DNA of 64,000 nt from Alistipes sp. (GTDB taxonomy: Bacteria > Bacteroidota > Bacteroidia > Bacteroidales > Rikenellaceae). Numbering within the stretch: position 1 is the stretch's first letter; every line of letters begins with the position of its first letter. The notes beneath the pieces are model-generated. The model ran no database searches and was not told the DNA's origin. It worked only from the letters and a program-made list of their open reading frames with translations. The position numbers and the translations under genes were made by a program. This document shows positions 1 through 64,000 of this stretch, in pieces. The stretch spans positions 246,268-310,267 of the forward strand of contig JAGBFA010000010.1 in assembly GCA_017936685.1 (NCBI GenBank), written 5' to 3'.

Positions 1-2557
1 GGATCGTTGGCCAATTTGCGTTATTATATTGATTAGGGTTGATATTACGTGTGCTGCTGATTATATGGCTGCGCCACGGGTGGAAGCCGTCGGCATCGGT
101 AGGGTCGTTCTCCGTATAGAGATCAGCGAGACTCTGCGGATATAGAATGGCATCGCCCGACAGACCGGCCTGACCTATATAAAAATTGGTAAGCTGCAAT
201 ATGGAGGCCATATACCAGCGCAGCTCGCTGGCATCGATTACACCGTCGCCGTTGTTGTCGCGATTGCGCGACATGCACGCATATCGGGCAGTAAAGAGCG
301 CGTTATCATCGTCTTTGAGGAAATAGGTATCGTCCTCCTCGGCATTCTCCTTGGTGAAATCGAGGTAATCCTCCCACTTTTTGCCGGTGAGCCAATTGCC
401 CGACTTATCGACCATCTCCCACAGTCGCACGGAGTTATACAATCCGTTGCTTCGCGAGTTGTTGTCGTAATCGATATTCTTATAGGCATCTGTATAGGTA
501 TTGCCTAAGCAGCCGCCGGAGGTCGTCTCGCGAGCGTCGTAGAACCACAGTTTGTCGGCCAGCTCGTCGACCGTCTCGCAGCCCCACGCACTCGTTACGG
601 GCGCATCGGAATCGAAGATGGATTGTATCGAACGCTGACGTATGGTCACCACGCTCGCCGTAGTCGAGCTGTCGCGGTCGGTACTGAAATGCGTATCGCA
701 CAGCAGGTGCATGACGCGGTTGGGCTGGTTGACGAATCGCTTCCACAGCTCGGGATCCTTATCGCCGGAGATGGGATTCTCTTCGTAGTAATACTCGTCG
801 ACGAAGACCGTCGCCCATATTCTGTAACGCGTTTTCTGCCCGTCAGAGTAGGCATCGTCGATCTCCGGACGGAAATCATTGCCCACGGTCCACTGCGACG
901 GATCGTCGGGATAATCGCGCTTGCGCTGGTCGAAGCGCGTCTTCTGATCCTTGATGTAGGCCACGAAATCGACCACGTTCATCGCGTCGGGCGAATAGCT
1001 CTGCTGCGCATGGCTGTAAGGCGACGAGGGGTTATTGGCGTTGACGGGTTTGTTCACTAAGAAATGAACCCACTCATAGTCGAGTCCGTTGGGCACCTCC
1101 ACACCGTTTATGATAGTGGGAGTACCCTCGCGGCCGAACGGGGTCTTGACATACCACGTCACGGTGGAGGGGGTGATAAACGCCTCGTCGAACGAGAAGG
1201 CGCGCTGGCCGTAGTGGGCATCGAACGTATAGATCGACTCCTTGGCTATATATACGTCGCCCGTGGCGGCAGGCTCCCGCTCCTCCCTCTTTTCGACCTC
1301 GGCCTGAATGCTGTCAACACCCTTGATGGTGATGTTGTAGACATAACGGGTATTGCGCTCGATGTCGTAGTTGTCGACATCCGAGCCGAAATCGCCGAGG
1401 TGGATATAGTATGTCACGGCTGCGTTGAGCTTCTGCGTGTGCGCCTCAGTCGACACGTTGACGTCCATCAGCACCTCACCCTTGATGACAAGGTAGGTGC
1501 CCTCCTCCGGCGCATTGACCCATAGGCCGTCACTCTCGTCGTATGCACCCGCGGCATCTTTTATCCGTCGATCGCGGCCGGCGAATGTACCCGCCGCGCC
1601 CTTGGCCGCAGGCCGGTTTTCGAGCATGTAGAACCCGAAGCCCGACGACTTGGCCGATACGGTCTCGAAGTTGACCTCTTCGGAGTTGAAATATCCGGTC
1701 GGCGAATCCGCCGGATTGTCGGCCGTCGCGCCGGCCTTGTCGCGCTCGCACACGAAACAGCCGCGCGGGAGGTTGATCACCTGCCACGACTCGGGGCGGA
1801 ACTCCGATATGGTCTGGGTGCGGACGGCATCTTCGGGCTTGCCGTCGCCATCGGCATCATAGTCGACATCGGTCGACGAAGAGTATCCCTCGGCAACCTT
1901 TATATTGACCTCGATACGGGCGTCCAAACGATAGAGCCACAAAGTGAATCCGGTGGCTCCGTCGGCCATGATCTTATCTTTGGTAATGCTTATGTTCCCA
2001 CGGCTGCCGCTCATCGGGAAGTAACCGTTGCGCGAGGTGATAAGCTGGTTGAGCGAAGCCGAAAGAGCTATCATATCGGCCTTGGAGTGAATGTAGTTCA
2101 ACCTTTCGGGCGATATGTTGACCATGTCGGCATCGATGTTGGCGACGATGAATATCTCGCCTCCGGAGGCGATGAGCGGCACACGCGCACGGATACAGCC
2201 GTCGGCATCGGCATCGGTCTTATCGGACGGGGTCTTCACATACCAGCACTCGGTCGCGGCCGACCTAACGGAAGCGGCATCGGAGAGCAGCGATTTATTG
2301 TCGAAATAGTGGCCGTAGACACGCTTGCCGTCCGAATCGAATATGAACACATAGAGGTTCTGCACACGCGACTCGGCGGTCTGCTCCAACACCGAGCGGG
2401 TGCTGATGCTAACCTGATCGTAGTCGCCGCCGCCGAAATCGAGCGTTACCCACGTCTCGCCCTCACCCTCTACCGCGGGAGTGTACTCGTCGTAACGGGT
2501 GCATCGTGCGACCGACAAAGCCGCAATCATCAGTATGAGTATTGTAATATTCTTCAT
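1..2557 (-). CDS. DUF4906-type pilus-locus lipoprotein, 3' end cut by window edge
   Basis: Open frame of 852 codons from the ATG at 2557-2555 to the left edge with no stop, so the C-terminus is missing. The N-terminus (MKNITILILMIAALSVARC) is a hydrophobic signal ending in Cys, although Arg at -1 is atypical for a lipobox. Near residues 760-790 is RDNNGDGVIDASELRWYM followed by ASILQLTNFYIG, which I recognise as the calcium-loop-like signature of DUF4906 proteins found at the end of Bacteroidales fimbrillin operons. It is the last visible gene of the pilus operon, 11 bp after the FimB-like gene. A role as a large surface or tip component is inferred from context only. Confidence 0.8.
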   Translation of the reverse strand, partial: MKNITILILMIAALSVARCTRYDEYTPAVEGEGETWVTLDFGGGDYDQVSISTRSVLEQTAESRVQNLYVFIFDSDGKRVYGHYFDNKSLLSDAASVRSAATECWYVKTPSDKTDADADGCIRARVPLIASGGEIFIVANIDADMVNISPERLNYIHSKADMIALSASLNQLITSRNGYFPMSGSRGNISITKDKIMADGATGFTLWLYRLDARIEVNIKVAEGYSSSTDVDYDADGDGKPEDAVRTQTISEFRPESWQVINLPRGCFVCERDKAGATADNPADSPTGYFNSEEVNFETVSAKSSGFGFYMLENRPAAKGAAGTFAGRDRRIKDAAGAYDESDGLWVNAPEEGTYLVIKGEVLMDVNVSTEAHTQKLNAAVTYYIHLGDFGSDVDNYDIERNTRYVYNITIKGVDSIQAEVEKREEREPAATGDVYIAKESIYTFDAHYGQRAFSFDEAFITPSTVTWYVKTPFGREGTPTIINGVEVPNGLDYEWVHFLVNKPVNANNPSSPYSHAQQSYSPDAMNVVDFVAYIKDQKTRFDQRKRDYPDDPSQWTVGNDFRPEIDDAYSDGQKTRYRIWATVFVDEYYYEENPISGDKDPELWKRFVNQPNRVMHLLCDTHFSTDRDSSTTASVVTIRQRSIQSIFDSDAPVTSAWGCETVDELADKLWFYDARETTSGGCLGNTYTDAYKNIDYDNNSRSNGLYNSVRLWEMVDKSGNWLTGKKWEDYLDFTKENAEEDDTYFLKDDDNALFTARYACMSRNRDNNGDGVIDASELRWYMASILQLTNFYIGQAGLSGDAILYPQSLADLYTENDPTDADGFHPWRSHIISSTRNINPNQYNNANWPTI

Positions 2558-2568
2558 GACAGATACGA

Positions 2569-4596
2569 TCAATTAAACTCTATGTTACCCTGCTTGTTAT
2601 CCCACGAGTGCACGGCAAAATCGAAATCGCCCCGGTCGGGGTTGTACGACACCTCGATGAGAATATTCAGAAAATCGTTGCGCGAGATCTCCGTAACATC
2701 ACTCACGGCTGCCGTCTGGCTGTCGATGGTCTGCAAATCGATCGTCTTCGAAGCAGACATGCCTTCCGGCTTCTGCTCGTATGTATACATCGAGAAGTAG
2801 GTTGCCGAAGTGGACATCGTCGTTGACGAGGTGACATACCTTCGGTTATTCGTGGTCGACCGTAAGGCGAAACCAGACCCCTGCGACACAATGGTAAACG
2901 TCTCGGCATCGCTCTGCTGATACGACAGGCCTATTGTATAAGTAGTCCACGAACTGCTTACCGTAAGATAATTGCCCGAAGAGAGATTTCGCAGGCGATA
3001 TCGATTATTGCCATTCGCTTCCAGCACCCATACCCCCTTCCAATCTTTTTTTTCGATCTGCGATCTCATTTCATCGGCAGACATGGTAGGGAAATCGATC
3101 TTGCCATCAGTCGTTTCGTAGAGCCATGCGTCCTTGTCGCAGATGGCAATTTGCCGGCCGGCGGCAAGAGAGCTTGCAGGTGAAGAGCCAATGGTGTACT
3201 GCTCCACGCCCGGATAACCCAACTCTATCGTATAATTGTATTTCTCGTTAGGATAGTTATCCAGACGCGAGGCCGAGATATAGGCATCGAATATGGCCGC
3301 CGTCTGTCCCTTCCTGATCTGGTTTTGGCCTGCTCCGACCTCCGATGCGTATGACGGGTCGTCGTTTTCGATTATATAGTATCTCCCGTTCGTCGGATCC
3401 CCTGCGGTCCAGTCGGGGTCGTTGTGCATTTTGGTCATGTAATATGGGAAAGCGATGACCGACTCGCCGTAAGAGACGACGGGCGCGCCCTGCATAAAAT
3501 CCAGATCGTCGAATATGTCGGCGGCACCCGGCATACGGCAGAAATAGGTCTTGTCCTTTGAGAAGTTCTCACTGAACGACAGTTTGCTGATCGACAACGC
3601 CTCCTCGCTGTAATTCTTCACCTCGATTCTCACGCGCGCATAGGTTCGATATAACGAAATGGGATCGGTGATGACGTTCTCGCCCGGTTGCAGATCGATA
3701 TAGGCCAGCGTATAGAGCGGCAGCTCGTCTAACTTCTTGCGGATATAGGGCTTATATGCCGGATCCTCCGGATCCTTGGTTTCGTCATAAGCCACATTCA
3801 ACTTATAATTATAGAGTGCCTCCTGCTTGAAATCGAAATTCGTTATTCCGCGACCATTGTTGCGAAGAAAATCGGTATCGTGGATCCAATCGTCGGAAGT
3901 GCCCTCTACGCCGTAGAAACGGTGCATGATGGAGTGAAGCTCGCGGACAAAGCCGTTTTTACCGGCCACGGCAGAGTGATCCGAGGGATTATCAATATCG
4001 TCCTGCGACAACGGCAGAGTGGCGTAGTTGGCCACGGCTATCAGCGCGTATTTACCGTGTTTGAGACGCTCCACATCGCCGTGCAGAGGGTTGTCGTAAT
4101 TGAATGTAAGGCGCACCGTATTGCTGTGCGGAAGCAGCGGATCGACCTTGCCGTATTTGTCGCTGGTCGGATCGGTATTCACGAACCCGTTGCCGCCATA
4201 GGGCGAATCGTCTTCGCACAGCAGCGGCGTATGAATGGGTTTGGCATCGTCCGCCACGTCGTCGCCGTTGTAGATGACATGACGATAGGCCACCAGCTCC
4301 TTGTTTATGACATCGACTAAAAACACCGTTACACGGCGTATGGTGCGGCCGTCGGCCAGCTTCTCCTCGTTGCTCCACCCCGAAGCATCGCCATCGGGAT
4401 CGGTCATGTTGCTGCGCGTCTCGACCGCGGCATTATATATGTCCGAAGCGCGCATCGTGACCGACAGGCTGGCAGGCTTGCGCTCGGGCTTCTGCTCGCC
4501 GTTTCCGCCGTCGTCGATGTCGTGCACGCAGCCGGTAGCGACGATGCAAAGCATCGCGACCTTGGCACATTGGATTATATTTCGCATTATCATCAT
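2569..4596 (-). CDS. FimB/Mfa2-like fimbrial anchor or minor subunit with beta-trefoil-like insert
   Basis: 675 aa lipoprotein: the signal runs to Cys23 (lipobox VATGC). Three Met codons lie within the first four residues, so the exact start is uncertain by a few bases. The body has fimbrillin-associated features (TVFLVD, KYALIAVANYAT, ARVRIEVKNYS) and ends with FDFAVHSWDNKQGNIEFN, typical of FimB/Mfa2-type subunits whose last strand closes the domain. Residues about 520-610 (WVLEANGNN...RYRLRNLSSGNYLTV...) look like ricin-type or related beta-trefoil repeats, unusual inside this family. Its ATG directly abuts the TAG of the preceding fimbrillin gene, so translation is probably coupled. In the P. 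gingivalis Fim and Mfa systems such proteins anchor or limit the pilus; the insert suggests glycan binding, but that is inference. Confidence 0.8.
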   Translation of the reverse strand: MMIMRNIIQCAKVAMLCIVATGCVHDIDDGGNGEQKPERKPASLSVTMRASDIYNAAVETRSNMTDPDGDASGWSNEEKLADGRTIRRVTVFLVDVINKELVAYRHVIYNGDDVADDAKPIHTPLLCEDDSPYGGNGFVNTDPTSDKYGKVDPLLPHSNTVRLTFNYDNPLHGDVERLKHGKYALIAVANYATLPLSQDDIDNPSDHSAVAGKNGFVRELHSIMHRFYGVEGTSDDWIHDTDFLRNNGRGITNFDFKQEALYNYKLNVAYDETKDPEDPAYKPYIRKKLDELPLYTLAYIDLQPGENVITDPISLYRTYARVRIEVKNYSEEALSISKLSFSENFSKDKTYFCRMPGAADIFDDLDFMQGAPVVSYGESVIAFPYYMTKMHNDPDWTAGDPTNGRYYIIENDDPSYASEVGAGQNQIRKGQTAAIFDAYISASRLDNYPNEKYNYTIELGYPGVEQYTIGSSPASSLAAGRQIAICDKDAWLYETTDGKIDFPTMSADEMRSQIEKKDWKGVWVLEANGNNRYRLRNLSSGNYLTVSSSWTTYTIGLSYQQSDAETFTIVSQGSGFALRSTTNNRRYVTSSTTMSTSATYFSMYTYEQKPEGMSASKTIDLQTIDSQTAAVSDVTEISRNDFLNILIEVSYNPDRGDFDFAVHSWDNKQGNIEFN

Positions 4597-5904
4597 CTAA
4601 AATTCAATCTGGGTCGAAGAGTATCTCATGTTCCAGTCGGCCACGGCAAGCGACAACTGCAAGTCGCTGCGACGTATCTTGACCGTATAGGTATAGCGTT
4701 TGCCGGCGCGCCAGCGGTCGTACTGTGCCGCCTGCGCGGCAGTGGGCACCTTATGGCCGTCGGCATCGACATAGTCGCCGTCATCATCGATCACCGGACC
4801 CGTATTTTTGGGTATGTTGACACGGAATACGGCCTCCTCGCCGCCGTGCTTGGTCTTGAAGCACAGCTGCAACTTGCCCGACGAGGTCTGCGGCATGATC
4901 AGAAGCCAGCCGCCGTTGCCGATGAAGGTCTCGCCCTTGGCCGTAGACTCGGCGTTGGAATCGTAGGCGTATGCCTTTTCTATCGGATCGAGCTCGCCCG
5001 TAGTCTCATTGCGCACGGTCGACATAGGCAGTCCGTTAGGCTCGCCGTCGGCACCGTAGGTGCACTTCCACTCATAGAAACGGTCGTACACAGGTGCGGG
5101 GCAGTAACTCTCCAACCACTGGAAATAGGCCTCCGACTCCGACTCCTTCGGCGGTTCGGCCGAGGTGAATATGCGGCCGCCCGACTCGCGCCGCTCGCAG
5201 AACAGAATGCCGCTCACGGCGAAATCCTCCTTTTCGGTATTCTCGAACCAGCAGGAGGTGATGACATCGGAGGTCTCGTAGTCCAACTGGAAGCAGATTC
5301 TCAACGCGGCAAGCGTATGACGGAAATATAGCTCGACGGCCTGCGCGGGATCGAAACCCTCGGCACCCGAATCGGCCTCGTTATAGGCTATGCACAGATC
5401 CTGCTGCACATTGTTGGAGAAGTATTCAAGCGACAGGGTCGAAATGTCGGACGACGTTACGGGGGATATTACAGAGGGATAGTAGGCGCGGAAGCGATAC
5501 GAGCAGTCGTCGAACCAATACCTGACCGGATCGTAGTACCAGCCCTCGCCTCCGTCCGAAGTGTCGCAGCGGAGCGGCGTGCGCGAGAATATCTGCACAT
5601 ACTCGGGACGGCTGCTCGACGCGAGTTCGTCATTGGGGCAATAGTCGCCCCAGATGGCAATGGCATTGCCGCCTTTGGCCGGATCGCACAGATCAGCCAG
5701 ATACTCCTCGCCCACACCGAGCGGTTTGCCGTCGGAACCGATAAGGCTCTTCTGCGAGGGCGATGCCGCAGCTCCGCTCACGCTGCCGAATATCATGGGC
5801 TTATCCGTTCCGACAGGTCCGGGTGAGGGCATGTCGGCATCGTGGCCGCAACCTGCGAGCAACACCGCCGCAATCATACATATATATAGTATAGGCCGTT
5901 TCAT
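4597..5904 (-). CDS. Fimbrillin family lipoprotein (Mfa-like), second accessory subunit
   Basis: 435 aa; the signal peptide ends in the clear lipobox LLAGC (Cys19). Family signatures of Bacteroidales fimbrillins are visible in order: a YWFDDCSYRFRAYYPSV segment near residue 130, FRHTLAALRICFQL near 190, GGWLLIMPQTSSGKLQL near 330, and the C-terminal WRAGKRYTYTVKI...VADWN block that ends every pilin in this locus. It is longer than the 300-360 aa of the two upstream fimbrillins. It lies 5 bp after the preceding fimbrillin gene, and its TAG touches the next ATG. Probable accessory or tip-proximal pilin, exported as a lipoprotein and matured at the cell surface; function inferred from family and position. 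Confidence 0.82.
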   Translation of the reverse strand: MKRPILYICMIAAVLLAGCGHDADMPSPGPVGTDKPMIFGSVSGAAASPSQKSLIGSDGKPLGVGEEYLADLCDPAKGGNAIAIWGDYCPNDELASSSRPEYVQIFSRTPLRCDTSDGGEGWYYDPVRYWFDDCSYRFRAYYPSVISPVTSSDISTLSLEYFSNNVQQDLCIAYNEADSGAEGFDPAQAVELYFRHTLAALRICFQLDYETSDVITSCWFENTEKEDFAVSGILFCERRESGGRIFTSAEPPKESESEAYFQWLESYCPAPVYDRFYEWKCTYGADGEPNGLPMSTVRNETTGELDPIEKAYAYDSNAESTAKGETFIGNGGWLLIMPQTSSGKLQLCFKTKHGGEEAVFRVNIPKNTGPVIDDDGDYVDADGHKVPTAAQAAQYDRWRAGKRYTYTVKIRRSDLQLSLAVADWNMRYSSTQIEF

Positions 5905-5909
5905 AACTG

Positions 5910-6809
5910 CTATATATCAAAATCAATTATCTCACACAGCAACTTCACATCGTCGGGCATCAGCGTCAGCGTGCATGTGTATCGCCGCCCCGGCTCGAAA
6001 ACTATATCGAGACTGCGGGTCGACAGATGTTGCGACAATACGTTTCCCGCCTCGTTGACATAGTCGAAATCCACCGTCACGGCGCACGTCACGTGCTGCG
6101 GTATGACAAAGCGGCTCTGCCCCACGCCGCGAATGGACTTGCCGGCGACCGCCTCGCCCTCGAAGAATAGCTGAGCAGAGCGGCTGCCCGTGGTCCGCCA
6201 CTGCGGCTGTCGCAGCGACGCGAAATCGCCGCACGGGAATATCTCTTCGAGCACCACGCGGCGCAGGCGTATCTCGCCAGCATCGGTTGCGGCACGGTGC
6301 ATACGGAACTGCAACTCGCATAAGGCATGACGGAACGGCATAGGCACCTGACCTCCGTTGTCGGTCTTCGACAGATCGGTCTGCGGATCGGTATAGAGCA
6401 GGTCGACCTGCGCGACAGAGGTATCGACATCGTGGAAAGTCACGCCGTCGTGCACGTCGCACCCGCCCGACTCCCCGCACGGGGCATAGCCCATGAAGGT
6501 GAGCCGCAGCGACGACTCCGGCCAGTTGACCGGCTCGGCCGCACGCCACACTCCGTCGGACTCCGTCACGCGCTCGCCCGAGAGGAACGCCTCGGCACGC
6601 CCGCTGCCGCTGCTCCACGGCACATCTGCCGGAAGCGACCATGCACCGACGCAGAACTCCGCCGGAACGGCAGCACCGTCACCGCCGGAACGCACCGAAG
6701 AGTAGATGGCCGGAGCGAACCCCAACTCCACGACGGGGTCGTATGCCTCGGGCTCATCGATGCAACCCGCGGCACAGAGCGACAACGCTATCCATATACT
6801 TCGCTTCAT
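5910..6809 (-). CDS. Fimbrillin family lipoprotein, first accessory subunit
   Basis: 299 aa from ATG 6809-6807. A longer frame begins at 6854, but the first 15 residues precede a perfect lipoprotein signal (MKRSIWIALSLCAAGC, Cys16), so the internal Met is chosen. Fimbrillin hallmarks are GYAPCGESGG near residue 100, FRHALCELQFRMHRA near 160, RFVIPQHVTCAVTVDFDY, and FEPGRRYTCTLTLMPDDVKL at the C-terminus. It is separated from the upstream fimbrillin by 107 bp that carry two tandem hairpins, which could lower its expression relative to the first fimbrillin. Very GC-rich compared with the upstream fimbrillin gene. Confidence 0.78.
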   Translation of the reverse strand: MKRSIWIALSLCAAGCIDEPEAYDPVVELGFAPAIYSSVRSGGDGAAVPAEFCVGAWSLPADVPWSSGSGRAEAFLSGERVTESDGVWRAAEPVNWPESSLRLTFMGYAPCGESGGCDVHDGVTFHDVDTSVAQVDLLYTDPQTDLSKTDNGGQVPMPFRHALCELQFRMHRAATDAGEIRLRRVVLEEIFPCGDFASLRQPQWRTTGSRSAQLFFEGEAVAGKSIRGVGQSRFVIPQHVTCAVTVDFDYVNEAGNVLSQHLSTRSLDIVFEPGRRYTCTLTLMPDDVKLLCEIIDFDI

Positions 6810-6838
6810 CTCCGAAAACACTCTTTTTTCGATAGTAC

Positions 6839-6891
6839 CTGCGGAGAGTATCACCTCTCCGCAGATCGTAATGGGGCATTTACCCTGCCCC
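6839..6891 (-). promoter_or_regulatory. Two intercistronic hairpins between first and second fimbrillin genes
   Basis: A perfect 10-bp stem (CTGCGGAGAG / CTCTCCGCAG at 6839-6848 and 6855-6864, 6-nt loop) and a second stem GGGGCA / TGCCCC (6873-6878 / 6886-6891). Neither is followed by a T-run on the minus strand, so they look like mRNA-stabilising or partial-termination structures rather than a full terminator. The position between the presumed stalk pilin and the accessory pilins would allow more stalk than accessory mRNA. Function is inference. Confidence 0.5.
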
Positions 6892-6916
6892 GAAGAGATA
6901 ACTAATTAATCCTTAA

Positions 6917-7990
6917 CTATTTCCCCCCCCCTGTACTTTCGTAGTCGACTTCTTGATCTTTCCAATCCTCAACCACGGGAGCGAACGTGATACGGTTCAA
7001 GCCGGCGTTGACAGTGTAGATATAACGCTTGCCGGGCAGCCACTCTACACCTTGATCAGTGCCATAGTCAAGCGTCGACAGATCGACCGTGCGATTCTGC
7101 TCGATTTCAGACAAAACATTGCCCGCCGCATCTTTATTGGTAATGGTATATGTAATGAGAGCGATCACATTACCGTCGGTTCCGCCGTGAGCCAGCGTCT
7201 GCGGCATCATAATACAAGGCTGGGCATTGGCAACATCGGCGGGAGTGGTGGTCAACACCTGATTGGCTCCGGTGACGGGAGTAATGACATACTCCTTATT
7301 GGTGTTGGTATTTGTCCATTCGGGAGCATTATCTACATTTAAGTCCCATGAGAAATTACCGTTCTGGTGTACATGCTGAAGCTGTATCGCCTTCAAAGTA
7401 ATAGTTGTATTGGCACCGAGATCGGCAACCAGACATACCTTGAACTTGATCGACGAAAGTGCATGATGGAACAGAATATCCACGCCGTTATATTCGTTTT
7501 TACCGGGAGTGTCGGCTGTATTCCTATTCTTCCTCAACTCACTGTAAAGCATATCGCGGTTACCGTTAGATATAGTTACGGCATCGGCTTTGAGTGTTTC
7601 CGGCGTACCGGTAATCTGGGGCTTCCATGTTGTATGGTCGGCCGGAGAATATGCCATGAAGGTCAGCAAACCATCTTTAGGCCAATAATAGTCCAGAGCC
7701 GGCACCCACGCATTAAGACCTAAGTTATACGAAACCGTTTCATTGGTAATGTAATTCTCACCGGCTGCCCACGAGGTAAACGTGCTTTGGTAGAATTTTG
7801 CATTGACTACGAAACTCTCGTTTTTGTCATAGAAAGTGCCGATCTCACCGGTCACACGCGTCGCGTTCTGCACGAGCGGAGCCTCGAACGATATCTTGGC
7901 ATCGGTTCCGACCGAGACCTCCTCCTCGTTCGTTACGCAAGCGGTCAAAGCTATGCCGGCTGCGATGGCTGCGAAGAAAAATTTTTTCAT
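6917..7990 (-). CDS. Fimbrillin family lipoprotein, candidate major (stalk) pilin
   Basis: 357 aa; the signal peptide ends ALTAC (Cys18). Fimbrillin features: YYWPKDGLLTFMAYSP near residue 105, DILFHHALSSIKFKVCL near 170, QPCIMMPQTLAHGG near 255, and WLPGKRYIYTVNAGLNRITFAPVVEDW near the end. It is the first of three fimbrillin genes, is followed by hairpins, and is less GC-rich than its neighbours, all compatible with the abundant stalk pilin. The C-terminus ...YESTGGGK is encoded by a run of nine G (6923-6931 on the plus strand as C); slippage by one would replace the last residue(s) by NS or EIVKD. Major-subunit status is inference. Confidence 0.85.
   Translation of the reverse strand: MKKFFFAAIAAGIALTACVTNEEEVSVGTDAKISFEAPLVQNATRVTGEIGTFYDKNESFVVNAKFYQSTFTSWAAGENYITNETVSYNLGLNAWVPALDYYWPKDGLLTFMAYSPADHTTWKPQITGTPETLKADAVTISNGNRDMLYSELRKNRNTADTPGKNEYNGVDILFHHALSSIKFKVCLVADLGANTTITLKAIQLQHVHQNGNFSWDLNVDNAPEWTNTNTNKEYVITPVTGANQVLTTTPADVANAQPCIMMPQTLAHGGTDGNVIALITYTITNKDAAGNVLSEIEQNRTVDLSTLDYGTDQGVEWLPGKRYIYTVNAGLNRITFAPVVEDWKDQEVDYESTGGGK
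6923..6931 (-). repeat. Homopolymer C9/G9 tract in the last codons of the first fimbrillin
   Basis: Nine consecutive C on the plus strand, read as ACA GGG GGG GGG AAA TAG in the gene. Loss of one G gives ...GGGNS stop; gain of one gives ...GGGEIVKD stop. Long G tracts are classical slipped-strand sites. Confidence 0.9.
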
Positions 7991-8053
7991 AATGATAATA
8001 ATTAAAAGTTATAAATTAATTTGTTGATTATTTTGTTTTCTGTCGTTTACGCG

Positions 8054-9094
8054 TCAGATGATTATGTCGGTATTGATATCGCCCCAATCGCCGACACCCG
8101 GGGTGAATCCTCCGCCCGAGTTTACCGGTTCGGGTATCTCGATGATCTCGTCGAGCAGTATCCACTGATGCTCGACGGCATCTGGTTCGGAGAACTTGTC
8201 GGTGATGTCGATCGTCGCACTGAGTGCGCGGCCGTCGACGGTGATGAAGTCGAAAGCCACTTCCAGACGGTTGTCGTGATCGGGCAGCTTGCCGAAGGTG
8301 CCGAACGTGGTGTAGATGGTGGTCAGATCGTCGCTGCGCGCCGAACGGTCGTCGGAGCGGTTCATCTCGAAATAGATCGTAGCCGGATTATCCGAGCGCA
8401 CGCCGCGATCGTGCAGTATCGTCGAGCCGGCCATGCCCGTCAAAAGCGACACGGCCGTCGAGGCGTACTGCATGCCCTTGACGCGTATTTGCAGATAGTA
8501 CGACTTGACAACGCTGCGGGCGGTGAAATAGTCGCCCTGCTCGTTGCGCAGCGTATCCACATAGTTGCGCGCAGGGATATGCACGCGCTGGCAGCCGTCG
8601 ACGAAGAGATGATCGGGATCATAGACGATACGCTCGGAATCATCGGCATCGGCACGGCTTGGCAGATAGTTGTAGAGGTGTGCCGCAATGTCGTTGGTAT
8701 AGGCCTCGACCGATCCGTAGTCGCTTTCGCGGCGCAGGACGGTGGACTCGGTACCGAAATTGTATGTCAGCAGGCAGTAGTCGCCCGGATCGGCGGATAT
8801 GTAACCGTCGCAGAAGGCACCGCGCTCGTCGCGCCCCGAACCTCGCAGATAGCGTTCGCCGGCCACCTTGCCCGTCGAGGGATCGAACAGAGCCACGCGC
8901 ATGACCGTCGGGGTGGCATACTCGGGACGGCGGTTGTTCTGGTCGTAAAAGCCTGTGGTGACATTGAGCAGCTCCTCGTCGATATAGACGCGGACATAGT
9001 GCGTGTTCTCGATATCGACCAACGGACGGCGATGACAGCCCGCAGCAGAGAGCAGCAGCAGAGCCAAAGCGGCATATCGCATCAGACGTTTCAT
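8054..9094 (-). CDS. DUF5119-type lipoprotein of fimbrillin locus
   Basis: 346 aa from ATG 9094-9092. An upstream in-frame Met at 9178 lies inside the preceding gene, whereas this start has a lipoprotein signal (LLLLSAAGC, Cys20) and a near-perfect Shine-Dalgarno AAAGGAGG 6-13 bp upstream, unusual in Bacteroidetes. The start overlaps the upstream stop as ATGA. The sequence HYVRVYIDEELLNVTTGF, DPSTGKVAGERYLRG and DYCLLTYNFGTESTV resembles DUF5119, proteins usually encoded beside DUF3575 and fimbrillin genes. Its biochemical role is not established; an assembly or minor-subunit role is inferred from location. Confidence 0.75.
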   Translation of the reverse strand: MKRLMRYAALALLLLSAAGCHRRPLVDIENTHYVRVYIDEELLNVTTGFYDQNNRRPEYATPTVMRVALFDPSTGKVAGERYLRGSGRDERGAFCDGYISADPGDYCLLTYNFGTESTVLRRESDYGSVEAYTNDIAAHLYNYLPSRADADDSERIVYDPDHLFVDGCQRVHIPARNYVDTLRNEQGDYFTARSVVKSYYLQIRVKGMQYASTAVSLLTGMAGSTILHDRGVRSDNPATIYFEMNRSDDRSARSDDLTTIYTTFGTFGKLPDHDNRLEVAFDFITVDGRALSATIDITDKFSEPDAVEHQWILLDEIIEIPEPVNSGGGFTPGVGDWGDINTDIII

Positions 9095-10419
9095 CGGCGG
9101 CCTCCTTTCTTGGTGTAGTTGCACAATATGGGGCATACCAACGCTATCTCCACCTTCGTCGGACCGAAATAGTTCCATGTACCCGACTTGCTGCGGTCAC
9201 GCACTAACAGCGACCAGTCGTCGGTGGGGATATAGTGGCGGTGAGGTATGCGGGCATAACCTGCCGAGATGGAAAATTCGAGATTGAGACGCTTGCATAT
9301 CGGCATCGAGTAGCCGTAGGTGACTCCAACGCTGAAAAACTCGCCCTGATAGCAGCCAGTGCGCTTGGCCTGCAAGTCGAACTTGCCGCCCCAGCCGTAG
9401 AGACCGACGAAGTGGCCGACCAGCGCGTCGCGCTTGACAAGATCGGCACTCGCCTCCCTGAATCGCGGAGAGAACCACCAGCGGAACTCGCCGCCGAAAG
9501 AGAGAAATTCCAGACAGAATTTGTTGCTATCGGTCACCCACCACGGGCAGTGATGCTCGTAAAGTATGGAGAAGCGTCGTGCGATGGGCACCTCGACGGC
9601 GAAATTGAGCCATGTGGCCGCATCGTAGAGCAGATTGGTTTTCAGAGCGAGTATGGTGCGCTTGTCGCGCTGCGGCTCGACGAGTGGCTCGATGCTGCGG
9701 GTAACTTTCGGCAGCTCGATCTGCGTGGGCTGCGGCGCAATACGGCCGCCGAACGATGCAGGCACGCCGGCCAGAGGTTCGAGCTTGACGGCGGGGTGTT
9801 CCCACACGCATATCCATGTGGCCACACGCAACTCGGGCATGTGGCGGCGTATTATATAATCGTATGTATAGCCGTTGTCGAGCTGCTGCAAACGCCACTT
9901 CTTGGTGTCGTTGCCCACAGGCGCATCTAAGATGGCCAATACGCGGTCGCGGTCGGCACGATGGTAGTTGGCCTCGATCTCCTCGCGCAAACCCACCCAG
10001 TTCTCGGCCATGGGCCGCAGGATAATGCGGTCGGGATCGATTGCCGCATCGTCGCCCAGATGCTCGATGATATAGCGGCGCGCTGCCTCGGCACGCTTGC
10101 GTGCAAGCCACACGTTGTGCTCGTAGACACCCTCGGGCGAGGCATAGGCATAAATGGCTATGCTGTCGATGTGAGGCGATCGCGCAAGATACTCCTTGAT
10201 GTGGTCGGTCTGACGACGGTTGTCGAGGTAATTCTCGTCGATATCTATACGATCGCGCCAATAATATATCGCGAAGCTCTCGACCACAGAGTTTCCGATA
10301 GGCTGGAATTTATCAATTCCCCCCCCCTCACATATACGCGTAAAATCCTGCGCATGAATATCATGCACATTCATCAACGCCAAAAGCGAGATCAATATCG
10401 ACAAACAGTAATATTTCAT
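9091..10419 (-). CDS. DUF3575 outer-membrane protein with OmpA-like N-terminal region, first gene of pilus operon
   Basis: 442 aa with a cleavable signal (MKYYCLSILISLLALMNVHDIHA). Residues about 45-180 resemble an OmpA-like fold (ESFAIYYWRDRIDID, SIAIYAYASPEG, ARKRAEAARRYI). Residues about 255-440 match DUF3575 (LALKTNLLYDAATWLNFAVE, FGGEFRWWF, FVGLYGWGGKFDLQ, GEFFSVGVTYGYSMP), a predicted outer-membrane barrel. Codons 31-34 (Glu-Gly-Gly-Gly) contain a run of nine G: eight G would stop at about residue 57, and ten G would stop at once. It is the first gene after the operon promoter, and its stop overlaps the DUF5119 start. Probably the outer-membrane component of the pilus assembly locus; the mechanism is unknown. 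Confidence 0.82.
   Translation of the reverse strand: MKYYCLSILISLLALMNVHDIHAQDFTRICEGGGIDKFQPIGNSVVESFAIYYWRDRIDIDENYLDNRRQTDHIKEYLARSPHIDSIAIYAYASPEGVYEHNVWLARKRAEAARRYIIEHLGDDAAIDPDRIILRPMAENWVGLREEIEANYHRADRDRVLAILDAPVGNDTKKWRLQQLDNGYTYDYIIRRHMPELRVATWICVWEHPAVKLEPLAGVPASFGGRIAPQPTQIELPKVTRSIEPLVEPQRDKRTILALKTNLLYDAATWLNFAVEVPIARRFSILYEHHCPWWVTDSNKFCLEFLSFGGEFRWWFSPRFREASADLVKRDALVGHFVGLYGWGGKFDLQAKRTGCYQGEFFSVGVTYGYSMPICKRLNLEFSISAGYARIPHRHYIPTDDWSLLVRDRSKSGTWNYFGPTKVEIALVCPILCNYTKKGGRR
10319..10327 (-). repeat. Homopolymer C9/G9 tract in codons 31-34 of the DUF3575 gene
   Basis: Nine C on the plus strand, read GAG GGG GGG GGA in the gene just after the signal peptide. Both plus-one and minus-one slips cause early stops, so this is a candidate on/off contingency site for the first gene of the pilus operon. 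Confidence 0.92.
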
Positions 10420-10544
10420 TATAATCCTACCGTTTCAAATCCGTGACCCGACCGCCGCAACCGTCATTGCAAACAGATACCCGACAATCGGTTGCCCACT
10501 CTCACAGCGGCAACTCGCGAGATTAAAAAATTTGTTAATTGATG

Positions 10545-10576
10545 CAAAGTTATGACCTTTTTTATTTAAAAACAAA
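10545..10576 (-). promoter_or_regulatory. Pilus operon promoter (TTTG-N20-TAACTTTG)
   Basis: On the minus strand TTTG (10576-10573), 20 bp, then TAACTTTG (10552-10545), matching the Bacteroidetes primary sigma consensus TTTG-N19/20-TAnnTTTG. It lies about 125 bp upstream of the DUF3575 start, giving a leader of roughly 118 nt. The surrounding DNA is very AT-rich. Confidence 0.75.
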
Positions 10577-10594
10577 AAAATTCGGAACAAAAAT

Positions 10595-10603
10595 CCCCCC
10601 CCC
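10595..10603 (-). repeat. Homopolymer C9/G9 tract upstream of the pilus promoter
   Basis: Nine C on the plus strand, 19 bp upstream of the -33 box of the pilus promoter (around position -57 to -65). Length changes would alter spacing between the promoter and any upstream activator site. Confidence 0.85.
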
Positions 10604-10781
10604 TATAAAATACCGCCAATAGCTTCTATTATGCCCTGCAAACCAATATATTACACCCCGAAATAATTTATTCGAACGAACGAACCGACGACGAAATCGA
10701 GCCTAATTTTGTACCGTCCGGCTTATCTCGGAGCGCAGACATGTCAATTCGTAACCTCTTCAACCGCCGGCAATATACGAA
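10604..10781. other. Intergenic stretch, no gene seen
   Basis: AT-rich leader giving way to ordinary composition. A plus-strand TAATTTTG box sits at 10704-10711 but no convincing gene follows it; a GAACGAACGAACC short tandem occurs near 10675. I see no other signal. Confidence 0.4.
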
Positions 10782-10842
10782 TCGTGCCGCCTCGGACGAT
10801 CCGAGACGGCACGACACCGTCGGGTGCAAACGGCATGCACCC
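10782..10842 (-). terminator. Hairpin pair downstream of the 81-aa gene
   Basis: A 15-bp stem with a single wobble (10782-10796 / 10800-10814, loop of 3) and a second stem GGGTGC / GCACCC (10822-10827 / 10837-10842), directly after the stop of the minus-strand 81-aa gene at 10847. No long T-run follows, so termination strength is uncertain. Confidence 0.5.
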
Positions 10843-10846
10843 TGCC

Positions 10847-11092
10847 CTATCCGCGGCTCTCCATGCTATCGGCCGAGGGGTTGACCGTTATGGTCTCCTG
10901 CTCGATCTGCCGCATGGTGGGCTGCTCCGATGCATCATGCGGCGGCATGATGCCTTCGTCGGCCAGCACGTCGTCGGCCGACAGTTGAGTCACAGGGCTC
11001 ATAGCTCCGGCCTGCGGCATCGGGGCACGCCTGTCGACCGGACGTCCGTCGCGCTCGGCCACACATGTATTGTCATTACTCTTTTGCTTCAT
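10847..11092 (-). CDS. Hypothetical 81-aa protein
   Basis: Small hydrophilic, acidic protein without signal peptide or recognisable domain; the middle is rich in Pro, Gln and Met (MPQAGAMSPVTQLSADDVL). Codon choice (frequent GCC GAC, TCG GCC, GAG CAG) matches the neighbouring real genes, and a pair of hairpins follows its stop, which supports expression. It stands alone between the pilus operon and repeat elements. No function can be assigned. Confidence 0.55.
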   Translation of the reverse strand: MKQKSNDNTCVAERDGRPVDRRAPMPQAGAMSPVTQLSADDVLADEGIMPPHDASEQPTMRQIEQETITVNPSADSMESRG

Positions 11093-11165
11093 GATCCAAG
11101 GATTTTATCACCCGTTCCAGAGCAAAAGTCGTACCGGCACGCCCCCCCGACATCGCATGCGCGAA

Positions 11166-11391
11166 CGAAGAATCTGGTTGTGGACGACAAGGCCATCGTA
11201 CTGTCACTCCGAGGAGCCGCAGGCGACGTGGGAGTCTCGCCGGCGGGAGCAAGTTTGGTGCACAGGAATTTGTCGACCAAAAGAGATTCTCACGTCGCGT
11301 TCCACAGAACGCTCCTCAGAATGACAGGACGAGTGTTTTTGTCGTCCACAACCAGATTCTTCGTTTCATTTCATTCCACTCAGAATGACAG
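11166..11391 (+). repeat. B-family hairpin repeat interrupted by an A-family copy
   Basis: A perfect 25-bp inverted repeat: 11166-11190 (CGAAGAATCTGGTTGTGG + ACGACAA) and 11339-11363, followed on the right by TTCATTCCACTCAGAATGACAG ending at 11391. The arms match uninterrupted B copies elsewhere in the window. Between them lies a complete A element (11201-11327), so A appears to have entered B. Confidence 0.85.
11201..11327 (+). repeat. A-family inverted-repeat element, copy 1
   Basis: 127 bp. Left end CTGTCACTCCGAGGAGC, then CGACGTGGGAGTCTC; right end GAGATTCTCACGTCGCG, then GCTCCTCAGAATGACAG. The two arms are imperfect inverted repeats differing at fixed transition positions in every copy. 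No coding capacity of its own. Confidence 0.85.
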
Positions 11392-11425
11392 AACAATGGA
11401 ATAGTCTCCAAAGCACTATGCGCTA

Positions 11426-11550
11426 CTTTTTCGTCAAAAGGCATTAGTTGCAAGCCGCACGTGAAAAGGACGCAGATGGGCTGTACTTAGCGTACTGCCC
11501 ATTTGCGGACTTGAACGAGGCGAAGCAAATGATGCCTTTTCACGAAAAAG
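11426..11550 (+). repeat. E-family long palindrome, copy 1, adjoining a promoter
   Basis: 125 bp. Outer arms CTTTTTCGTCAAAAGGCAT (11426-11444) and its inverse ending at 11550; the middle arms pair imperfectly; centre ATGGGCTGTAC-TTAGC-GTACTGCCCAT (11476-11502). A second copy is at 60506-60626. It ends 14 bp before the TATCTTTA box of the following esterase gene. Confidence 0.85.
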
Positions 11551-11564
11551 TCACGAAAAAGTTG

Positions 11565-11572
11565 TATCTTTA
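11565..11572 (+). promoter_or_regulatory. Promoter -7 box (TATCTTTA) for esterase gene
   Basis: Near-consensus TAnnTTTG box (last base A) 20 bp before the ATG of the esterase gene. The region where the -33 box should be falls at the end of the E palindrome. Confidence 0.5.
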
Positions 11573-11592
11573 TACCCAAAACTATTATTGTC

Positions 11593-12417
11593 ATGAAAAG
11601 ATTTCTACTGATGATCTGCGTGGCCATGTGTGCCATGACCGCATCGGCACAGCAGACCACATACCAGACCCAGCGAGACATTTGCTATGCCACCTCGGAG
11701 GATCAATATGCTGCGGAGAGATGCAAACTCGATGTCTACTACCCGCAGGATACAACGGGCTGTCCGGTGGTGGTGTGGTTCCACGGAGGAGGTCTCACGG
11801 GAGGCAACAAATACATACCGAAGCCGCTGAGAGAGTGCGGCATGGTGGTGGTGGCGGTAAACTACCGTCTGATGCCTAAGGTCGACATAGAGGAGTGCAT
11901 AGACGATGCGGCCGCAGCCGTGGCATGGACGTTCAATCATGCCGAAGAGTACGGCGGCGACGTGCGCAAGATATTCGTCGCAGGACACTCGGCCGGCGGC
12001 TACCTCACCTCGATGATAGGATTGGACAAGACGTGGCTGGCGAAATACGGAATCGATGCCGACTCGATAGCGGCACTGGCACCGTTCAGCGGACAGGCCA
12101 TAACACATTTCGGATACCGCCAGCAGCACGGCATAGAGGCCACGCGCCCAACGATTGACTCGTTAGCACCGCTCTACCATGTGCGCGGCGATGCACCTCC
12201 GTTGATAATCATATCGGGCGACAGGGAGCTGGAGCTTTACGGCCGCTACGAGGAGCAGGCATATTTCTGGCGCATGATGAAACTCAACGGCCACACCGAG
12301 ACCTACCTCTACGAACTCGACGGCTTCAATCACGGAAAGATGGCCACGCCGGCGTTCCACATTCTCAAAAACCACATAGCAGCCATAGTCGCAAAGAGCG
12401 GCGGGAAAAGCGAATAG
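11593..12417 (+). CDS. Secreted alpha/beta hydrolase (esterase, HSL/BD-FAE-like)
   Basis: 274 aa with a signal peptide ending TASA-Q. The oxyanion motif HGGG is at residues 64-67 and the nucleophile elbow GHSAGG at 131-136 (Ser133). The probable acid is Asp210 (ISGDRE) and the base His247 (DGFNHGKM), a complete serine hydrolase triad. HGGG plus GHSAG places it with hormone-sensitive-lipase-like and carbohydrate acetyl/feruloyl esterases, so the likely reaction is hydrolysis of a short-chain ester in the periplasm; the substrate is unknown. Monocistronic, with the E palindrome and a promoter box upstream, and convergent with rmuC. Confidence 0.85.
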   Translation: MKRFLLMICVAMCAMTASAQQTTYQTQRDICYATSEDQYAAERCKLDVYYPQDTTGCPVVVWFHGGGLTGGNKYIPKPLRECGMVVVAVNYRLMPKVDIEECIDDAAAAVAWTFNHAEEYGGDVRKIFVAGHSAGGYLTSMIGLDKTWLAKYGIDADSIAALAPFSGQAITHFGYRQQHGIEATRPTIDSLAPLYHVRGDAPPLIIISGDRELELYGRYEEQAYFWRMMKLNGHTETYLYELDGFNHGKMATPAFHILKNHIAAIVAKSGGKSE

Positions 12418-12479
12418 CGGCATAGCACGTCATTGCCGCGCAGCGGCGGATCGCACCTCCTCGCCCGATGCAGGGCGGA

Positions 12480-13808
12480 TTATTCCGTATCCTGTTCGGC
12501 CGCGGCTTCCGTCTCCGGCTCGGCACCTTCCAGAGCCTTGGCCGACTGGCGTTTCTTGGTGGGCAGGCCGAGCTTGCGCAGACGCTCGCCCAGACGCACG
12601 ATGTTGTTGTTGCCCGTACGCAGGCGTTTGTAGGCATCGTCGTACTTGGTGCGGGCCTGGTCCAGTGCCGTGCCGACACCCTCCAACGACTCGGTGAACG
12701 CCACCAACTGATCGTAGAGCTTGGTGGCCTTGTCGACGATCTCGGCCTGGTTCTTACTCTGGGCATCTCTGCGCCACATATCGGCCACCATCTTCAACAG
12801 CGCGAAGAGGTTGGTCGGCGACGAAATGATAACTTTGCGGGCGTATGCGTCCGACCAAATGGCGCGATCCTCCTTCAAGGCCTCCAAAAAGGCGGGTTCG
12901 GCCGGAATGAACATGATGACGAAATCGGGCGAATCCAGCAGCCGCTGGTACTCCTTTGCGGCCAGTTCCTGCACATGGCGGCGCACCGAGGCCACATGTT
13001 CGGCCATCAGACGGCGACGCTCCTCCTCGCTCTCGGCCGCGGTGTAGCCCACGTAGGCCGTAAGCGACACCTTCGAGTCGATGACGATCGACCGCTCCTC
13101 CGGAAGACGCAGTATCACGTCGGGGCGCAGATTGCGGTTGTCGTCGTCTTTGAGGTTGGTCTGCACCTCGTAGTGCAAGCCCTTGACAAGACCCGTGCTC
13201 GACAATATCGTTTCGAGGTAGACCTCGCCCCAGTCGCCCTGCACCTTGGAGTTGCCGCGCAGAGCGTTTGTGAGGTTGGTCGTCTCGGCGGTGATCTTCA
13301 TGTTGAGCCGCATGAGGTTATCCAGCTCGTTCTTCAAGGCTCCGCGCTGCTCGTTCTCCGAGGCGTAGATGCGCTCGACACGCTCGCGGAAATCGGATAT
13401 ATTGTCTTTGAATGGTTTCAGAAGCAGATCCAAAGACTCCTTGTTGGTCTGCCGGAACTCGCGCGACTGCTCGCCGAAGATCTCGTTGGCAAGGTTGCGG
13501 AACTGCGCCTTCATGGCCTGCTCGGCACGCTCCCTTTCTCGGGCGAGCGTCTGTTCGGTCTGCTCGCGCTCCTGCTGCATCGTCCGCTCACGCTCGCGCA
13601 GAGCCGCCGCCTCGCTCTCGGCCCTGACGCGCGCTACGCGCTCGTCGACGAGCAACTGCCGCTCGCGGGCTATCTCCTCCTGCAAACTGCGCTCCGACTG
13701 CCGGTGCTGGTCGCGCTCGCGCGCAAGCTCCGACGAGGAGCGTCTCAGCAGCATGGCCAGCACGGCCACTGCCGCGGCCATGACGACCGATATGATGATA
13801 TATTCCAT
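12480..13808 (-). CDS. rmuC: RmuC family DNA recombination protein
   Basis: 442 aa from ATG 13808-13806 (MEYIIIS). An upstream in-frame Met at 13874 adds only an unlikely Cys-rich leader that would overlap the promoter. One N-terminal membrane helix (residues 2-21) is followed by a long coiled coil (about 25-180, Arg/Glu-rich) and the RmuC core (QGDWGEVYLETILSSTGL, RPDVILRLPEERSIVIDSK, FMIFIPAEPAFLEAL-like segment). The C-terminus is a charged tail ending AEQDTE. RmuC proteins carry a nuclease-like fold and limit inversions at short inverted repeats in E. coli, which is notable in a region so rich in inverted repeats. Promoter TACCTTTG at 13859-13852. Confidence 0.9.
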   Translation of the reverse strand: MEYIIISVVMAAAVAVLAMLLRRSSSELARERDQHRQSERSLQEEIARERQLLVDERVARVRAESEAAALRERERTMQQEREQTEQTLARERERAEQAMKAQFRNLANEIFGEQSREFRQTNKESLDLLLKPFKDNISDFRERVERIYASENEQRGALKNELDNLMRLNMKITAETTNLTNALRGNSKVQGDWGEVYLETILSSTGLVKGLHYEVQTNLKDDDNRNLRPDVILRLPEERSIVIDSKVSLTAYVGYTAAESEEERRRLMAEHVASVRRHVQELAAKEYQRLLDSPDFVIMFIPAEPAFLEALKEDRAIWSDAYARKVIISSPTNLFALLKMVADMWRRDAQSKNQAEIVDKATKLYDQLVAFTESLEGVGTALDQARTKYDDAYKRLRTGNNNIVRLGERLRKLGLPTKKRQSAKALEGAEPETEAAAEQDTE

Positions 13809-13851
13809 ATAGATAATCGATTTTACGGCGCGGCATCTGCTGCACCGAGTA

Positions 13852-13859
13852 CAAAGGTA
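13852..13859 (-). promoter_or_regulatory. rmuC promoter -7 box (TACCTTTG)
   Basis: Exact TAnnTTTG on the minus strand 43 bp upstream of the chosen rmuC ATG. It supports the internal start and is divergent from the rpe promoter. Confidence 0.6.
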
Positions 13860-13903
13860 GCAAACAATCGTCAATCCGTTACCGATATTTAGTAAGAATT
13901 TTG

Positions 13904-13911
13904 TACTTTTG
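13904..13911 (+). promoter_or_regulatory. rpe promoter -7 box (TACTTTTG)
   Basis: Exact TAnnTTTG 28 bp upstream of the rpe ATG at 13940. No clear TTTG 19-20 bp upstream. Confidence 0.6.
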
Positions 13912-13939
13912 CCTGCATAATCGAAAATTGCACGATATT

Positions 13940-14590
13940 ATGAAACGTATCATAGCTCCGTCGGTGCTCTCGGCCGACTTCGGACACCTCGAACGCGACA
14001 TCGAAATGATCGACCGCAGTGCGGCCGAGTGGGTGCACATCGACGTTATGGACGGTGTGTTCGTACCCAACATATCGTTCGGGTTCCCCGTGATGAAACC
14101 CATACGCAAGGCCACGCGCAAGACGCTCGACGTGCATCTGATGATCACCGAGCCGGAACGATACATAGAGCGGTTCGTCGAGGCGGGAGCCGACTACCTC
14201 ACATTCCACTACGAAGCCACGATGGACATACACGGCTGCATCGAGTCCATACACCACGCAGGCGCACGCGCCGGCATATCCATCAAGCCGGCCACCTCGG
14301 CCGAGGTACTGCGCGACATTCTGCCGTTAGTGGATATGGTGCTGGTGATGAGCGTCGAGCCGGGGTTCGGCGGACAGTCGTTCATGCCCTCGGCCGTGGA
14401 AAAGATACGCAGCCTCGACGAGATGAAGCGCGAAGCGGGGTTGGAGACCATCATCGAGGTCGACGGCGGCATCTCGTCGGCCAATGCACGGCTGCTGTTC
14501 GATGCGGGAGCCGAAGTGCTCGTGGCGGGCAGCTCGGTATTCGGCGCACCCGATCCCCACGAAGCGATCGAAAGAATGTTGAAAGCCTGA
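13940..14590 (+). CDS. rpe: Ribulose-phosphate 3-epimerase
   Basis: 216 aa, the usual length. The ATG at 13940 (MKRIIAPSVLSADFG) is chosen over the in-frame 13901, which lies on the promoter box. Signatures: SVLSADF (residues 7-13), HIDVMDGVFVPN (about 33-44, with metal-binding His and Asp), HLMITEPERYI, SVEPGFGGQSF (about 136-146) and DGGIS near 175. It interconverts ribulose-5-phosphate and xylulose-5-phosphate in the pentose phosphate pathway in the cytosol. It is followed 6 bp later by an ABC-F gene and probably co-transcribed with it and rlmB. Confidence 0.96.
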   Translation: MKRIIAPSVLSADFGHLERDIEMIDRSAAEWVHIDVMDGVFVPNISFGFPVMKPIRKATRKTLDVHLMITEPERYIERFVEAGADYLTFHYEATMDIHGCIESIHHAGARAGISIKPATSAEVLRDILPLVDMVLVMSVEPGFGGQSFMPSAVEKIRSLDEMKREAGLETIIEVDGGISSANARLLFDAGAEVLVAGSSVFGAPDPHEAIERMLKA

Positions 14591-14596
14591 GAGAAG

Positions 14597-16534
14597 ATGA
14601 TTTCGTTAGACAACCTTACCATAAGCTACGGAGGCTGGACTCTGTTCGACAACATCTCGTTTCTGATAAACCCCAAGGACCGAATAGGTCTGGTCGGCAA
14701 GAACGGCGCGGGCAAGACTACCCTGCTGCGCACCATCGTGGGCGAGCAGCAGCCCACCTCGGGTGCGGTCACCGTCAACGGCGAATGCACGATAGGCTAT
14801 CTGCCTCAGCAGATGCGCGTGGCCGACACGACGACCCTTATGGACGAGACGGCAAAGGCATTCGATGAGGTGCTGCGCATAGAGGCCGACATCGAGCGTA
14901 TGACGGCCGAGATAGCCGAGCGCACCGACTTCGAGTCGGCCGAATACGAAGCTCTGCTGCACCGCCTCAACGAGGCCAACGACCGTTATCATATCCTCGG
15001 CGGCGACACGCGCGAGGCCGACATCGAGCGCACCCTGCTGGGTCTGGGCTTCCGCCGGTCGGATTTCAGGCGCGCCACGAGCGAGTTTTCGGGCGGCTGG
15101 CGCATGCGAATCGAGCTTGCCAAGCTGCTGCTGCGCCGTCCGTCGATATTCCTGCTCGATGAGCCGACAAACCACCTCGACATAGAGAGTATACAGTGGT
15201 TGGAGGATTATCTGCGCTCGTACAACGGCGCGGTGCTGCTCATATCGCACGACCGTGCATTTCTCGACAACGTCACAACGCGCACCGTGGAGCTGTCGCT
15301 GGGCAAGATATACGACTACAAGGTGCCCTACTCCAAGTTCGTCGAGCTGCGGGCCGAGCGTCGCGCCCAGCAGATGGCCGCATACCAGAATCAGCAGCGC
15401 ATGATCGAGAAGACCGAGGAGTTCATCGAGAAGTTCCGCTACAAGCCCACCAAGAGCAATCAGGTGCAGTCGCGCATAAAGCAGTTGGAGAAGATCGAAC
15501 GCATAGAGGTCGACGAGGAGGATCTCTCGCGCCTCAACATAAAGTTTCCGCCGGCACCGCGTTCGGGACAGATCGTGGCCGAGGTAAAGCAGGCGGGCAA
15601 GGCTTTCGGCGACAAACGCATATTCTCGGGCGCGGAGTTCACCATAGAGCGCGGGGCCAAGATAGCACTGGTCGGCCGCAACGGCGAGGGCAAGACCACA
15701 TTCGCCCGCATGCTCATAGGCGAGCTGGCTCCCACCGAGGGCGAGATACGCATCGGTGCCAATGTCAACATAGGCTACTACGCACAGAACCAGGACGATC
15801 TGATGGAGGGCGAGTTCACCGTGTTCGACACGCTCGACAGGGTGGCCGTGGGCGACATACGCACGCGGCTGAGAGACATACTCGGAGCGTTTCTGTTCCG
15901 CGGCGAGGACATCGACAAAAAGGTGAAGGTGCTCTCGGGCGGCGAACGCTCGCGTCTGGCCATGGCGCGTCTGATGCTCGAACCCTACAACCTGCTGGTG
16001 CTCGACGAGCCGACCAACCACATGGACATGCGCTCGAAGGATATTCTGAAAAACGCACTGATCAAATACGACGGCACGGTGGTGGTTGTATCGCACGACA
16101 GAGAGTTTCTCGACGGGCTGGTCGACCGCGTCTACGAGTTCCGCGACGGCGGCGTGAAGGAGTATCTGGGCGGCATCTACTACTTCTTGGAGAAGCGCAA
16201 GATCGAGTCGCTCAAAGAGATCGAGCGCAAGGCACCCGCCGCACAGCAGACCGAGCGCAAGAGCGAACCGCAGGGCGCGGGCAAGCTCTCCTACGAGCAG
16301 CGCAAGGAGCAGGAGAAGCTGTTGCGCAAGCTGCGCAAGAATGTGGAGACGATCGAGGCGGAACTGGCCGACATCGAGCGGCAGATAGCCGCATACGATG
16401 AGAAATTCGCCGCCGCCACAACATACGATGCGGAGGACTACCGACAATACGAGGATCTGAAATCGCGCTGCGAGCACATGATGCACGAGTGGGAGAAGGC
16501 CAGCTACGAGTTGGAGATAACCGAGCAGCAATGA
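14597..16534 (+). CDS. ABC-F family ATP-binding cassette protein (Uup/YdiF-like)
   Basis: 645 aa with two complete nucleotide-binding domains and no membrane segment. Domain 1: Walker A GKNGAGKTT (residues 34-42), signature SGGWRMR, Walker B LLDEPTNHLD. Linker with the ABC_tran_Xtn region (residues about 220-320). Domain 2: Walker A GRNGEGKTT, signature SGGERSR, Walker B VLDEPTNHMD. The C-terminal coiled coil (560-640) resembles Uup. ABC-F proteins act on the ribosome E site in translation and stalling relief, or in DNA-related roles for Uup. Lies 6 bp after rpe. Confidence 0.92.
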   Translation: MISLDNLTISYGGWTLFDNISFLINPKDRIGLVGKNGAGKTTLLRTIVGEQQPTSGAVTVNGECTIGYLPQQMRVADTTTLMDETAKAFDEVLRIEADIERMTAEIAERTDFESAEYEALLHRLNEANDRYHILGGDTREADIERTLLGLGFRRSDFRRATSEFSGGWRMRIELAKLLLRRPSIFLLDEPTNHLDIESIQWLEDYLRSYNGAVLLISHDRAFLDNVTTRTVELSLGKIYDYKVPYSKFVELRAERRAQQMAAYQNQQRMIEKTEEFIEKFRYKPTKSNQVQSRIKQLEKIERIEVDEEDLSRLNIKFPPAPRSGQIVAEVKQAGKAFGDKRIFSGAEFTIERGAKIALVGRNGEGKTTFARMLIGELAPTEGEIRIGANVNIGYYAQNQDDLMEGEFTVFDTLDRVAVGDIRTRLRDILGAFLFRGEDIDKKVKVLSGGERSRLAMARLMLEPYNLLVLDEPTNHMDMRSKDILKNALIKYDGTVVVVSHDREFLDGLVDRVYEFRDGGVKEYLGGIYYFLEKRKIESLKEIERKAPAAQQTERKSEPQGAGKLSYEQRKEQEKLLRKLRKNVETIEAELADIERQIAAYDEKFAAATTYDAEDYRQYEDLKSRCEHMMHEWEKASYELEITEQQ

Positions 16535-16574
16535 TCTTCGGCAGTATAAACAACGGATAATAAAACAACAGTAT

Positions 16575-17303
16575 ATGGAAAATATCATTTTCGGCATACG
16601 CCCCGTGGCCGAGGCCATCGAGTCGCACAAGCAGATCGAGCGTCTCTACATTCGTAAGGGTGCCGAGGGTCAACTGATGACCGACCTGAAAGATCTGTGC
16701 GTGCGTCACCGTCTGCGCTGGCAAGAGGTGCCCGTGGAGAAGCTCAACCGCCTGACACGCGGCAACCATCAGGGTGTGGTGGCGCAGATCGCCGCCATAG
16801 AGTATGTCGAGGTGGCCGACATATTGGAGCGCGTGCCCGAGGACGAGACACCGCTCATCGTGGTGTTCGACGGCGTTACCGACGTGCGCAACTTCGGCGG
16901 CATAGCCCGCTCGGCCGAGTGTGCCGGCGTGCACGGACTGATAGCCCCGCTGAAAAATTCGGCACCGGTCAATGCCGATGCCATCAAAACATCGGCCGGT
17001 GCGCTGAACAAGATACCCGTATGCCGCGTGGGATCGATACGCAACACGCTCAAAGCGTTGCAGGCTGAGGGCTTCCAGATAGTGGCCGCAACGGAGAAGA
17101 GCCGCAAGCTGATCTACGATGCCGACTTCCGCCGCCCGACGGTCATAGTCATGGGTGCCGAGGACACGGGCATATCGAAAGAGGTGCTCAAACTCTGCGA
17201 CGAGCAGTTGGCCATACCGCTCATCGGCTCGATCGAGTCGCTCAACGTGGCGGCAGCCGCAGCCGTGATGCTCTTCGAGGTGGTGCGCCAGCGCATAGGA
17301 TAG
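16575..17303 (+). CDS. rlmB: 23S rRNA (guanosine2251-2'-O)-methyltransferase RlmB
   Basis: 242 aa SpoU/TrmH-family protein. The N-terminal substrate-binding domain begins IIFGIRPVAEAIES; the catalytic SPOUT knot contains VVFDGVTDVRNFGGIARSAE (about residues 96-115), VMGAEDTGIS (about 193-202) and a C-terminal IPLIGSIESLNVAAAAAVML, the classic motifs 1-3. It methylates the 2'-O of G2251 in the peptidyl-transferase P-loop using SAM. It is 40 bp after the ABC-F gene, so probably part of the same transcript, consistent with a shared ribosome theme. Confidence 0.95.
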   Translation: MENIIFGIRPVAEAIESHKQIERLYIRKGAEGQLMTDLKDLCVRHRLRWQEVPVEKLNRLTRGNHQGVVAQIAAIEYVEVADILERVPEDETPLIVVFDGVTDVRNFGGIARSAECAGVHGLIAPLKNSAPVNADAIKTSAGALNKIPVCRVGSIRNTLKALQAEGFQIVAATEKSRKLIYDADFRRPTVIVMGAEDTGISKEVLKLCDEQLAIPLIGSIESLNVAAAAAVMLFEVVRQRIG

Positions 17304-17319
17304 TATCGGCCGCAGCGAT

Positions 17320-17889
17320 ATGGCCACAATCATGCACAAGATATTGGGCGAGGTGGAGTGCGTCGCATCGGCGCGCTCACGCTCGATACGGCTGTCGGTG
17401 AAGCCCTCGGGTGCGGTGAGACTCTCATACCCGCGGCAGGCCGGACAGCGTCGTGCGCTGTCGTTTCTCGAAAGCCGTGTGGAGTGGGTCGAGGCGACAC
17501 GCCGCAAGATAGCCGCACGGCAGGCCGAACTGCCGCACATATCGCGCGCCGAGGTCGAGCGGCTGCGGGACACGACACGGCGCACGCTGCCCGACAAGAC
17601 CCGTCAGTTGGCAGCGCGTCTGGGCTTCGACTGCGGCCGCGTGACGATTCGCGCCGCACGCACCAAATGGGGCTGCTGCACGTCGGAAAACAACCTGTCG
17701 CTGTCGCTCTTTCTGGCCACACTGCCCGACCATCTGCAAGAGTATGTGATAATTCACGAACTGTGTCACACCGTCCACCACAATCACTCGGCAGCATTTC
17801 ACGCGCTGGTAGACCGTTGCGTCGAAGGCAAAGAAAAACTCCTCGACCGTGAGTTGAGGAGTTATCGCATTCCCGTCATCGACGAGTGA
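17320..17889 (+). CDS. YgjP-like zinc metallopeptidase (M48-related)
   Basis: 189 aa. C-terminal HELCHTVHHNHSAAFH (about residues 146-161) gives the HExxH zinc site with the third ligand His in NHSAAFH, as in YgjP/WLM-type proteins; TKWGCCTSENNLSLS upstream is the conserved substrate-strand region. No signal peptide, so cytosolic. Substrate unknown; the family has been linked to protein quality control but not clearly. Starts 17 bp after rlmB; a second Met (17332) is also possible. Its last codons overlap the terminator-like hairpin serving the convergent tsaB transcript. Confidence 0.85.
   Translation: MATIMHKILGEVECVASARSRSIRLSVKPSGAVRLSYPRQAGQRRALSFLESRVEWVEATRRKIAARQAELPHISRAEVERLRDTTRRTLPDKTRQLAARLGFDCGRVTIRAARTKWGCCTSENNLSLSLFLATLPDHLQEYVIIHELCHTVHHNHSAAFHALVDRCVEGKEKLLDRELRSYRIPVIDE
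17829..17863 (-). terminator. tsaB terminator lying inside the convergent metallopeptidase gene
   Basis: On the minus strand an 8-bp stem AACTCCTC (17863-17856) / GAGGAGTT (17844-17837) with an 11-nt loop is followed by TTTCTTTG, a rho-independent shape. It is about 95 bp beyond the tsaB stop and within the 3' coding end of the opposite gene. Confidence 0.55.
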
Positions 17890-17957
17890 CAGGCCGCGCG
17901 GTGGGCACAATACGCACCAAACGCAAGTGCCTCAGAAAGCGGACGAATGCCGTCCGA

Positions 17958-18671
17958 TCACAACAGCTTCTTCTTCGAAGTCGTGACGATAAAATCTTTC
18001 AGATAAAAGGGTTCGAAATAGGCTATGTCGACGCTCTCGCCTCTGTCGAATGCCTGCTGGGCCAGTCGCACCAGTCCGCGTGCCGACGGTGCCACATCGA
18101 TCAGCGCGGCATCGGGCAGCGACTCCACGCACTTGGCCGCACCGTTGCCGAATATGACGAATCGGTGCTCGCCGTCGCGCCACCGGGCAAAGCTATCGGG
18201 CGTAATGATCTCGGCACCGACCTCGCTCAACGGCCGGCCGGCATTGTCGAAGACCTGCGCATAGACCTCCATGCGACGCGCATCGACCATAGGGCACAGA
18301 CGTGCCGCAGCCCACTCCTCGTCTTCGAGATCGATGATGCCCGCCTCGAAATCCTCGCGCGCCACCTCGGTCAGCGCATCGAGCGAGCCGATGGCCAGCA
18401 GCGGGATCTGCAAGCCGTAGCACAGACCCTTGGCGAACGACACGCCTATACGCAGTCCCGTGTAGGAGCCGGGGCCCTTGCCTACGGCCACGGCATCGAG
18501 ATCGTCGGGCGCAATGCCCGTCTCGCGCAACAGTTCATCGACGAAGACGCCGAGTTTGCGGGCATGGTCGCGCCCCTCGCCGCTCTCACGCAGCGAGAGC
18601 AGCTCGCCGTCTTTGGCCAGAGCAACCGAGCAGATGTCGGTGCCCGTCTCTATACATAATATAAGTGCCAT
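17958..18671 (-). CDS. tsaB: tRNA threonylcarbamoyladenosine biosynthesis protein TsaB
   Basis: 237 aa ASKHA-fold protein. MALILCIETGTDICSVAL at the N-terminus is the phosphate-1 motif, and AVGKGPGSYTGLRIGVSFAKG (residues about 65-85) is the TsaB signature. The C-terminal half is the usual degenerate domain. With TsaD and TsaE it installs t6A at position 37 of ANN-decoding tRNAs. It follows smpB by 4 bp, an operon of two translation-quality genes. Confidence 0.94.
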   Translation of the reverse strand: MALILCIETGTDICSVALAKDGELLSLRESGEGRDHARKLGVFVDELLRETGIAPDDLDAVAVGKGPGSYTGLRIGVSFAKGLCYGLQIPLLAIGSLDALTEVAREDFEAGIIDLEDEEWAAARLCPMVDARRMEVYAQVFDNAGRPLSEVGAEIITPDSFARWRDGEHRFVIFGNGAAKCVESLPDAALIDVAPSARGLVRLAQQAFDRGESVDIAYFEPFYLKDFIVTTSKKKLL

Positions 18672-18675
18672 ATAT

Positions 18676-19140
18676 CTATCTTCTGTTTGACTTCATTGCC
18701 TTGTCCATCTCGCGACGGGCATCATTCTCTTTCAGATACTCGCGCTTGTCGTAGGCCTTGCGTCCGCGCGCCAGACCGATGACGATCTTCACTAATCCGC
18801 GGTCGTTGAGAAAGAGTCTCAGACCCACGACCGTCAACCCGCGGTCCTGCAACGAGCGTTGCAGCTTGTCCAGCTCCTTGCGGTTGAGCAGCAGCTTGCG
18901 GTCGCGGCGCGGCACATGGTTGTTGCACGTGCCCCACGCATACTCGGCGATGTTGACACCGCGTATCCACAGCTCGCCCCGATCGAAATAGCAGTAGCTG
19001 TCCGTGAGCGACGCCTTGCCCAGACGTATCGACTTGATCTCGGTGCCGACAAGCACCACGCCGGCCACGTACTCCTCGATGATCTCGTAGTCGAACGTCG
19101 CCCGCTTGTTGCGAATATTTACGTTTCTATAATCTGCCAT
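18676..19140 (-). CDS. smpB: SsrA-binding protein SmpB
   Basis: 154 aa, normal length. Motifs: [30 protein letters not shown] (about 28-47), [36 protein letters not shown], and the basic C-terminal tail [20 protein letters not shown] that inserts into the mRNA channel. It delivers tmRNA to stalled ribosomes in trans-translation. The tmRNA gene itself is not in the window. Upstream gene of the smpB-tsaB pair. Confidence 0.97.
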
Positions 19141-19220
19141 ATCTCACTCTCTTATCCCCTCCGCCGCACCGCAGTCGATCAAACATCGCGCCCGCGCGCC
19201 TATTCGGCATAGGTTTTGAG

Positions 19221-19366
19221 TATCTTTTCGGCGGGTGGAACCGGATAAAGGTAACTAATTCTTTTATCTTTGATATGTTTTACACACAACACATCTTTCT
19301 GTTTATTTTCTGTTTGCACACTGTACGGCGTAGTGATACGTCGTCGATCCGGTCCCGCCCTTTTTT
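19221..19366 (+). ncRNA. Candidate small RNA closed by a long-range stem and T6 tail
   Basis: Between smpB and dnaG. GGCGGG (19230-19235) pairs with CCCGCC (19354-19359) and ACCGGAT (19240-19246) with ATCCGGT (19347-19353), enclosing a 100-nt loop, then TTTTTT at 19361-19366 on the plus strand. TATCTTTT at 19221-19228 could be its -7 box; an exact TATCTTTG is at 19265-19272. No plus-strand gene feeds into this terminator-like end, so an independent RNA is plausible. No family recognised. Confidence 0.35.
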
Positions 19367-19372
19367 ATAAAT

Positions 19373-21358
19373 CTACAATATCAATCGTTGTATCTTTTTG
19401 GCGATCTGCACCTTCACCTTATTATACTTGTTCAGGCGCGCCATGATCTCCGACTGCATCTCCTCCGAGAGGTCGTCGGCTGTGAGCAATGCCTGCTGCT
19501 CGGCTATCAGACGCTCGATGATCTTCGATTTGTAGAGCGTGATGGCCTTCGGCACGCCGTGCGACAACATCTCCTCCTCGCTCTCGACATGTATGTCCTT
19601 GCGCTTCCACAGCGCGCTGGGGACATAGTTATCGTCGGAGGTGAGCAGATCAACCGCGACGTTGCACACCTCGGGATCGGGGTGGTTGACGAAGTAGTGC
19701 GACGGTATCTCCACACCCTCGCCTAACGCATGCCACTGTTCGCGATAGGTGGTCAATATGCTGTCGTACACCTTGTTGTCGAAGTGCAGCGAGTCACTCT
19801 CCAAATCACGCAGAATCTCCGCCGCGACATTGAGCGACACCGAGTCGCGCCCCTCGCGGAACTCGAAATTGCGGTGTCCGTATTTGAGCAGATATTTTGT
19901 CAGCTCGCGTTCCAGCGCGTCGATGCTGCTGCCGGCGCGCAGATTGCGGGTCGACAGATCGTCGTCGGGTATCTGCGCGGCACGCTCCTCGGCCTGCCGC
20001 AGATTGCGCTGTCGGCGCAGGAAGTCCTCGGCCTCGCGGTCGCCTGTCGAGGCGATTCGCTTGCGCGCCACCTCCGCCACGAGCACCTGCTCGTCGATGT
20101 TCATGATCTTCGCGCAGTCCTTGATGTAGACCGCACGCTTTATCGCGTCGCCGATGATGGCTATCGACTGCACCATGTCGCTGATGGCCTCCGAGCGGCG
20201 CACGGGATCGTCGGTCGCCTCGCGCAGCAGCAGTTTGGCCTTGAACGATATGAAGTCCTCGGCATTCTCCCTGACGTAGAGCCTCAGCGCATCGGCCGTA
20301 TTGGCACGCGCGAAGGTGTCGGGATCATGCTCGGGCGGCAGCAGGACTATGCGCACGTTCATATCCTCGCGCAGGATCATGTCGACACCACGGATAGCGG
20401 CATGAACGCCCGCCGCATCGCCGTCGTACATGACCGTGACGTTCTTGGTAAAGCGGCTCAGCAGACGTATCTGATCGACCGTGAGCGAGGTGCCCGACGA
20501 CGCCACGACATTCTCCACACCGGCCTGGTGCATCGATATCACGTCGGCATAGCCCTCGACCATGATGGCGAAATCCTCCTGCTGAATGGCTTTCTTGGCG
20601 AAGTAGAGACCGTACAGCTCGCGGCTCTTGTTGTAGATCTCGCTCTCGGGCGAGTTCTGGTACTTGGCCACCTTCTTGTCGGTGCGCAGCGTGCGGCCGC
20701 CGAAAGCCACCACGCGTCCTGAGACGTTGTGCACGGGGAATATCACTCGGTCGCGGAAGCGGTCGCGCAGCGAACCGTCACGCTCGCTCTTGATCGAGAG
20801 TCCCGTCGACAGGAGATACTCCTCCTTATAGCCGGCCTCGCGCGCCGAGACGGAAAACAGGTCGCCATTCGACGGGCAGAAACCCAGACCGAACTTGCGG
20901 ATCGTGGCATCGGTAAAGCCGCGCTTGCTGCTGAGATAGCTCAGACCCACGCTGCGCCCCTCGGCCTCGTTCAACAGATACTTCGAGAAGTAGTCCGACG
21001 CCCACGTATTCAGCACGAACATACTCTCGCGATTGTTGTTGCGGCGCACCTCCTCCTCGGTCATCTCCTTCTCGCGCACCTCGATGCCGTAACGCTTGGC
21101 CACCATCTTCAAGGCTTCGGGAAAGGTGACGTTCTCGTACTCCATGATGAAGTTGACGGCATTGCCGCCCTTGCCGCAGCCGAAGCACTTGTAGATGCCG
21201 CGCGCAGGCGACACCACGAACGACGGGGTCTTCTCCTGGTGGAACGGACAGCATGCCTGATAGTTGACGCCCTGACGTTTGAGCGTGACATATTCACCGA
21301 CAATATCCACGATATTGGCGGCGGCATATATTCTGTCTATGGTCTCGCGATCGATCAT
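19373..21358 (-). CDS. dnaG: DNA primase DnaG
   Basis: 661 aa. N-terminal zinc-binding domain with Cys37-x2-His40 and Cys58-x2-Cys61 (CPFHQEKTPSF ... KCFGCGKGG). The RNA-polymerase core with TOPRIM motifs (VEGYADVISMHQAG, VMYDGDAAGVHAA) spans about 120-350. The C-terminal region is the less conserved helicase-binding domain that would contact DnaB (encoded at 49.6-51.2 kb). It synthesises RNA primers at the replication fork. Promoter TATCTTTG lies 20 bp upstream (21385-21378). Confidence 0.97.
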   Translation of the reverse strand: MIDRETIDRIYAAANIVDIVGEYVTLKRQGVNYQACCPFHQEKTPSFVVSPARGIYKCFGCGKGGNAVNFIMEYENVTFPEALKMVAKRYGIEVREKEMTEEEVRRNNNRESMFVLNTWASDYFSKYLLNEAEGRSVGLSYLSSKRGFTDATIRKFGLGFCPSNGDLFSVSAREAGYKEEYLLSTGLSIKSERDGSLRDRFRDRVIFPVHNVSGRVVAFGGRTLRTDKKVAKYQNSPESEIYNKSRELYGLYFAKKAIQQEDFAIMVEGYADVISMHQAGVENVVASSGTSLTVDQIRLLSRFTKNVTVMYDGDAAGVHAAIRGVDMILREDMNVRIVLLPPEHDPDTFARANTADALRLYVRENAEDFISFKAKLLLREATDDPVRRSEAISDMVQSIAIIGDAIKRAVYIKDCAKIMNIDEQVLVAEVARKRIASTGDREAEDFLRRQRNLRQAEERAAQIPDDDLSTRNLRAGSSIDALERELTKYLLKYGHRNFEFREGRDSVSLNVAAEILRDLESDSLHFDNKVYDSILTTYREQWHALGEGVEIPSHYFVNHPDPEVCNVAVDLLTSDDNYVPSALWKRKDIHVESEEEMLSHGVPKAITLYKSKIIERLIAEQQALLTADDLSEEMQSEIMARLNKYNKVKVQIAKKIQRLIL

Positions 21359-21377
21359 TCCAGCGGATTCTATCTTG

Positions 21378-21385
21378 CAAAGATA
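21378..21385 (-). promoter_or_regulatory. dnaG promoter -7 box (TATCTTTG)
   Basis: Exact TAnnTTTG on the minus strand 19 bp before the dnaG ATG, implying a very short leader. Confidence 0.6.
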
Positions 21386-21487
21386 CTAATTTCCTACGAC
21401 AATCCGATCGAATCATCGAAAATTACGGCAATGTGCGATTTTTTCACGCTCTTTGTTCACGACGATACAATATACTCTATTTTTTCA

Positions 21488-21495
21488 TAACTTTG
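21488..21495 (+). promoter_or_regulatory. uvrB promoter -7 box (TAACTTTG), leaderless arrangement
   Basis: Exact TAnnTTTG ending 4 bp before the uvrB ATG (21500). With the usual spacing to the start site, transcription would begin at or next to the A of the ATG. Confidence 0.6.
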
Positions 21496-21499
21496 CACT

Positions 21500-23554
21500 A
21501 TGGATTTCAAACTCGTATCGGAATATGCGCCGACGGGCGACCAGCCCGAGGCTATCGCACAGTTGGTGGAGTCGATACGTTCGGGTGCGCACCACACAAC
21601 GCTTATGGGTGTGACCGGATCGGGAAAGACATTCACCGTGGCCAACGTCATAGCGCAGCTGAATCGTCCGACGCTCGTGCTGAGCCACAACAAAACACTT
21701 GCGGCGCAGCTCTACGGCGAGTTCAAGAACTTCTTTCCGGAGAATGCCGTGGAGTATTTCGTGTCGTACTACGACTACTATCAGCCCGAGGCATATCTGC
21801 CCTCGACGGATACCTATATAGAAAAGGATCTGTCGATCAACGACGAGATCGAGAAGATGCGGTTGAGCACCGTCGCCACGCTGCTGTCGGGACGCAGGGA
21901 CGTGGTGGTGGTATCGAGCGTGTCGTGTCTCTACGGCACGGGCAACCCGGCCGACTTCCACGCCACGGCCATCGAGATAAAGGTGGGACAGGTGGTAAGC
22001 TACAAGCACTTCCTATACCGGCTCGTCGAGGCGTTGTACACGCGCACGGAGCTGAATCTCGAACCGGGAACGTTTCGCGTGACGGGCGATACGGTGGACA
22101 TCATGGCCGCTTTCGGCGAGTTCGGCAACCAGTGTTTCCGCGTGATGTTCTTCGACAACGAGGTCGAGGCCATACACTCGATCGACCCTGCCACGGGACA
22201 GCGCATAGCCTCGCTCGACAGCGTGACGCTCTACCCCACCAACCTGTTCGTCACTACGCAGGAGCGCATCAACACCGCCGTGCAGCAGATATATCTCGAC
22301 TTGGGCAAGCAGATAGCCTTCTTCGAAAAGGAGGGGCGCACGATGGAGGCGCAGCGCATAAAGCAGCGCGTGGAGTACGACTTGGAGATGATCAAGGAGT
22401 TGGGCTACTGCTCCGGCATAGAGAACTACTCGCGTTATTTCGACGGCCGGCCGGAGGGTTCGCGACCGTTCTGCCTGCTCGACTTCTTCCCCAAGGACTA
22501 TCTTACCGTGGTAGACGAGAGCCACGTCACGCTGCCGCAGGTGCACGCCATGTTCGGCGGCGACCGCGCGCGCAAGGAGAATCTGGTGGAGTACGGCTTC
22601 CGGCTGCCGGCAGCCAAGGACAACCGTCCGCTCAGATTCGAAGAGTACGAGACGTTGACCAACACGTCGATATATGTGAGTGCCACACCGGCCGACTACG
22701 AGCTGACCAAGAGCGAGGGCGTGGTGGTCGAGCAGCTGATCCGCCCTACGGGACTGATCGATCCGCCGCTCGACGTGCGCATCACGCTCAACCAGATAGA
22801 CGATCTGCTGGAACAGATCAACGCCTGCGTCAGAAAGGGCGACAAGGTGCTCGTCACCACCATCACCAAGCGCATGGCCGAGGAGCTGTCGAAGTATCTC
22901 GACCGCGTGGGCGTGCGCAACCGCTACATACACTCCGATGTGGAGACATTGGAGCGGATACAGATACTCGAAGACCTGCGCGCCGACATGTTCGACGTAC
23001 TGGTGGGTGTCAACCTGCTGCGCGAGGGATTGGACCTGCCCGAGGTGGGGCTGGTGGCCATACTCGATGCCGACAAGGAGGGCTTCCTGCGCAACCTGCG
23101 CTCGATAACGCAGATCGCCGGACGCGCCGCACGTCACGCCAACGGACACGTGACGCTCTACGCCGATCGCATAACCGACTCGATGACATACGCCATAGAG
23201 CAGAGCAACCGCCGCCGCGAGAAGCAGGTGCGCTACAACATGGAGCACGGCATGATACCGCGGCAGGCGCAGAAGAGCGGTTCGGGACAGAGTCTGCTGC
23301 TGGGTGACCGCACGGCCGTAAAGCCCGACATGAACGTCTACCCCATCGCCGAGGATCACTATGCAGTGGCGGCCGACGTAAAGAAGGATTACGTCGCCGG
23401 CGAGAATATAGATGCCCTTATAGCCAAAGCCAAGGAGGATATGGAGCGGGCGGCCAAGTCGCTCGACTTCCTCGCCGCGGCACGGTTCCGCGACCGCATG
23501 TACGAGTTGCAGAAACTGCGCGAAGATAACAAATCGCACGGATCGTTACGATAA
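21500..23554 (+). CDS. uvrB: Excinuclease ABC subunit B
   Basis: 684 aa. Walker A GVTGSGKT (residues 37-44); beta-hairpin region YYDYYQPEAYLPSTDTYIEKD near 95-115; DEAD-type VDESHVTLPQ near 340; helicase motifs V-VI with GLDLPEVGLVAILDADKEG and QIAGRAARH; C-terminal UVR domain (DMERAAKSLDFLAAARFRD) that contacts UvrC. Damage-verification helicase of nucleotide excision repair. Transcribed alone; a -7 box sits so close to the ATG that the mRNA may be leaderless. Confidence 0.98.
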   Translation: MDFKLVSEYAPTGDQPEAIAQLVESIRSGAHHTTLMGVTGSGKTFTVANVIAQLNRPTLVLSHNKTLAAQLYGEFKNFFPENAVEYFVSYYDYYQPEAYLPSTDTYIEKDLSINDEIEKMRLSTVATLLSGRRDVVVVSSVSCLYGTGNPADFHATAIEIKVGQVVSYKHFLYRLVEALYTRTELNLEPGTFRVTGDTVDIMAAFGEFGNQCFRVMFFDNEVEAIHSIDPATGQRIASLDSVTLYPTNLFVTTQERINTAVQQIYLDLGKQIAFFEKEGRTMEAQRIKQRVEYDLEMIKELGYCSGIENYSRYFDGRPEGSRPFCLLDFFPKDYLTVVDESHVTLPQVHAMFGGDRARKENLVEYGFRLPAAKDNRPLRFEEYETLTNTSIYVSATPADYELTKSEGVVVEQLIRPTGLIDPPLDVRITLNQIDDLLEQINACVRKGDKVLVTTITKRMAEELSKYLDRVGVRNRYIHSDVETLERIQILEDLRADMFDVLVGVNLLREGLDLPEVGLVAILDADKEGFLRNLRSITQIAGRAARHANGHVTLYADRITDSMTYAIEQSNRRREKQVRYNMEHGMIPRQAQKSGSGQSLLLGDRTAVKPDMNVYPIAEDHYAVAADVKKDYVAGENIDALIAKAKEDMERAAKSLDFLAAARFRDRMYELQKLREDNKSHGSLR

Positions 23555-23556
23555 AA

Positions 23557-23588
23557 TTTGAATTTATAGAGAGAAACTACTATATTTG
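23557..23588 (+). promoter_or_regulatory. Near-consensus promoter downstream of uvrB (TTTG-N20-TATATTTG)
   Basis: TTTG at 23557-23560 and TATATTTG at 23581-23588. It would transcribe the 182-bp inverted repeat and, further on, the lipoprotein gene at 23923, giving a leader of about 325 nt. Confidence 0.7.
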
Positions 23589-23684
23589 TAGTAAGTAAGT
23601 AAATTAGTCTGCCTATGATATAAACCCTAATCACACAAAACCGATCTTCAAGGCCGCACGCGCTACGAATACGCTGCGGCACAA
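23589..23684 (+). other. Transcribed leader before the F inverted repeat
   Basis: Between the promoter after uvrB and the inverted repeat. Contains a small stem GCCGCA / TGCGGC (23653-23658 / 23675-23680). No gene seen. Confidence 0.4.
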
Positions 23685-23866
23685 CATATAAAAAGCGTTA
23701 GCTTTATACCTTGCTTTCTGAAAATCTGGAAAATTTGACGAGCAACCGAGGAATGAAGTTTGCGCTCACGTCGTTCGACGTGGGCCTTTATTCCATATTT
23801 GGTTGCACGGTTATTCCAGAGCCTCAGAAAGCAGATATCGGAGTTTTGTCCCACGTTTTTTATATG
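23685..23866. repeat. 182-bp long imperfect inverted repeat (F element)
   Basis: Ends CATATAAAAAGCGT (23685-23698) and ACGTTTTTTATATG (23853-23866), 13 of 14 inverted matches. Internally TGCTTTCTGA, TCTGGAA, GCAACC and GGAAT occur in inverted order on the other arm, and the centre is CACGTCG-TT-CGACGTG near 23769-23784. It therefore folds into a near-continuous hairpin. Short ORFs on both strands (for example 23711-23926 plus) are by-products. Either a MITE-like repeat or a structured RNA; only one copy in the window. Confidence 0.75.
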
Positions 23867-23922
23867 CCTGCTTCAACCTGTAAAAACGCCGCAGGGACAC
23901 GGCATACAAATCATCTAACGAC

Positions 23923-24471
23923 ATGAAAAACAAATTATTCATCATCATCGCCTCGATAGCGATGGCATCATGCGCCGCCAAGGCGGAAACACCCGTCTAC
24001 ACTGTCACGGCCGAGGGCGTAGGCCCCATAACACTCGGCACCGAGATATCGGCCCTGCCCTCTTCGTGCGACGGATTGTACGACCGGATCGACACCCGGA
24101 CGGAGATCAACGAATGGGAGGATCCGTACACCTATTACGTAGCCTACTCCGGCGACGAGATCGTCTGCGAGATATACGAGTGGAACGGACGGGTGACGAG
24201 CGCGAAAATAGTATCGCCGCGCGTCGCCACCGAATCGGGACTTACATGCCACTCTACCGTTCATGATATATTCGCCGCTGGCGGCAGCGTCGAGGTATCC
24301 AATGACGGAGCATTGAGTATGGTATGCGACAGCGTGCGCTTCGAGGTAGGCGGACTCACCGACGGCGGACGGCAAAAGGTGTTGCAGGCATATTACGGCA
24401 AGGAGTGCAAGTTCACCGAAGCGGACTTCGCGGCCGGAGCCGATGCAATGGCAATAATCGTCATGGAGTAA
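23923..24471 (+). CDS. Hypothetical lipoprotein with GVGPITLG motif
   Basis: 182 aa; signal ends MASC (Cys17), so an exported lipoprotein. Mature N-terminus YTVTAEGVGPITLGTEISALP, a motif also seen in small periplasmic proteins where it starts a compact alpha/beta domain; the rest is acidic with no catalytic motif I recognise. A long structured leader precedes it, and a hairpin TGCGGC/GCCGCA (24487-24504) lies between it and the next gene. Function unknown. Confidence 0.75.
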   Translation: MKNKLFIIIASIAMASCAAKAETPVYTVTAEGVGPITLGTEISALPSSCDGLYDRIDTRTEINEWEDPYTYYVAYSGDEIVCEIYEWNGRVTSAKIVSPRVATESGLTCHSTVHDIFAAGGSVEVSNDGALSMVCDSVRFEVGGLTDGGRQKVLQAYYGKECKFTEADFAAGADAMAIIVME

Positions 24472-24567
24472 CCGTCATCGACGAAGTGCGGCCGTGGAGC
24501 CGCATACGCACAGCTATTGGCGACGACACATAAACACTACATCTTAAACCCATTAAAACGAAATATT

Positions 24568-25008
24568 ATGGAGACAAAGAACAAAAACGTAAACATATTG
24601 ATAGTAGCCCTGGCGGCATTGCTGTTCATACTCGGCATCTGGGGACCCATAGCACAGATAAATTATACAGCATATTTTATGAGTGTCAATAAAACCGTCT
24701 CTATTGCCGAAATGGTCGATTTCGGAGATATAAATTGGAGTTTCGGGGATATTATATCTTTATTTCTAATATTTGGAGTACCGGCTATAATAATCATTGC
24801 AGCTGCAATACGTGCATTCAAACAAGCATTCTATCCCCAAGTCATAGCATGGATATGCCGCATAGCAGCCATAGCAGTAGCAGGTGTGCTCATTTGGTTT
24901 TCTATCGAGGCCAGCGGTAATGCACATATCATGCTCTACGTCGACATTCTGCTTGCAATAGCCATTGCGGTATTGAGTTTCATATTCCACAAGCCGGCAC
25001 GCGAATAG
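24568..25008 (+). CDS. Hypothetical small integral membrane protein
   Basis: 146 aa from ATG 24568 (METKNKNVN); an earlier in-frame Met (24517) would add an improbable leader. Four hydrophobic segments: about residues 10-28, 55-75, 85-110 and 118-138, so a four-helix inner-membrane protein. No family recognised. The gene is more AT-rich than its neighbours. It follows the lipoprotein gene by 96 bp and is closed by a strong bidirectional hairpin. Confidence 0.7.
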   Translation: METKNKNVNILIVALAALLFILGIWGPIAQINYTAYFMSVNKTVSIAEMVDFGDINWSFGDIISLFLIFGVPAIIIIAAAIRAFKQAFYPQVIAWICRIAAIAVAGVLIWFSIEASGNAHIMLYVDILLAIAIAVLSFIFHKPARE

Positions 25009-25036
25009 AGTGCCCGCACTGTTGCCGATAGCTGAA

Positions 25037-25070
25037 AAGAGGGTGGCCAAGAAGTCTTAGCCACCCTCTT
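25037..25070. terminator. Bidirectional terminator between membrane-protein gene and ald
   Basis: Perfect 11-bp stem AAGAGGGTGGC (25037-25047) / GCCACCCTCTT (25060-25070) with a 12-nt loop, A-rich on the left and T-containing on the right, placed between two convergent genes. Confidence 0.8.
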
Positions 25071-25104
25071 CGCATTTAAAGTCTGACGACGATTATCCGC
25101 GCAA

Positions 25105-26211
25105 TTACAGCACTAACGGCTCGTAATCGAGTCCCCAGGCCTCGGCCACCTCGCGATAGACCACCTTGCCCTCAACCACATTCAGGCCCTTGCGCAGGTC
25201 GGCATCGTCGCAGCATGCTCGCTCCCAGCCCTTGTCGGCCAGAGCCAGCACATACGGCAGCGTGGCATTGGTCAGAGCCAGAGTGGAGGTATAAGGCACG
25301 GCACCGGGGATATTGGCCACGGCGTAGTGGACTATGCCGTCGACCGTGTATGTCGGGTTCTCGTGAGTGGTGGCGTGCGAGGTCTCGAAGCAGCCGCCCT
25401 GGTCGATGGCCACGTCGACCAGCACCGAGCCGGGCTGCATGAGCGACAACATGTCGCGCGTGACGAGCTTCGGAGCCTTGGCACCCGGAATCAGCACCGA
25501 GCCGATGACAAGATCGGTATCGCGCAGCTCCTGACGTATGTTGTATTCGTTGGACATGAGTGTCTTCACATTGCGCGGCATGACGTCGGCCAGATAGGTC
25601 AGACGCGGAATGGAGATGTCGCAGATGGTCACGTCGGCACCCGCTCCGGCAGCTATATGCGCCGCGGCCGTTCCGACCACGCCGGCACCGATGACCAGCA
25701 CCTTGGCCGGCTTCACGCCCGGCACGCCGCCTAACAGCTTGCCCTTGCCGCCGCGGGGACGTTCGAGATAGTACATACCCTCCTGCGTGGCCATGCGACC
25801 GGCAACCTCCGACATGGGGATCAGCAGCGGCAGCGAACGATCGGCGCGCTCGACGGTCTCGTAGGCGCAGCAAACCGCACCGCTGCGGATCATGGCACGG
25901 GTCAGAGGCTCCGAGCTGGCGAAATGGAAATAGGTGAACACCAGCTGGCCGCTGCGCACCAGTCCGTACTCCGACTCGATAGGCTCCTTCACCTTTACGA
26001 TCATCTCGGCCGCAGCATAGACATCTTCTATCGTCGGCAGAATCTCGGCTCCTGCCGCCACATAGTCGGCATCGGCGAAGCCGCTGTTGACACCGGCCGA
26101 AGCCTGCACATATAAACGGTGACCGCGGCGGGTCAGCTCTTTTGCTCCCGACGGTGTAAGCGCAACACGATTCTCGTTGTTCTTGATCTCCTTTGGTACT
26201 CCGATAATCAT
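25105..26211 (-). CDS. ald: Alanine dehydrogenase
   Basis: 368 aa. N-terminal MIIGVPKEIKNNENRVALTP, the family signature; substrate-binding residues in VKVKEPIESEY; Rossmann dinucleotide fold KVLVIGAGVVGTAAA near residue 170; C-terminal DGIVHYAVANIPGAVPYTST. It catalyses reversible NAD-dependent oxidative deamination of L-alanine to pyruvate and ammonia. Monocistronic; a TATTTTTG promoter box is at 26300-26293. Confidence 0.95.
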   Translation of the reverse strand: MIIGVPKEIKNNENRVALTPSGAKELTRRGHRLYVQASAGVNSGFADADYVAAGAEILPTIEDVYAAAEMIVKVKEPIESEYGLVRSGQLVFTYFHFASSEPLTRAMIRSGAVCCAYETVERADRSLPLLIPMSEVAGRMATQEGMYYLERPRGGKGKLLGGVPGVKPAKVLVIGAGVVGTAAAHIAAGAGADVTICDISIPRLTYLADVMPRNVKTLMSNEYNIRQELRDTDLVIGSVLIPGAKAPKLVTRDMLSLMQPGSVLVDVAIDQGGCFETSHATTHENPTYTVDGIVHYAVANIPGAVPYTSTLALTNATLPYVLALADKGWERACCDDADLRKGLNVVEGKVVYREVAEAWGLDYEPLVL

Positions 26212-26292
26212 AACGATGAAAGTTTTAAGCGTTTATTGTTATTTAGCAAAAACAATATACGCATTTTTTACGGAATCTGCAAGATTTGTGCA

Positions 26293-26300
26293 CAAAAATA
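26293..26300 (-). promoter_or_regulatory. ald promoter -7 box (TATTTTTG)
   Basis: TAnnTTTG on the minus strand, 82 bp upstream of the ald ATG; other AT-rich boxes nearby make the exact site uncertain. Confidence 0.45.
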
Positions 26301-26354
26301 TCTGACGTATGCCGAATTTGCATTTCGACACACACCCAATAAGGTATGCAGAAG

Positions 26355-26831
26355 CTAACCCCTGAACGTATAGTATTTGGCCGCGAGAAAGCTGTAAACG
26401 GCGGATACGACGGTAGTGATCATCTTGGCCGGCGTAGCCCACACGCCTAACGACTCGACCAAAAGTTTCATCGATACATAGTTGAGCAGCAATGCTCCGG
26501 CCACCGTAAGAGCGTAGCGCGCCATCTGTCGGCGCGAGGAGTATTGCGTAGAGCGGAACGCGACGTGGCGGTTGAGCCAGAAGCCGGTGAAGAAAGTTAT
26601 GGGAAAGACTATTGCCAACGAGGCTATGTGCGGCGAGACAACCACGAAGCCTAAGTCGATGAATCGCCGTGCGATGACGAAATGATAGATCAGAAAATAC
26701 CACAGCGTGTCGAGAGCCATGTTCGCTCCGCCGCACACGCCGTAACGGAATATCTCGGGCGAGACCACGCGCGACAGCGGTGCGATGTAAAACGCATCGA
26801 TGACAGCGGTTATGCGTCGTGCAATGCCCAT
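26355..26831 (-). CDS. GtrA family membrane protein
   Basis: 158 aa with four predicted transmembrane helices (about residues 28-50, 62-85, 103-122, 132-152). Family features FRYGVCGGANMALDTLWYF, FFTGFWLNRHVAF and the C-terminal AAKYYTFRG. GtrA-like proteins are linked to flipping or handling polyprenyl-linked sugars for cell-surface glycans. 9 bp downstream of the HU/SPOR gene in the lgt operon. Confidence 0.88.
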   Translation of the reverse strand: MGIARRITAVIDAFYIAPLSRVVSPEIFRYGVCGGANMALDTLWYFLIYHFVIARRFIDLGFVVVSPHIASLAIVFPITFFTGFWLNRHVAFRSTQYSSRRQMARYALTVAGALLLNYVSMKLLVESLGVWATPAKMITTVVSAVYSFLAAKYYTFRG

Positions 26832-26840
26832 GGCTGCGAT

Positions 26841-27812
26841 CTATTTTCTGGCGGGATTGGTCCACGCCTGCGGGAAATCACTGCGGTGCTCGCGAATGAA
26901 CTCTTCGCACTCCTCGCGCGTCGGTGCGCCGAACGCCGCCACGGCGAACAGCCGCCCCAGAGGGCGTATCTCGCAGCGCAGGCCCGGCACGCGCTTCAAG
27001 GCATCGGCCACAGCTCGTTCGGCATTGCTGCGAGTGGAATAGCTGCCTATGATGACGCGATAGCGTATGTCGGATTCGGCCGCAGGCTTGGTCTCGGACA
27101 CAGCAGTATCGTTCTCGGCAGCAGAGGCTTCGGTCTCGGCGGCAGCAGCCCTATCCGGCTCGGCATCGGAAGCAGATGTCTGCACGCCGTCGATCGGGGT
27201 CTCCTCAGTCTGCTCCTGCTGAGACTCTGCGGCAGAGGGTTCCGCAACCGGCTCCTCGGCATCGGCCGCGGCAGGCTGCATGACGACAGCAGGCTGTTCG
27301 ACTGAGCCTGTATCATCGCTCTGGGCATTCGTCATATCGCGGCAGAGCAGCCAATACAATGCACCGGCAGCAGCGGCCAATAGCAGCACGGCCGACACGA
27401 TGACCGGCAAACGGTGCGAGCGGCGATGCTTGACCACCTTGATCTCTCCGCCCGCATCGGCGTTGAGCAGCTCGGTCAAGGCATTATCGGCAACGAAGCT
27501 CTTGCCTCGCAGCACGCCTATACCGTCGATAGTGAGTATGCCGTCGACGAGGCATTTTTCGATCCAGCGGTCGTAAATATCGCGAGCCGCAGTCTCGTCG
27601 ATCGATGCCACGTGCGCAATCTCCTCGACAAGCGACACGCCCTCGCGGTGCGAGGTGAACTCCACCGTAAGGCGCGGCGGCAGAACAGTGCGCGACGAGG
27701 TGCCCGCCTGTGCCGGACGGCGCACCGTGCGCAAGGCTGCGATATCCGGCAGCCACACCCCGCGACCCGATACGATCAGGTTGAATATGATGTTATTTAC
27801 TTGATTTACCAT
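26841..27812 (-). CDS. HU-CCDC81-like / SPOR domain membrane protein
   Basis: 323 aa from ATG 27812, which overlaps the lgt stop by 20 bp; a longer frame to 27881 lies inside lgt and is rejected. N-terminal about 115 residues resemble the bacterial HU-CCDC81 module (IIFNLIVSGRGVWLPDIAAL, DGILTIDGIGVLRGKSF). One transmembrane helix at about 135-157, an Ala/Glu-rich linker 160-240, and a C-terminal SPOR domain (YRVIIGSYSTRSNAERAV ... LFAVAAFG) that binds denuded septal peptidoglycan. Likely a division or envelope protein. Confidence 0.85.
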   Translation of the reverse strand: MVNQVNNIIFNLIVSGRGVWLPDIAALRTVRRPAQAGTSSRTVLPPRLTVEFTSHREGVSLVEEIAHVASIDETAARDIYDRWIEKCLVDGILTIDGIGVLRGKSFVADNALTELLNADAGGEIKVVKHRRSHRLPVIVSAVLLLAAAAGALYWLLCRDMTNAQSDDTGSVEQPAVVMQPAAADAEEPVAEPSAAESQQEQTEETPIDGVQTSASDAEPDRAAAAETEASAAENDTAVSETKPAAESDIRYRVIIGSYSTRSNAERAVADALKRVPGLRCEIRPLGRLFAVAAFGAPTREECEEFIREHRSDFPQAWTNPARK

Positions 27813-28731
27813 GCTTCTGTTTTTGAGCCTTGGCCGAGGCAGCCATCTCGCGGCACGCTCTGTCGGCCACGGCATTAACATCGGTCACGGGCTTGCGTCT
27901 GAGTGCCCACACGATCATCGCCACACCGGCTATGATGAACGGCACGCTGAGCCACTGTCCCATGTCGAGAGTCATGGCCTCCTCGAAATCCTCCTGCCGC
28001 TCCTTGACGAACTCGATGATGAATCGGGTGAAGAATATGCCGATCATGGCTATGCCGAACAGCAGTCCCGGGCGGCGGCGACCCTCGTCGCGGCGATAGT
28101 ACAGCCATGCCAGAATGGCGAACGTGGCCACATAGCACAACGCCTCGTATATCTGTGTCGGGTGACGTGCCACCATCTCCGAAACGGCCGGATCGGGCAG
28201 TCCCGCATGGCGCGCCTCCATCACCTCGTGCCGCACGAAGACGAATCCCCACGGCAGATCGGTCGTATGGCCTATGATCTCCGAATTGAACAGATTGCCC
28301 ATGCGGATTATGGCACCGCTCAACGGCGCGATAACGGCGATACGGTCCAATCCCCACACGTAGGGCAGCTTGTTGCGTCGCACGAAGATCCATATACCCA
28401 GCAATATGCCGATCGTGGCACCGTGGCTGGCCATGCCGCCGTCGCGTATGTCGGTTATGATGCGCCACGGCTCGGGCAGATAGACCTCCGGTTCGTAGAA
28501 GAGGCAGTGTCCGACGCGGGCACCGATGAACGTACCCATGACGATCCACAGAAAAGCCGACTCGGAAGTCTCCCGTGGCAGTCCCTCGCGGCGGCAGAAA
28601 TTCGACATCAGCCGTTCGGCCACGAGTATGGCCACGGCCCACATCACACCGTACCAGCGTATATCCAATCCGCCCAGATCGACGAACGTAGGATCGAAGT
28701 CCCAAACTACGGTCAGAAAACTATGCGTCAT
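27793..28731 (-). CDS. lgt: Prolipoprotein diacylglyceryl transferase
   Basis: 312 aa, seven-helix membrane enzyme. Key motifs IRWYGVMWA near the N-terminus, HGATIGI region, and RMGNLFNSEIIGHTTDLPW (about residues 137-155) containing the essential Arg-Asn and Glu residues of Lgt; RHPTQIYEAL follows. It transfers diacylglycerol to the lipobox Cys of the many lipoproteins encoded here. The C-terminus has a basic tail (AQKQKHGKSSK). First gene of lgt-HU/SPOR-gtrA, 29 bp from the histidine kinase stop. Confidence 0.96.
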   Translation of the reverse strand: MTHSFLTVVWDFDPTFVDLGGLDIRWYGVMWAVAILVAERLMSNFCRREGLPRETSESAFLWIVMGTFIGARVGHCLFYEPEVYLPEPWRIITDIRDGGMASHGATIGILLGIWIFVRRNKLPYVWGLDRIAVIAPLSGAIIRMGNLFNSEIIGHTTDLPWGFVFVRHEVMEARHAGLPDPAVSEMVARHPTQIYEALCYVATFAILAWLYYRRDEGRRRPGLLFGIAMIGIFFTRFIIEFVKERQEDFEEAMTLDMGQWLSVPFIIAGVAMIVWALRRKPVTDVNAVADRACREMAASAKAQKQKHGKSSK

Positions 28732-28760
28732 AACGATTTCCTATTGATTCACAGTGCCGA

Positions 28761-29804
28761 TCAGTTGTCTGCCGCATGGCTCTTTTTCAGCGTAAAGGCG
28801 AAAGTGGTGCCCACGCCCGCCTCGCTGCGCACGGTGATACGCTCGCCGTGAGCCTCTATTATATGCTTGACGATAGCCAGCCCCAGACCCGTACCGCCCT
28901 GCTCGCGCGAACGGCTCTTGTCGACACGGTAGAAGCGTTCGAACACACGGCTTATGTCCTCCTTGCCGATGCCCACGCCGTTGTCCTCCACCTCGATCAG
29001 TATCTTGTCGAGCATGTCGCGGAACTTGACATTGACGAAACCGCCCTGCCGGCCGTAGCGTATGGCATTGACGATCAGATTGACCAGCACCTGTCCGACG
29101 TAGTGTTTGTCGGCCGAGACGCGGAAGGCCGAGGGCAGGTCGTCGGCATACTTCACCGTGAGCTTTATGCCATGACGCTGCGCCTCGATCTCGTTCTGGT
29201 CGGCGATCTCCTTGGCCAGAGCCACTATGTCGAAGCTCTCCATGTTGAGACGCGTCATGTCGTTCTCCAACTTGGAGATGGTATCCAGATCGCTGATGAT
29301 GTTTATCAGACGGTCGATGCTCTTTTCGGTGCGTTCGAGATACTTGCGGTTGATAAGCTCGTCTTCCAGACCGCCGTCCAGAAGAGTGGAGATATAACCC
29401 TGTATATTGAATATAGGAGTCTTCAACTCGTGAGCCACGTTGCCCAAATACTGTTTGCGGAACTTTTCGATGTCTTTCAGACGCGAAATCTCCTTGTCGT
29501 TGTCGTCGGCCCACGCCGTCAACTCCTCCGAGATATGCTCTACGTGCTTGTCTTTCAGCTCATCGACTATCTCGCCCGTATGCACGTCGCGCGACAGCAC
29601 GATCGAATATATGGGTTTGAGCTTGTAGGCCACATATTTGCGGATAATGAGCAGCACGGTCAAGGCCATCAGAATATATGTCGCCACGGCGACAGAGGCC
29701 GTAAGCCACCACTGCGCTCCGAGGACGATCATGACCACCGCAACGATAAGTGTCGCGACAAATGCCGTAAGCAGCGATGCGAATTCTTTTGTCTTAATTG
29801 TCAT
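28761..29804 (-). CDS. Sensor histidine kinase (PhoR-like, no large periplasmic domain)
   Basis: 347 aa from ATG 29804 (MTIKTKEF); a second ATG at 29822 overlaps the upstream stop by 8 bp and is possible. Two adjacent transmembrane helices (about 9-30 and 34-55) leave almost no periplasmic loop. H-box GNVAHELKTPIFNIQGYI with His125, N/G1 box DNGVGIGKEDI, G2 box GGTGLGLAIVKHI. No response regulator gene is adjacent, so it is an orphan here. Directly downstream of an HTH/S24-like regulator gene. Confidence 0.9.
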   Translation of the reverse strand: MTIKTKEFASLLTAFVATLIVAVVMIVLGAQWWLTASVAVATYILMALTVLLIIRKYVAYKLKPIYSIVLSRDVHTGEIVDELKDKHVEHISEELTAWADDNDKEISRLKDIEKFRKQYLGNVAHELKTPIFNIQGYISTLLDGGLEDELINRKYLERTEKSIDRLINIISDLDTISKLENDMTRLNMESFDIVALAKEIADQNEIEAQRHGIKLTVKYADDLPSAFRVSADKHYVGQVLVNLIVNAIRYGRQGGFVNVKFRDMLDKILIEVEDNGVGIGKEDISRVFERFYRVDKSRSREQGGTGLGLAIVKHIIEAHGERITVRSEAGVGTTFAFTLKKSHAADN

Positions 29805-29814
29805 ATACGAGGTT

Positions 29815-30447
29815 TTAATCATTTATAATCACAAGTTTGGCCACTACGCGCCATGCGGCGGCAATCTCGCTGCGACGAATCGTCATATCGTCGTAGTCGT
29901 CTCTGTTGCGTGCCGTAAGGCGCAGCGATTCCGTGTCGTTTGCAGTACGAACTTTACGCAAAGTTACACAATTTTGTGTAACGAGCGCATACTCTCCTCC
30001 CGGAATTATCTGTGACGGCTCTATTTTTTTCAGGAAAACGTCCATCGCCGCCCACGACGGCTCGCACATGGCGCGCGACGAGCAGCGTATGGCCAGATCG
30101 CAGCCGTTGATCGTCGGCATATAGACATAGTGCGACGGCTCTTTCGAGGCGATGTCGGCAAGAGCGGACTCCAAATCATCGTCATAGTACGGTATCTGTT
30201 CGCCGCGGTCGTCGTCCGAAAGGAGCATGCGCCCCACACCGGTCAGCAGCCACACACGGTCTATCTCGGGGAAGACCCCGACGATACGGTCGGCCAGATC
30301 CCGCGAGATGCCGTTGTCGCCGCGTTTTATACGGTAAAGATTCTCCGCCCGCGACAGTCCTATATAGCGTGCGAAGTAGTTTACCGTCATGTTCGCCCAC
30401 TTTATTACACTTTCGAGACGATTCCAATTGCTATCATTGTTCGTCAT
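29815..30447 (-). CDS. HTH regulator with S24/LexA-like C-terminal domain
   Basis: 210 aa. N-terminal helix-turn-helix (residues about 8-60: NYFARYIGLSRAENLYRIKRG), a form common in Bacteroidetes XRE-type regulators with LTGVGRML after the HTH. The C-terminal half (YALVTQNCVTLRKV) resembles the beta-rich S24 peptidase-like domain, but I cannot identify a Ser-Lys dyad with confidence. Likely a DNA-binding repressor. Reads divergently from tRNA-Arg and is coupled to the kinase gene. Confidence 0.78.
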   Translation of the reverse strand: MTNNDSNWNRLESVIKWANMTVNYFARYIGLSRAENLYRIKRGDNGISRDLADRIVGVFPEIDRVWLLTGVGRMLLSDDDRGEQIPYYDDDLESALADIASKEPSHYVYMPTINGCDLAIRCSSRAMCEPSWAAMDVFLKKIEPSQIIPGGEYALVTQNCVTLRKVRTANDTESLRLTARNRDDYDDMTIRRSEIAAAWRVVAKLVIIND

Positions 30448-30462
30448 TTCGGAAAATTTTAT

Positions 30463-30470
30463 TATCTTTG
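30463..30470 (+). promoter_or_regulatory. tRNA-Arg promoter -7 box (TATCTTTG)
   Basis: Exact TAnnTTTG ending 6 bp before the tRNA 5' end; TTCG at 30440-30443 is a 3-of-4 match to the -33 box at N19 spacing. Confidence 0.65.
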
Positions 30471-30476
30471 CGCATT

Positions 30477-30548
30477 GGCTCCGTAGTTCAATGGATAGAA
30501 TATAAGATTCCGGTTCTTACGATGAAGGTTCGAATCCTTTCGGGGTCA
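30477..30548 (+). tRNA. tRNA-Arg (anticodon CCG)
   Basis: 72-nt cloverleaf: acceptor GGCTCCG / CGGGGTC with wobbles, D-stem GTTC/GAAT, anticodon stem TAAGA/TCTTA around loop TTCCGGT giving anticodon CCG (reads CGG), T-arm GAAGG-TTCGAAT-CCTTT, discriminator A. CCA is not encoded. Flanked by its own promoter and terminator, so a single-gene unit. Confidence 0.92.
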
Positions 30549-30551
30549 CTG

Positions 30552-30578
30552 AAAGACGGGTAGCAACCCGTCTTTTTT
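30552..30578 (+). terminator. Rho-independent terminator of tRNA-Arg
   Basis: Stem AAAGACGGGT / ACCCGTCTTT with AGCA tetraloop (30552-30575) and T6 run at 30573-30578, 4 nt after the tRNA end. Confidence 0.9.
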
Positions 30579-30732
30579 ATTGTCCCCACTCGTCAATTAT
30601 ATAGTCACAAATATACGGTTTTATCTCGGATCGTGCAATATTTCACATGTTTTTCATTGCAAATATCGCGCCTTATGCAATTCTCTGTTTCGAAATGGCA
30701 CACGCCTCGCAAAGTGCATATCGCAGCGGCCG

Positions 30733-30763
30733 TTTGAATTTACGAAATAATGTCGTATATTTG
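30733..30763 (+). promoter_or_regulatory. ruvB promoter, full consensus (TTTG-N19-TATATTTG)
   Basis: TTTG at 30733-30736 and TATATTTG at 30756-30763 with exactly 19 bp between, 24 bp upstream of the ruvB ATG. The best match to the Bacteroidetes primary promoter in the window. Confidence 0.85.
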
Positions 30764-30786
30764 TCAGAAGATAACCGAAACCGAGA

Positions 30787-31803
30787 ATGGGCGTAGACAG
30801 AAACATGCGAAACATCGAAAGCGACAAGGAGTTCGAAAATCGTATCCGGCCGCAGGCACTTAGCAACTTTGCCGGCCAGGACAAGATCGTCGACAACCTT
30901 AAAATATTCATCAAGGCGGCACTCATGCGTGGCGACTCGCTCGACCACGTACTATTGCACGGCCCTCCGGGATTAGGTAAAACCACGCTGGCCAACATCA
31001 TAGCCAACGAGATGGGAGCACAACTCAAAGTAACCTCTGGCCCCGTACTCGACAAACCGGGCGATCTGGCCGGACTGCTGACCAACCTCAACCCGGGCGA
31101 CGTGCTCTTCATCGATGAGATACACCGTCTCAGCCCCATCGTCGAGGAGTATCTCTACTCGGCCATGGAGGATTACAAGATCGACATCGTGCTCGACAAG
31201 GGACCTGCCGCCCGTTCGATACAGATCGAGCTGGCACCGTTCACGCTCGTGGGAGCCACCACGCGCAGCGGACTGCTCACCTCGCCACTGCGCGCACGAT
31301 TCGGCATACAATGTCACTTGGAGTATTACGATACGCAGGTGCTGTCGGACATAGTAAAACGCTCGGCACGCATTCTCGACATATCGATCGACGACGAAGC
31401 CGCAGCGGAGGTAGCCCTGCGCTCGCGCGGTACGCCGCGTATAGCCAATGCGCTGCTCAGGCGCGTGCGCGATTTCGCCATGGTCAAGGGCGAAGGACAT
31501 ATCGATCTCGATATCACACGCATAGCACTGGCAGCCCTAAACATCGACTCGCGCGGATTAGACCAGATGGACAACAAGATATTGGCCACGATCATCGAGA
31601 AATTCAACGGTGGCCCCGTCGGATTGAACACCGTCGCCACAGCTGTCAGCGAGGAGGCCGGCACGATAGAGGAGGTCTACGAGCCGTTCCTCATCAAGGA
31701 GGGATTTCTCAAACGCACGCCGCGAGGACGCGAAGCCACCGAAATAGCCTATCGCCACCTCGGCTACGACTTCGGCCGCACCGACGAAAAAACGCTGTTC
31801 TGA
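30787..31803 (+). CDS. ruvB: Holliday junction branch migration ATPase RuvB
   Basis: 338 aa. Walker [10 protein letters not shown] at residues 59-67, Walker [11 protein letters not shown] near 108-117, sensor 1 VGATTRSG near 155, sensor 2 region [11 protein letters not shown] with the Arg near 218, and a C-terminal winged helix ([19 protein letters not shown]). AAA+ motor that with RuvA/RuvC resolves Holliday junctions. Monocistronic with its own consensus promoter; followed by nearly 800 bp of repeats. Confidence 0.98.
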
Positions 31804-31852
31804 CGCCCCGAGCAAGGGCATTGCCAGACCGCGTAAACCTCTTTATACACCA

Positions 31853-31996
31853 CTGTCACTCCGAGGAGTGTACTTTGCACACGACGTGGGAGTCTCGCCG
31901 GCAGAAAGTGCATTTTTGTAATAAGAAAGTGCATATATCAACAAAAAAAACAGAGATTCTCACGTCGCGGCCAAAAGCCGCTCCTCAGAATGACAG
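31853..31996 (+). repeat. A-family element, copy 2 (long variant)
   Basis: 144 bp. Standard ends, but the interior carries AGAAAGTGCAT motifs and an A-rich segment (AACAAAAAAAACAG), shared with the copy at 34622-34763. Confidence 0.8.
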
Positions 31997-32005
31997 AATA
32001 CGATT

Positions 32006-32116
32006 TGTCATGCTGAGCGGAGCGAAGCATCTGGTTGGGGGCGACAAGGCTTATCGACCATGCACATACTCCCCAACCGGATTCTTCGTTTCACGTTGTT
32101 TCACTCAGAATGACAG
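32006..32116 (+). repeat. B-family hairpin repeat, uninterrupted
   Basis: Left arm TGTCATGCTGAGCGGAGCGA then AGCATCTGGTTGGGG; right arm CCCCAACCGGATTCTTCG to ACTCAGAATGACAG at 32116; about 25 bp between the inner arms. It sits between two A elements. Confidence 0.8.
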
Positions 32117-32127
32117 GGCGCAAAAAA

Positions 32128-32253
32128 CTGTCACTCCGAGGAGCCGCAGGCGACGTGGGAGTCTCGCCAGAGGGAGTGCGGCTGTCGAGCGGGAGTTTGT
32201 CGACCGAAATGGAGATTCTCACGTCGGACGTTCCGTCCTCCTCAGAATGACAG
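32128..32253 (+). repeat. A-family element, copy 3
   Basis: 126 bp with complete left (CTGTCACTCCGAGGAGC) and right (CTCCTCAGAATGACAG) ends. Confidence 0.85.
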
Positions 32254-32261
32254 AACCGACA

Positions 32262-32355
32262 TGTCTTGTTGAGCGGAGCGAAACATCTGGTTGGGGACGA
32301 CATTGCCACACTGTCACTCCGAGGAAGGGCGCATGCCCGACCGTGGGAGTCTCAA
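32262..32355 (+). repeat. Half copies of B (left arm) and A (left arm)
   Basis: B left arm at 32262-32302 (TGTCTTGTTGAGCGGAGCGA ... CATCTGGTTGGGGACGACA) followed by an A left arm at 32311-32355; both right arms are missing. Confidence 0.7.
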
Positions 32356-32509
32356 CGCGCGACCTGCCGCTCTTTGCACTCGTTCGGAATAACCGTGTCT
32401 CTCGGCCGAGTATTGTTGCGAATCGCAATCTCGCAACCGACTCGATATGTGGGCACACGGCGTTCTGAGGCCGATTCGAATTAAATTCCGTTATTTTTTG
32501 TAAAATAAA

Positions 32510-32541
32510 TTTGCAAAAACAAATTATCGGTTTTATATTTG
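32510..32541 (+). promoter_or_regulatory. C10 peptidase operon promoter (TTTG-N20-TATATTTG)
   Basis: TTTG at 32510-32513 and TATATTTG at 32534-32541, 44 bp before the peptidase ATG. Confidence 0.75.
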
Positions 32542-32585
32542 TATCTGAACATTAACAAAATACATCACTAACAATCTAATATTGT

Positions 32586-33893
32586 ATGCCTATGAGACAC
32601 CGACCGACTCTTATTTTAACATCATTGCTGTTGCTGGCATCGGCTTGTTCGCGAGACTTCGATGCCGACGATGTGCCCGTATCCGCGCCCGAACCGGAAC
32701 AGGAGCAGGGGTATGTCGTGCCGGTCGAGCAGGCGTTGCAGAGCCTCGACAACGAGCTGGCGATGATCTGCGGCGGCGACGAGACACGTGCCGCACAGCC
32801 GCGACGGCGAGTGAAGGCCGTCCGCAACGTCGCATACGCCGATGTGGCTCCCGCAACACGCTCGGACGAGATGCCCGACGACGTGTCCGACTTGTTCTAT
32901 ATCGTCGAGTTCGCCGACGGAGAGGGTTCGGCCGTACTCGGTGCCGACAAGCGCGTGGAGCCTGTCGTGGCAATACTCGACCAGACCGTCCTCACGCCCG
33001 AGGATTTCGCCGCGGCAGATATCCAGAGCGATGACATTACATCGTATATGACTGCTCTGATGGTAAATAGTGCAAATGGGGGAATACTTGATTTAGACTC
33101 CATCAGAGGACGCTATCCGATCTATATTGTTGATGTACCGGAGCGAGATACGATTAACAGACATAAACAGCCTGCATTATTAAGTAGCAATTGGCACCAA
33201 GGTAGTCCGTTCAATAACAAGTATCCGTTTGTAAGTTCGGGAGAGCATTGTCAGGCAGGCTGCGGTGTTATAGCCGTCGCGCAAATATTGACATACAACC
33301 AATATCCGAATGTGCTTAATATTTATGACAATCTGTTCTATTGGAATATAATCAACAAGTTGATAACGCACCCAGACGATCAATCGGCATCTGACACGGA
33401 ACATTTAGCCTCGTTTATCTATAATTTAGGGTCGTTAATGCATATGGAGAATGATCTCATAAATAACAGAACCGGCACATATATAGAAAACGCTGCGAAT
33501 GCAATGAGACAGTTGGGATACAGATATGTGGCATCGCATGCATTTTCATACTCCGACGCACAAGATATGATATGCAATGACAAACTCGTATTTTTAATGA
33601 ACGGTTATGATTCGAAAAATGTCAACAGTCGGCACGAATGGGTAGTCGACGGCTGGAACGAATACACGGTAAGACTTTGGAGGGTGACTTATAACACGAG
33701 AAAAGGAGGTAGCAGTCCCGATCCATTGGAGATATCGAGAGAGTTAATTGAAACTACCAATGTAAAAAAGATGCACTGCAATTTCGGCTGGGGAGGAGAG
33801 TGCAACGGATATTATACGTACAATCTTTTTAAAACGAATAATTATACTTTCGACTGCAATTTCAATATGATAACATATTCATTGCCACAATAA
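32586..33893 (+). CDS. C10 family (streptopain-like) cysteine peptidase, lipoprotein
   Basis: 435 aa. Signal ends LLASAC (Cys21), so a surface or periplasmic lipoprotein. Residues about 40-190 form a Spi-like prodomain. Catalytic part: SNWHQGSPFN, Cys226 in HCQAGCGVIAVAQI, His350 in RHEWVVDGW, and NFGWGG (399-404), all in the order of SpeB/interpain-type peptidases. Likely activated by prodomain removal and degrading host or dietary protein. The first 150 codons are GC-rich like the genome, the rest AT-rich, suggesting mosaic origin. The start could also be the Met two codons on. Co-transcribed with the next lipoprotein. Confidence 0.88.
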   Translation: MPMRHRPTLILTSLLLLASACSRDFDADDVPVSAPEPEQEQGYVVPVEQALQSLDNELAMICGGDETRAAQPRRRVKAVRNVAYADVAPATRSDEMPDDVSDLFYIVEFADGEGSAVLGADKRVEPVVAILDQTVLTPEDFAAADIQSDDITSYMTALMVNSANGGILDLDSIRGRYPIYIVDVPERDTINRHKQPALLSSNWHQGSPFNNKYPFVSSGEHCQAGCGVIAVAQILTYNQYPNVLNIYDNLFYWNIINKLITHPDDQSASDTEHLASFIYNLGSLMHMENDLINNRTGTYIENAANAMRQLGYRYVASHAFSYSDAQDMICNDKLVFLMNGYDSKNVNSRHEWVVDGWNEYTVRLWRVTYNTRKGGSSPDPLEISRELIETTNVKKMHCNFGWGGECNGYYTYNLFKTNNYTFDCNFNMITYSLPQ

Positions 33894-33914
33894 CATAATT
33901 AAATCCATAACACC

Positions 33915-34538
33915 ATGAAACGAATATTCTTATTGGCTGCCGCTTTGGGCTGCATATCACTCTACTCCTGCGACAACGATCAGGATTTAAGCGATTTGAC
34001 TCCGTTCGAATTGGAGGTATTGGAGCTTAACAATCTGATAGCCTCGCAATCGAATTTTGATGAGGAGGCTTTGCTTGACGACCTATGCAGAGGTACTATG
34101 AAAATGACATCACATTATAATATTGAAAACGGAGAAGTAGTTGAATTTAAGTGGCCGGCAGGGTTCAATGTGCCTTGCCTTCAAACTCTCTTCTTTGCAG
34201 ACGGAACATGCCGCGAGTGCTACACTGAATGTACGGTAGGAATAGGTGGCAATCCGAGTGTCATAGAAGATACATATTACGAGTGTGATTGGAGATACGA
34301 TAGCGATACACGATCGATAATAATGCATTACAACAACTATTTGACATCAGTCGACGGCGAACGCATCTACTTTGACGACACAGCCACAAAAGTGCTTTAT
34401 TACAATACCGAGACTCATCGTCTGATACTCGAAGGCCATATATATAGTTATAGACGATATGTAATTCGCATGTCTGGCTATATCGATGTCGATCCTGCGG
34501 AGCGCGAGCGCATTATCGAGAAATACTGCGGTGAGTAA
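33915..34538 (+). CDS. Hypothetical lipoprotein paired with the C10 peptidase
   Basis: 207 aa; signal ends LYSC (Cys19). Mature protein is acidic with several Cys (ADGTCRECYTECTVG), a repeated beta-strand pattern (TRSIIMHYNN, TKVLYYNTETHRLILEG) and no enzyme motif. It begins 21 bp after the peptidase stop and ends at the shared terminator, so the two form one unit. In several Bacteroides loci C10 peptidases are co-encoded with small inhibitors or prodomain-like proteins; whether this is one is speculation. AT-rich like the peptidase 3' half. Confidence 0.75.
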   Translation: MKRIFLLAAALGCISLYSCDNDQDLSDLTPFELEVLELNNLIASQSNFDEEALLDDLCRGTMKMTSHYNIENGEVVEFKWPAGFNVPCLQTLFFADGTCRECYTECTVGIGGNPSVIEDTYYECDWRYDSDTRSIIMHYNNYLTSVDGERIYFDDTATKVLYYNTETHRLILEGHIYSYRRYVIRMSGYIDVDPAERERIIEKYCGE

Positions 34539-34576
34539 GTGAGTAAAGACCGGTTTGGTCGGATCTTTTTTCCGGT

Positions 34577-34614
34577 CGGCAGTCGGGGCATGTCCTCGGC
34601 TGCCGATGTTTTTT
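34577..34614 (+). terminator. Terminator of the C10 peptidase operon
   Basis: 12-bp stem CGGCAGTCGGGG / CCTCGGCTGCCG (34577-34588 / 34594-34605) with G-T wobbles and a T6 run at 34609-34614, 39 bp after the stop codon. Confidence 0.8.
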
Positions 34615-34621
34615 GAGAGAG

Positions 34622-34763
34622 CTGTCACTCCGAGGGAGGGCGCATGGCCCGACCGTGGGAGTCTCGCAGGTGAGAGCGCAGTTTTGCAACAAGAAAGTGC
34701 ATATATCAACAAAAAAACAGAGATTCTCACGCCGCGATTTCCAATCGCTCCTCAGAATGGCAG
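34622..34763 (+). repeat. A-family element, copy 4 (long variant), with a degraded B arm after it
   Basis: 142 bp; shares the AAGAAAGTGCATATATCAAC interior with the copy at 31853. A decayed B right arm (ACAGCCGGATTCT) follows near 34791. Confidence 0.8.
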
Positions 34764-34907
34764 AATGTGTATATCGGCCACGCACATACCACAGCCGGAT
34801 TCTCTGCAACATTCGACACGATATAGATATTTCGAATCAGCCGGACATATTGTTCATTTTAGCCGATAAATTATTCCATTTATCGTCCCTACAATAATTA
34901 ATTTTAT

Positions 34908-34915
34908 TATATTTG
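34908..34915 (+). promoter_or_regulatory. Promoter -7 box (TATATTTG) for lipoprotein gene
   Basis: Exact TAnnTTTG in AT-rich DNA, 122 bp upstream of the lipoprotein ATG at 35037; no TTTG at the right distance. Confidence 0.55.
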
Positions 34916-34943
34916 CAATGTGTTAACCAACAAAATCATTTTT

Positions 34944-35021
34944 ATGAAAAACCGAATCGTTATTATCGGACTATTTCACTTGTCGAATCCCGACTCCTAT
35001 TTTGAATACTCAGTCGAATAA
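34944..35021 (+). CDS. Possible 25-codon leader ORF
   Basis: Starts MKNRIVIIGLFHLSNPDSY and stops TAA 16 bp before the next ATG. It has a basic start and a short hydrophobic stretch. It could be a translated leader or the relic of a lost signal peptide. Weak support. Confidence 0.2.
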   Translation: MKNRIVIIGLFHLSNPDSYFEYSVE

Positions 35022-35036
35022 AAAAACAATCGTAAC

Positions 35037-35480
35037 ATGAAATCATTAGTTGCTAAAATTGCAGGAGCAGTTATCATTACAGTTGCAATGGTCGGCTGTA
35101 ACAACGAGAACGACGAACAGCCTATGGGTCCGCGCTATGCGTTTGTCGATGAGCAAACAGTCATAGACGTAACGCCGCAAACCGAGTCGTTCGACTTGGA
35201 GTGTCTCTATCTGTGGCCTATAAATGAAGAGAGCATGTATATCCAACTGCCGATGATATCGGTCGACGCAAATCTCAGCACGGCTGTTGAAGGCGAAGAT
35301 TTCATCTTCGACAAATACAGCGACAATATTACGCTGACCGGCCACAAAATACGTATTCCGGTGCAGATCATCGCCGGACGAATTACCGATGAAGTTAAGA
35401 TCGTGTTCGTCATCGACGAGATAGCCGACAGGGATCTGCCGTCGCACACCACCGTTATTCTGCGACCTGCCGCAGAATAA
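35037..35480 (+). CDS. Hypothetical small lipoprotein, Calx-beta/DUF4843-like pattern
   Basis: 147 aa; signal ends AMVGC (Cys21). The mature part is one all-beta domain: FDLECLYLWP, ANLSTAVEGEDFIFDKYSDN, HKIRIPVQIIAGRITDEVKIVFVID, ending in THTTVILRP-like strand. The STAVEGEDF plus IRIPVQII pattern recalls Calx-beta or DUF4843-type extracellular domains, but this is only a visual similarity. Monocistronic, with its own promoter box and a strong terminator. Confidence 0.7.
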   Translation: MKSLVAKIAGAVIITVAMVGCNNENDEQPMGPRYAFVDEQTVIDVTPQTESFDLECLYLWPINEESMYIQLPMISVDANLSTAVEGEDFIFDKYSDNITLTGHKIRIPVQIIAGRITDEVKIVFVIDEIADRDLPSHTTVILRPAAE

Positions 35481-35510
35481 GACAGCCTATTGCAAACGGG
35501 CTGACAACAC

Positions 35511-35557
35511 AATAACGATCGTCGCATCGGCAAAGTCCGATGCGACGATCGGTTATT
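35511..35557. terminator. Strong hairpin after the 147-aa lipoprotein gene
   Basis: Perfect 15-bp stem CGATCGTCGCATCGG / CCGATGCGACGATCG (35516-35530 / 35537-35551), extended by AATAA/TTATT with one bulge. Confidence 0.8.
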
Positions 35558-35660
35558 ATTACAACATCAGATCATTGTTCACGCATTTATCGCATTCGTA
35601 ATGATATAATGAAAGTTGTCTCACACTGATTTCTCGCTTGCACACGAAATGAAAAGCAAA

Positions 35661-35773
35661 TGTCGACCACCGAGCGACGGCTTGCGCCGTTATATAATTC
35701 TGACCTCACCCCAAACCCCTCCCTCGGGAGGGGCTTTTGTCGCGCGATTTATCGCGCTCCATGTGGGGCGTGG
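35661..35773 (+). repeat. C-family element, copy 1
   Basis: 113 bp: GCGACGGCTTGCGCCGTTAT, then CCCCTCCCTCGGGAGGGGCTTTTG (hairpin plus T-rich tail), then CGCGCGATTTATCGCGC, ending GTGGGGCGTGG. Almost identical to 61729-61840 and, inverted, to 60798-60910. Confidence 0.85.
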
Positions 35774-35816
35774 CAGACATTGTTATGCGTCCCGTGGTGG
35801 TGCATTTGTATGTTGT

Positions 35817-35948
35817 CTGTCACTCCGATGCAGGGCATTGCCCGACCGTGGGAGTCTCGCGGGAGGGAGCGCGGTTACACAGAGGCATTTTGTCGACCGA
35901 AACAGAGATTCTCACGTCGCGATTTACAATCGCTCCTCAGAATGACAG
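35817..35948 (+). repeat. A-family element, copy 5
   Basis: 132 bp; left arm has GATGCAGGGCATTGCCCGA in place of the usual CCGCAGG segment; right end complete. Lies 44 bp after a C element, as at 60-62 kb. Confidence 0.85.
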
Positions 35949-36109
35949 GACAGAGGGCATGTTGTGCACAGATTTCCCGCTGGTGCTCGAAATGACAAAG
36001 GGTCGGCAACCGAGCGGCTTGCTTGCCGAAAGGCACAAAAAAGGATATGCTTCTGCAATGATGTCGATTTTTTTTGTTCTTCCTGCGAATACAATAGGAT
36101 ATAAGTTTG

Positions 36110-36117
36110 TACTTTTG
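36110..36117 (+). promoter_or_regulatory. Promoter -7 box (TACTTTTG) for DUF5036-like gene
   Basis: Exact TAnnTTTG 64 bp upstream of the ATG; a T9 run lies about 40 bp further upstream. Confidence 0.55.
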
Positions 36118-36180
36118 TAACCGGGTAGGCCGTCGGCTCGCCCGCTGGATTTCGAATAAAGAATCAATAGGTAGACAATC

Positions 36181-36909
36181 ATGAACGTCAACAAACTTTT
36201 AATCGCTCTTTTTGCTTTAAGTTCTTTTGCCGCAGTTTCTTGCAGCAACGATGAAGACGAACCTCAAATGCCGGCAAATGCCGTCACGCTGAATATGCCG
36301 ATAGGAGACAGCGCAACTACTATCGGAGGCTCCGATGTCTATATCAACCGCTCCAACAACTTCACCTCCTCGAATTGCGGCATAGCGGATTTGGGAAGAA
36401 AGGGCGGATTTAATAGAAATCCCGAACTCTCGCAGATAGCACAGGATATGGCTGTGACACCCGGAAACTATTATCAGATATTTTCTGCCGGAAATGTCAA
36501 GACCGTTGCCGGCAAACGCGCTTATCCGATCAACTGCAACTATTACAATGTCCGCGTCGATTCTTGGATCTCCGATAAGAACAATGACATTACAGGCGCA
36601 AGGGTCAGCTATGTCGAGTGCTATCCACAGGCGAGTCGGCTTCCCGAATGGGACTCGCAGGTCAAGACGATCGATTTTTACCATGTCGGCAATCTCTATG
36701 AATATGCCTTTGACAATGACGTGGTGGTAGACCCGAATTACGATGTCTACAATTTTGAGAATTCCAATATGCAGGAGCACCTGGCGGTAGCCGTCGATGG
36801 CAACTGCATCTCGTTCTCGATATCCGGCTCTGCCTACGGCAAAGCCGAGGTCGTTGTGCTTGTCCGCCACGAAAGTCTCTATACCCGTGCGCGTTTCATC
36901 GTTCAATAA
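36181..36909 (+). CDS. DUF5036-like lipoprotein
   Basis: 242 aa; signal ends AVSC (Cys21). Core segment VTLNMPIGDSATTIGGSDVYINRSNNF, then CGIADLGRKGG, AVTPGNYYQIFSAG and AYPINCNYYNVRVDSWI, which I recall as the conserved pattern of the DUF5036 family of Bacteroides lipoproteins (moderate certainty). All-beta, secreted, no catalytic motif. Stands alone between repeat clusters. Function unknown. Confidence 0.75.
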   Translation: MNVNKLLIALFALSSFAAVSCSNDEDEPQMPANAVTLNMPIGDSATTIGGSDVYINRSNNFTSSNCGIADLGRKGGFNRNPELSQIAQDMAVTPGNYYQIFSAGNVKTVAGKRAYPINCNYYNVRVDSWISDKNNDITGARVSYVECYPQASRLPEWDSQVKTIDFYHVGNLYEYAFDNDVVVDPNYDVYNFENSNMQEHLAVAVDGNCISFSISGSAYGKAEVVVLVRHESLYTRARFIVQ

Positions 36910-36969
36910 CCTCTTTGCTGGCCTGCCGATAGAACTTATCTAAGCGAACGCCTTTGCGAAACAATGGAC

Positions 36970-37076
36970 GGCGTTGGAGTCTCGCGGACGAGGGCGCAAC
37001 CGCCGAACAGAGTGTGCACATCGACCAAAACAGAGATTCTTACGTCGCGTGCATAGCACGCTCCTCAGAATGACAT
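36970..37076 (+). repeat. A-family element, copy 6, left end missing
   Basis: Begins at GGCGTTGGAGTCTCGCGG and keeps the right end (CTCCTCAGAATGACA). Confidence 0.75.
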
Positions 37077-37085
37077 AGCACAAAA

Positions 37086-37204
37086 TGTCATTCTGAACGG
37101 AACGCAGTGCAGTGAAGAATCCGGTTGTGGTAGACAAGGCATATCAGCCTCGCACCGTCCCCAACCAGATTCTTCACTACGTTACACTCCGCTCAGAATG
37201 ACAG
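37086..37204 (+). repeat. B-family hairpin repeat, uninterrupted, second copy
   Basis: Left arm TGTCATTCTGAACGGAACGC ... GAAGAATCCGGTTGTGG, right arm CCCCAACCAGATTCTTCAC ... GCTCAGAATGACAG; 119 bp. Confidence 0.8.
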
Positions 37205-37382
37205 GACAGAGGGCATGTTGCGCACGGATTTCCCGCCTGCGCTCGAAATGACATGACAATGGAAATAATATCGCACGGATTCTCCGTCTATCATTCGAAA
37301 AGAGATGCCGCCGTCGCTTCTGGGTGCGGAGCGGCCGAGGCGTAATTTTGCGGCGAGATTATGATTATTGGCGCAAAAAAGC

Positions 37383-37390
37383 TACCTTTG
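37383..37390 (+). promoter_or_regulatory. Flippase operon promoter -7 box (TACCTTTG)
   Basis: Exact TAnnTTTG 41 bp before the flippase ATG; first gene of a long plus-strand run to about 47.7 kb. Confidence 0.6.
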
Positions 37391-37430
37391 CAAAGTATAT
37401 ACCCATATTAACAGAGGTATGCGATAGAAG

Positions 37431-38912
37431 ATGCTTGAAAAGTTAGCCAAACAGACTGCAATATACGGCATAAGCACGATAGTGGTGAGGTTCCTGAACT
37501 ATCTGCTCACGCCCTACTACACGCGCATATTCGACGAGGCCACCTACGGCATCGTCACCGACGTCTATGCTCTGATTCCCTTTGCATTGGTGCTGCTGTC
37601 GATGGGCATGGAGTCGAGTTACTTCCGCTTCACCACACGTGCCGAGGAGGCGGGCGGCGACGTGGCTGCGGCCAAACGCAAGGTGTTCGCCACCACGTGG
37701 GGCGTAACGTCGCTTGCCGCGGCGGTGTTCTGCGCTGCGGTGGTGCTGCTGCGCGAGCCGCTGTCGTCGGCCATGGGCGAGGCTTACCGTTCGCATACGG
37801 AGTATATAGTGGTGGTGGGTGCCATCGTGATGCTCGACGTGTTTGCGATAATCCCGTTCTCGCGTCTGCGCGAGCAGGGACGCGCCATGACCTTCGTGGC
37901 GTTGAAGGCGGTCAACGTGCTGCTGAACGTCGCTCTGGCCATAGCTTTCGGCGTGGCGGGCTTGTACTCGTCGGAGTTCGGCGTGGGCTGGGTCTTCGTG
38001 GCCAACCTCGCCGCGAGTGCGGTGACGCTGCTGCTGATACTGCTCACGACGGGCCGGACTGTGCCGCATATCGACCGCAAACTGCTCGGCCGCATACTGG
38101 TCTACTCGCTGCCGCTGCTGATAAGCGGCCTGGCAGGCACGGCCAACGAGTTCATCGACCGGCAGATGATAAAGTATCTCGCCCCGGGCGACCACGCTGC
38201 GGCGATGGCCGAGTTGGGCATCTACGGCGCGATTGTGAAGATCGCGGTGGTGATGACTCTCTTCACGCAGATGTATCGTCTGGCGGCCGAACCCTTCTTT
38301 CTATCGAGCTTCAAGAAGAGCGATTTCGTCGAGGCCAACGCCGCGGCGATGAAATATTTTGTCATGGCTTCGATGGTGATCTTCGCCGGCATAGTGCTGT
38401 TTAAGGATCTCTTCGCACTTATCGTGGGCGAGAGGTTCCGCCAGGGCATAGGCATCTTGCCCGTGGTGCTGGCCTCGAACGTCCTAAGCGGTATATGGCT
38501 CAACCTGTCGTTCTGGTACAAGCGCGAGGAGAAGACGAGATATGCCGCCTACATCACCTTCTTGGGCTTGGGCGTGACACTGGCACTGAGCTTCCTGCTG
38601 GTGCCGCGGTGGGGCTATCGCGGTGCGGCATGGGTGCGTTTCGCGGCCGAGGCGGCTATGGTGGTATGGAGCTACACGCTCTGCCGCAAGCACTACCCCA
38701 TACCCTACGATCTGCGTCGCATGGCCGAGTATGTGGCCGTCACGGCGGGCATCTACGCCGTGTCGTATTTCGTCGGCGGCGAGCTGCCGCGGGCGGCGGC
38801 AGTGGCGGTGAATTGCACGCTCTTTGCCGCGATGTTATTATATATAGTGCGTCGTGAGAGAATCGACGTCAGAGGATTGGTCGGAGCCGTAATACACAGA
38901 GGAAGAGTATGA
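37431..38912 (+). CDS. Polysaccharide flippase (Wzx/MATE-like oligosaccharide translocase)
   Basis: 493 aa, highly hydrophobic with about 12-14 predicted transmembrane helices. N-terminal LAKQTAIYGISTIVVRFLNYLLTPYYTRIF is typical of Bacteroidetes lipopolysaccharide-biosynthesis flippases (RfbX/MurJ-like fold). It probably moves lipid-linked glycan units across the inner membrane. It overlaps the next gene by 4 bp (ATGA), so it is co-translated with holB despite the unrelated function. Confidence 0.88.
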   Translation: MLEKLAKQTAIYGISTIVVRFLNYLLTPYYTRIFDEATYGIVTDVYALIPFALVLLSMGMESSYFRFTTRAEEAGGDVAAAKRKVFATTWGVTSLAAAVFCAAVVLLREPLSSAMGEAYRSHTEYIVVVGAIVMLDVFAIIPFSRLREQGRAMTFVALKAVNVLLNVALAIAFGVAGLYSSEFGVGWVFVANLAASAVTLLLILLTTGRTVPHIDRKLLGRILVYSLPLLISGLAGTANEFIDRQMIKYLAPGDHAAAMAELGIYGAIVKIAVVMTLFTQMYRLAAEPFFLSSFKKSDFVEANAAAMKYFVMASMVIFAGIVLFKDLFALIVGERFRQGIGILPVVLASNVLSGIWLNLSFWYKREEKTRYAAYITFLGLGVTLALSFLLVPRWGYRGAAWVRFAAEAAMVVWSYTLCRKHYPIPYDLRRMAEYVAVTAGIYAVSYFVGGELPRAAAVAVNCTLFAAMLLYIVRRERIDVRGLVGAVIHRGRV

Positions 38913-40054
38913 GATTTGCCGATATAATAGGACACGACGATCTGAAACGTCACCTGGTGCGCAGCGTCGACCAGGGGCGCGTGAGCCATGCCCAGCTCTT
39001 CACGGGCGAGGCGGGCTACGGTGCGCTGCCGCTGGCTGTGGCCTACGCCCAGTATGTCAACTGCCCGAACCGCTCGGGTGGCGATTCGTGCGGTGTCTGC
39101 CCCTCGTGCGTGCAGATAGCGCAGATGGCGCACCCCGACGTGCACATGGTCTTTCCGGTCAACAAACGCGAAAAGAAGTCGGGCGAGGCGGTGCTGAGCG
39201 ACCAGTTTCTTTCGCAGTGGCGCGAGATGTGGCAGTCGGGCGGCGGTTACTTCTCTGCACAGCAGTGGTTCGACAAGCTCGATCTGGGCAAGACGATGAA
39301 GGGGCTGATCACGGCCAAGGAGTCGGACGAGATCATACGCAAGCTCTCGTTCAAGAGCTTCTCGTCGGAGTATAAGGTGATGATAGTGTGGCTGCCGGAG
39401 CTGATGAACGCCGACGCGGCCAACAAGATATTGAAGATATTGGAGGAGCCGTGGGACAAGACGCTGTTCCTGCTGGTCTCGGAGCGTCCCGAGCTGCTGC
39501 TGCCGACCATCGTTTCGCGCACGCAGCAGGTGTCGGTGGGACGCATCGACGCGGCGGCGTTGGAGGCGGCGGCACTCGCTGCCGGCGCGGCCGACCGGCA
39601 GACGGCGCACGGCATGGCACGCCTTGCGGGCGGCGATCTGCTCGAACTGCGCAGCCTGCTGCGCGGCGAGACCGACTCGATGCGTCACGAGTGCTTCGAG
39701 CTGTTCTGCTCGCTTATGCGACTGAGCTACAACGACAAGCATTTGGAGCTGATGAGCTGGGCCGACGATGTGAGCGACCTCTCGCGCGAGGGACAGCGGG
39801 CGTTTCTGTCGAATGCCGCGCGCCTGCTGAGAGAGAGCTACATGATACACGCCGGAGCCGCCGAGATCAGCTACCTGTGGGGCGAAGAGGCCGATTTCTG
39901 CCGCAAGTTCGCTCCCTACATAGGCAACTCGAACATCGAGTTCCTGATCGGTGAGATCGAGAAGGCCATGGCCCAAATATCGCAAAACGGCTCGCCGCGC
40001 ATAGTCTTCACGCACTTTGCGCTGGCCGTCAGCAAAACCATAAACCGCTTGTAG
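38909..40054 (+). CDS. holB: DNA polymerase III delta' subunit
   Basis: 381 aa. AAA+ clamp-loader fold: GHDDLKRHLVRSVDQGRVSHA at the N-terminus, a degenerate P-loop GEAGYGALPLA as expected for non-hydrolysing delta', a four-Cys zinc module (CPNRSGGDSCGVCPSC, about residues 51-70), SRC-like IVSRTQQV near residue 195, and LPELMNADAANKILKILEEP. Opens the sliding clamp with DnaX and delta. Overlaps the flippase gene by 4 bp and precedes folK by 2 bp. Confidence 0.92.
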   Translation: MRFADIIGHDDLKRHLVRSVDQGRVSHAQLFTGEAGYGALPLAVAYAQYVNCPNRSGGDSCGVCPSCVQIAQMAHPDVHMVFPVNKREKKSGEAVLSDQFLSQWREMWQSGGGYFSAQQWFDKLDLGKTMKGLITAKESDEIIRKLSFKSFSSEYKVMIVWLPELMNADAANKILKILEEPWDKTLFLLVSERPELLLPTIVSRTQQVSVGRIDAAALEAAALAAGAADRQTAHGMARLAGGDLLELRSLLRGETDSMRHECFELFCSLMRLSYNDKHLELMSWADDVSDLSREGQRAFLSNAARLLRESYMIHAGAAEISYLWGEEADFCRKFAPYIGNSNIEFLIGEIEKAMAQISQNGSPRIVFTHFALAVSKTINRL

Positions 40055-40056
40055 AG

Positions 40057-40581
40057 ATGGAGCGCACGCAGGAGATACTCTCTGTTCTGATGTTCGGATC
40101 CGATGCCGCCGATGCCGAAAAAAAGGTCGTCGAGGCAATAAACCGCGTTGCTGCCGACGTTGGTCGCATAGAGCGCGTCTCGCAGAGCTATCGCAGTCGG
40201 GCATACGGCTTCTCGTCGGAGCGGGAGTTCGTCAACCGCACGGCCGCGGTGACGACCCGCCTCACGGCCGAGGAGCTGTTAGATGCCGTCAACGCCATCG
40301 AGGCGCAGATGGGGCGCGACAGGGAGGCGGAGCGTCGGCAGCAGCAGCGCACGGGCGAGAGATACACCTCGCGGCCGATAGATATCGACATAGTGTTCTA
40401 CGGCGACGAGAGCCGTTCGACCGATCGGCTTACCATACCCTATCACTTCCTCTCGGAGCGCGAATATGCACTGCGTCCGCTGGCGGAGGTGGCGGGCGAC
40501 TATCGCCACCCGCAGATAGGCCGAACGCCGCGCGAGATGCTCGCAGAGCTGACGGGTGCACAAAAAACAGAGATCAGATGA
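40057..40581 (+). CDS. folK: 2-amino-4-hydroxy-6-hydroxymethyldihydropteridine pyrophosphokinase
   Basis: 174 aa. FGSDAADAEKKV replaces the usual LGSN start; SQSYRSRAYGFSSEREFVNRTAAV matches the pterin-binding region, and RPIDIDIVFYGDE plus LTIPYHFLSEREYALRPLAEVA are the HPPK signature with the two Mg-binding Asp. It catalyses pyrophosphoryl transfer to 6-hydroxymethyl-dihydropterin in folate synthesis. Overlaps the next lipoprotein gene by 4 bp. Confidence 0.88.
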   Translation: MERTQEILSVLMFGSDAADAEKKVVEAINRVAADVGRIERVSQSYRSRAYGFSSEREFVNRTAAVTTRLTAEELLDAVNAIEAQMGRDREAERRQQQRTGERYTSRPIDIDIVFYGDESRSTDRLTIPYHFLSEREYALRPLAEVAGDYRHPQIGRTPREMLAELTGAQKTEIR

Positions 40582-41246
40582 GACGTTGCAGATTTATAAT
40601 ATCGATGTCGGCCGTTGCGGTCTTTGCCGCCGCGACGCTTACCGGCTGCTTCAAGAAGGAGTCCTACGATACGATATACCGCATAGCGGTCTATAACCAG
40701 AACGTGTCGACCGAGGCTCCGACGCGGGCGGCCGATCTGGAATCGTATGCCTTTTATGTCGACACGACGCTGTGGCGCATCGCTTCGTGGCAGGACGCGC
40801 TGGCGCATGTGATAACCAACAAGGAGAATCCCTCGCTCAAACTCTCGCAGCCCGATGTCGTGGGCACGTTCGATGCCGAGGCCGACTTCCAGGTAGCCCT
40901 GCCGCTGACGCAGCCCATGTCGATGTTAGTTGTGGTCGACCGCGCCAATTCGATGTATGCCTACCGCAAGTATCTCTCGCCGATCAACATAGAGTCGATA
41001 CTTACGCAGCTGCACATATATGCGTGGCGACCGACCTACTCGGCCAACGGCTGGCGCATAGTCAACCCCTTCCCCGACGAAGAGCGGCCGCCGATAGTGC
41101 CCTCGGAGCCGGAAGAGCCGGAGAACCCCGATCAGCCGACCGATCCCGAAAACCCCGATCCGGAGACACCGGAACAGCCCGAAAACCCCGATGCCGAGAC
41201 GACGGGACAGGGCGGCGCAGAGACAAGTAACGGTAAAGTAATATAG
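40578..41246 (+). CDS. Hypothetical lipoprotein with Pro/Glu-rich C-terminal tail
   Basis: 222 aa; signal ends LTGC (Cys24). Residues 30-165 form an unrecognised globular part (YRIAVYNQNVSTEAPTRAA, ESYAFYVDTTLWRIASWQDAL). Residues about 170-205 are tandem PENPD/PTDPENP repeats, a flexible surface tail. The TRAADLESYAFYVD segment resembles processed fimbrillin-like N-termini, but no pilin domain follows. Translationally coupled to folK (ATGA). Function unknown. Confidence 0.75.
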   Translation: MRRCRFIISMSAVAVFAAATLTGCFKKESYDTIYRIAVYNQNVSTEAPTRAADLESYAFYVDTTLWRIASWQDALAHVITNKENPSLKLSQPDVVGTFDAEADFQVALPLTQPMSMLVVVDRANSMYAYRKYLSPINIESILTQLHIYAWRPTYSANGWRIVNPFPDEERPPIVPSEPEEPENPDQPTDPENPDPETPEQPENPDAETTGQGGAETSNGKVI

Positions 41247-43328
41247 TTGCCGACAATGAAACAAGGAATTGCAGATCGTATGACCACTGCGGCCACGGCC
41301 GTGATATTGCTGTTGTTCGCGGCGGCACTGTTCACCAAGTGCGCCTCGACGATGACACCTACCGGCGGTCCCAAAGACACGCTGCCGCCCGTGATCGTGG
41401 CCATGACACCCGATAACTTCTCGACCGAATTCCCGACGGTGAACCACCCCAAGATATATGTGGAGTTCGACGAGTATGTGCAGATCAAGGATCAGCAGAA
41501 GGAGTTTTTCACCTCGCCTGCCATGAAGAAGAAGCCGACGCTGACGCGGCGCGGCCGGGGCGTGGTCATCACCATAAAGGATACGCTGCGCGAGAACACG
41601 ACCTACGCCCTGAACTTCGGTTCGTCGATCCAGGACAACAACGAGGGCAATCCGCTGCACTCCATGCGCTATGTCTTCTCGACCGGACACCAGATCGACT
41701 CGATGTACATGTCGGGCTATACGGCCGACTCCTACAAGGCCGACTCGGTAGGCAAGACCTTCATCTGGTTCTTCCCGGCCGACTCGGTGCCCGAGCCTGC
41801 GGAGTGGGATTCGACCATGTTCAACCATAAGCCCGCGGTCATAGCCCGCGCCGAGAACAACGGCATCTTCATCGCGCAGAACCTCAAACCGATACCCTAT
41901 CGCGTCTACGCCTTCGAGGATACTAACAACAACATGGAGTACGAACCGTCGGTGGATCGCATAGGCTTCATCGAGGGCACATACAATCCGGCCGAGATGC
42001 CCGAGTTTTCGATATGGTTCGACTCGCTGCGCCACTACCCCTCGGCCGATCCGCAGCTCTACTTCCGCATGTTCACCGACCGCAAGTTCGCGCGTCATAC
42101 GCTCGCACAGTCGGAGCGGCCTAACCGCCATCAGGCCATGCTCTATTTCGGCGCACCCGAGCCCGAGATCATATCGATCGACTTCGACTCCATACCCCGC
42201 CGACGCGTCATCGTCGAGGCGCAGTCGCGCGGCCGCGATACGCTGGCCCTGTGGTTCGACATGCCGGGCGAGGAGCTGCCCGACACCATCAAGGGCTCGA
42301 TCACCTACATGAAACACGACTCGATCAACAACCTGGTCGAGACTACCGACATGCTGCGTCTGGCCTGGCGCAAGGTAGAGACCAAGGAGGAGGAGAAGGA
42401 GCGCGAACGCTTGGAGAAGGAGCGCGAGAAGGCGTTGAAGGCGGGCGAAGAGTGGGTCGAGCCACAGAAGCCCAACCCGTTCGCATACAAGCTGTCGAGC
42501 AGCGGCGAGATCAACCCCTTGAAGCACTTGGACATGACGTTAGACTACCCGTTAGTGGAGTTCGACACCCTTTCGGTGACGCTCACCTCAAAACAGCAGC
42601 AGAGCGAGGATACGCCACGCAAGCGCGCCGTAAGGCTGCTGCGCGACACGCTCGACAGCCGCAAGTGGCGCATAGAGTCGGATTGGACCGTGGGCGACGA
42701 ATACGCGCTGACCATACCCTCGGGTGCCATGCGCAATGTGGCAGGCGAGAGCAACGACTCGATCGTGGGACAATACACGGTGGCCGATCCCGACAAGTAT
42801 GCCACAGTCAAGATCAACGTCCGCTCGTCGAAACCCCAGATGCGTTATATCTTGCAGCTCACCAACTCGTCGGGAGCCGTGCAGCAGGAGCTGCGCGACG
42901 CTGTGGCGGGCACATACGAATTCAAGTACGTCACCGTGGGCGATGTCATGGTGCGCGTGGTGGAGGACGCCAACGGCAACGGCGAGTGGGATACGGGCGA
43001 CATGGTGCTGATGCGTCAGCCCGAACGCACCGAGATCTACAAGAACAGCAACGGCGAGGAGCTCTTCACCACCAAAGCCAACTGGGAGTTCGAGCTTGAC
43101 ATCGACATGGACGAGGTATTCCGTCCCATCACCATGCAGTCGGTGATGGATATGCTCGAAGACCGAGAGCAGGCGCGTTTGAAGAAGCTGGCCGAGGAGC
43201 AGGCCAAGAAGAGCAAGGAGAAGGAGAAGGACGACGGCCGCAACAACCAGTCGAACTCGGGCTTCGGCTTCGGCGGCATGTCGAACACCATGCGCTCGGG
43301 CATCAACGCCACAGGACAACAACGCTAA
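41247..43328 (+). CDS. Ig-like (Big_5/SbsA-type) lipoprotein
   Basis: 693 aa; the hydrophobic signal ends FTKC (Cys32). The mature N-terminus TPTGGPKDTLPPVIVAMTPD followed by IYVEFDEYVQIKD and TIKDTLRENTTYALNFG is the hallmark of Bacteroidetes outer-membrane lipoproteins with an N-terminal Ig-like domain. Later beta domains include ISVRIVEDANGNGEWDTGD-like VVEDANGNGEWDTGDMV. The C-terminus is a charged helix plus Gly/Asn-rich tail. Surface-exposed; exact role unknown. Starts at the codon after the preceding stop. Confidence 0.82.
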   Translation: MPTMKQGIADRMTTAATAVILLLFAAALFTKCASTMTPTGGPKDTLPPVIVAMTPDNFSTEFPTVNHPKIYVEFDEYVQIKDQQKEFFTSPAMKKKPTLTRRGRGVVITIKDTLRENTTYALNFGSSIQDNNEGNPLHSMRYVFSTGHQIDSMYMSGYTADSYKADSVGKTFIWFFPADSVPEPAEWDSTMFNHKPAVIARAENNGIFIAQNLKPIPYRVYAFEDTNNNMEYEPSVDRIGFIEGTYNPAEMPEFSIWFDSLRHYPSADPQLYFRMFTDRKFARHTLAQSERPNRHQAMLYFGAPEPEIISIDFDSIPRRRVIVEAQSRGRDTLALWFDMPGEELPDTIKGSITYMKHDSINNLVETTDMLRLAWRKVETKEEEKERERLEKEREKALKAGEEWVEPQKPNPFAYKLSSSGEINPLKHLDMTLDYPLVEFDTLSVTLTSKQQQSEDTPRKRAVRLLRDTLDSRKWRIESDWTVGDEYALTIPSGAMRNVAGESNDSIVGQYTVADPDKYATVKINVRSSKPQMRYILQLTNSSGAVQQELRDAVAGTYEFKYVTVGDVMVRVVEDANGNGEWDTGDMVLMRQPERTEIYKNSNGEELFTTKANWEFELDIDMDEVFRPITMQSVMDMLEDREQARLKKLAEEQAKKSKEKEKDDGRNNQSNSGFGFGGMSNTMRSGINATGQQR

Positions 43329-43340
43329 ACCGACAACGAA

Positions 43341-44159
43341 ATGAACTTGAAACGATCGATATTTGCAATGGCTGCCGCGGCGGCACTGCTCGCCGGCCGG
43401 GGGCAGGCTTCGGCGCAACACACGCTGTCGGTGGTCGGCGGCACGGGCATCTCCACGGCGCGGTTCTATCCGACCGAGGAGACGCGCATGCTGTGGGGCA
43501 CCCACGACATCGGTTTGTCGTGGCGTTATTACAGCCCCACGCCGCGGTTCGTCGGTGCCATGGGCATCGATCTGGAATATCTGCGCCGCGGATTTTCGTT
43601 CGGATACACCTACACCACCGAGATCGTCGACGAGAAGGAGATACGCAACTACCAATACTACTCGCGCCGCGTCAACTCGCTGATGCTGCCCTTGGTGTGG
43701 CAGCCCCACTTCTACATGGCGCGCAACCATCTGCGCGTCTATCTGGAAGCGGCGGTGGTATTCTCCTACAACATCTCGTCGACCTACGTCTACGACGACG
43801 ATCCCATCAAGGGCAGCGGCACCTACGAGTTCAAGACCGTGCGCGACAACCGCTTAGGCTACGGTCTGGCAGGCGGCGTGGGCTTCTCGCTGCTGTTCGG
43901 GCAGGTGGAGGTGGGCGTGCGCGCCCGCTACTGGTTCGGCTACTCCGATCTGTTGAAGAACCGCAACAAATACTACGGCTACTCGACCGACGGCGACGAA
44001 AATCCGTTCTACTACTCGCCGCTGCGCTCACCCTTGGACAACATCACCGTCTGCTTCACGCTGGGCTGGCGGTTCAACAAGGGCGGCTTTGAGGAGTGGA
44101 GCGTGCGACGCGAAAAACGGCAGCGTTCGAAAGAGGCGTTCAAATACAGTCTCGACTGA
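43341..44159 (+). CDS. Outer-membrane beta-barrel protein
   Basis: 272 aa with a signal peptide ending ASA-Q. Alternating aromatic/polar strands (HDIGLSWRYYSPTPRFVGAM, RVNSLMLPLVWQP, LRVYLEAAVVFSYNIS, GVGFSLLFGQVEVGVRARYW, ITVCFTLGWRF) predict an 8- to 10-strand porin-like barrel. It follows the Ig-like lipoprotein by 12 bp. Function is not evident. Confidence 0.8.
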   Translation: MNLKRSIFAMAAAAALLAGRGQASAQHTLSVVGGTGISTARFYPTEETRMLWGTHDIGLSWRYYSPTPRFVGAMGIDLEYLRRGFSFGYTYTTEIVDEKEIRNYQYYSRRVNSLMLPLVWQPHFYMARNHLRVYLEAAVVFSYNISSTYVYDDDPIKGSGTYEFKTVRDNRLGYGLAGGVGFSLLFGQVEVGVRARYWFGYSDLLKNRNKYYGYSTDGDENPFYYSPLRSPLDNITVCFTLGWRFNKGGFEEWSVRREKRQRSKEAFKYSLD

Positions 44160-44187
44160 TAATCACGATATTGAATAGATTATAGAT

Positions 44188-44535
44188 ATGGATAATACAA
44201 GACAACAGAAGATCGCCCGTCAGATACAGCGCGACGTGGCGGAGATACTGCAAAAAGATGCGGCCGACGTGGTGCGCGGCACGCTCGTCACGGTGACTGC
44301 CGTGCGCATATCGCCCGATCTGGCCTACTCGAAGATATACGTGAGCATATTCCCCTTCGAGAAGAGTGCCGCGACGCTCGAAGCCATACGCGAGAAGGGG
44401 TGGTTCATACGCAAGATGCTCGGTGCGCGCATACGCAACCAGTTGAAGGTGGTGCCCGAGGTGGAGTTCTTCCTCGACGACTCGTTGGAGTATATCGACA
44501 ACATCGACAACCTGCTGCACGGAAAGGATAAATAA
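44188..44535 (+). CDS. rbfA: 30S ribosome-binding factor RbfA
   Basis: 115 aa, normal length. KIARQIQRDVAEILQKD at the N-terminus, VTVTAVRISPDLAYSKIYVSIF in the KH-like core, and a C-terminal VPEVEFFLDDSLEYIDNIDNLL. Binds the 16S 5' helix during late 30S maturation and cold adaptation. Followed by the permease gene after 30 bp. Confidence 0.95.
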   Translation: MDNTRQQKIARQIQRDVAEILQKDAADVVRGTLVTVTAVRISPDLAYSKIYVSIFPFEKSAATLEAIREKGWFIRKMLGARIRNQLKVVPEVEFFLDDSLEYIDNIDNLLHGKDK

Positions 44536-44565
44536 CCTTTGCCGCAGCCGCAAACCCTCGCTCCG

Positions 44566-45777
44566 ATGTTGTGGTCGACGTTCGCACGACGTTATCTCTT
44601 CTCGCGCAAGTCGCATTCGGTGATCAATCTCATCGCCTCGATCAGCGTGGTCTCGGTAGCCACGCCCGTGGCGGCCATGGTCGTGCTGTTGTCGATATTC
44701 AACGGGCTGGAGCGTACCGTCGAGCAGATGTACTCGGCCTTCGATGCCGACATGACGGCCACACCCGTCAAGGGGCAGACCTTCGATCTGGCGGCCGTCG
44801 ACTTCGCCTCGCTCGGCGAGGTGGAGGGCGTCGGGGCGGTGAGCGCGTACCTCGAACAGATGGCCGTGGCCTCGTTCGGAGGGCGGCGCGCCACGCTCAC
44901 GCTGCGCGGCGTGGACTCGGCATATACGGCCGTGGCTCCGATCGACGATTATGTGGTGCGCGGAGAGTGGCGCACGCTCGGGGCGTGGTCGGAGGATCGT
45001 TCGCAGCGCGAGCAGGAGATAGTGGCAGGCTACGGCGTAGCGGCCGAGTTAGGCATGCCGCAGTCGGGCAGTGAGATAGAGCTGTATGCAGTCAACCGCC
45101 GGCAGTTCTCGTCGATAGTGCCCATGAGCGGCATCAGCCGCAGCCGTGCGACGCTTGCGGGCATCTATATGGTCAATGCCGATATGGACAAGGGCTTCGC
45201 CATGTGCGACCTGTCGCTGGCGCAGGAGCTGTTCAACTATCCCGGGCGCGCTTCGCACATAGCCCTCTCTATCGATCCGCACTACGACGGGCAGACGGTA
45301 CGACGCAAGGTGCGGAGCGTGCTTGGCGACGGATTCGAGGTGCGCACGCGCGAGGAGAAGAACAGTTCGCTTACGCGAATCATGACATACGAGAAGCGCA
45401 CGATATTCATCATAGCCTTCATGGTGATGCTCGTGGCAGCCTTTGCCGTGGTCGGAGCGGTGGTGATGCTCCTGACCGACAAACGCCGCGACATAGCCAC
45501 ACTGCGTGCGATGGGTGCGCAGCAGAGTATGATACGCCGCATATTCGTCGGCGAGGGTGTGCTGATGACACTTATCGGCGGCTGCGCAGGCATAATCATA
45601 GGTTTGTTATTGTGCTGGGCGCAGAGCAGCTTCGATCTGATAACCATTCCTGGTTCGCTCGTGGGCAGCTATCCCGTGAGTGTCGAAGCAGGCGATATAG
45701 CGGCCATAGCGGCGGCGGTCATGGCGGCGGGATATGCCGTATCGTCGCTGACGGTGCGCAGCGTGTTGAAACATTGA
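44566..45777 (+). CDS. LolC/E-like ABC transporter permease (FtsX family)
   Basis: 403 aa from ATG 44566 (MLWSTFARRYLFSRKS); a TTG at 44539 adds nine residues but is less likely. One helix near the N-terminus (VINLIASISVVSVATPVAAMVVLLSIF), a periplasmic domain of about 210 residues, then three helices, with the FtsX-type segment TDKRRDIATLRAMGAQQSMIRRIF between helices 2 and 3. This architecture is LolC/LolE, extracting lipoproteins for outer-membrane delivery. No LolD ATPase is adjacent. Confidence 0.9.
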   Translation: MLWSTFARRYLFSRKSHSVINLIASISVVSVATPVAAMVVLLSIFNGLERTVEQMYSAFDADMTATPVKGQTFDLAAVDFASLGEVEGVGAVSAYLEQMAVASFGGRRATLTLRGVDSAYTAVAPIDDYVVRGEWRTLGAWSEDRSQREQEIVAGYGVAAELGMPQSGSEIELYAVNRRQFSSIVPMSGISRSRATLAGIYMVNADMDKGFAMCDLSLAQELFNYPGRASHIALSIDPHYDGQTVRRKVRSVLGDGFEVRTREEKNSSLTRIMTYEKRTIFIIAFMVMLVAAFAVVGAVVMLLTDKRRDIATLRAMGAQQSMIRRIFVGEGVLMTLIGGCAGIIIGLLLCWAQSSFDLITIPGSLVGSYPVSVEAGDIAAIAAAVMAAGYAVSSLTVRSVLKH

Positions 45778-45785
45778 GAGTTGAT

Positions 45786-46655
45786 ATGAAACGTTTTTTA
45801 CATATTGCAGCAGTCGCCGCAGCGATAGTTCTGGCGGTCTCGGCGTGCGACAAGCCCAAGGATATTCCGCCCAGCAAGTTGGTGAATATCTTTCACGATG
45901 CCTTTGTGGCCAATGCCTATCTGCGCGAAAAGAGCATCTCGGCCGATTCGTTGGAGATCTACGAGCCTATATTCCGCCGTTACGGCTACACGGCCGAAGA
46001 CGTGCGCTACACGCTCTCGCGCATTGCCGAGCGCAAGAGCTCGCGCCTGAGCGATCTGATGACCGCGGTCGGCGACTGGCTCGCCGAGGAGGCTGCCGAG
46101 GAGGCCTATCGGGTGATGATACTCGATACGATCGACAACGTCGCGCAGCGCACCTTCACGCGCACGATATATGCCGATACGCTTATCCGCGCCAAGCGCA
46201 TGGCCGACACCACACGGCTCAACGTGGTGGTGGAAGATCTTCTGCCGGGCGAATACACCGTGACGTTCGACTATTTCATCGATTCGCTCGACGAAAACCG
46301 CATATCGCGCGCCGAGCTGTGGCTCGAACGTAGCGACTCCTCGACCGTATCGCGCTACACCACGGTGCTCTACCGCTATCGCGACGATGCCTTCACGCGC
46401 CGTCTCACGGTCGATTCGACCCATCGCCGCCTGCACCTCAACATGTATTACCACATGCGGCACGACAAGCGCGAGCGTCCCGACGTGACGATACGCAATC
46501 TGAAAGTGGTGCGCGTGCTGCCCAAGGCCGAGGCTGTCGACAGCCTCTACCGCGAGCAGTTAGGCATCAGAATATTCAACCCCGAACTGATGTTGAACGA
46601 TGAACACGCGCAAGATAGCATCGCACTATCTGTTCACGGGACAGAGGCTCGTTAG
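45786..46655 (+). CDS. DUF4296 domain lipoprotein
   Basis: 289 aa from ATG 45786 (MKRFLHIAAV); a much longer frame from 45204 reads through the permease gene and is not real. Signal ends AVSAC (Cys20). Residues 25-110 (IPPSKLVNIFHDAFVANAYL ... FRRYGYTAEDVRYTLSRIAERK) are the DUF4296 domain; the remainder is beta-rich. The last 56 bp overlap the amidohydrolase gene. Function unknown, probably envelope. Confidence 0.85.
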   Translation: MKRFLHIAAVAAAIVLAVSACDKPKDIPPSKLVNIFHDAFVANAYLREKSISADSLEIYEPIFRRYGYTAEDVRYTLSRIAERKSSRLSDLMTAVGDWLAEEAAEEAYRVMILDTIDNVAQRTFTRTIYADTLIRAKRMADTTRLNVVVEDLLPGEYTVTFDYFIDSLDENRISRAELWLERSDSSTVSRYTTVLYRYRDDAFTRRLTVDSTHRRLHLNMYYHMRHDKRERPDVTIRNLKVVRVLPKAEAVDSLYREQLGIRIFNPELMLNDEHAQDSIALSVHGTEAR

Positions 46656-47745
46656 GGGCTGCGTGGTGGAGGTCGCACCCGACGGCAGCATACTGTCGGT
46701 CGAACGGTGCGACGATCTCGACTCGCAGGCCGGCGTGGAGTTCTACTCGGGCATATTGTGCCCCGGGTGGGTCAATGCGCACTGCCATCTGGAACTGTCA
46801 TACCTGCGCGGTGCCATAGCCGAGGGGACGGGCTTCGCCGGATTCGCTCGCGAGATAGGGCGCGTGAGGGGCGGATACACCGACTCTCAGCGCGTGGAAG
46901 CCGCCCGCGCGGCCGATGCCGCCATGTGGGCCGAGGGTGTGGAGGCTGTGGGCGACGTGGCCAACGACACGCTGATCATGCCGGTGAAAGAGCAGTCGAA
47001 TATCCGTTATCACACCTTTTTCGAGGCTTTCGGACTGACGACCTCCGCCGACTGCGTCGGGGAGCTTGCCGCCGCGGCCGCCGGCTTCCGTCAGGCATCG
47101 GTCACACCCCACTCGACCTACTCGTTGCAGGACGAGCCGTTCCGCCGCGCCGTGCACGAGGGCGGATCACCCCTCTCGATACACTTCATGGAGTCGCCCG
47201 ACGAGGCGGCACTCTACTTCGGCCGCGGCTCGCTTGCCCAGTGGTATGCGCGCATGGGCTGGGAGTGCGATTTCCTGCACTACGGCTCGCCTGCCGAGCG
47301 CGTGGCCGAGTGCGTCGCGCCGGATCGCAGCGTGATGCTCGTGCACGACTGCTGCGTGAGCCGGATCGATGCCGAGATATTGCTGTCGCACTTCCGCTCG
47401 CCGCTCTACTGGGTGCTATGTCCCGAGTCGAACCGCTACATATCGCGCATGCGGCCGCCGGTGGAGATGCTGCGCGAGGCGGGCGGCGAGATCTGCATCG
47501 GCACCGACTCGCTGGCATCGGCCTCGACGCTTTCGATGGTTGAGCAGATGAAGCAGCTGCAAGGCCGCGCACCTCTGGAAGAGCTGCTGAGATGGGCCAC
47601 ATGGAACGGAGCCTGCGCTCTGGGTATGCAGCACGAGATAGGCTCGGTGGAGGCGGGCAAACGCCCGGGACTGGTGTTGTTGGAGTCGGTCGATATGACG
47701 ACTATGATGCTAACGCCCGAAAGCTCCTCGCGAAGAATCATTTGA
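46600..47745 (+). CDS. Amidohydrolase family protein
   Basis: 381 aa. Metal-dependent amidohydrolase barrel: NAHCHLELS (HxH ligands, residues about 60-66), His in VTPHSTYS near 170, HFMESPDEA near 192, and the catalytic Asp in IGTDSLAS near 302. The small beta domain is split between the N-terminus (YLFTGQRLVRGCVVEV) and the C-terminus (GSVEAGKRPGLVLLE). This pattern fits aminohydrolases such as guanine, adenosylhomocysteine or aminodeoxyfutalosine deaminases; the substrate cannot be fixed. Start overlaps the DUF4296 gene by 56 bp. Last gene of the plus-strand run. Confidence 0.85.
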   Translation: MNTRKIASHYLFTGQRLVRGCVVEVAPDGSILSVERCDDLDSQAGVEFYSGILCPGWVNAHCHLELSYLRGAIAEGTGFAGFAREIGRVRGGYTDSQRVEAARAADAAMWAEGVEAVGDVANDTLIMPVKEQSNIRYHTFFEAFGLTTSADCVGELAAAAAGFRQASVTPHSTYSLQDEPFRRAVHEGGSPLSIHFMESPDEAALYFGRGSLAQWYARMGWECDFLHYGSPAERVAECVAPDRSVMLVHDCCVSRIDAEILLSHFRSPLYWVLCPESNRYISRMRPPVEMLREAGGEICIGTDSLASASTLSMVEQMKQLQGRAPLEELLRWATWNGACALGMQHEIGSVEAGKRPGLVLLESVDMTTMMLTPESSSRRII

Positions 47746-47840
47746 TTGGTAACTATATGAAACTTGCAGTATGCCGGTTTCTTGCCTGTCAATTCGTCTT
47801 GGCTGGCTGTATGCTCGCGGCGAAACGCCGCGTTTACAAA

Positions 47841-47886
47841 TCTGACCCTCCCCTAAATCCCCTCCTCGGAGGGGACTTTATTTTTG
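47841..47886 (+). terminator. Terminator-like hairpin related to C repeats, after the amidohydrolase
   Basis: TCTGACCCTCCCCTAAATCC, then TCCCCTCC-TC-GGAGGGGA (47858-47875) and CTTTATTTTT. It resembles the hairpin part of the C family and closes the plus-strand operon. Confidence 0.7.
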
Positions 47887-47910
47887 GGTGTAATCCGAAG
47901 GTTGTAGTAT

Positions 47911-49449
47911 TTATCGTCCCCATGTCTCGCGGTCGAGCGTGCGGTAGCCGATGGCTTCGGATATGTGCGACGGGGCTATGTCGGCCGCACCCTCCAAGTC
48001 GGCTATGGTGCGTGCTACCTTGATTATGCGGTCGTAGGCGCGCGACGAGAGCCGGAGCCGCTCCATGGCGCGCTCCAACAGCTCGGCCGAGCGGCGGTCG
48101 AGCGGCGATAGCTCGCGCAGCATGCGGCTGTTCATCATGGCGTTGGTGTGAATGCCTGCCGAGGCGAAACGCTCCCTCTGACGCTCGCGCGCCGCCACCA
48201 CGCGGCGACGTATCTCCTCGCTCGACTCCTCGCGGCGTGTCGACGACATCTCGGCCACCGACACCGGCATCACCTCCACATGTATGTCTATGCGGTCCAT
48301 CAGCGGACCCGATATGCGCCCCATGTAGCGGTGTACGGCCGCGGCCGAGCATGTGCACTCCTTGGTGGGGTGGTTGTAGTAGCCGCAGGGGCAGGGGTTC
48401 ATCGATGCAACCAAAGTGAAGTTGGCCGGATAGTCGACCGTATAGCGTGCACGCGAGATGGTTATGTGCCTGTCCTCCAACGGCTGGCGCAGCACCTCCA
48501 ATACACTGTGCCCGAATTCGGGCATCTCGTCTAAAAACAGCACTCCGTTGTGCGCCAGCGACACCTCGCCCGGCTGGGGCGACTGTCCGCCGCCGATGAG
48601 TGCCACCTGCGAGGTGAGGTGGTGCGGCGCGCGGAACGGGCGGGAGGCGATCAGGCCGCGGTGCGAGCCCATTTTGCCCGCCACCGAATGTATCTTGGTG
48701 GTCTCCAAGGCCTCGGCCGCAGTCATGGGCGGCATGATGGTGGGCATGCGGCGTGCCAGCATCGTCTTGCCCGATCCCGGGGCACCGACCATCAAGATGT
48801 TGTGACCGCCCGCTGCGGCGATCTCCAAAGCGCGTTTGACATAGCCCTGTCCCTTGACATCGGCGAAGTCCTCGGCATACGCGCCGCCAGTCTCCTCAGC
48901 AGCCGACGGCATGTCGGCGACGGCAGGCTCGATCGGTCGGCGGCCGTTGAGCATGTCGGCCACCTCGCCTAACGACGCTACGCCCACCACGTCGATGCCC
49001 TCGACCACCACACCTTCGCAGACATTGTCGCACGGAAGAAACACGCGTTTCAGACCGCGCTGCCGCGCCATAGCCACCAGGGGCAGCACACCCTTCACGG
49101 CGCGCAGCGACCCGTCGAGCGACAGCTCGCCTATGAACATCGAATCCTCCGTAAGGCTGCTCTGCACCTGCTCCGTAGCTGCGAGTATGGCCACGGCTAT
49201 GGGCAGATCGTAGAGCGACCCCTCCTTGCGCAGATCGGCCGGAGCCAGGTTGACTACCGTCTTCTTGGCCGTCATGCGGTACTCCGTATTTTCGAACGCG
49301 GCGCGTATACGCTGCTCGCTCTCCTTGACGGCATTGTCGGGCAGACCGACGATGTATAGTCCTATACCGCCGCCGGCTATGTTGGCCTCCGCCTCCACCC
49401 CGACGGCATCGATGCCGACTATGGCTCCCGTATGTATCTTCGCAAACAT
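47911..49449 (-). CDS. comM: ComM/YifB-type Mg-chelatase-like AAA+ ATPase
   Basis: 512 aa. N-terminal ChlI-like Lon-protease-fold domain (FAKIHTGAIVGIDAVGVEAEANI, DLPIAVAILAA); AAA+ core with Walker A GAPGSGKTML (about residue 215), GEVSLAHNGVLFLDEMPEF Walker B, and FTLVASMNPCPCGYYNHPTKECTCS, the family zinc-like Cys motif; C-terminal helical DUF. ComM is a branch-migration helicase that extends heteroduplex during natural transformation. Upstream TACCTTTA at 49492-49485 may be its promoter. Confidence 0.93.
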   Translation of the reverse strand: MFAKIHTGAIVGIDAVGVEAEANIAGGGIGLYIVGLPDNAVKESEQRIRAAFENTEYRMTAKKTVVNLAPADLRKEGSLYDLPIAVAILAATEQVQSSLTEDSMFIGELSLDGSLRAVKGVLPLVAMARQRGLKRVFLPCDNVCEGVVVEGIDVVGVASLGEVADMLNGRRPIEPAVADMPSAAEETGGAYAEDFADVKGQGYVKRALEIAAAGGHNILMVGAPGSGKTMLARRMPTIMPPMTAAEALETTKIHSVAGKMGSHRGLIASRPFRAPHHLTSQVALIGGGQSPQPGEVSLAHNGVLFLDEMPEFGHSVLEVLRQPLEDRHITISRARYTVDYPANFTLVASMNPCPCGYYNHPTKECTCSAAAVHRYMGRISGPLMDRIDIHVEVMPVSVAEMSSTRREESSEEIRRRVVAARERQRERFASAGIHTNAMMNSRMLRELSPLDRRSAELLERAMERLRLSSRAYDRIIKVARTIADLEGAADIAPSHISEAIGYRTLDRETWGR

Positions 49450-49554
49450 TTTTAAATATTATGTTGTACAGATCCGTAAACAAATAAAGGTACCGGAGAA
49501 TAGGCTACCGGAAAATATGACTGCCGGAAGATGCGGCCGCATATAATGAAAACG

Positions 49555-51171
49555 TCAGAACGGAGGCTCGTCGTCGCGTCGCGCGGCGGCAGGCCGCGGT
49601 GCTGCGCCCGCACGGTTGAAGTCGTCGAACTCGCTGCTCATGCTCGTACCCAAACCACCCGCCATAGGTGCCCCCATAGGCGGCATGGCGTTGGCACTGC
49701 TCGATATGTCGTCGTACTCCTGCTGCTGTCGCGGCGGCTGCCCCGAGGCCGAGGCCATGGCTGCGGCCGTCGAGTCGTCCAGATCGGCGAACTTGGCCTG
49801 ATCCTTAATGAATCGCAGCGGCACGTCCGTCACGGCACCGTTACGGTGCTTGGCGATGATGATCTCGGCAAGACCCGCCGTCGGCATGCCCCGCTCGTCG
49901 GTGGTAAGTCCGTAATACTCCGGACGGTGTATGAAGGCCACGATGTCGGCGTCCTGCTCGATGGCACCCGACTCTCGCAGGTCCGAGAGCTGCGGACGCT
50001 TCGAGCCGCCGCGGCTCTCGACGTTACGGCTCAACTGCGACAGCGCGATGATCGGCACGTTCAGCTCCTTGGCTATGGCTTTGAGCGTTCGCGAGATGAG
50101 TGCCACCTCCTGCTCGCGATTGCCGCGGGTCTCGGCCGTGCCGGCGGTCATGAGCTGCAAGTAGTCTATTATGATGATCTGTATGTTGTTGTGTATCTTC
50201 AATCGGCGGGCCTTCGAGCGGAACTCGAACACCGACAGTGCCGGCGTGTCGTCGATATAGAGCGGTGCCTGTCCCAGACACTTGGTCGAGGATTCGAGAT
50301 GCTTCCAGTCGTCGATCGACAGACGTCCGGTGCGCAGGTCGGAGCTGTTGAGCTGTGTCTCGGCCACGATCAATCGGTTCATCAGCTGCACCGACGACAT
50401 CTCCAACGAGAAGAATGCCACGGGCGACTGGAACTCCACGGCCATGTTGCGCGCCATGGTCAGCACGAAGGCCGTCTTACCCATCGACGGACGTGCCGCG
50501 ATGATGATCAGATCCGACGGCTGCCAGCCCAGCGTCACACGGTCGATATCGGCATAGCCCGAGTGCACGCCGCTGTACTCGCCGGCGGTCTTGCTCGCCT
50601 CCTCGATCTGCGCCAGTGCCTTGGCCAGCACGTCGGAGGCGTTCTGCACCGAACGTTTGACGTGTCCCTCGGCCACCTTGAATATCTCCTGCTCGGCATA
50701 GCCGATCAGATCCGTCACGTCGACATCTTCGTTGTAGGAGCGACGCTGGATCTCCGTGGCGGAGCGTATCAGCTCGCGCTGCACATACTTCTGTGCGATG
50801 ATCTTGGCATGGAACTCGACGTTGGCCGCCGAAGCCACCTTCTGCGTGAGCTGCGCCAGATAGGCCGCACCGCCCACCTTTTTCAGCTCGCCGCGCACCT
50901 TCAAACGCTCGGTGACGGTGTAGAGGTCGACCGGCTTCAACTCGCGCGAGAGATCCTCTATGGCCTTGTAGATGAGCTTGTGCTCCTCGGTGTAGAAGGC
51001 ATCGGAGGTGACATACTCCTGCACGGCTATGACGCTGTCGCGTTCGAGCATCAGTGCGCCCAGCACGGCCTGCTCCAACTCGACCGCCTGCGGCGGCACG
51101 TTGCCTTCGACATCGGTCAGACGGTTGTATGCTTCACGGTTTTGTGAAGAGGGTGTGAATTGTTTTGCCAT
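49555..51171 (-). CDS. dnaB: Replicative DNA helicase DnaB
   Basis: 538 aa. N-terminal primase-interaction domain (PPQAVELEQAVLGALML, DAFYTEEHKLIYKAIEDL), RecA-like core with Walker A ARPSMGKTAF (about residue 220), PVAFFSLEMSS, IIIDYLQLM and SRTLKAIAKELNVPIIALSQLSR. C-terminal Gly/Pro/Ala-rich tail. Hexameric 5'-3' helicase at the fork, partner of DnaG. Encoded upstream of comM with a 105-bp gap. Confidence 0.97.
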   Translation of the reverse strand: MAKQFTPSSQNREAYNRLTDVEGNVPPQAVELEQAVLGALMLERDSVIAVQEYVTSDAFYTEEHKLIYKAIEDLSRELKPVDLYTVTERLKVRGELKKVGGAAYLAQLTQKVASAANVEFHAKIIAQKYVQRELIRSATEIQRRSYNEDVDVTDLIGYAEQEIFKVAEGHVKRSVQNASDVLAKALAQIEEASKTAGEYSGVHSGYADIDRVTLGWQPSDLIIIAARPSMGKTAFVLTMARNMAVEFQSPVAFFSLEMSSVQLMNRLIVAETQLNSSDLRTGRLSIDDWKHLESSTKCLGQAPLYIDDTPALSVFEFRSKARRLKIHNNIQIIIIDYLQLMTAGTAETRGNREQEVALISRTLKAIAKELNVPIIALSQLSRNVESRGGSKRPQLSDLRESGAIEQDADIVAFIHRPEYYGLTTDERGMPTAGLAEIIIAKHRNGAVTDVPLRFIKDQAKFADLDDSTAAAMASASGQPPRQQQEYDDISSSANAMPPMGAPMAGGLGTSMSSEFDDFNRAGAAPRPAAARRDDEPPF

Positions 51172-51276
51172 CGGTAGAAACTGTTACGGTGCGAAATTAC
51201 ACAATTTACGGCGAACGGCAAACTCCGGCCTGCGATATTTATCACCGTTTATCGACAACGGAGTGTTGAAAACTCC

Positions 51277-52002
51277 CTAATCGCGCAGTCCCAGACCGCG
51301 GCGCGACACGGCCAGTGCGGCCACCGATATGCGGCACTCGGGCATGGCGCGGTGCAACGCCTCGATGCACGCGACCACGGTGGCACCCGTGGTGAAGACA
51401 TCGTCGACCAGAAGTATGTGCCGTCCGCGCAGCCGTTCGGCCGAACGGCGCACGGCAAAGAGATCCTCGACATTGTCCCACCTCTCGGCGTGCATCTTGC
51501 GCGCCTGCGAGGGGTTGTTGCGCTTGCGCCGCAGCAGGCCAGTATCGGCCTTTACGCCCAATTCGCGGGCAATGCCGCGAGCGATGTATGTCGATTGGTT
51601 GTAGCCGCGATGCAGCAGCTTGCGATAGTGCAGCGGCACGGGCACAACCGCATCGACATCGTCGTACAGCCCGTCCGCTTTAAGCTCCGCGCCGTATTGC
51701 CGCCCCAAAAGATAGGCCGTGCGCCACCGGCCGCCGTACTTGAAGCCGTGTATGGCCTCGCGCCAGCCGCTGCCGCCCGAGAAGAATAAGAGTGCCGAGG
51801 CGTGCTCGATGCGCACCAGTCCGGCCAGTCGCTCGGTCATGGGATTCTCCCTCTCGCGCCAATAACCTGTAAGAGGAGCCTTGTAGCGGCACATGGTGCA
51901 GATGAAATCGACACCGCGCGGCAACTCGCCGCCGCACACGGCGCAGCGTCGCGGGGCGATAAGCGAGAGCATGCTGCGCACTATGTCACTGAGCGTCGAC
52001 AT
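51277..52002 (-). CDS. ComF family phosphoribosyltransferase-like protein
   Basis: 241 aa. N-terminal four-Cys zinc ribbon (RRCAVCGGELPRGVDFICTMC), then the PRTase domain with VDAVVPVPLHYRKLLHRGYNQS and the PRPP loop ILLVDDVFTTGATV (about residues 195-208). ComF proteins take part in DNA uptake or in processing incoming ssDNA with PriA. It overlaps priA by 17 bp, matching that link. Confidence 0.92.
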   Translation of the reverse strand: MSTLSDIVRSMLSLIAPRRCAVCGGELPRGVDFICTMCRYKAPLTGYWRERENPMTERLAGLVRIEHASALLFFSGGSGWREAIHGFKYGGRWRTAYLLGRQYGAELKADGLYDDVDAVVPVPLHYRKLLHRGYNQSTYIARGIARELGVKADTGLLRRKRNNPSQARKMHAERWDNVEDLFAVRRSAERLRGRHILLVDDVFTTGATVVACIEALHRAMPECRISVAALAVSRRGLGLRD

Positions 52003-54247
52003 CTACCGAAATGACTACCGACTTATATTCCGGAGCGGAGTGCATCGACTCTATCACCTCGCGCATCATCTCGCGCGCCCTGCCGAACGAGGCTCCGCTC
52101 TCGATCTTGACCACGATCTCGGCGCGGTGCTCGCCGCGAACGGTCTCGACGGTCGACGAGACGGGTCCCATGACTCTCGCCCCGAACTTGCGGCGCAGCA
52201 TGTCGGCCATGGCATTGGCCGCCTCGCGCAGATGCTCGTACTCCTTGCAGCGCAGTGCGAAGCGCGTCAGCCGCGAGTAGGGAGGGTATTTGAACGTGCG
52301 CCGCTCGTCGAGCTGCTGCCGCGCCATGGCCTCGTAGTCGCCTGCGGCCACCTGCCGCACCACGGGGTGCTGCGGCTGCGAGGTCTGTATCACTACGCAC
52401 GAACCGCCCCTTCGGCGGCCGGCGCGGCCTGCCACCTGCATCATCAGCTGAAAGGCGCGCTCCGCAGAGCGGAAGTCGGGCGCGTTGAGCAGGTTGTCGG
52501 CGTTGAGTATGCCCACCAACGACACGCGGTCGAAGTCGAATCCTTTGGTTATGATCTGCGTGCCGACCATGATGTCGGTCTCCCCGTTCTCGAAGGCGGT
52601 CACAATCGAGCGGAAGGCACGCTCCGAGGTCGAGGTGTCGCGGTCGAGACGTGCCACGCGCGCCTCGGGGAAGAGCCGCGCGATCTCCTGCTCGACCTTT
52701 TCGGTGCCGAAGCCCATAAGGCTTACGTCCTGGGTCTTGCAGTTGGGACATGCGGCGGGCGGGGTCATCGTATAACCGCAGTAGTGGCATTCCAACCGCT
52801 CGGGCTGGCGGTGCAGCGTGAGTGTGACGTTGCAGTGGGGGCAGCGTGCCGTCCAACCGCATTCGCGGCACTCGACGTATGGCGCGTAGCCGCGCCGGTT
52901 CTGGAACAGCATCGTCTGCCCGCCGTCGGCCAGCGTTCGGGCGATGCCATCGAGCAGCACCTTGTTGAAGTGCACCTTGCGCTCGCCGCGCTTGACGGCG
53001 CGCATCGTATCGGAGACGATCACCTCGGGCAGCTCGCCCTCGCCGTAACGCTCCGTAAGATCGACCCGGCGATACTTGCCGCCGAGCGAGTTGACATAGC
53101 TTTCGAGCGACGGCGTGGCACTGCCCAACACCACTCCGGCACCGGACAGCCGTCCCATCACCACGGCGCAGTCGCGGGCGTTGTAACGCGGCTGCGTATC
53201 GGTCTGCTTGTAGCTCGGGTCGTGCTCCTCGTCGACCACGATCAACCCCAGATGGGTCAAGGGTAAGAAGAGTGCCGAGCGCGCACCCACCACAAGCTCG
53301 CCACCCGATGAGGAGGCCAACCGCAGATAGATCTCCGTGCGGCGGCGCGGCGTGAGCTTGGAGTGATATGCCGTCACGTGCGACGAGAATACGCGCTCCA
53401 TGCGCTCGACTAACTGCGAGGTGATGACGATCTCGGGCACGAGCATCAGCACGTCGCCTCCGCGCGCGAGCGTCTCGGCTATCAGGTGCATGTATATCTC
53501 GGTCTTGCCCGAGCCTGTCACGCCGTAGAGCAGTGCCGGCCGGTGCTCTGCGACAGAGCCGCGTATCTCGTCGCAGGCGCGCTGCTGCGCGGGCGAGAGC
53601 TGCGGCAGCAGGAAGTCGGAAGCCGATTCGGCCTCGGCACCGCGCTCGCGCATCTGCGTGCGTATCAGATCGCGGCTGCGCATGGCGGCCAGCAGCGCAG
53701 CGTCGGCATCGATGAGCCGTCGGCGGACAAAGCCGTCGGCGGCACCCTTCTCGGCCGCCAGGGCGGCTATGCGGGTCATTATCTCGGCGCGGCGCGGCGC
53801 GCGGCGGCACAGCTCGGCTATGCGCCGTTGCAGCTGCCCGCCGTCGAGTCCAGACAGCTCCTGCGGCAGAGCCACATAGCTCTCCGTCGGCATCTTGAAT
53901 ATCTCTTTGGAAAACTCCTCGGCCGAATCGGCCGAAGGCTTGGCCAACGACGGCAATGCCATGCGCATCACCTCGCCTATGGTGCAGATGTAGTAGTCAG
54001 CGACCCACTCCCACATGCGCCGCTGCCACGGACTGAGGAGCGGCGTGGAGTACAGGCGGCGCGAGATGCTCTTTATGCGCCCTAAACGCGGAGGCTCGTC
54101 GCTTACCTCCCACACTATGCCAGTATAGTAGCGTCGCACGCCGAACTGCACGATCACGGCATCGCCCTCACCTATGCCCGTCGACTCCTCGAAAGCATAG
54201 GTATAGGCCGGCTGTGCCAGCGGCAATACTACCCGTGCATACAACAT
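51986..54247 (-). CDS. priA: Primosomal protein N' (PriA helicase)
   Basis: 753 aa. N-terminal 3'-BD domain (MLYARVVLPLAQPAYTYAF), winged helix, helicase core with Walker A GVTGSGKTEIY (about residue 248), VDEEHDPSYK, and eight zinc-binding Cys (CRECGWTARCPHC, CHYCG, CPNC), then KGFDFDRVSLVGILNAD and the C-terminal domain. It reloads DnaB at stalled forks. Operon priA-comF. Confidence 0.96.
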   Translation of the reverse strand: MLYARVVLPLAQPAYTYAFEESTGIGEGDAVIVQFGVRRYYTGIVWEVSDEPPRLGRIKSISRRLYSTPLLSPWQRRMWEWVADYYICTIGEVMRMALPSLAKPSADSAEEFSKEIFKMPTESYVALPQELSGLDGGQLQRRIAELCRRAPRRAEIMTRIAALAAEKGAADGFVRRRLIDADAALLAAMRSRDLIRTQMRERGAEAESASDFLLPQLSPAQQRACDEIRGSVAEHRPALLYGVTGSGKTEIYMHLIAETLARGGDVLMLVPEIVITSQLVERMERVFSSHVTAYHSKLTPRRRTEIYLRLASSSGGELVVGARSALFLPLTHLGLIVVDEEHDPSYKQTDTQPRYNARDCAVVMGRLSGAGVVLGSATPSLESYVNSLGGKYRRVDLTERYGEGELPEVIVSDTMRAVKRGERKVHFNKVLLDGIARTLADGGQTMLFQNRRGYAPYVECRECGWTARCPHCNVTLTLHRQPERLECHYCGYTMTPPAACPNCKTQDVSLMGFGTEKVEQEIARLFPEARVARLDRDTSTSERAFRSIVTAFENGETDIMVGTQIITKGFDFDRVSLVGILNADNLLNAPDFRSAERAFQLMMQVAGRAGRRRGGSCVVIQTSQPQHPVVRQVAAGDYEAMARQQLDERRTFKYPPYSRLTRFALRCKEYEHLREAANAMADMLRRKFGARVMGPVSSTVETVRGEHRAEIVVKIESGASFGRAREMMREVIESMHSAPEYKSVVISVDVDAQ

Positions 54248-54327
54248 ACTGCGATTTTAAACTATGGAGTGCGCGGCGCATCGGCCGCATCTTCTCTTCG
54301 GCAGCCGCGCCGCTGTCGGTCGGGGCA

Positions 54328-55242
54328 TCACACCTTGTTCAGAGCGTCGAAGCCCTTGCCGTAGACACCCATCACCGAGCCTACGGTGATGAAGGCCTGC
54401 GGATCGACCTCCTTGGCCATCTTCAACAGCTGCGAGGCATCGCGCTTGCGGCATACGACCATCACGATCTTGGTATCGGCCTGCGAATACCACCCCTTGG
54501 CATCGATCACCGTCACACCGCGGTGTGCTCGGTTGACTATCATATCGGCCATGGCGCGATAGTCCTTGCATACGATGAAGACCTGACTCGACTGCTGGTT
54601 GCCGGCCATGATCAGATCGACCGTATATCCGACCACCGTCACCATGATGTAACCGTAGATCACCATGGCCATACCCGACGCGAAGTCGGTCGCGAAGAAG
54701 AGCGACGAGCCGATGATGAACAGATCGCTCGTGATCAGGATCCGGCCGTAACTTACGCGGTGGTACTTGTTTATGATCATCGCAACGATATCGGTTCCGC
54801 CCGTCGAGCCGCCTTGCAGGAAGCTCAGGGCGATACCGCCGCCGCACAATATCGCACCCAACAGCACCAACAGCAGATCCTGACTGTCGATCGAACTGGT
54901 CAGTTCGAGCATCATGTCCGCAGGGATCATGTTCTCCACCACGTCCATGGCAAACGACAGCATGAAGATGCAGTATATGGTCTTTATGCCGAAGTTCCAC
55001 CCAACGATAAAGCCTCCGAATATGAGCAGTATACCGTTGATGATGAAGACGATCTCGCCGATCGACAGAAACGGTATGACATGGCTGAGCAGCATAGCCA
55101 GACCGGCCGCACCGCCACCCATACCGCCGGCGGGCATCACGCACCCGATCCAGCCGAAGGCATACATAAACATACCGAGTGCCATGAGCGTGTACTCCTT
55201 GACACCCGACAATACGGACATCGTTGTAAGTTTGACTGTCAT
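54328..55242 (-). CDS. YitT family membrane protein (DUF2179)
   Basis: 304 aa. Five to six predicted helices in the first 210 residues (MALGMFMYAFGWIGCVMPAGG, IGEIVFIINGILLIFGGF, LLLVLLGAILCGGGIALSF, GMAMVIYGYIMVTVVGYTVD) and a C-terminal soluble DUF2179 domain (VFIVCKDYRAMADMIVNRAHRGVTVI, DPQAFITVGSVMGVYGKGF). Function of the family is unsettled. Promoter box TATTTTTG at 55268-55261. Confidence 0.9.
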   Translation of the reverse strand: MTVKLTTMSVLSGVKEYTLMALGMFMYAFGWIGCVMPAGGMGGGAAGLAMLLSHVIPFLSIGEIVFIINGILLIFGGFIVGWNFGIKTIYCIFMLSFAMDVVENMIPADMMLELTSSIDSQDLLLVLLGAILCGGGIALSFLQGGSTGGTDIVAMIINKYHRVSYGRILITSDLFIIGSSLFFATDFASGMAMVIYGYIMVTVVGYTVDLIMAGNQQSSQVFIVCKDYRAMADMIVNRAHRGVTVIDAKGWYSQADTKIVMVVCRKRDASQLLKMAKEVDPQAFITVGSVMGVYGKGFDALNKV

Positions 55243-55260
55243 AAAGAATCAAATTTTGCC

Positions 55261-55268
55261 CAAAAATA
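55261..55268 (-). promoter_or_regulatory. YitT gene promoter -7 box (TATTTTTG)
   Basis: TAnnTTTG on the minus strand 18 bp upstream of the ATG. Confidence 0.45.
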
Positions 55269-55411
55269 CAAAAATCCCGTCAATTATCGTGGAAAAAGGA
55301 TAGTTTTCGCCGAAAAGTTTTTCGGCCGCACCCGCTTCGCCTATCCTATGCCCTCCGCCCGCACTCTCGGCACAGGCCGAAAAGCCGGCAACGCGCAGGC
55401 TCCGCACCTCG

Positions 55412-55762
55412 CTACTCCCTGACGTAGTGCGGCATCTGGGCGGGGATCTCCAACGAGAACTCCACAAGGCCGCAGATCTCGCCCTGCCGCCGCCACGGGG
55501 TCTGGAAGATCAGCTTGCGTATGCCGCGCTTCTCGATGGTGTAGGCGTTGTCGCACCCCTGCTGCATAAGACGTGCGATGATCTGCCGCGAGCGTTCGCT
55601 GTGGCAGGGTATGATCGAGCGGCCGCGCACGTCGCCGTTGACCTGCTGCGACCGCGCATTCTGATAGAGCACGATGCCCTCTCTGTCGCATACGGTGATG
55701 GCACAGGTGTGCAGTTCGTCGCCCCACGGGCATTGACCGATTATCTCTTCAAGGTGTTGCAT
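55412..55762 (-). CDS. Small PAS-fold protein
   Basis: 116 aa with no signal or membrane segment. ELHTCAITVCDREGIVLYQNARSQQ and GRSIIPCHSERSRQIIARLM follow the PAS pattern of strands and helix, ending GEICGLVEFSLEIPAQMP. Single-domain PAS proteins of this type occur in Bacteroidales without a kinase and may bind a small ligand; the ligand is unknown. 9 bp after the FAH-like gene. Confidence 0.7.
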   Translation of the reverse strand: MQHLEEIIGQCPWGDELHTCAITVCDREGIVLYQNARSQQVNGDVRGRSIIPCHSERSRQIIARLMQQGCDNAYTIEKRGIRKLIFQTPWRRQGEICGLVEFSLEIPAQMPHYVRE

Positions 55763-55771
55763 GGCTGTTAT

Positions 55772-56347
55772 CTATTTGATATCGAAATCGAGCAGTGTCC
55801 CTCCGCCCATCGACAGGCGGTAGTTGGCACCGACGGCCGCGTCGAAGCGCGCGGGCGCGCCGAGCAGAATAAGATCGCCTATGCGAAGGGTCATGGCGTG
55901 CGACAATCGGCTGATGATATGATCGATAGAGAAGCGCATCTGCCCCGGGTCGAGCCGGAGCTGTTCGGTTCCGTCGACAAAGAAGCGTGCGCCGCCGGCA
56001 AGGCAGTCGATGCCGACCGTGTCGTTGGAGATAGCTGTCGAGTGGTCGAAGCCCACGGCGGCCTCCCACGGCAGCCCCTCGGCGCGAAGAGAGTCGAGCA
56101 TGTCTTCGGCCGTGAAGTTGACGGCCACATGTGCCGCGTCGCAGCAGCGCGAGGCGAACCGCTCATCGATGCACTTGGCAAGGCGCGATATGCGCACGAC
56201 GATCTGCGGCTCGGCTACGATGCGTCCCATGTTACCGGGCAGATAGAATGCGTCGTTGTTGCGCAGCAGCGTCGTGTCGGCCTTGATATACCATCGGGGT
56301 TCGCTGCCCGACGACGAGAAGTTGTTGATGACGGATATGATCTTCAT
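55772..56347 (-). CDS. Fumarylacetoacetate hydrolase-like protein (short)
   Basis: 191 aa from ATG 56347; a frame extending to 57250 is the antisense-phase shadow of lpxB and is rejected. FAH-family traits: RWYIKADTTLLRNNDAFYLP, IVAEPQIVVRISRLAKCI (metal-binding Glu region), AVGFDHSTAISNDTVG, and C-terminal GDLILLGAPARF. Shorter than the usual 210-280 aa. Probably a C-C bond hydrolase or decarboxylase of an unknown keto acid. Starts 2 bp after the lpxB stop. Confidence 0.78.
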   Translation of the reverse strand: MKIISVINNFSSSGSEPRWYIKADTTLLRNNDAFYLPGNMGRIVAEPQIVVRISRLAKCIDERFASRCCDAAHVAVNFTAEDMLDSLRAEGLPWEAAVGFDHSTAISNDTVGIDCLAGGARFFVDGTEQLRLDPGQMRFSIDHIISRLSHAMTLRIGDLILLGAPARFDAAVGANYRLSMGGGTLLDFDIK

Positions 56348-56349
56348 CT

Positions 56350-57480
56350 CTATCGGTTTTTCAGATATTCGACCATGCGGCGTGCGAACCGCCCGCTCGC
56401 CCCCTCGTCGCCCATTCTGACGCGCAGTTCGGAGTAGTCCTCCAACATGCGGCGACGTTCGCCGCCTCCGCAGAGAATGGCCGCAAGCTCCTCGCGCGCC
56501 TCGGCTATGTCGAAATGCGAGCATACCATCTCGCGCACCGACTCGCGTTCGAGGTTGAGGTTGACCAGCGATACGAAGGGCACTTTGAGGAATATGGGGC
56601 GCAGCTTCTCGTAGATCCACATGATGTGGAACAGCACGATCTGCGGCGTGCCGATGAGTGCCGTTTCGAGCGTGGCCGTACCCGAGGTCACTAATGCCGC
56701 TTCGGCCACGGCCAGCGTCTGATAGGTCTGGTCGAAGACGATGCGCACGTCGCTGCCCGAGAGGTAACGCTCGTAGAGGCTGCGCTCGATCCAGTCGACA
56801 CCCGCCACTACGAACTGATAGGCCGGAAACTCGCGCGAGAGTGCCACCATGTCGGGCAGGTTGTCGCGTATCTCGCTGCGCCGCGAGCCGGCCAGCAGAG
56901 CCACTATCGGGCGGTCGTCCAGTCCGTTGCGCCGTGCGAACTCCTCGCGCGGGAGCCACTCGCCGCGGCGGCTCTCGATGGCGTCGACCAGAGGGTTGCC
57001 CTCGAAGACGGCTTCGATGCCCTTGCCGCGGAAATACTCCCTCTCGAAGGGGAATATGATATAGAGCCGGTCGACATAGCGTTTGATGGCCTCGACGCGC
57101 CGCTCCTTCCACGCCCACACCTTGGGCGATATGTAGTAGAGCACCTTGTACCCCTTTTGGTGGGCGAAGCGTGCGATACGCATGTTGAAGCCCGGATAGT
57201 CTATGAGTATCACCGCATCGGGCGCAAATGCCTCGATGTCGCGCTTGCACTCCCCGATCTGGCGCAGGACGGTGGGCAGATGCCGCACTACCTGTATGAA
57301 ACCGAAAAACGAGGTCTCGCGGTAGTGTTTCACCAGATTGCCGCGACCTCCCGCTTCGGCCATCTTGTCGCCGCCCCAGAAGCGCAGACGGGCATCGGGG
57401 TCGGCCGCCAGCAGGCCGCGTATGAGGTTGGAGCCGTGAAGGTCGCCGCTCGGCTCGCCGGCTATGATATAGTATTTCAT
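56350..57480 (-). CDS. lpxB: Lipid-A-disaccharide synthase
   Basis: 376 aa GT-B glycosyltransferase. N-terminal MKYYIIAGEPSGDLHGSNLI signature, VILIDYPGFNMRIARFAHQKG near residue 90, YYISPKVWAWKERRVEAIK, GNPLVDAI, LLAGSRRSEI, and SGTATLETALIGTPQIV. It condenses UDP-2,3-diacylglucosamine with lipid X to make the lipid A disaccharide at the inner membrane. Head of lpxB-FAH-PAS. Confidence 0.96.
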   Translation of the reverse strand: MKYYIIAGEPSGDLHGSNLIRGLLAADPDARLRFWGGDKMAEAGGRGNLVKHYRETSFFGFIQVVRHLPTVLRQIGECKRDIEAFAPDAVILIDYPGFNMRIARFAHQKGYKVLYYISPKVWAWKERRVEAIKRYVDRLYIIFPFEREYFRGKGIEAVFEGNPLVDAIESRRGEWLPREEFARRNGLDDRPIVALLAGSRRSEIRDNLPDMVALSREFPAYQFVVAGVDWIERSLYERYLSGSDVRIVFDQTYQTLAVAEAALVTSGTATLETALIGTPQIVLFHIMWIYEKLRPIFLKVPFVSLVNLNLERESVREMVCSHFDIAEAREELAAILCGGGERRRMLEDYSELRVRMGDEGASGRFARRMVEYLKNR

Positions 57481-57522
57481 AATCTGTTTCGTGTCAATAG
57501 TGTAAGGTGCAGCTGAGCGTTA

Positions 57523-58200
57523 TCACCGTTCGAGCAGATCGGGGCGCAGACAGCGCGTGCGCTCCATCGACTGCTCCTCCTGCCAGCGTTCTATCTCGGC
57601 GAAGTTGCCCGAGGTGAGTACGTCGGGCACGCGCCAGCCGTTGAACTCCGCAGGGCGGGTGTAGACGGGCGGTGCCAGCAGGTTGTCCTGGAAGCAGTCG
57701 GTCAGCGCCGACTCCTCGTCGCCGATGGCTCCGGGTATGATGCGCACGATCGAATCGGCTATGACGCATGCGGCCAGCTCGCCGCCCGTAAGCACATAGT
57801 CGCCGATGGATATCTCGCGCGTTATGAGGTGCTCGCGTATGCGGTGGTCGATGCCCTTGTAGTGGCCGCAGAGGATCATCACGTTCTGCATCAGCGACAG
57901 GCGGTTGGCCTCGTGCTGGTCGTAACGCACGCCGTCGGGCGAGACGTAGATGATCTCGTCGTAGTCGCGCTGCGATTTCAGCAGCGATATGCACCGCCAC
58001 ACCGGCTCGATCTTCATCACCATGCCCGCTTCGCCGCCGAAGGGGTAGTCGTCGACCGTGCGCCGGCGGTCGTCGGTATAGTCGCGCAGGTTGTGCACGT
58101 GTATCTCGGCGTGTCCGGCCTGCTGGGCGCGCCGCAGGATCGATTCGTTGAGCGGCGAAGTGAGCAGCTCGGGCACTACGGTCAATATGTCTATGCGCAT
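57523..58200 (-). CDS. trmD: tRNA (guanine37-N1)-methyltransferase TrmD
   Basis: 225 aa SPOUT enzyme. [30 protein letters not shown] (residues about 51-67), [13 protein letters not shown], and [17 protein letters not shown] (SAM-binding trefoil knot). It methylates G37 of tRNAs with G36 to prevent frameshifting. 6 bp after the MBL gene. Confidence 0.97.
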
Positions 58201-58206
58201 CGCGGT

Positions 58207-58875
58207 TTAGTTTTTATAGTTGATTTCGTTGTTCAAAACCTCCGTGACGAAGGGATTGTAGAGCGATTCGTGGCCGATGTCGCTCTCCTCGCCGTGGCCG
58301 GGGTAGATCTTCACCTCGTCGCCCAAGGGCAGCAGCCGGTCGATTATCGAGCGCATGATCCACGAGTAGTCGCCGCCCGGCAGATCGGTGCGGCCTATGC
58401 TCTCGCGAAAGAGCGTATCGCCCGTCAGCACTATCTTCGACTGCGGCTCGTAGAGCGAGACGTGGCCGGGCGTGTGTCCGGGTGTGGGGATTATGCGAAG
58501 CGAGGTCTCTCCGAAGCGCAACTCTTCCAGCGTGTCGATGTCCGTGTCGGGCAGGGGTATGGCACCGGTCTTGACACCGAATATGCCGGCACTGGTCGCG
58601 GCGTTCTCGATGAGAAAGTTATCCTTGGCCGAGCATACGAACTCCACGCCGTAACGCTCCTTGACGAAGCCCACGCCCATCGTATGGTCGAAGTGTCCGT
58701 GGGTGGCCACCACCTTTACCGGGCGCAGCGAGTGTCGGGCGATGAACTCCTCCAACAGGGTGTTCTCGCGCTCGGAGAATGCGCCGGCATCGACGATGAT
58801 GCACTCCGCCGTCGCGTCCCACAATATATATGTATTCTCCATCAGAGGGTTGAATACCAATCGAGCTATGTTCAT
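58207..58875 (-). CDS. MBL-fold metallohydrolase (glyoxalase II-like)
   Basis: 222 aa. Zinc motif THGHFDHTMG (His59, His61, Asp63, His64), PTPGHTPGHVSLYE with the third His, GDTLFRESIGRTDLPGGD with the bridging Asp, and YPGHGEES near residue 195. Typical of GloB/YcbL-like thioester hydrolases; the substrate is not determined by sequence. Promoter box TATTTTTG 16 bp upstream. Probably co-transcribed with trmD. Confidence 0.9.
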   Translation of the reverse strand: MNIARLVFNPLMENTYILWDATAECIIVDAGAFSERENTLLEEFIARHSLRPVKVVATHGHFDHTMGVGFVKERYGVEFVCSAKDNFLIENAATSAGIFGVKTGAIPLPDTDIDTLEELRFGETSLRIIPTPGHTPGHVSLYEPQSKIVLTGDTLFRESIGRTDLPGGDYSWIMRSIIDRLLPLGDEVKIYPGHGEESDIGHESLYNPFVTEVLNNEINYKN

Positions 58876-58890
58876 GATCGTAAATTTTTA

Positions 58891-58898
58891 CAAAAATA
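58891..58898 (-). promoter_or_regulatory. MBL-trmD promoter -7 box (TATTTTTG)
   Basis: TAnnTTTG on the minus strand, 15 bp before the ATG. Confidence 0.45.
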
Positions 58899-58965
58899 AC
58901 GATATTTTTCCGATAATGCGTCTTACCGCACCGATTATTGACTGCCGCCACCGGCCGATATGCAC

Positions 58966-59004
58966 AAAAAAGCGGAGACACTATCGCAAGGTCGTGTCTT
59001 CCGC
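58966..59004 (-). terminator. Rho-independent terminator of rlmD
   Basis: Minus strand GCGGAAGACAC (59004-58994) / GTGTCTCCGC (58981-58972) followed by T6 (58971-58966), 50 bp beyond the rlmD stop. Confidence 0.85.
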
Positions 59005-59054
59005 ATAAGTTCTGCCGCGGCTGTCAGATGCCCTGCCGCAGGCCTCTTCGGCCG

Positions 59055-60470
59055 CTACGCCTGCCGCCGAACCAATTTTACGACATTCTCCACATGGTGG
59101 GTGTGGGGGAACATGTCGACGGGCTGCACCGTCTCCACGCGATACATGTCGTCCAGCAGCGCAAGGTCGCGCGCCTGCGTGGCAGGGTTGCAGCTCACGT
59201 AGACTATCCTGCGCGGTGCGGCGCGCTTGATCACCTCGATGACCGGCTCGTCGACGCCTGCACGCGGCGGGTCGAGGATCACAACGTCGGGGCGGCCGTT
59301 GCGCTCGACGAACTCGTCCGACAGCACATCTTTCATGTCGCCGGCATAGAAGGTGGTGTTGTCGATGCCGTTGAGAGCAGAGTTGACGCGTGCGTCCTCA
59401 ATGGCCTCGGCCACATACTCTATGCCCACCACCTTGCGCGCTCTGCGGGCGCAGAAGTTGGCGATGGTGCCCGTGCCGGTGTAGAGGTCGTAGAGTATCT
59501 CGTCACCACTCAGATCGGCCGCCTCGCGCGCCACCTTGTAGAGCTCGTAGGCCTGTGCCGAGTTGGTCTGGTAGAACGACTTGGGACCCACCTTGAACTG
59601 CAAGCCCTCCATGCGTTCGATGATATGATCCTTGCCGCGGAAGCATATCGGCTCGCGGTCGCCCAACGAGTCGTTCCACTTGTCGTTTATCATGTAGATG
59701 AGCGAGGTGATCTCGGGGAACGCGTCGCCCAGATGGTTCATCAGAGCCTCGATCTTCGCCCGGTCATTCTCGTTGAACACCACGATCACCATCACCTCGC
59801 CCGTCGAGGCCGTGCGTATGATGATTGTGCGCATCAGTCCCTCGTGGGCGCGGGCATTGTGGAATGTATAGCCGTTGTCGATGCAGAAACGCTTGGTTTC
59901 CAGTCGTATGCGGTTCGATATGTCGGCCTGCAACCAGCACTTGTCTATGTCGAGAACCTTGTCGAAGCAGCCCGGTATGTGGAATCCCAGAGCCGGAGCC
60001 GACTCTATGTCGCCGCCCGCGGCTATCTCCTCGTAGGTCAGCCAGCGGCGGTCAGCGAATGTAAATTCGAGCTTATTGCGATAGAACTGCGTCTGTGCCG
60101 ACCCCAGACACGGCCTGACCTCGGGCAGCTCTATGCGGCCTATGCGCGTGAGCTGGTCGCGCACCTGCGCGGTCTTCTGCCGCAGCTGCTCCTCGTAGGG
60201 CAGGTTCTGCCACTTGCAGCCGCCGCATACGCCGAAGTGTGCACAGAACGGCTCGGTGCGCAGCGGTGATTTCTCGACGAACCTCACCACGCGGCCCTCC
60301 ATGTAGCGTCGGTGTTTCTTGCATATCTGCACGTCCACCACATCTCCCGGCACGGTCATCGGCACGAACACCACCATCTCCTCGGCTCGCCCCATAGCTT
60401 TGCCCTCTGCTGCGAGCGTCGTTATTTTCAGCCCCTCTATCAAGGGGTAATCTCGTCTTTTACGCGACAT
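59055..60470 (-). CDS. rlmD: 23S rRNA (uracil1939-C5)-methyltransferase RlmD
   Basis: 471 aa from ATG 60470 (MSRKRRDYPL); a longer frame from 60635 reads across the promoter and E palindrome. N-terminal TRAM domain, iron-sulfur-type Cys cluster CAHFGVCGGCKWQ, SAM motif LYDLYTGTGTIANFCAR, and catalytic Cys in YVSCNPATQARDL. RumA/TrmA family. Promoter TATCTTTG at 60500-60493, directly beside the E palindrome. Confidence 0.94.
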   Translation of the reverse strand: MSRKRRDYPLIEGLKITTLAAEGKAMGRAEEMVVFVPMTVPGDVVDVQICKKHRRYMEGRVVRFVEKSPLRTEPFCAHFGVCGGCKWQNLPYEEQLRQKTAQVRDQLTRIGRIELPEVRPCLGSAQTQFYRNKLEFTFADRRWLTYEEIAAGGDIESAPALGFHIPGCFDKVLDIDKCWLQADISNRIRLETKRFCIDNGYTFHNARAHEGLMRTIIIRTASTGEVMVIVVFNENDRAKIEALMNHLGDAFPEITSLIYMINDKWNDSLGDREPICFRGKDHIIERMEGLQFKVGPKSFYQTNSAQAYELYKVAREAADLSGDEILYDLYTGTGTIANFCARRARKVVGIEYVAEAIEDARVNSALNGIDNTTFYAGDMKDVLSDEFVERNGRPDVVILDPPRAGVDEPVIEVIKRAAPRRIVYVSCNPATQARDLALLDDMYRVETVQPVDMFPHTHHVENVVKLVRRQA

Positions 60471-60492
60471 AATCCATTCGGTTTGTTTGCCG

Positions 60493-60500
60493 CAAAGATA
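60493..60500 (-). promoter_or_regulatory. rlmD promoter -7 box (TATCTTTG) next to E palindrome
   Basis: Exact TAnnTTTG, 22 bp upstream of the rlmD ATG; the minus-strand context CACGAAAAATAATGTATCTTTG mirrors CACGAAAAAGTTGTATCTTTA at the esterase gene. Confidence 0.7.
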
Positions 60501-60505
60501 CATTA

Positions 60506-60626
60506 TTTTTCGTGAAAAGCGGCATTCTGCTGCCGCTCCTCGTCGCTCGCCAATGGGCAGTACAATCAGTACAGCCCATCGTCTCACTCCGTCGTCGCGT
60601 GGCATAATACCGCTTTTGACGAAAAA
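60506..60626 (-). repeat. E-family long palindrome, copy 2
   Basis: 121 bp. Outer arm TTTTTCGTGAAAAGCGGCAT (60506-60525) and its inverse ending at 60626; centre ATGGGCAGTAC-AATCA-GTACAGCCCAT (60553-60579), the same centre as copy 1 with one T/A change in each arm that preserves symmetry. Confidence 0.88.
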
Positions 60627-60663
60627 TTGGCGCATAATTCTTTGGAAACTATATCCATTGTCA

Positions 60664-60788
60664 TGTCATTCTGAGGAGCGGCACTGCCGCGACGTGAGAA
60701 TCTCTCTCTTGGTCAGCAAACTCCTGCCCGACAAACGCACTTTCGACCGCGAGACTCCCACGTCGCCTGCGGCTCCTCGGAGTGACAG
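60664..60788 (-). repeat. A-family element, copy 7, inverted
   Basis: Reads TGTCATTCTGAGGAGCG first and GGCTCCTCGGAGTGACAG last on the plus strand, so opposite orientation to most copies. Confidence 0.85.
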
Positions 60789-60797
60789 ACAACCTAT

Positions 60798-60910
60798 CCA
60801 CGCCCCACATGGAGCGCGATATATCGCGCGACAAAAGCCCCTCCCGAGGGAGGGGTTGGGGTGGGGTCAGAATTATATAACGGCGTAAGCCGTCGCTTCG
60901 GTGGTCGGCA
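60798..60910 (-). repeat. C-family element, copy 2, inverted
   Basis: Inverted version of the 35661 copy with CGCGATATATCGCG and CCCCTCCCGAGGGAGGGG. Confidence 0.85.
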
Positions 60911-60975
60911 TTGGTTCTGCGGCCATCGGCCGCGACGTGAGAATCTCGCTTTCGCGGCGACAAGTGCGCTTTCGT
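60911..60975 (-). repeat. Partial A-family element
   Basis: Only the GCGACGTGAGAATCTCGC arm and adjoining sequence are recognisable. Confidence 0.55.
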
Positions 60976-61072
60976 GCGGCAGCACCTCTTTGGTACGATA
61001 TATGATTGCCCAAGCGGTAGATCGGGGCAGCCCGCACCTGCCGTCCGGTCGGAAAGCAAAACGGGGAATCCT

Positions 61073-61528
61073 ATGAAAAAGATAGCATATTACGTCGTCC
61101 CGACACTCGTATGTTTCGCCGTCGGCGCACTCTCGGGCATACTGCAACACTCGGCCATCGTCGAGTGGTATCCGACGCTCGACAAGCCGGCACTGACACC
61201 TCCCGATGCGGCTTTTCCCATAGCCTGGACGTTGATATACATCTGCATGGGCATATCGTTAGGCAGACTGCTGTCGCTGGGCTATCGCCGCATAACATGG
61301 CTGTGGGGCGCGCAGCTTGCCGCAAATCTGGCATGGAGCATACTCTTCTTTACGTGCCGCTCGCCCATACTGGGACTGCTCGACATCGTGGTGCTCGACT
61401 TTTTGGTGGCCGTATATATCACCGTCACGCTGCCGCGCAGCACGCTGGCATCGCTGCTGTTCGTCCCCTATGCCCTGTGGCTGGCCTTTGCCACATATCT
61501 CAACGTATATATCTGGATTTATAATTGA
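61073..61528 (+). CDS. TspO/MBR family membrane protein
   Basis: 151 aa from ATG 61073 ([10 protein letters not shown]); an earlier in-frame Met at 60974 lies in repeat sequence. Five predicted helices and conserved [25 protein letters not shown] near residues 38-62, with [16 protein letters not shown] in helix 3, the TspO signature with its Trp-rich porphyrin pocket. Tetrapyrrole-binding sensor or degrader. 7 bp before the rubredoxin gene, so likely co-transcribed. Confidence 0.92.
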
Positions 61529-61535
61529 TACCACT

Positions 61536-61703
61536 ATGAAAAAGTACATTTGCACAGCTTGCGACTACATCTACGATCCCGCTAAGGGAGACCCCGAGAC
61601 CGGCATCGCGCCCGGCACACCCTTCGAGGATATACCCGAAGACTGGACATGCCCCATCTGCGGGCTCTACAAAGATGCGTTCAGGGTTCTGGACGACGAA
61701 TAG
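61536..61703 (+). CDS. Rubredoxin
   Basis: 55 aa. Cys6-x2-Cys9 ([10 protein letters not shown]) and Cys39-x2-Cys42 ([10 protein letters not shown]) coordinate a single iron; [20 protein letters not shown] between them is the canonical rubredoxin loop. Small electron carrier, in anaerobes often in oxygen or peroxide reduction. Paired with TspO, which suggests a haem/redox theme (inference). Followed by a C element that could terminate the transcript. Confidence 0.96.
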
Positions 61704-61728
61704 TTATTCGCGAAAAAGATAAAACCAT

Positions 61729-61840
61729 TGCCGACCATGAAGCGACGGCTTGCGCCGTTATATAATTCTGACCCCACCCCAACCCCTCCCTCGGGAGGGG
61801 CTTTGGTCGCGCGATTTATCGCGCTCCATGTGGGGCGTGG
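61729..61840 (+). repeat. C-family element, copy 3
   Basis: 112 bp nearly identical to copy 1, placed 25 bp after the rubredoxin stop; its CCCCTCCCTCGGGAGGGGCT hairpin could serve as a terminator. Confidence 0.85.
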
Positions 61841-61850
61841 AACGGTTGTC

Positions 61851-62011
61851 TGTCATTCTGAGTGCAACGAAGAATCTGGTTGGGGAAGACAAAACCGCTC
61901 TGTCACTCCGAGGAGCCGCAGGCGACGTGGGAGTCTCGCGGTCGGAAGAGCAGTTGCCGGCCGAAAGAGAGATTCTCTCGTCGAGATTTTCAATCGCTCC
62001 TCAGAATGACA
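61851..62011 (+). repeat. B left arm followed by A-family element, copy 8
   Basis: TGTCATTCTGAGTGCAACGA ... GAATCTGGTTGGGGAAGACA (61851-61892), then a 112-bp A element (61900-62011) with slightly altered right arm (CTCTCGTCGAG). Confidence 0.8.
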
Positions 62012-62070
62012 AAGTGGAAATAATCGCGCACAGATTCGCACTCCGAACGACAGGCCGCGGCATCGTCCGG

Positions 62071-63027
62071 CTACTCGGCGTAGTTGGTGCGCAGATAGTC
62101 CTTTATGGAGAAATGCGTCTTGCAGCGGCTGCCGCCGAGGCTCTCCACATCGGCCGTAATGCGCAAGCGACGCTCCGAAAAGACATATTCGTTGATGAAT
62201 TGCAGGATCAGATCGAGCTGGTCTTCAAGCGGCGTGACGGCCAAAGAGTGGTCGACGCACCGGGCGGAATAGAAGTAATATGGTGACGAGAGCTTGTCCA
62301 GCTGGCGCGCGATGATCTGCGAACCGTAATAGCCGACACCCATCAGCGACGCCTTCTTATAGGGGACATTGCTGTCGGCATCGCCATGGAAGAGCAGCAT
62401 AGGTGCAGGGGCCTTGTCCCAGTGAGGTTTGCCCGAGGTGGAGAATATGGCACCGGCACACGACACCACACCGGCGTAGCGGAAGTCGGCAGGCAGCACC
62501 GAGGCGGCCGCCGAGGAGTTGCAGATGCCGTTCTCGGCCTGCAATACGGTGATGGCACCGGCACTCGATCCGCTGATCATGATACGGCGAGTATCGATCT
62601 GCCACTCCGCGGCATGGTCGAGCACAAACAACGTAGCCGAATAGAGATCCTCGACAGCCATGTCGACGGCCCGTTTCATGATGCCGATCATGGCCTTTAT
62701 ATCGCCCACAGCGGCAGGGTCGACATCTTTCAGGCCGAGACGGTAGTCGATAGCCACCACGTCGATGCCATTGCCGGCTAAAAAGTCGTAATACGGGATA
62801 TACGTTTCCCAATTGCGCTCGCCGCCGGCGAAGCCTCCGCCGAAGACGAAGATCATACAGGGGCGCATACCCTCGGTCGAGGGCGAGGTGTAGCGGTCGA
62901 GCATCAGCTGCTGGCCGTCGCGATCGGCGAATCGGAAGGTCGTCACAGAGACCTCGTATTTAGGTTGAGCCGCAAGGCCTGCCACTGCAAACGCAGTCAT
63001 CAACACAAGAAGTATAAGCCGTTTCAT
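62071..63027 (-). CDS. Secreted alpha/beta hydrolase (carboxylesterase-like)
   Basis: 318 aa; signal ends LAA-Q. Oxyanion motif FGGGFAGG (62-69), nucleophile GSSAGA (153-158, Ser155), acid in HGDAD (214-218) and His260 (CVDHSL). The RIMISGSSAGAITVLQ and VPYKKA contexts match prolyl-oligopeptidase-like esterases. Unrelated in detail to the esterase at 11.6 kb. Substrate unknown, likely a periplasmic ester. Confidence 0.85.
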   Translation of the reverse strand: MKRLILLVLMTAFAVAGLAAQPKYEVSVTTFRFADRDGQQLMLDRYTSPSTEGMRPCMIFVFGGGFAGGERNWETYIPYYDFLAGNGIDVVAIDYRLGLKDVDPAAVGDIKAMIGIMKRAVDMAVEDLYSATLFVLDHAAEWQIDTRRIMISGSSAGAITVLQAENGICNSSAAASVLPADFRYAGVVSCAGAIFSTSGKPHWDKAPAPMLLFHGDADSNVPYKKASLMGVGYYGSQIIARQLDKLSSPYYFYSARCVDHSLAVTPLEDQLDLILQFINEYVFSERRLRITADVESLGGSRCKTHFSIKDYLRTNYAE

Positions 63028-63076
63028 ATCAGTCTGTTATTTATATCAATCAATATCTTGACCATGTTCCGAGCCT

Positions 63077-63580
63077 CTATAAGCAATCTTTGAGCCGCGG
63101 CCACTCGCCTATCTCCATATTTTTTATCTCACCGCCGTCGATGTCGAACCTGACGGCCGTGCGCACTTTGTGAAAACCGTAGTTGCCGGCGGCACCGGGG
63201 TTGATATGCAGCAGATCGTAGACCGGATCGTACATCACACGCAATATGTGCGAGTGCCCCGCGACGAATATCTTGGGACGCACGGCCTGTATGCGCTCCA
63301 CTGCCCCGGGGGCATAGTGGCGCGGCCAGCCGCCTATGTGGGTCATAAGCACCTGCACGTCACCTGCCTTGAAGCAGGCATACCGATCGTAGATGCGGTG
63401 CATGGCACTCGGATCGATATTGCCCCACACGGCGCGCAGAGGCCGGAATGCCGCAATGCGGTCGGCCAGCTCCACCGAGCCTATGTCGCCCGCATGCCAT
63501 ATCTCATCGACCGGCGCGAGAAACTGCTCCAACACCTCGTCGAAGGTCCCGTGCGTATCGGATATCAAACCTATCTTCAT
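63077..63580 (-). CDS. YfcE/MJ0936-type metallophosphoesterase
   Basis: 167 aa. Dinuclear metal site: SDTHG (Asp8, His10), HAGDIG (Asp32), WGNID (Asn54), THIGGW (His81) and GHSH (His109, His111). Small phosphodiesterase family; physiological substrate uncertain. Promoter TATCTTTG 26 bp upstream; 50 bp before the esterase gene on the same strand. Confidence 0.92.
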   Translation of the reverse strand: MKIGLISDTHGTFDEVLEQFLAPVDEIWHAGDIGSVELADRIAAFRPLRAVWGNIDPSAMHRIYDRYACFKAGDVQVLMTHIGGWPRHYAPGAVERIQAVRPKIFVAGHSHILRVMYDPVYDLLHINPGAAGNYGFHKVRTAVRFDIDGGEIKNMEIGEWPRLKDCL

Positions 63581-63605
63581 CGTTGCCCGCTCTGTTTGCT
63601 CTATG

Positions 63606-63613
63606 CAAAGATA
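63606..63613 (-). promoter_or_regulatory. Phosphoesterase promoter -7 box (TATCTTTG)
   Basis: Exact TAnnTTTG on the minus strand; ATACGAATAAG beyond it is repeated about 80 bp upstream. Confidence 0.6.
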
Positions 63614-63743
63614 CGAATAAGCCGAGAGAAAAAAGCAAGCTTGCTTGCATTTTTTCCGAGGCGAAGTATCTTCGGCGCAGACAAAGTACGAATAAGCGAG
63701 GGCAATGCCAAATTTATTTCGACATTGACTTTGATACGCGGAA

Positions 63744-63977
63744 TGTCATGTTGAGCGGAGCGAAACATCTGTGGACGATATGACCACCAGACTGTCACTC
63801 CGAGGAGCCGCAGGCGACGTGGGAGTCTCGCCGTCGGGAGCGCATTTGCCGAACGGGGTTTGTCGCCCGAAACAGAGATTCTCACGTCGCGATTTTCAAT
63901 CGCTCCTCAGAATGACAGGACAGTGGGCATGTCGCGCACAGATTCTTCACTCCGCATAGCTTCGTTCAGAATGACAG
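63744..63977 (+). repeat. B-family repeat interrupted by an A-family copy (second case)
   Basis: B left arm TGTCATGTTGAGCGGAGCGA (63744-63791), a complete 127-bp A element (63792-63918), then a B right arm CAGATTCTTCACTCC ... TTCAGAATGACAG ending at 63977. Confidence 0.82.
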
Positions 63978-64000
63978 AGTGGGCATATCGACCACATACA

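Follow-up and report, generated by a model that had tools for sequence, protein, structure and literature searches.

The run of nine G residues near the start of the first gene of a pilus operon in this Alistipes sp. is quite probably a slipped-strand poly-G contingency locus which, judging from the sequence, would belong to a genus-wide phasome and would give a type V pilus operon both a promoter and a coding switch. Poly-G tracts are well known as slip-prone on/off switches in some pathogens, and Alistipes is a common gut genus. The window, the whole stretch of 64,000 nucleotides that was analysed, carries the operon as six genes on the reverse strand:

9091..10419 (-), first gene of the operon, DUF3575 (PF12099) by Pfam, with an OmpA match below the Pfam cut-off
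8054..9094 (-), DUF5119 (PF17145) gene by Pfam, its start overlapping the preceding stop (ATGA) in the sequence
6917..7990 (-), fimbrillin-like lipoprotein gene, named from its place and leader, without Pfam or NCBIfam match
5910..6854 (-), fimbrillin-like gene, Mfa_like_1 (PF13149) by Pfam; translation probably starts at an internal ATG of the ORF
4597..5904 (-), fimbrillin-like gene, Mfa_like_1 (PF13149) by Pfam
2569..4596 (-), last, large pilin-like gene, a possible tip, with a weak ricin-B-lectin-like match near the C-terminus

The ricin-B-lectin-like match of the last product reached 22.3 bits, under the Pfam cut-off of 25.6, and an NCBIfam search with all six operon proteins returned no match. 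In type V pilus operons, DUF3575 and DUF5119 genes accompany pilins of the Mfa/FimA superfamily. Here DUF3575 and DUF5119 are the first two genes and are accompanied by two Mfa_like_1 genes, and the gene order fits a type V pilus operon. A fimbrial operon with DUF3575 at its head had been proposed in an earlier reading of the DNA (hereafter the sequence-only reading). That reading had described only the tract inside the first gene, and two additional G9 tracts were found in the same operon, one of them close to a putative promoter:

10319..10327 (-), G9 tract in codons 31-34 of the DUF3575 gene, behind a leader that by eye resembles a signal peptide
10595..10603 (-), second G9 tract, upstream of the putative operon promoter, ending 42 bp before the -7 box
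10573..10576 (-), TTTG, putative -33 box by consensus matching only, with a 20 bp spacer to the -7 box
10545..10552 (-), TAACTTTG, putative -7 box by consensus matching (consensus TANNTTTG), 125 nt before the ATG
6923..6931 (-), third G9 tract, near the 3' end of the fimbrillin-like gene 6917..7990 (codon 354 of 357), read from the sequence

The in-gene tract is C9 on the forward strand and G9 on the coding strand of the ORF 9091-10419, where it begins at nucleotide 93, in codon 31, and its position and codons were reproduced as first reported. When the frames were computed for each tract length, the ORF gave a product of 442 residues with nine Gs, 57 with eight and 35 with ten, confirming the claim that any single slip abolishes the frame. 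G/C runs quickly become scarce in the 64-kb window, with counts of 209, 11, 0, 1 and 0 for lengths 4 to 8, yet three runs have length 9; all three G9s are located within or just 5' of the pilus operon and read as G on its coding strand. The six GGGGGGGG matches were reached in none of 100 dinucleotide shuffles (mean 0.89, largest 5). When the 39 tracts of the genome were placed at random, three came to lie within 4 kb in 1491 of 20000 trials, so that their clustering is, on its own, only mildly unusual. By placement and frame, the in-gene tract is a homopolymer beyond chance expectation, sited where a change in length alters the frame and would alter expression, as in a contingency locus.

We take TTTG to be the -33 motif of Bacteroidota promoters. 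The -7 consensus, TANNTTTGY, is that given in parts of a 2025 review of gut Bacteroidales (PMC12632263). The promoter-side G9 (10595-10603) is a better candidate than the in-gene tract for control of the whole operon. An invertible promoter was considered and rejected, as the inverted repeats found at 10300-11600 (11164-11365 and 11425-11551) do not flank 10420-10720. The repeat at 11164-11365 is a perfect 27-nt inverted repeat with 148 nt between its arms, intergenic and beside the operon, and GAAGAATCTG-type repeats resembling it adjoin some G runs elsewhere in the own genome. As for the third tract, a change in its length alters only the last few residues of the fimbrillin-like protein, and it may be a bystander or may act on the next gene, in likeness to the tract at the 3' end of Campylobacter cj0045, which, according to a Campylobacter review, may act on the downstream gene (PMC8355987).

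The reach of the in-gene tract can be read in a narrower way, as a variant of the preferred explanation that keeps slippage: the tract would switch DUF3575 only, the rest of the operon would be made anyway, and pilus assembly or display would be altered. The downstream genes do have their own start codons and the promoter-side G9 is a separate element, but the ATGA overlap between the DUF3575 stop and the DUF5119 start, which had been claimed earlier and is present in the sequence, suggests translational coupling, and we place this variant slightly short of an even chance. Through that overlap, or through polarity, a break in the DUF3575 frame may affect the downstream genes.

Comparison with 11 orthologues of the DUF3575 gene (at least 60% identity, own gene included) revealed that the site of the tract is kept while its length and frame vary. 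The tract lies directly behind a leader resembling a signal peptide, as judged by eye, in nine of the 11; it is in frame in five of these nine (the own gene, G162, G053, G013 and G154), every one a G9, and out of frame in four, namely G166 (G8), G002 (G9), G158 (G10) and G163 (G10), indicating that in-frame and out-of-frame alleles both occur naturally. Besides the nine, one orthologue (G159) has an interrupted G4-A-G4 at the tract site, and another (G023) has a different N-terminus without the tract, with tracts in other places; a tract broken in close relatives had been named in the sequence-only reading as evidence against the switch. Among the five in-frame orthologues the start of the run (92, 97, 87, 90 and 96 nt from the ATG) falls on each of the three codon positions, so it is the DNA run that is conserved and not the peptide, and a conserved glycine peptide was rejected.

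The one clear pair of close relatives that differ in tract length, both being species-level genomes and not strains, is G053 (G9, in frame) and G158 (G10, out of frame), which are 94.6% identical over 2.4 kb, as measured on a named contig taken as the counterpart of G053, and whose tract flanks of 105-150 nt are 94-99% identical. At least six pairs of tracts could be matched between these two genomes among the matches listed (100 of 161 and 50 of 141 places, which is weak as a systematic test); three had the same length and three had changed, two of the latter with altered flanks too. In G158 (L082, around 1310-1525) the leader and the G tract are duplicated in tandem, with a G9 and a G10 copy, as if leader-plus-tract units can duplicate.

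The promoter-side tract also recurs. Among the 10 orthologues with upstream sequence (the contig of G166 ends too early), six, the own gene included, have a G9 before the -7 box, at distances of 42, 41, 22, 20, 33 and 31 bp, and the remaining four showed no such tract in front of a -7 box in a search over 650 bp. Proteins related to DUF3575 are encoded at 14 named loci, the best eight of them titled Alistipes, and one of them is the same contig as an own-genus hit (100% over 2884 bases). In 10 of the 14 named loci (8 titled Alistipes, 6.4 to 11.3 kb each), 12 of 13 G/C runs of at least 8 fall in the interval from -534 to +414 relative to the matched body, none was found beyond +414, and two loci have no run of this length. 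Upstream of the body of the orthologue of isolate An66 (L085), a long degenerate five-residue repeat (QQEGV-like) replaces the poly-G leader. The first ~60 bases of contig CAMWIG010000111.1 (L080/L065) resemble untrimmed Nextera sequencing adapter, and the first bases upstream of that orthologue look artificial.

A census of poly-G runs placed the tract in a larger class. The own genome has 39 runs of at least eight Gs, made up of 36 G9, two G8 and one G10, next to four runs of exactly G7, and its A runs decay normally without a peak (16 A9 and 4 A10; run counts derived from overlapping matches, 77 for G and 24 for A). Summed over 61 Alistipes genomes, own included, which share kinship and are not independent samples, there are 529 G8, 1421 G9 and 97 G10, and G9 outnumbers G8 in 53 genomes, equals it in two and falls below it in six. 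The 118 genomes of the order outside Alistipes, one of them belonging to the family of Alistipes, total 1093 G8 and 353 G9, with G9 ahead in 10 genomes, eight of which have three G9 or fewer; G187 (10 G9 against 5 G8) and G270 (9 against 7) are order genomes with such an excess. Another genome of the order outside the genus, G271, is rich in G tracts for its size, with 97 G8 and 28 G9 in 1.3 Mb. Within Alistipes, G030 has 47 G8 against 28 G9, and its modal tract length may be eight rather than nine. The mutS gene was found over the cut-off in 39 of 41 genomes, so the genus is no general mutator through mutS loss, and loss of mismatch repair was rejected as an explanation.

A neutral or technical origin of the peak, either by a homopolymer expansion bias or by assembly or base-calling in which long G runs are rounded to nine, strikes us as very improbable. 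Many of the genomes used look like metagenome assemblies in their completeness and number of contigs, and sequencing errors are frequent in long G runs; however, the A runs of the own genome show the normal decay, the order-wide sample, handled alike, lacks the peak, and these two controls led us to reject a platform artefact. Moreover, the peak is present in 53 of 61 genomes of the genus and in the single-contig genome G158, where 75 of 106 tracts among the matches listed are G9, and isolate An66 has two G9 at the DUF3575 locus (L066). Neutral drift, for its part, would leave the placement at gene 5' ends and in promoters unexplained.

Such placement is apparent in the own genome. In our reading of the 39 tracts, 12 are in frame and fall among the first 100 codons of their gene (one counted from a TTG start), three lie later in genes, about 14 are upstream of a gene on the sense strand, and about 10 are in dispersed repeats or at spots without an obvious gene. 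The genes with early-codon tracts mostly concern the surface and include three SusC/TonB receptors, a GH5-like lipoprotein, a sulfatase, a calcineurin-like phosphoesterase, a TonB-C/plug protein, a GT90-like protein, a hexapeptide transferase, two putative lipoproteins and DUF3575, the lipoproteins being called by eye. The 45-nt tract flanks are identical at two loci of the own genome, L035 and L050, which also have in common an ORF of 501 aa further downstream, with the G9 placed before a TATATTTG box; the ORF of L035 is a sodium:solute symporter according to Pfam, which was consulted for this locus only.

Promoter-side tracts show an ordered relation to the -7 box across the genus. In 180 Alistipes genomes, a G9 followed by TANNTTTG at 4-34 bp was matched 196 times, compared to 39 times for the reversed pattern, and in a smaller scan of 218 distinct tracts, 15 were followed by a TANNTTTG box in the next 50 bp, whereas the reverse strand gave 3 boxes and the upstream side 2. 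The offsets were analysed in 146 strings (130 distinct) among the matches listed, where they peak at 7-8 bp (48), 10-11 bp (23) and 20-24 bp (22); among the same matches, none falls at 16-18 bp and five fall within 13-19 bp. Given a spacer of ~20 bp, we infer that a tract at the missing offsets of 16-18 bp would run into the -33 box. The promoter tract of the window is grouped with those upstream of the -33 box by analogy only, its 42 bp being outside the 4-34 bp search. A helical (10.5 bp) spacing of the tracts, prompted by the six upstream tracts, gave p about 0.002 in the larger set for offsets of at least 13 bp (n=44) and is not claimed, because the test was post hoc and partly reflects the gap at -33.

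The sharpness of the peak at nine, together with the regular placement of promoter tracts relative to the -7 box, could also be expected if G9 were a DNA element of fixed length, such as a protein-binding site or a promoter spacer, in which the exact length is selected without switching by slippage, the coding copies being incidental or serving internal promoters. We regard this as unlikely, given that coding tracts occur early in many unrelated genes and that the DUF3575 orthologues show G8, G9 and G10 at one site, in and out of frame. The uniformity of the tracts (36 of 39 are G9) could reflect slow slippage or selection for exactly nine. In Campylobacter, according to a review, an insertion bias at G8 and a deletion bias at G11 and longer appear to hold lengths mainly at G9/G10 (PMC8355987); as slippage bias alone appears to hold lengths there, a sharp peak needs no fixed-length function, and a uniform tract length is no argument against slippage.

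Under the preferred explanation, a slipped-strand contingency locus, replication slippage at the G run would shift its length by one or more. Nine Gs would place the leader peptide in frame with the DUF3575 outer-membrane protein, and with eight or ten the chain would end after 57 or 35 residues, leaving an out-of-frame cell without the first protein of the pilus operon until a later slip restored the frame; within a population, cells would switch, with an effect on their pili. The tract is a member of the Alistipes G9 set kept at a modal length of nine, many members of which are found either early in surface genes, up to codon ~100, or in promoters, where they lie in the spacer of the -33 and -7 boxes or immediately 5' of the -33 box. 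Since the pilus operon has one coding and one promoter tract, it probably has two independent switches, one of translation and one of transcription. The proposal made from the sequence alone is borne out in part: the slip-prone switch is well supported by a site kept across orthologues with varying length and frame and by a G9 class that is genome- and genus-wide, and the in-gene tract is at most a candidate for switching the whole operon.

Poly-G phase variation as a kind is already known. The Campylobacter jejuni phasome is similar in that each genome carries numerous G/C tracts, most of them inside ORFs and fewer between genes, at lengths of mainly G9/G10 (PMC8355987). In contrast, Alistipes belongs to another phylum, its peak is almost only G9, the layout follows Bacteroidota -33/-7 promoters, and its switching is putative. 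The fim3 promoter of Bordetella pertussis likewise has a homopolymer, a C tract, in a fimbrial promoter; fim3 fimbriae are of the chaperone-usher kind, whereas the present operon would encode type V pili and has an extra tract in the coding frame. Within Bacteroidales, the invertible promoters of Bacteroides (capsules, SusC/SusD, fimbriae) serve surface genes of the same classes, including fimbriae that are phase-variable (PMC12632263), but unlike the Alistipes tract they work by site-specific DNA inversion. In gut Bacteroidales, DNA inversion is the best-known source of variation at the surface (PMC12632263; PMC11868660), and the words slipped and homopolymer are absent from the main text of the former.

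Two further reports come close to parts of the present picture. In a polysaccharide locus of Bacteroides fragilis YCH46, an extra C in a run of four Cs causes a frameshift, and slipped-strand mispairing was proposed as a possible source of variation; this concerns one short run in one strain, and long G tracts across the genome are not described in the part of that 2010 report consulted (PMC3090145). A survey of 5' homopolymeric tracts as gene-inactivation elements found them concentrated near gene 5' ends, as here, with emphasis on poly-A/poly-T, and neither Bacteroid nor Alistipes appears in its main text (PMC2831843). No account of poly-G switching in Alistipes was found in the open-licence PMC literature, judged mainly by titles and the beginnings of abstracts, and the same literature yielded no phasome driven by slippage in this genus, no description of its promoter layout and no type V pilus operon under two-tier control. 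On balance, we lean towards a genome-wide poly-G phasome in Alistipes, with up to many tens of tracts per genome and a set point of nine, combining coding switches at leader peptides with promoter switches of Bacteroidota layout (the tract inside the -33/-7 spacer or abutting the -33 box, rarely overlapping it) and giving type V pili a two-tier control independent of DNA inversions.

If true, pili, nutrient receptors and glycan genes would flip at random in each population of Alistipes, assemblies would misreport genes as present or broken, and comparisons of strains would need tract calling. The same tracts would also offer a test system for the upkeep of a homopolymer set point of nine and for the tuning of a -33/-7 promoter by the length of its spacer.
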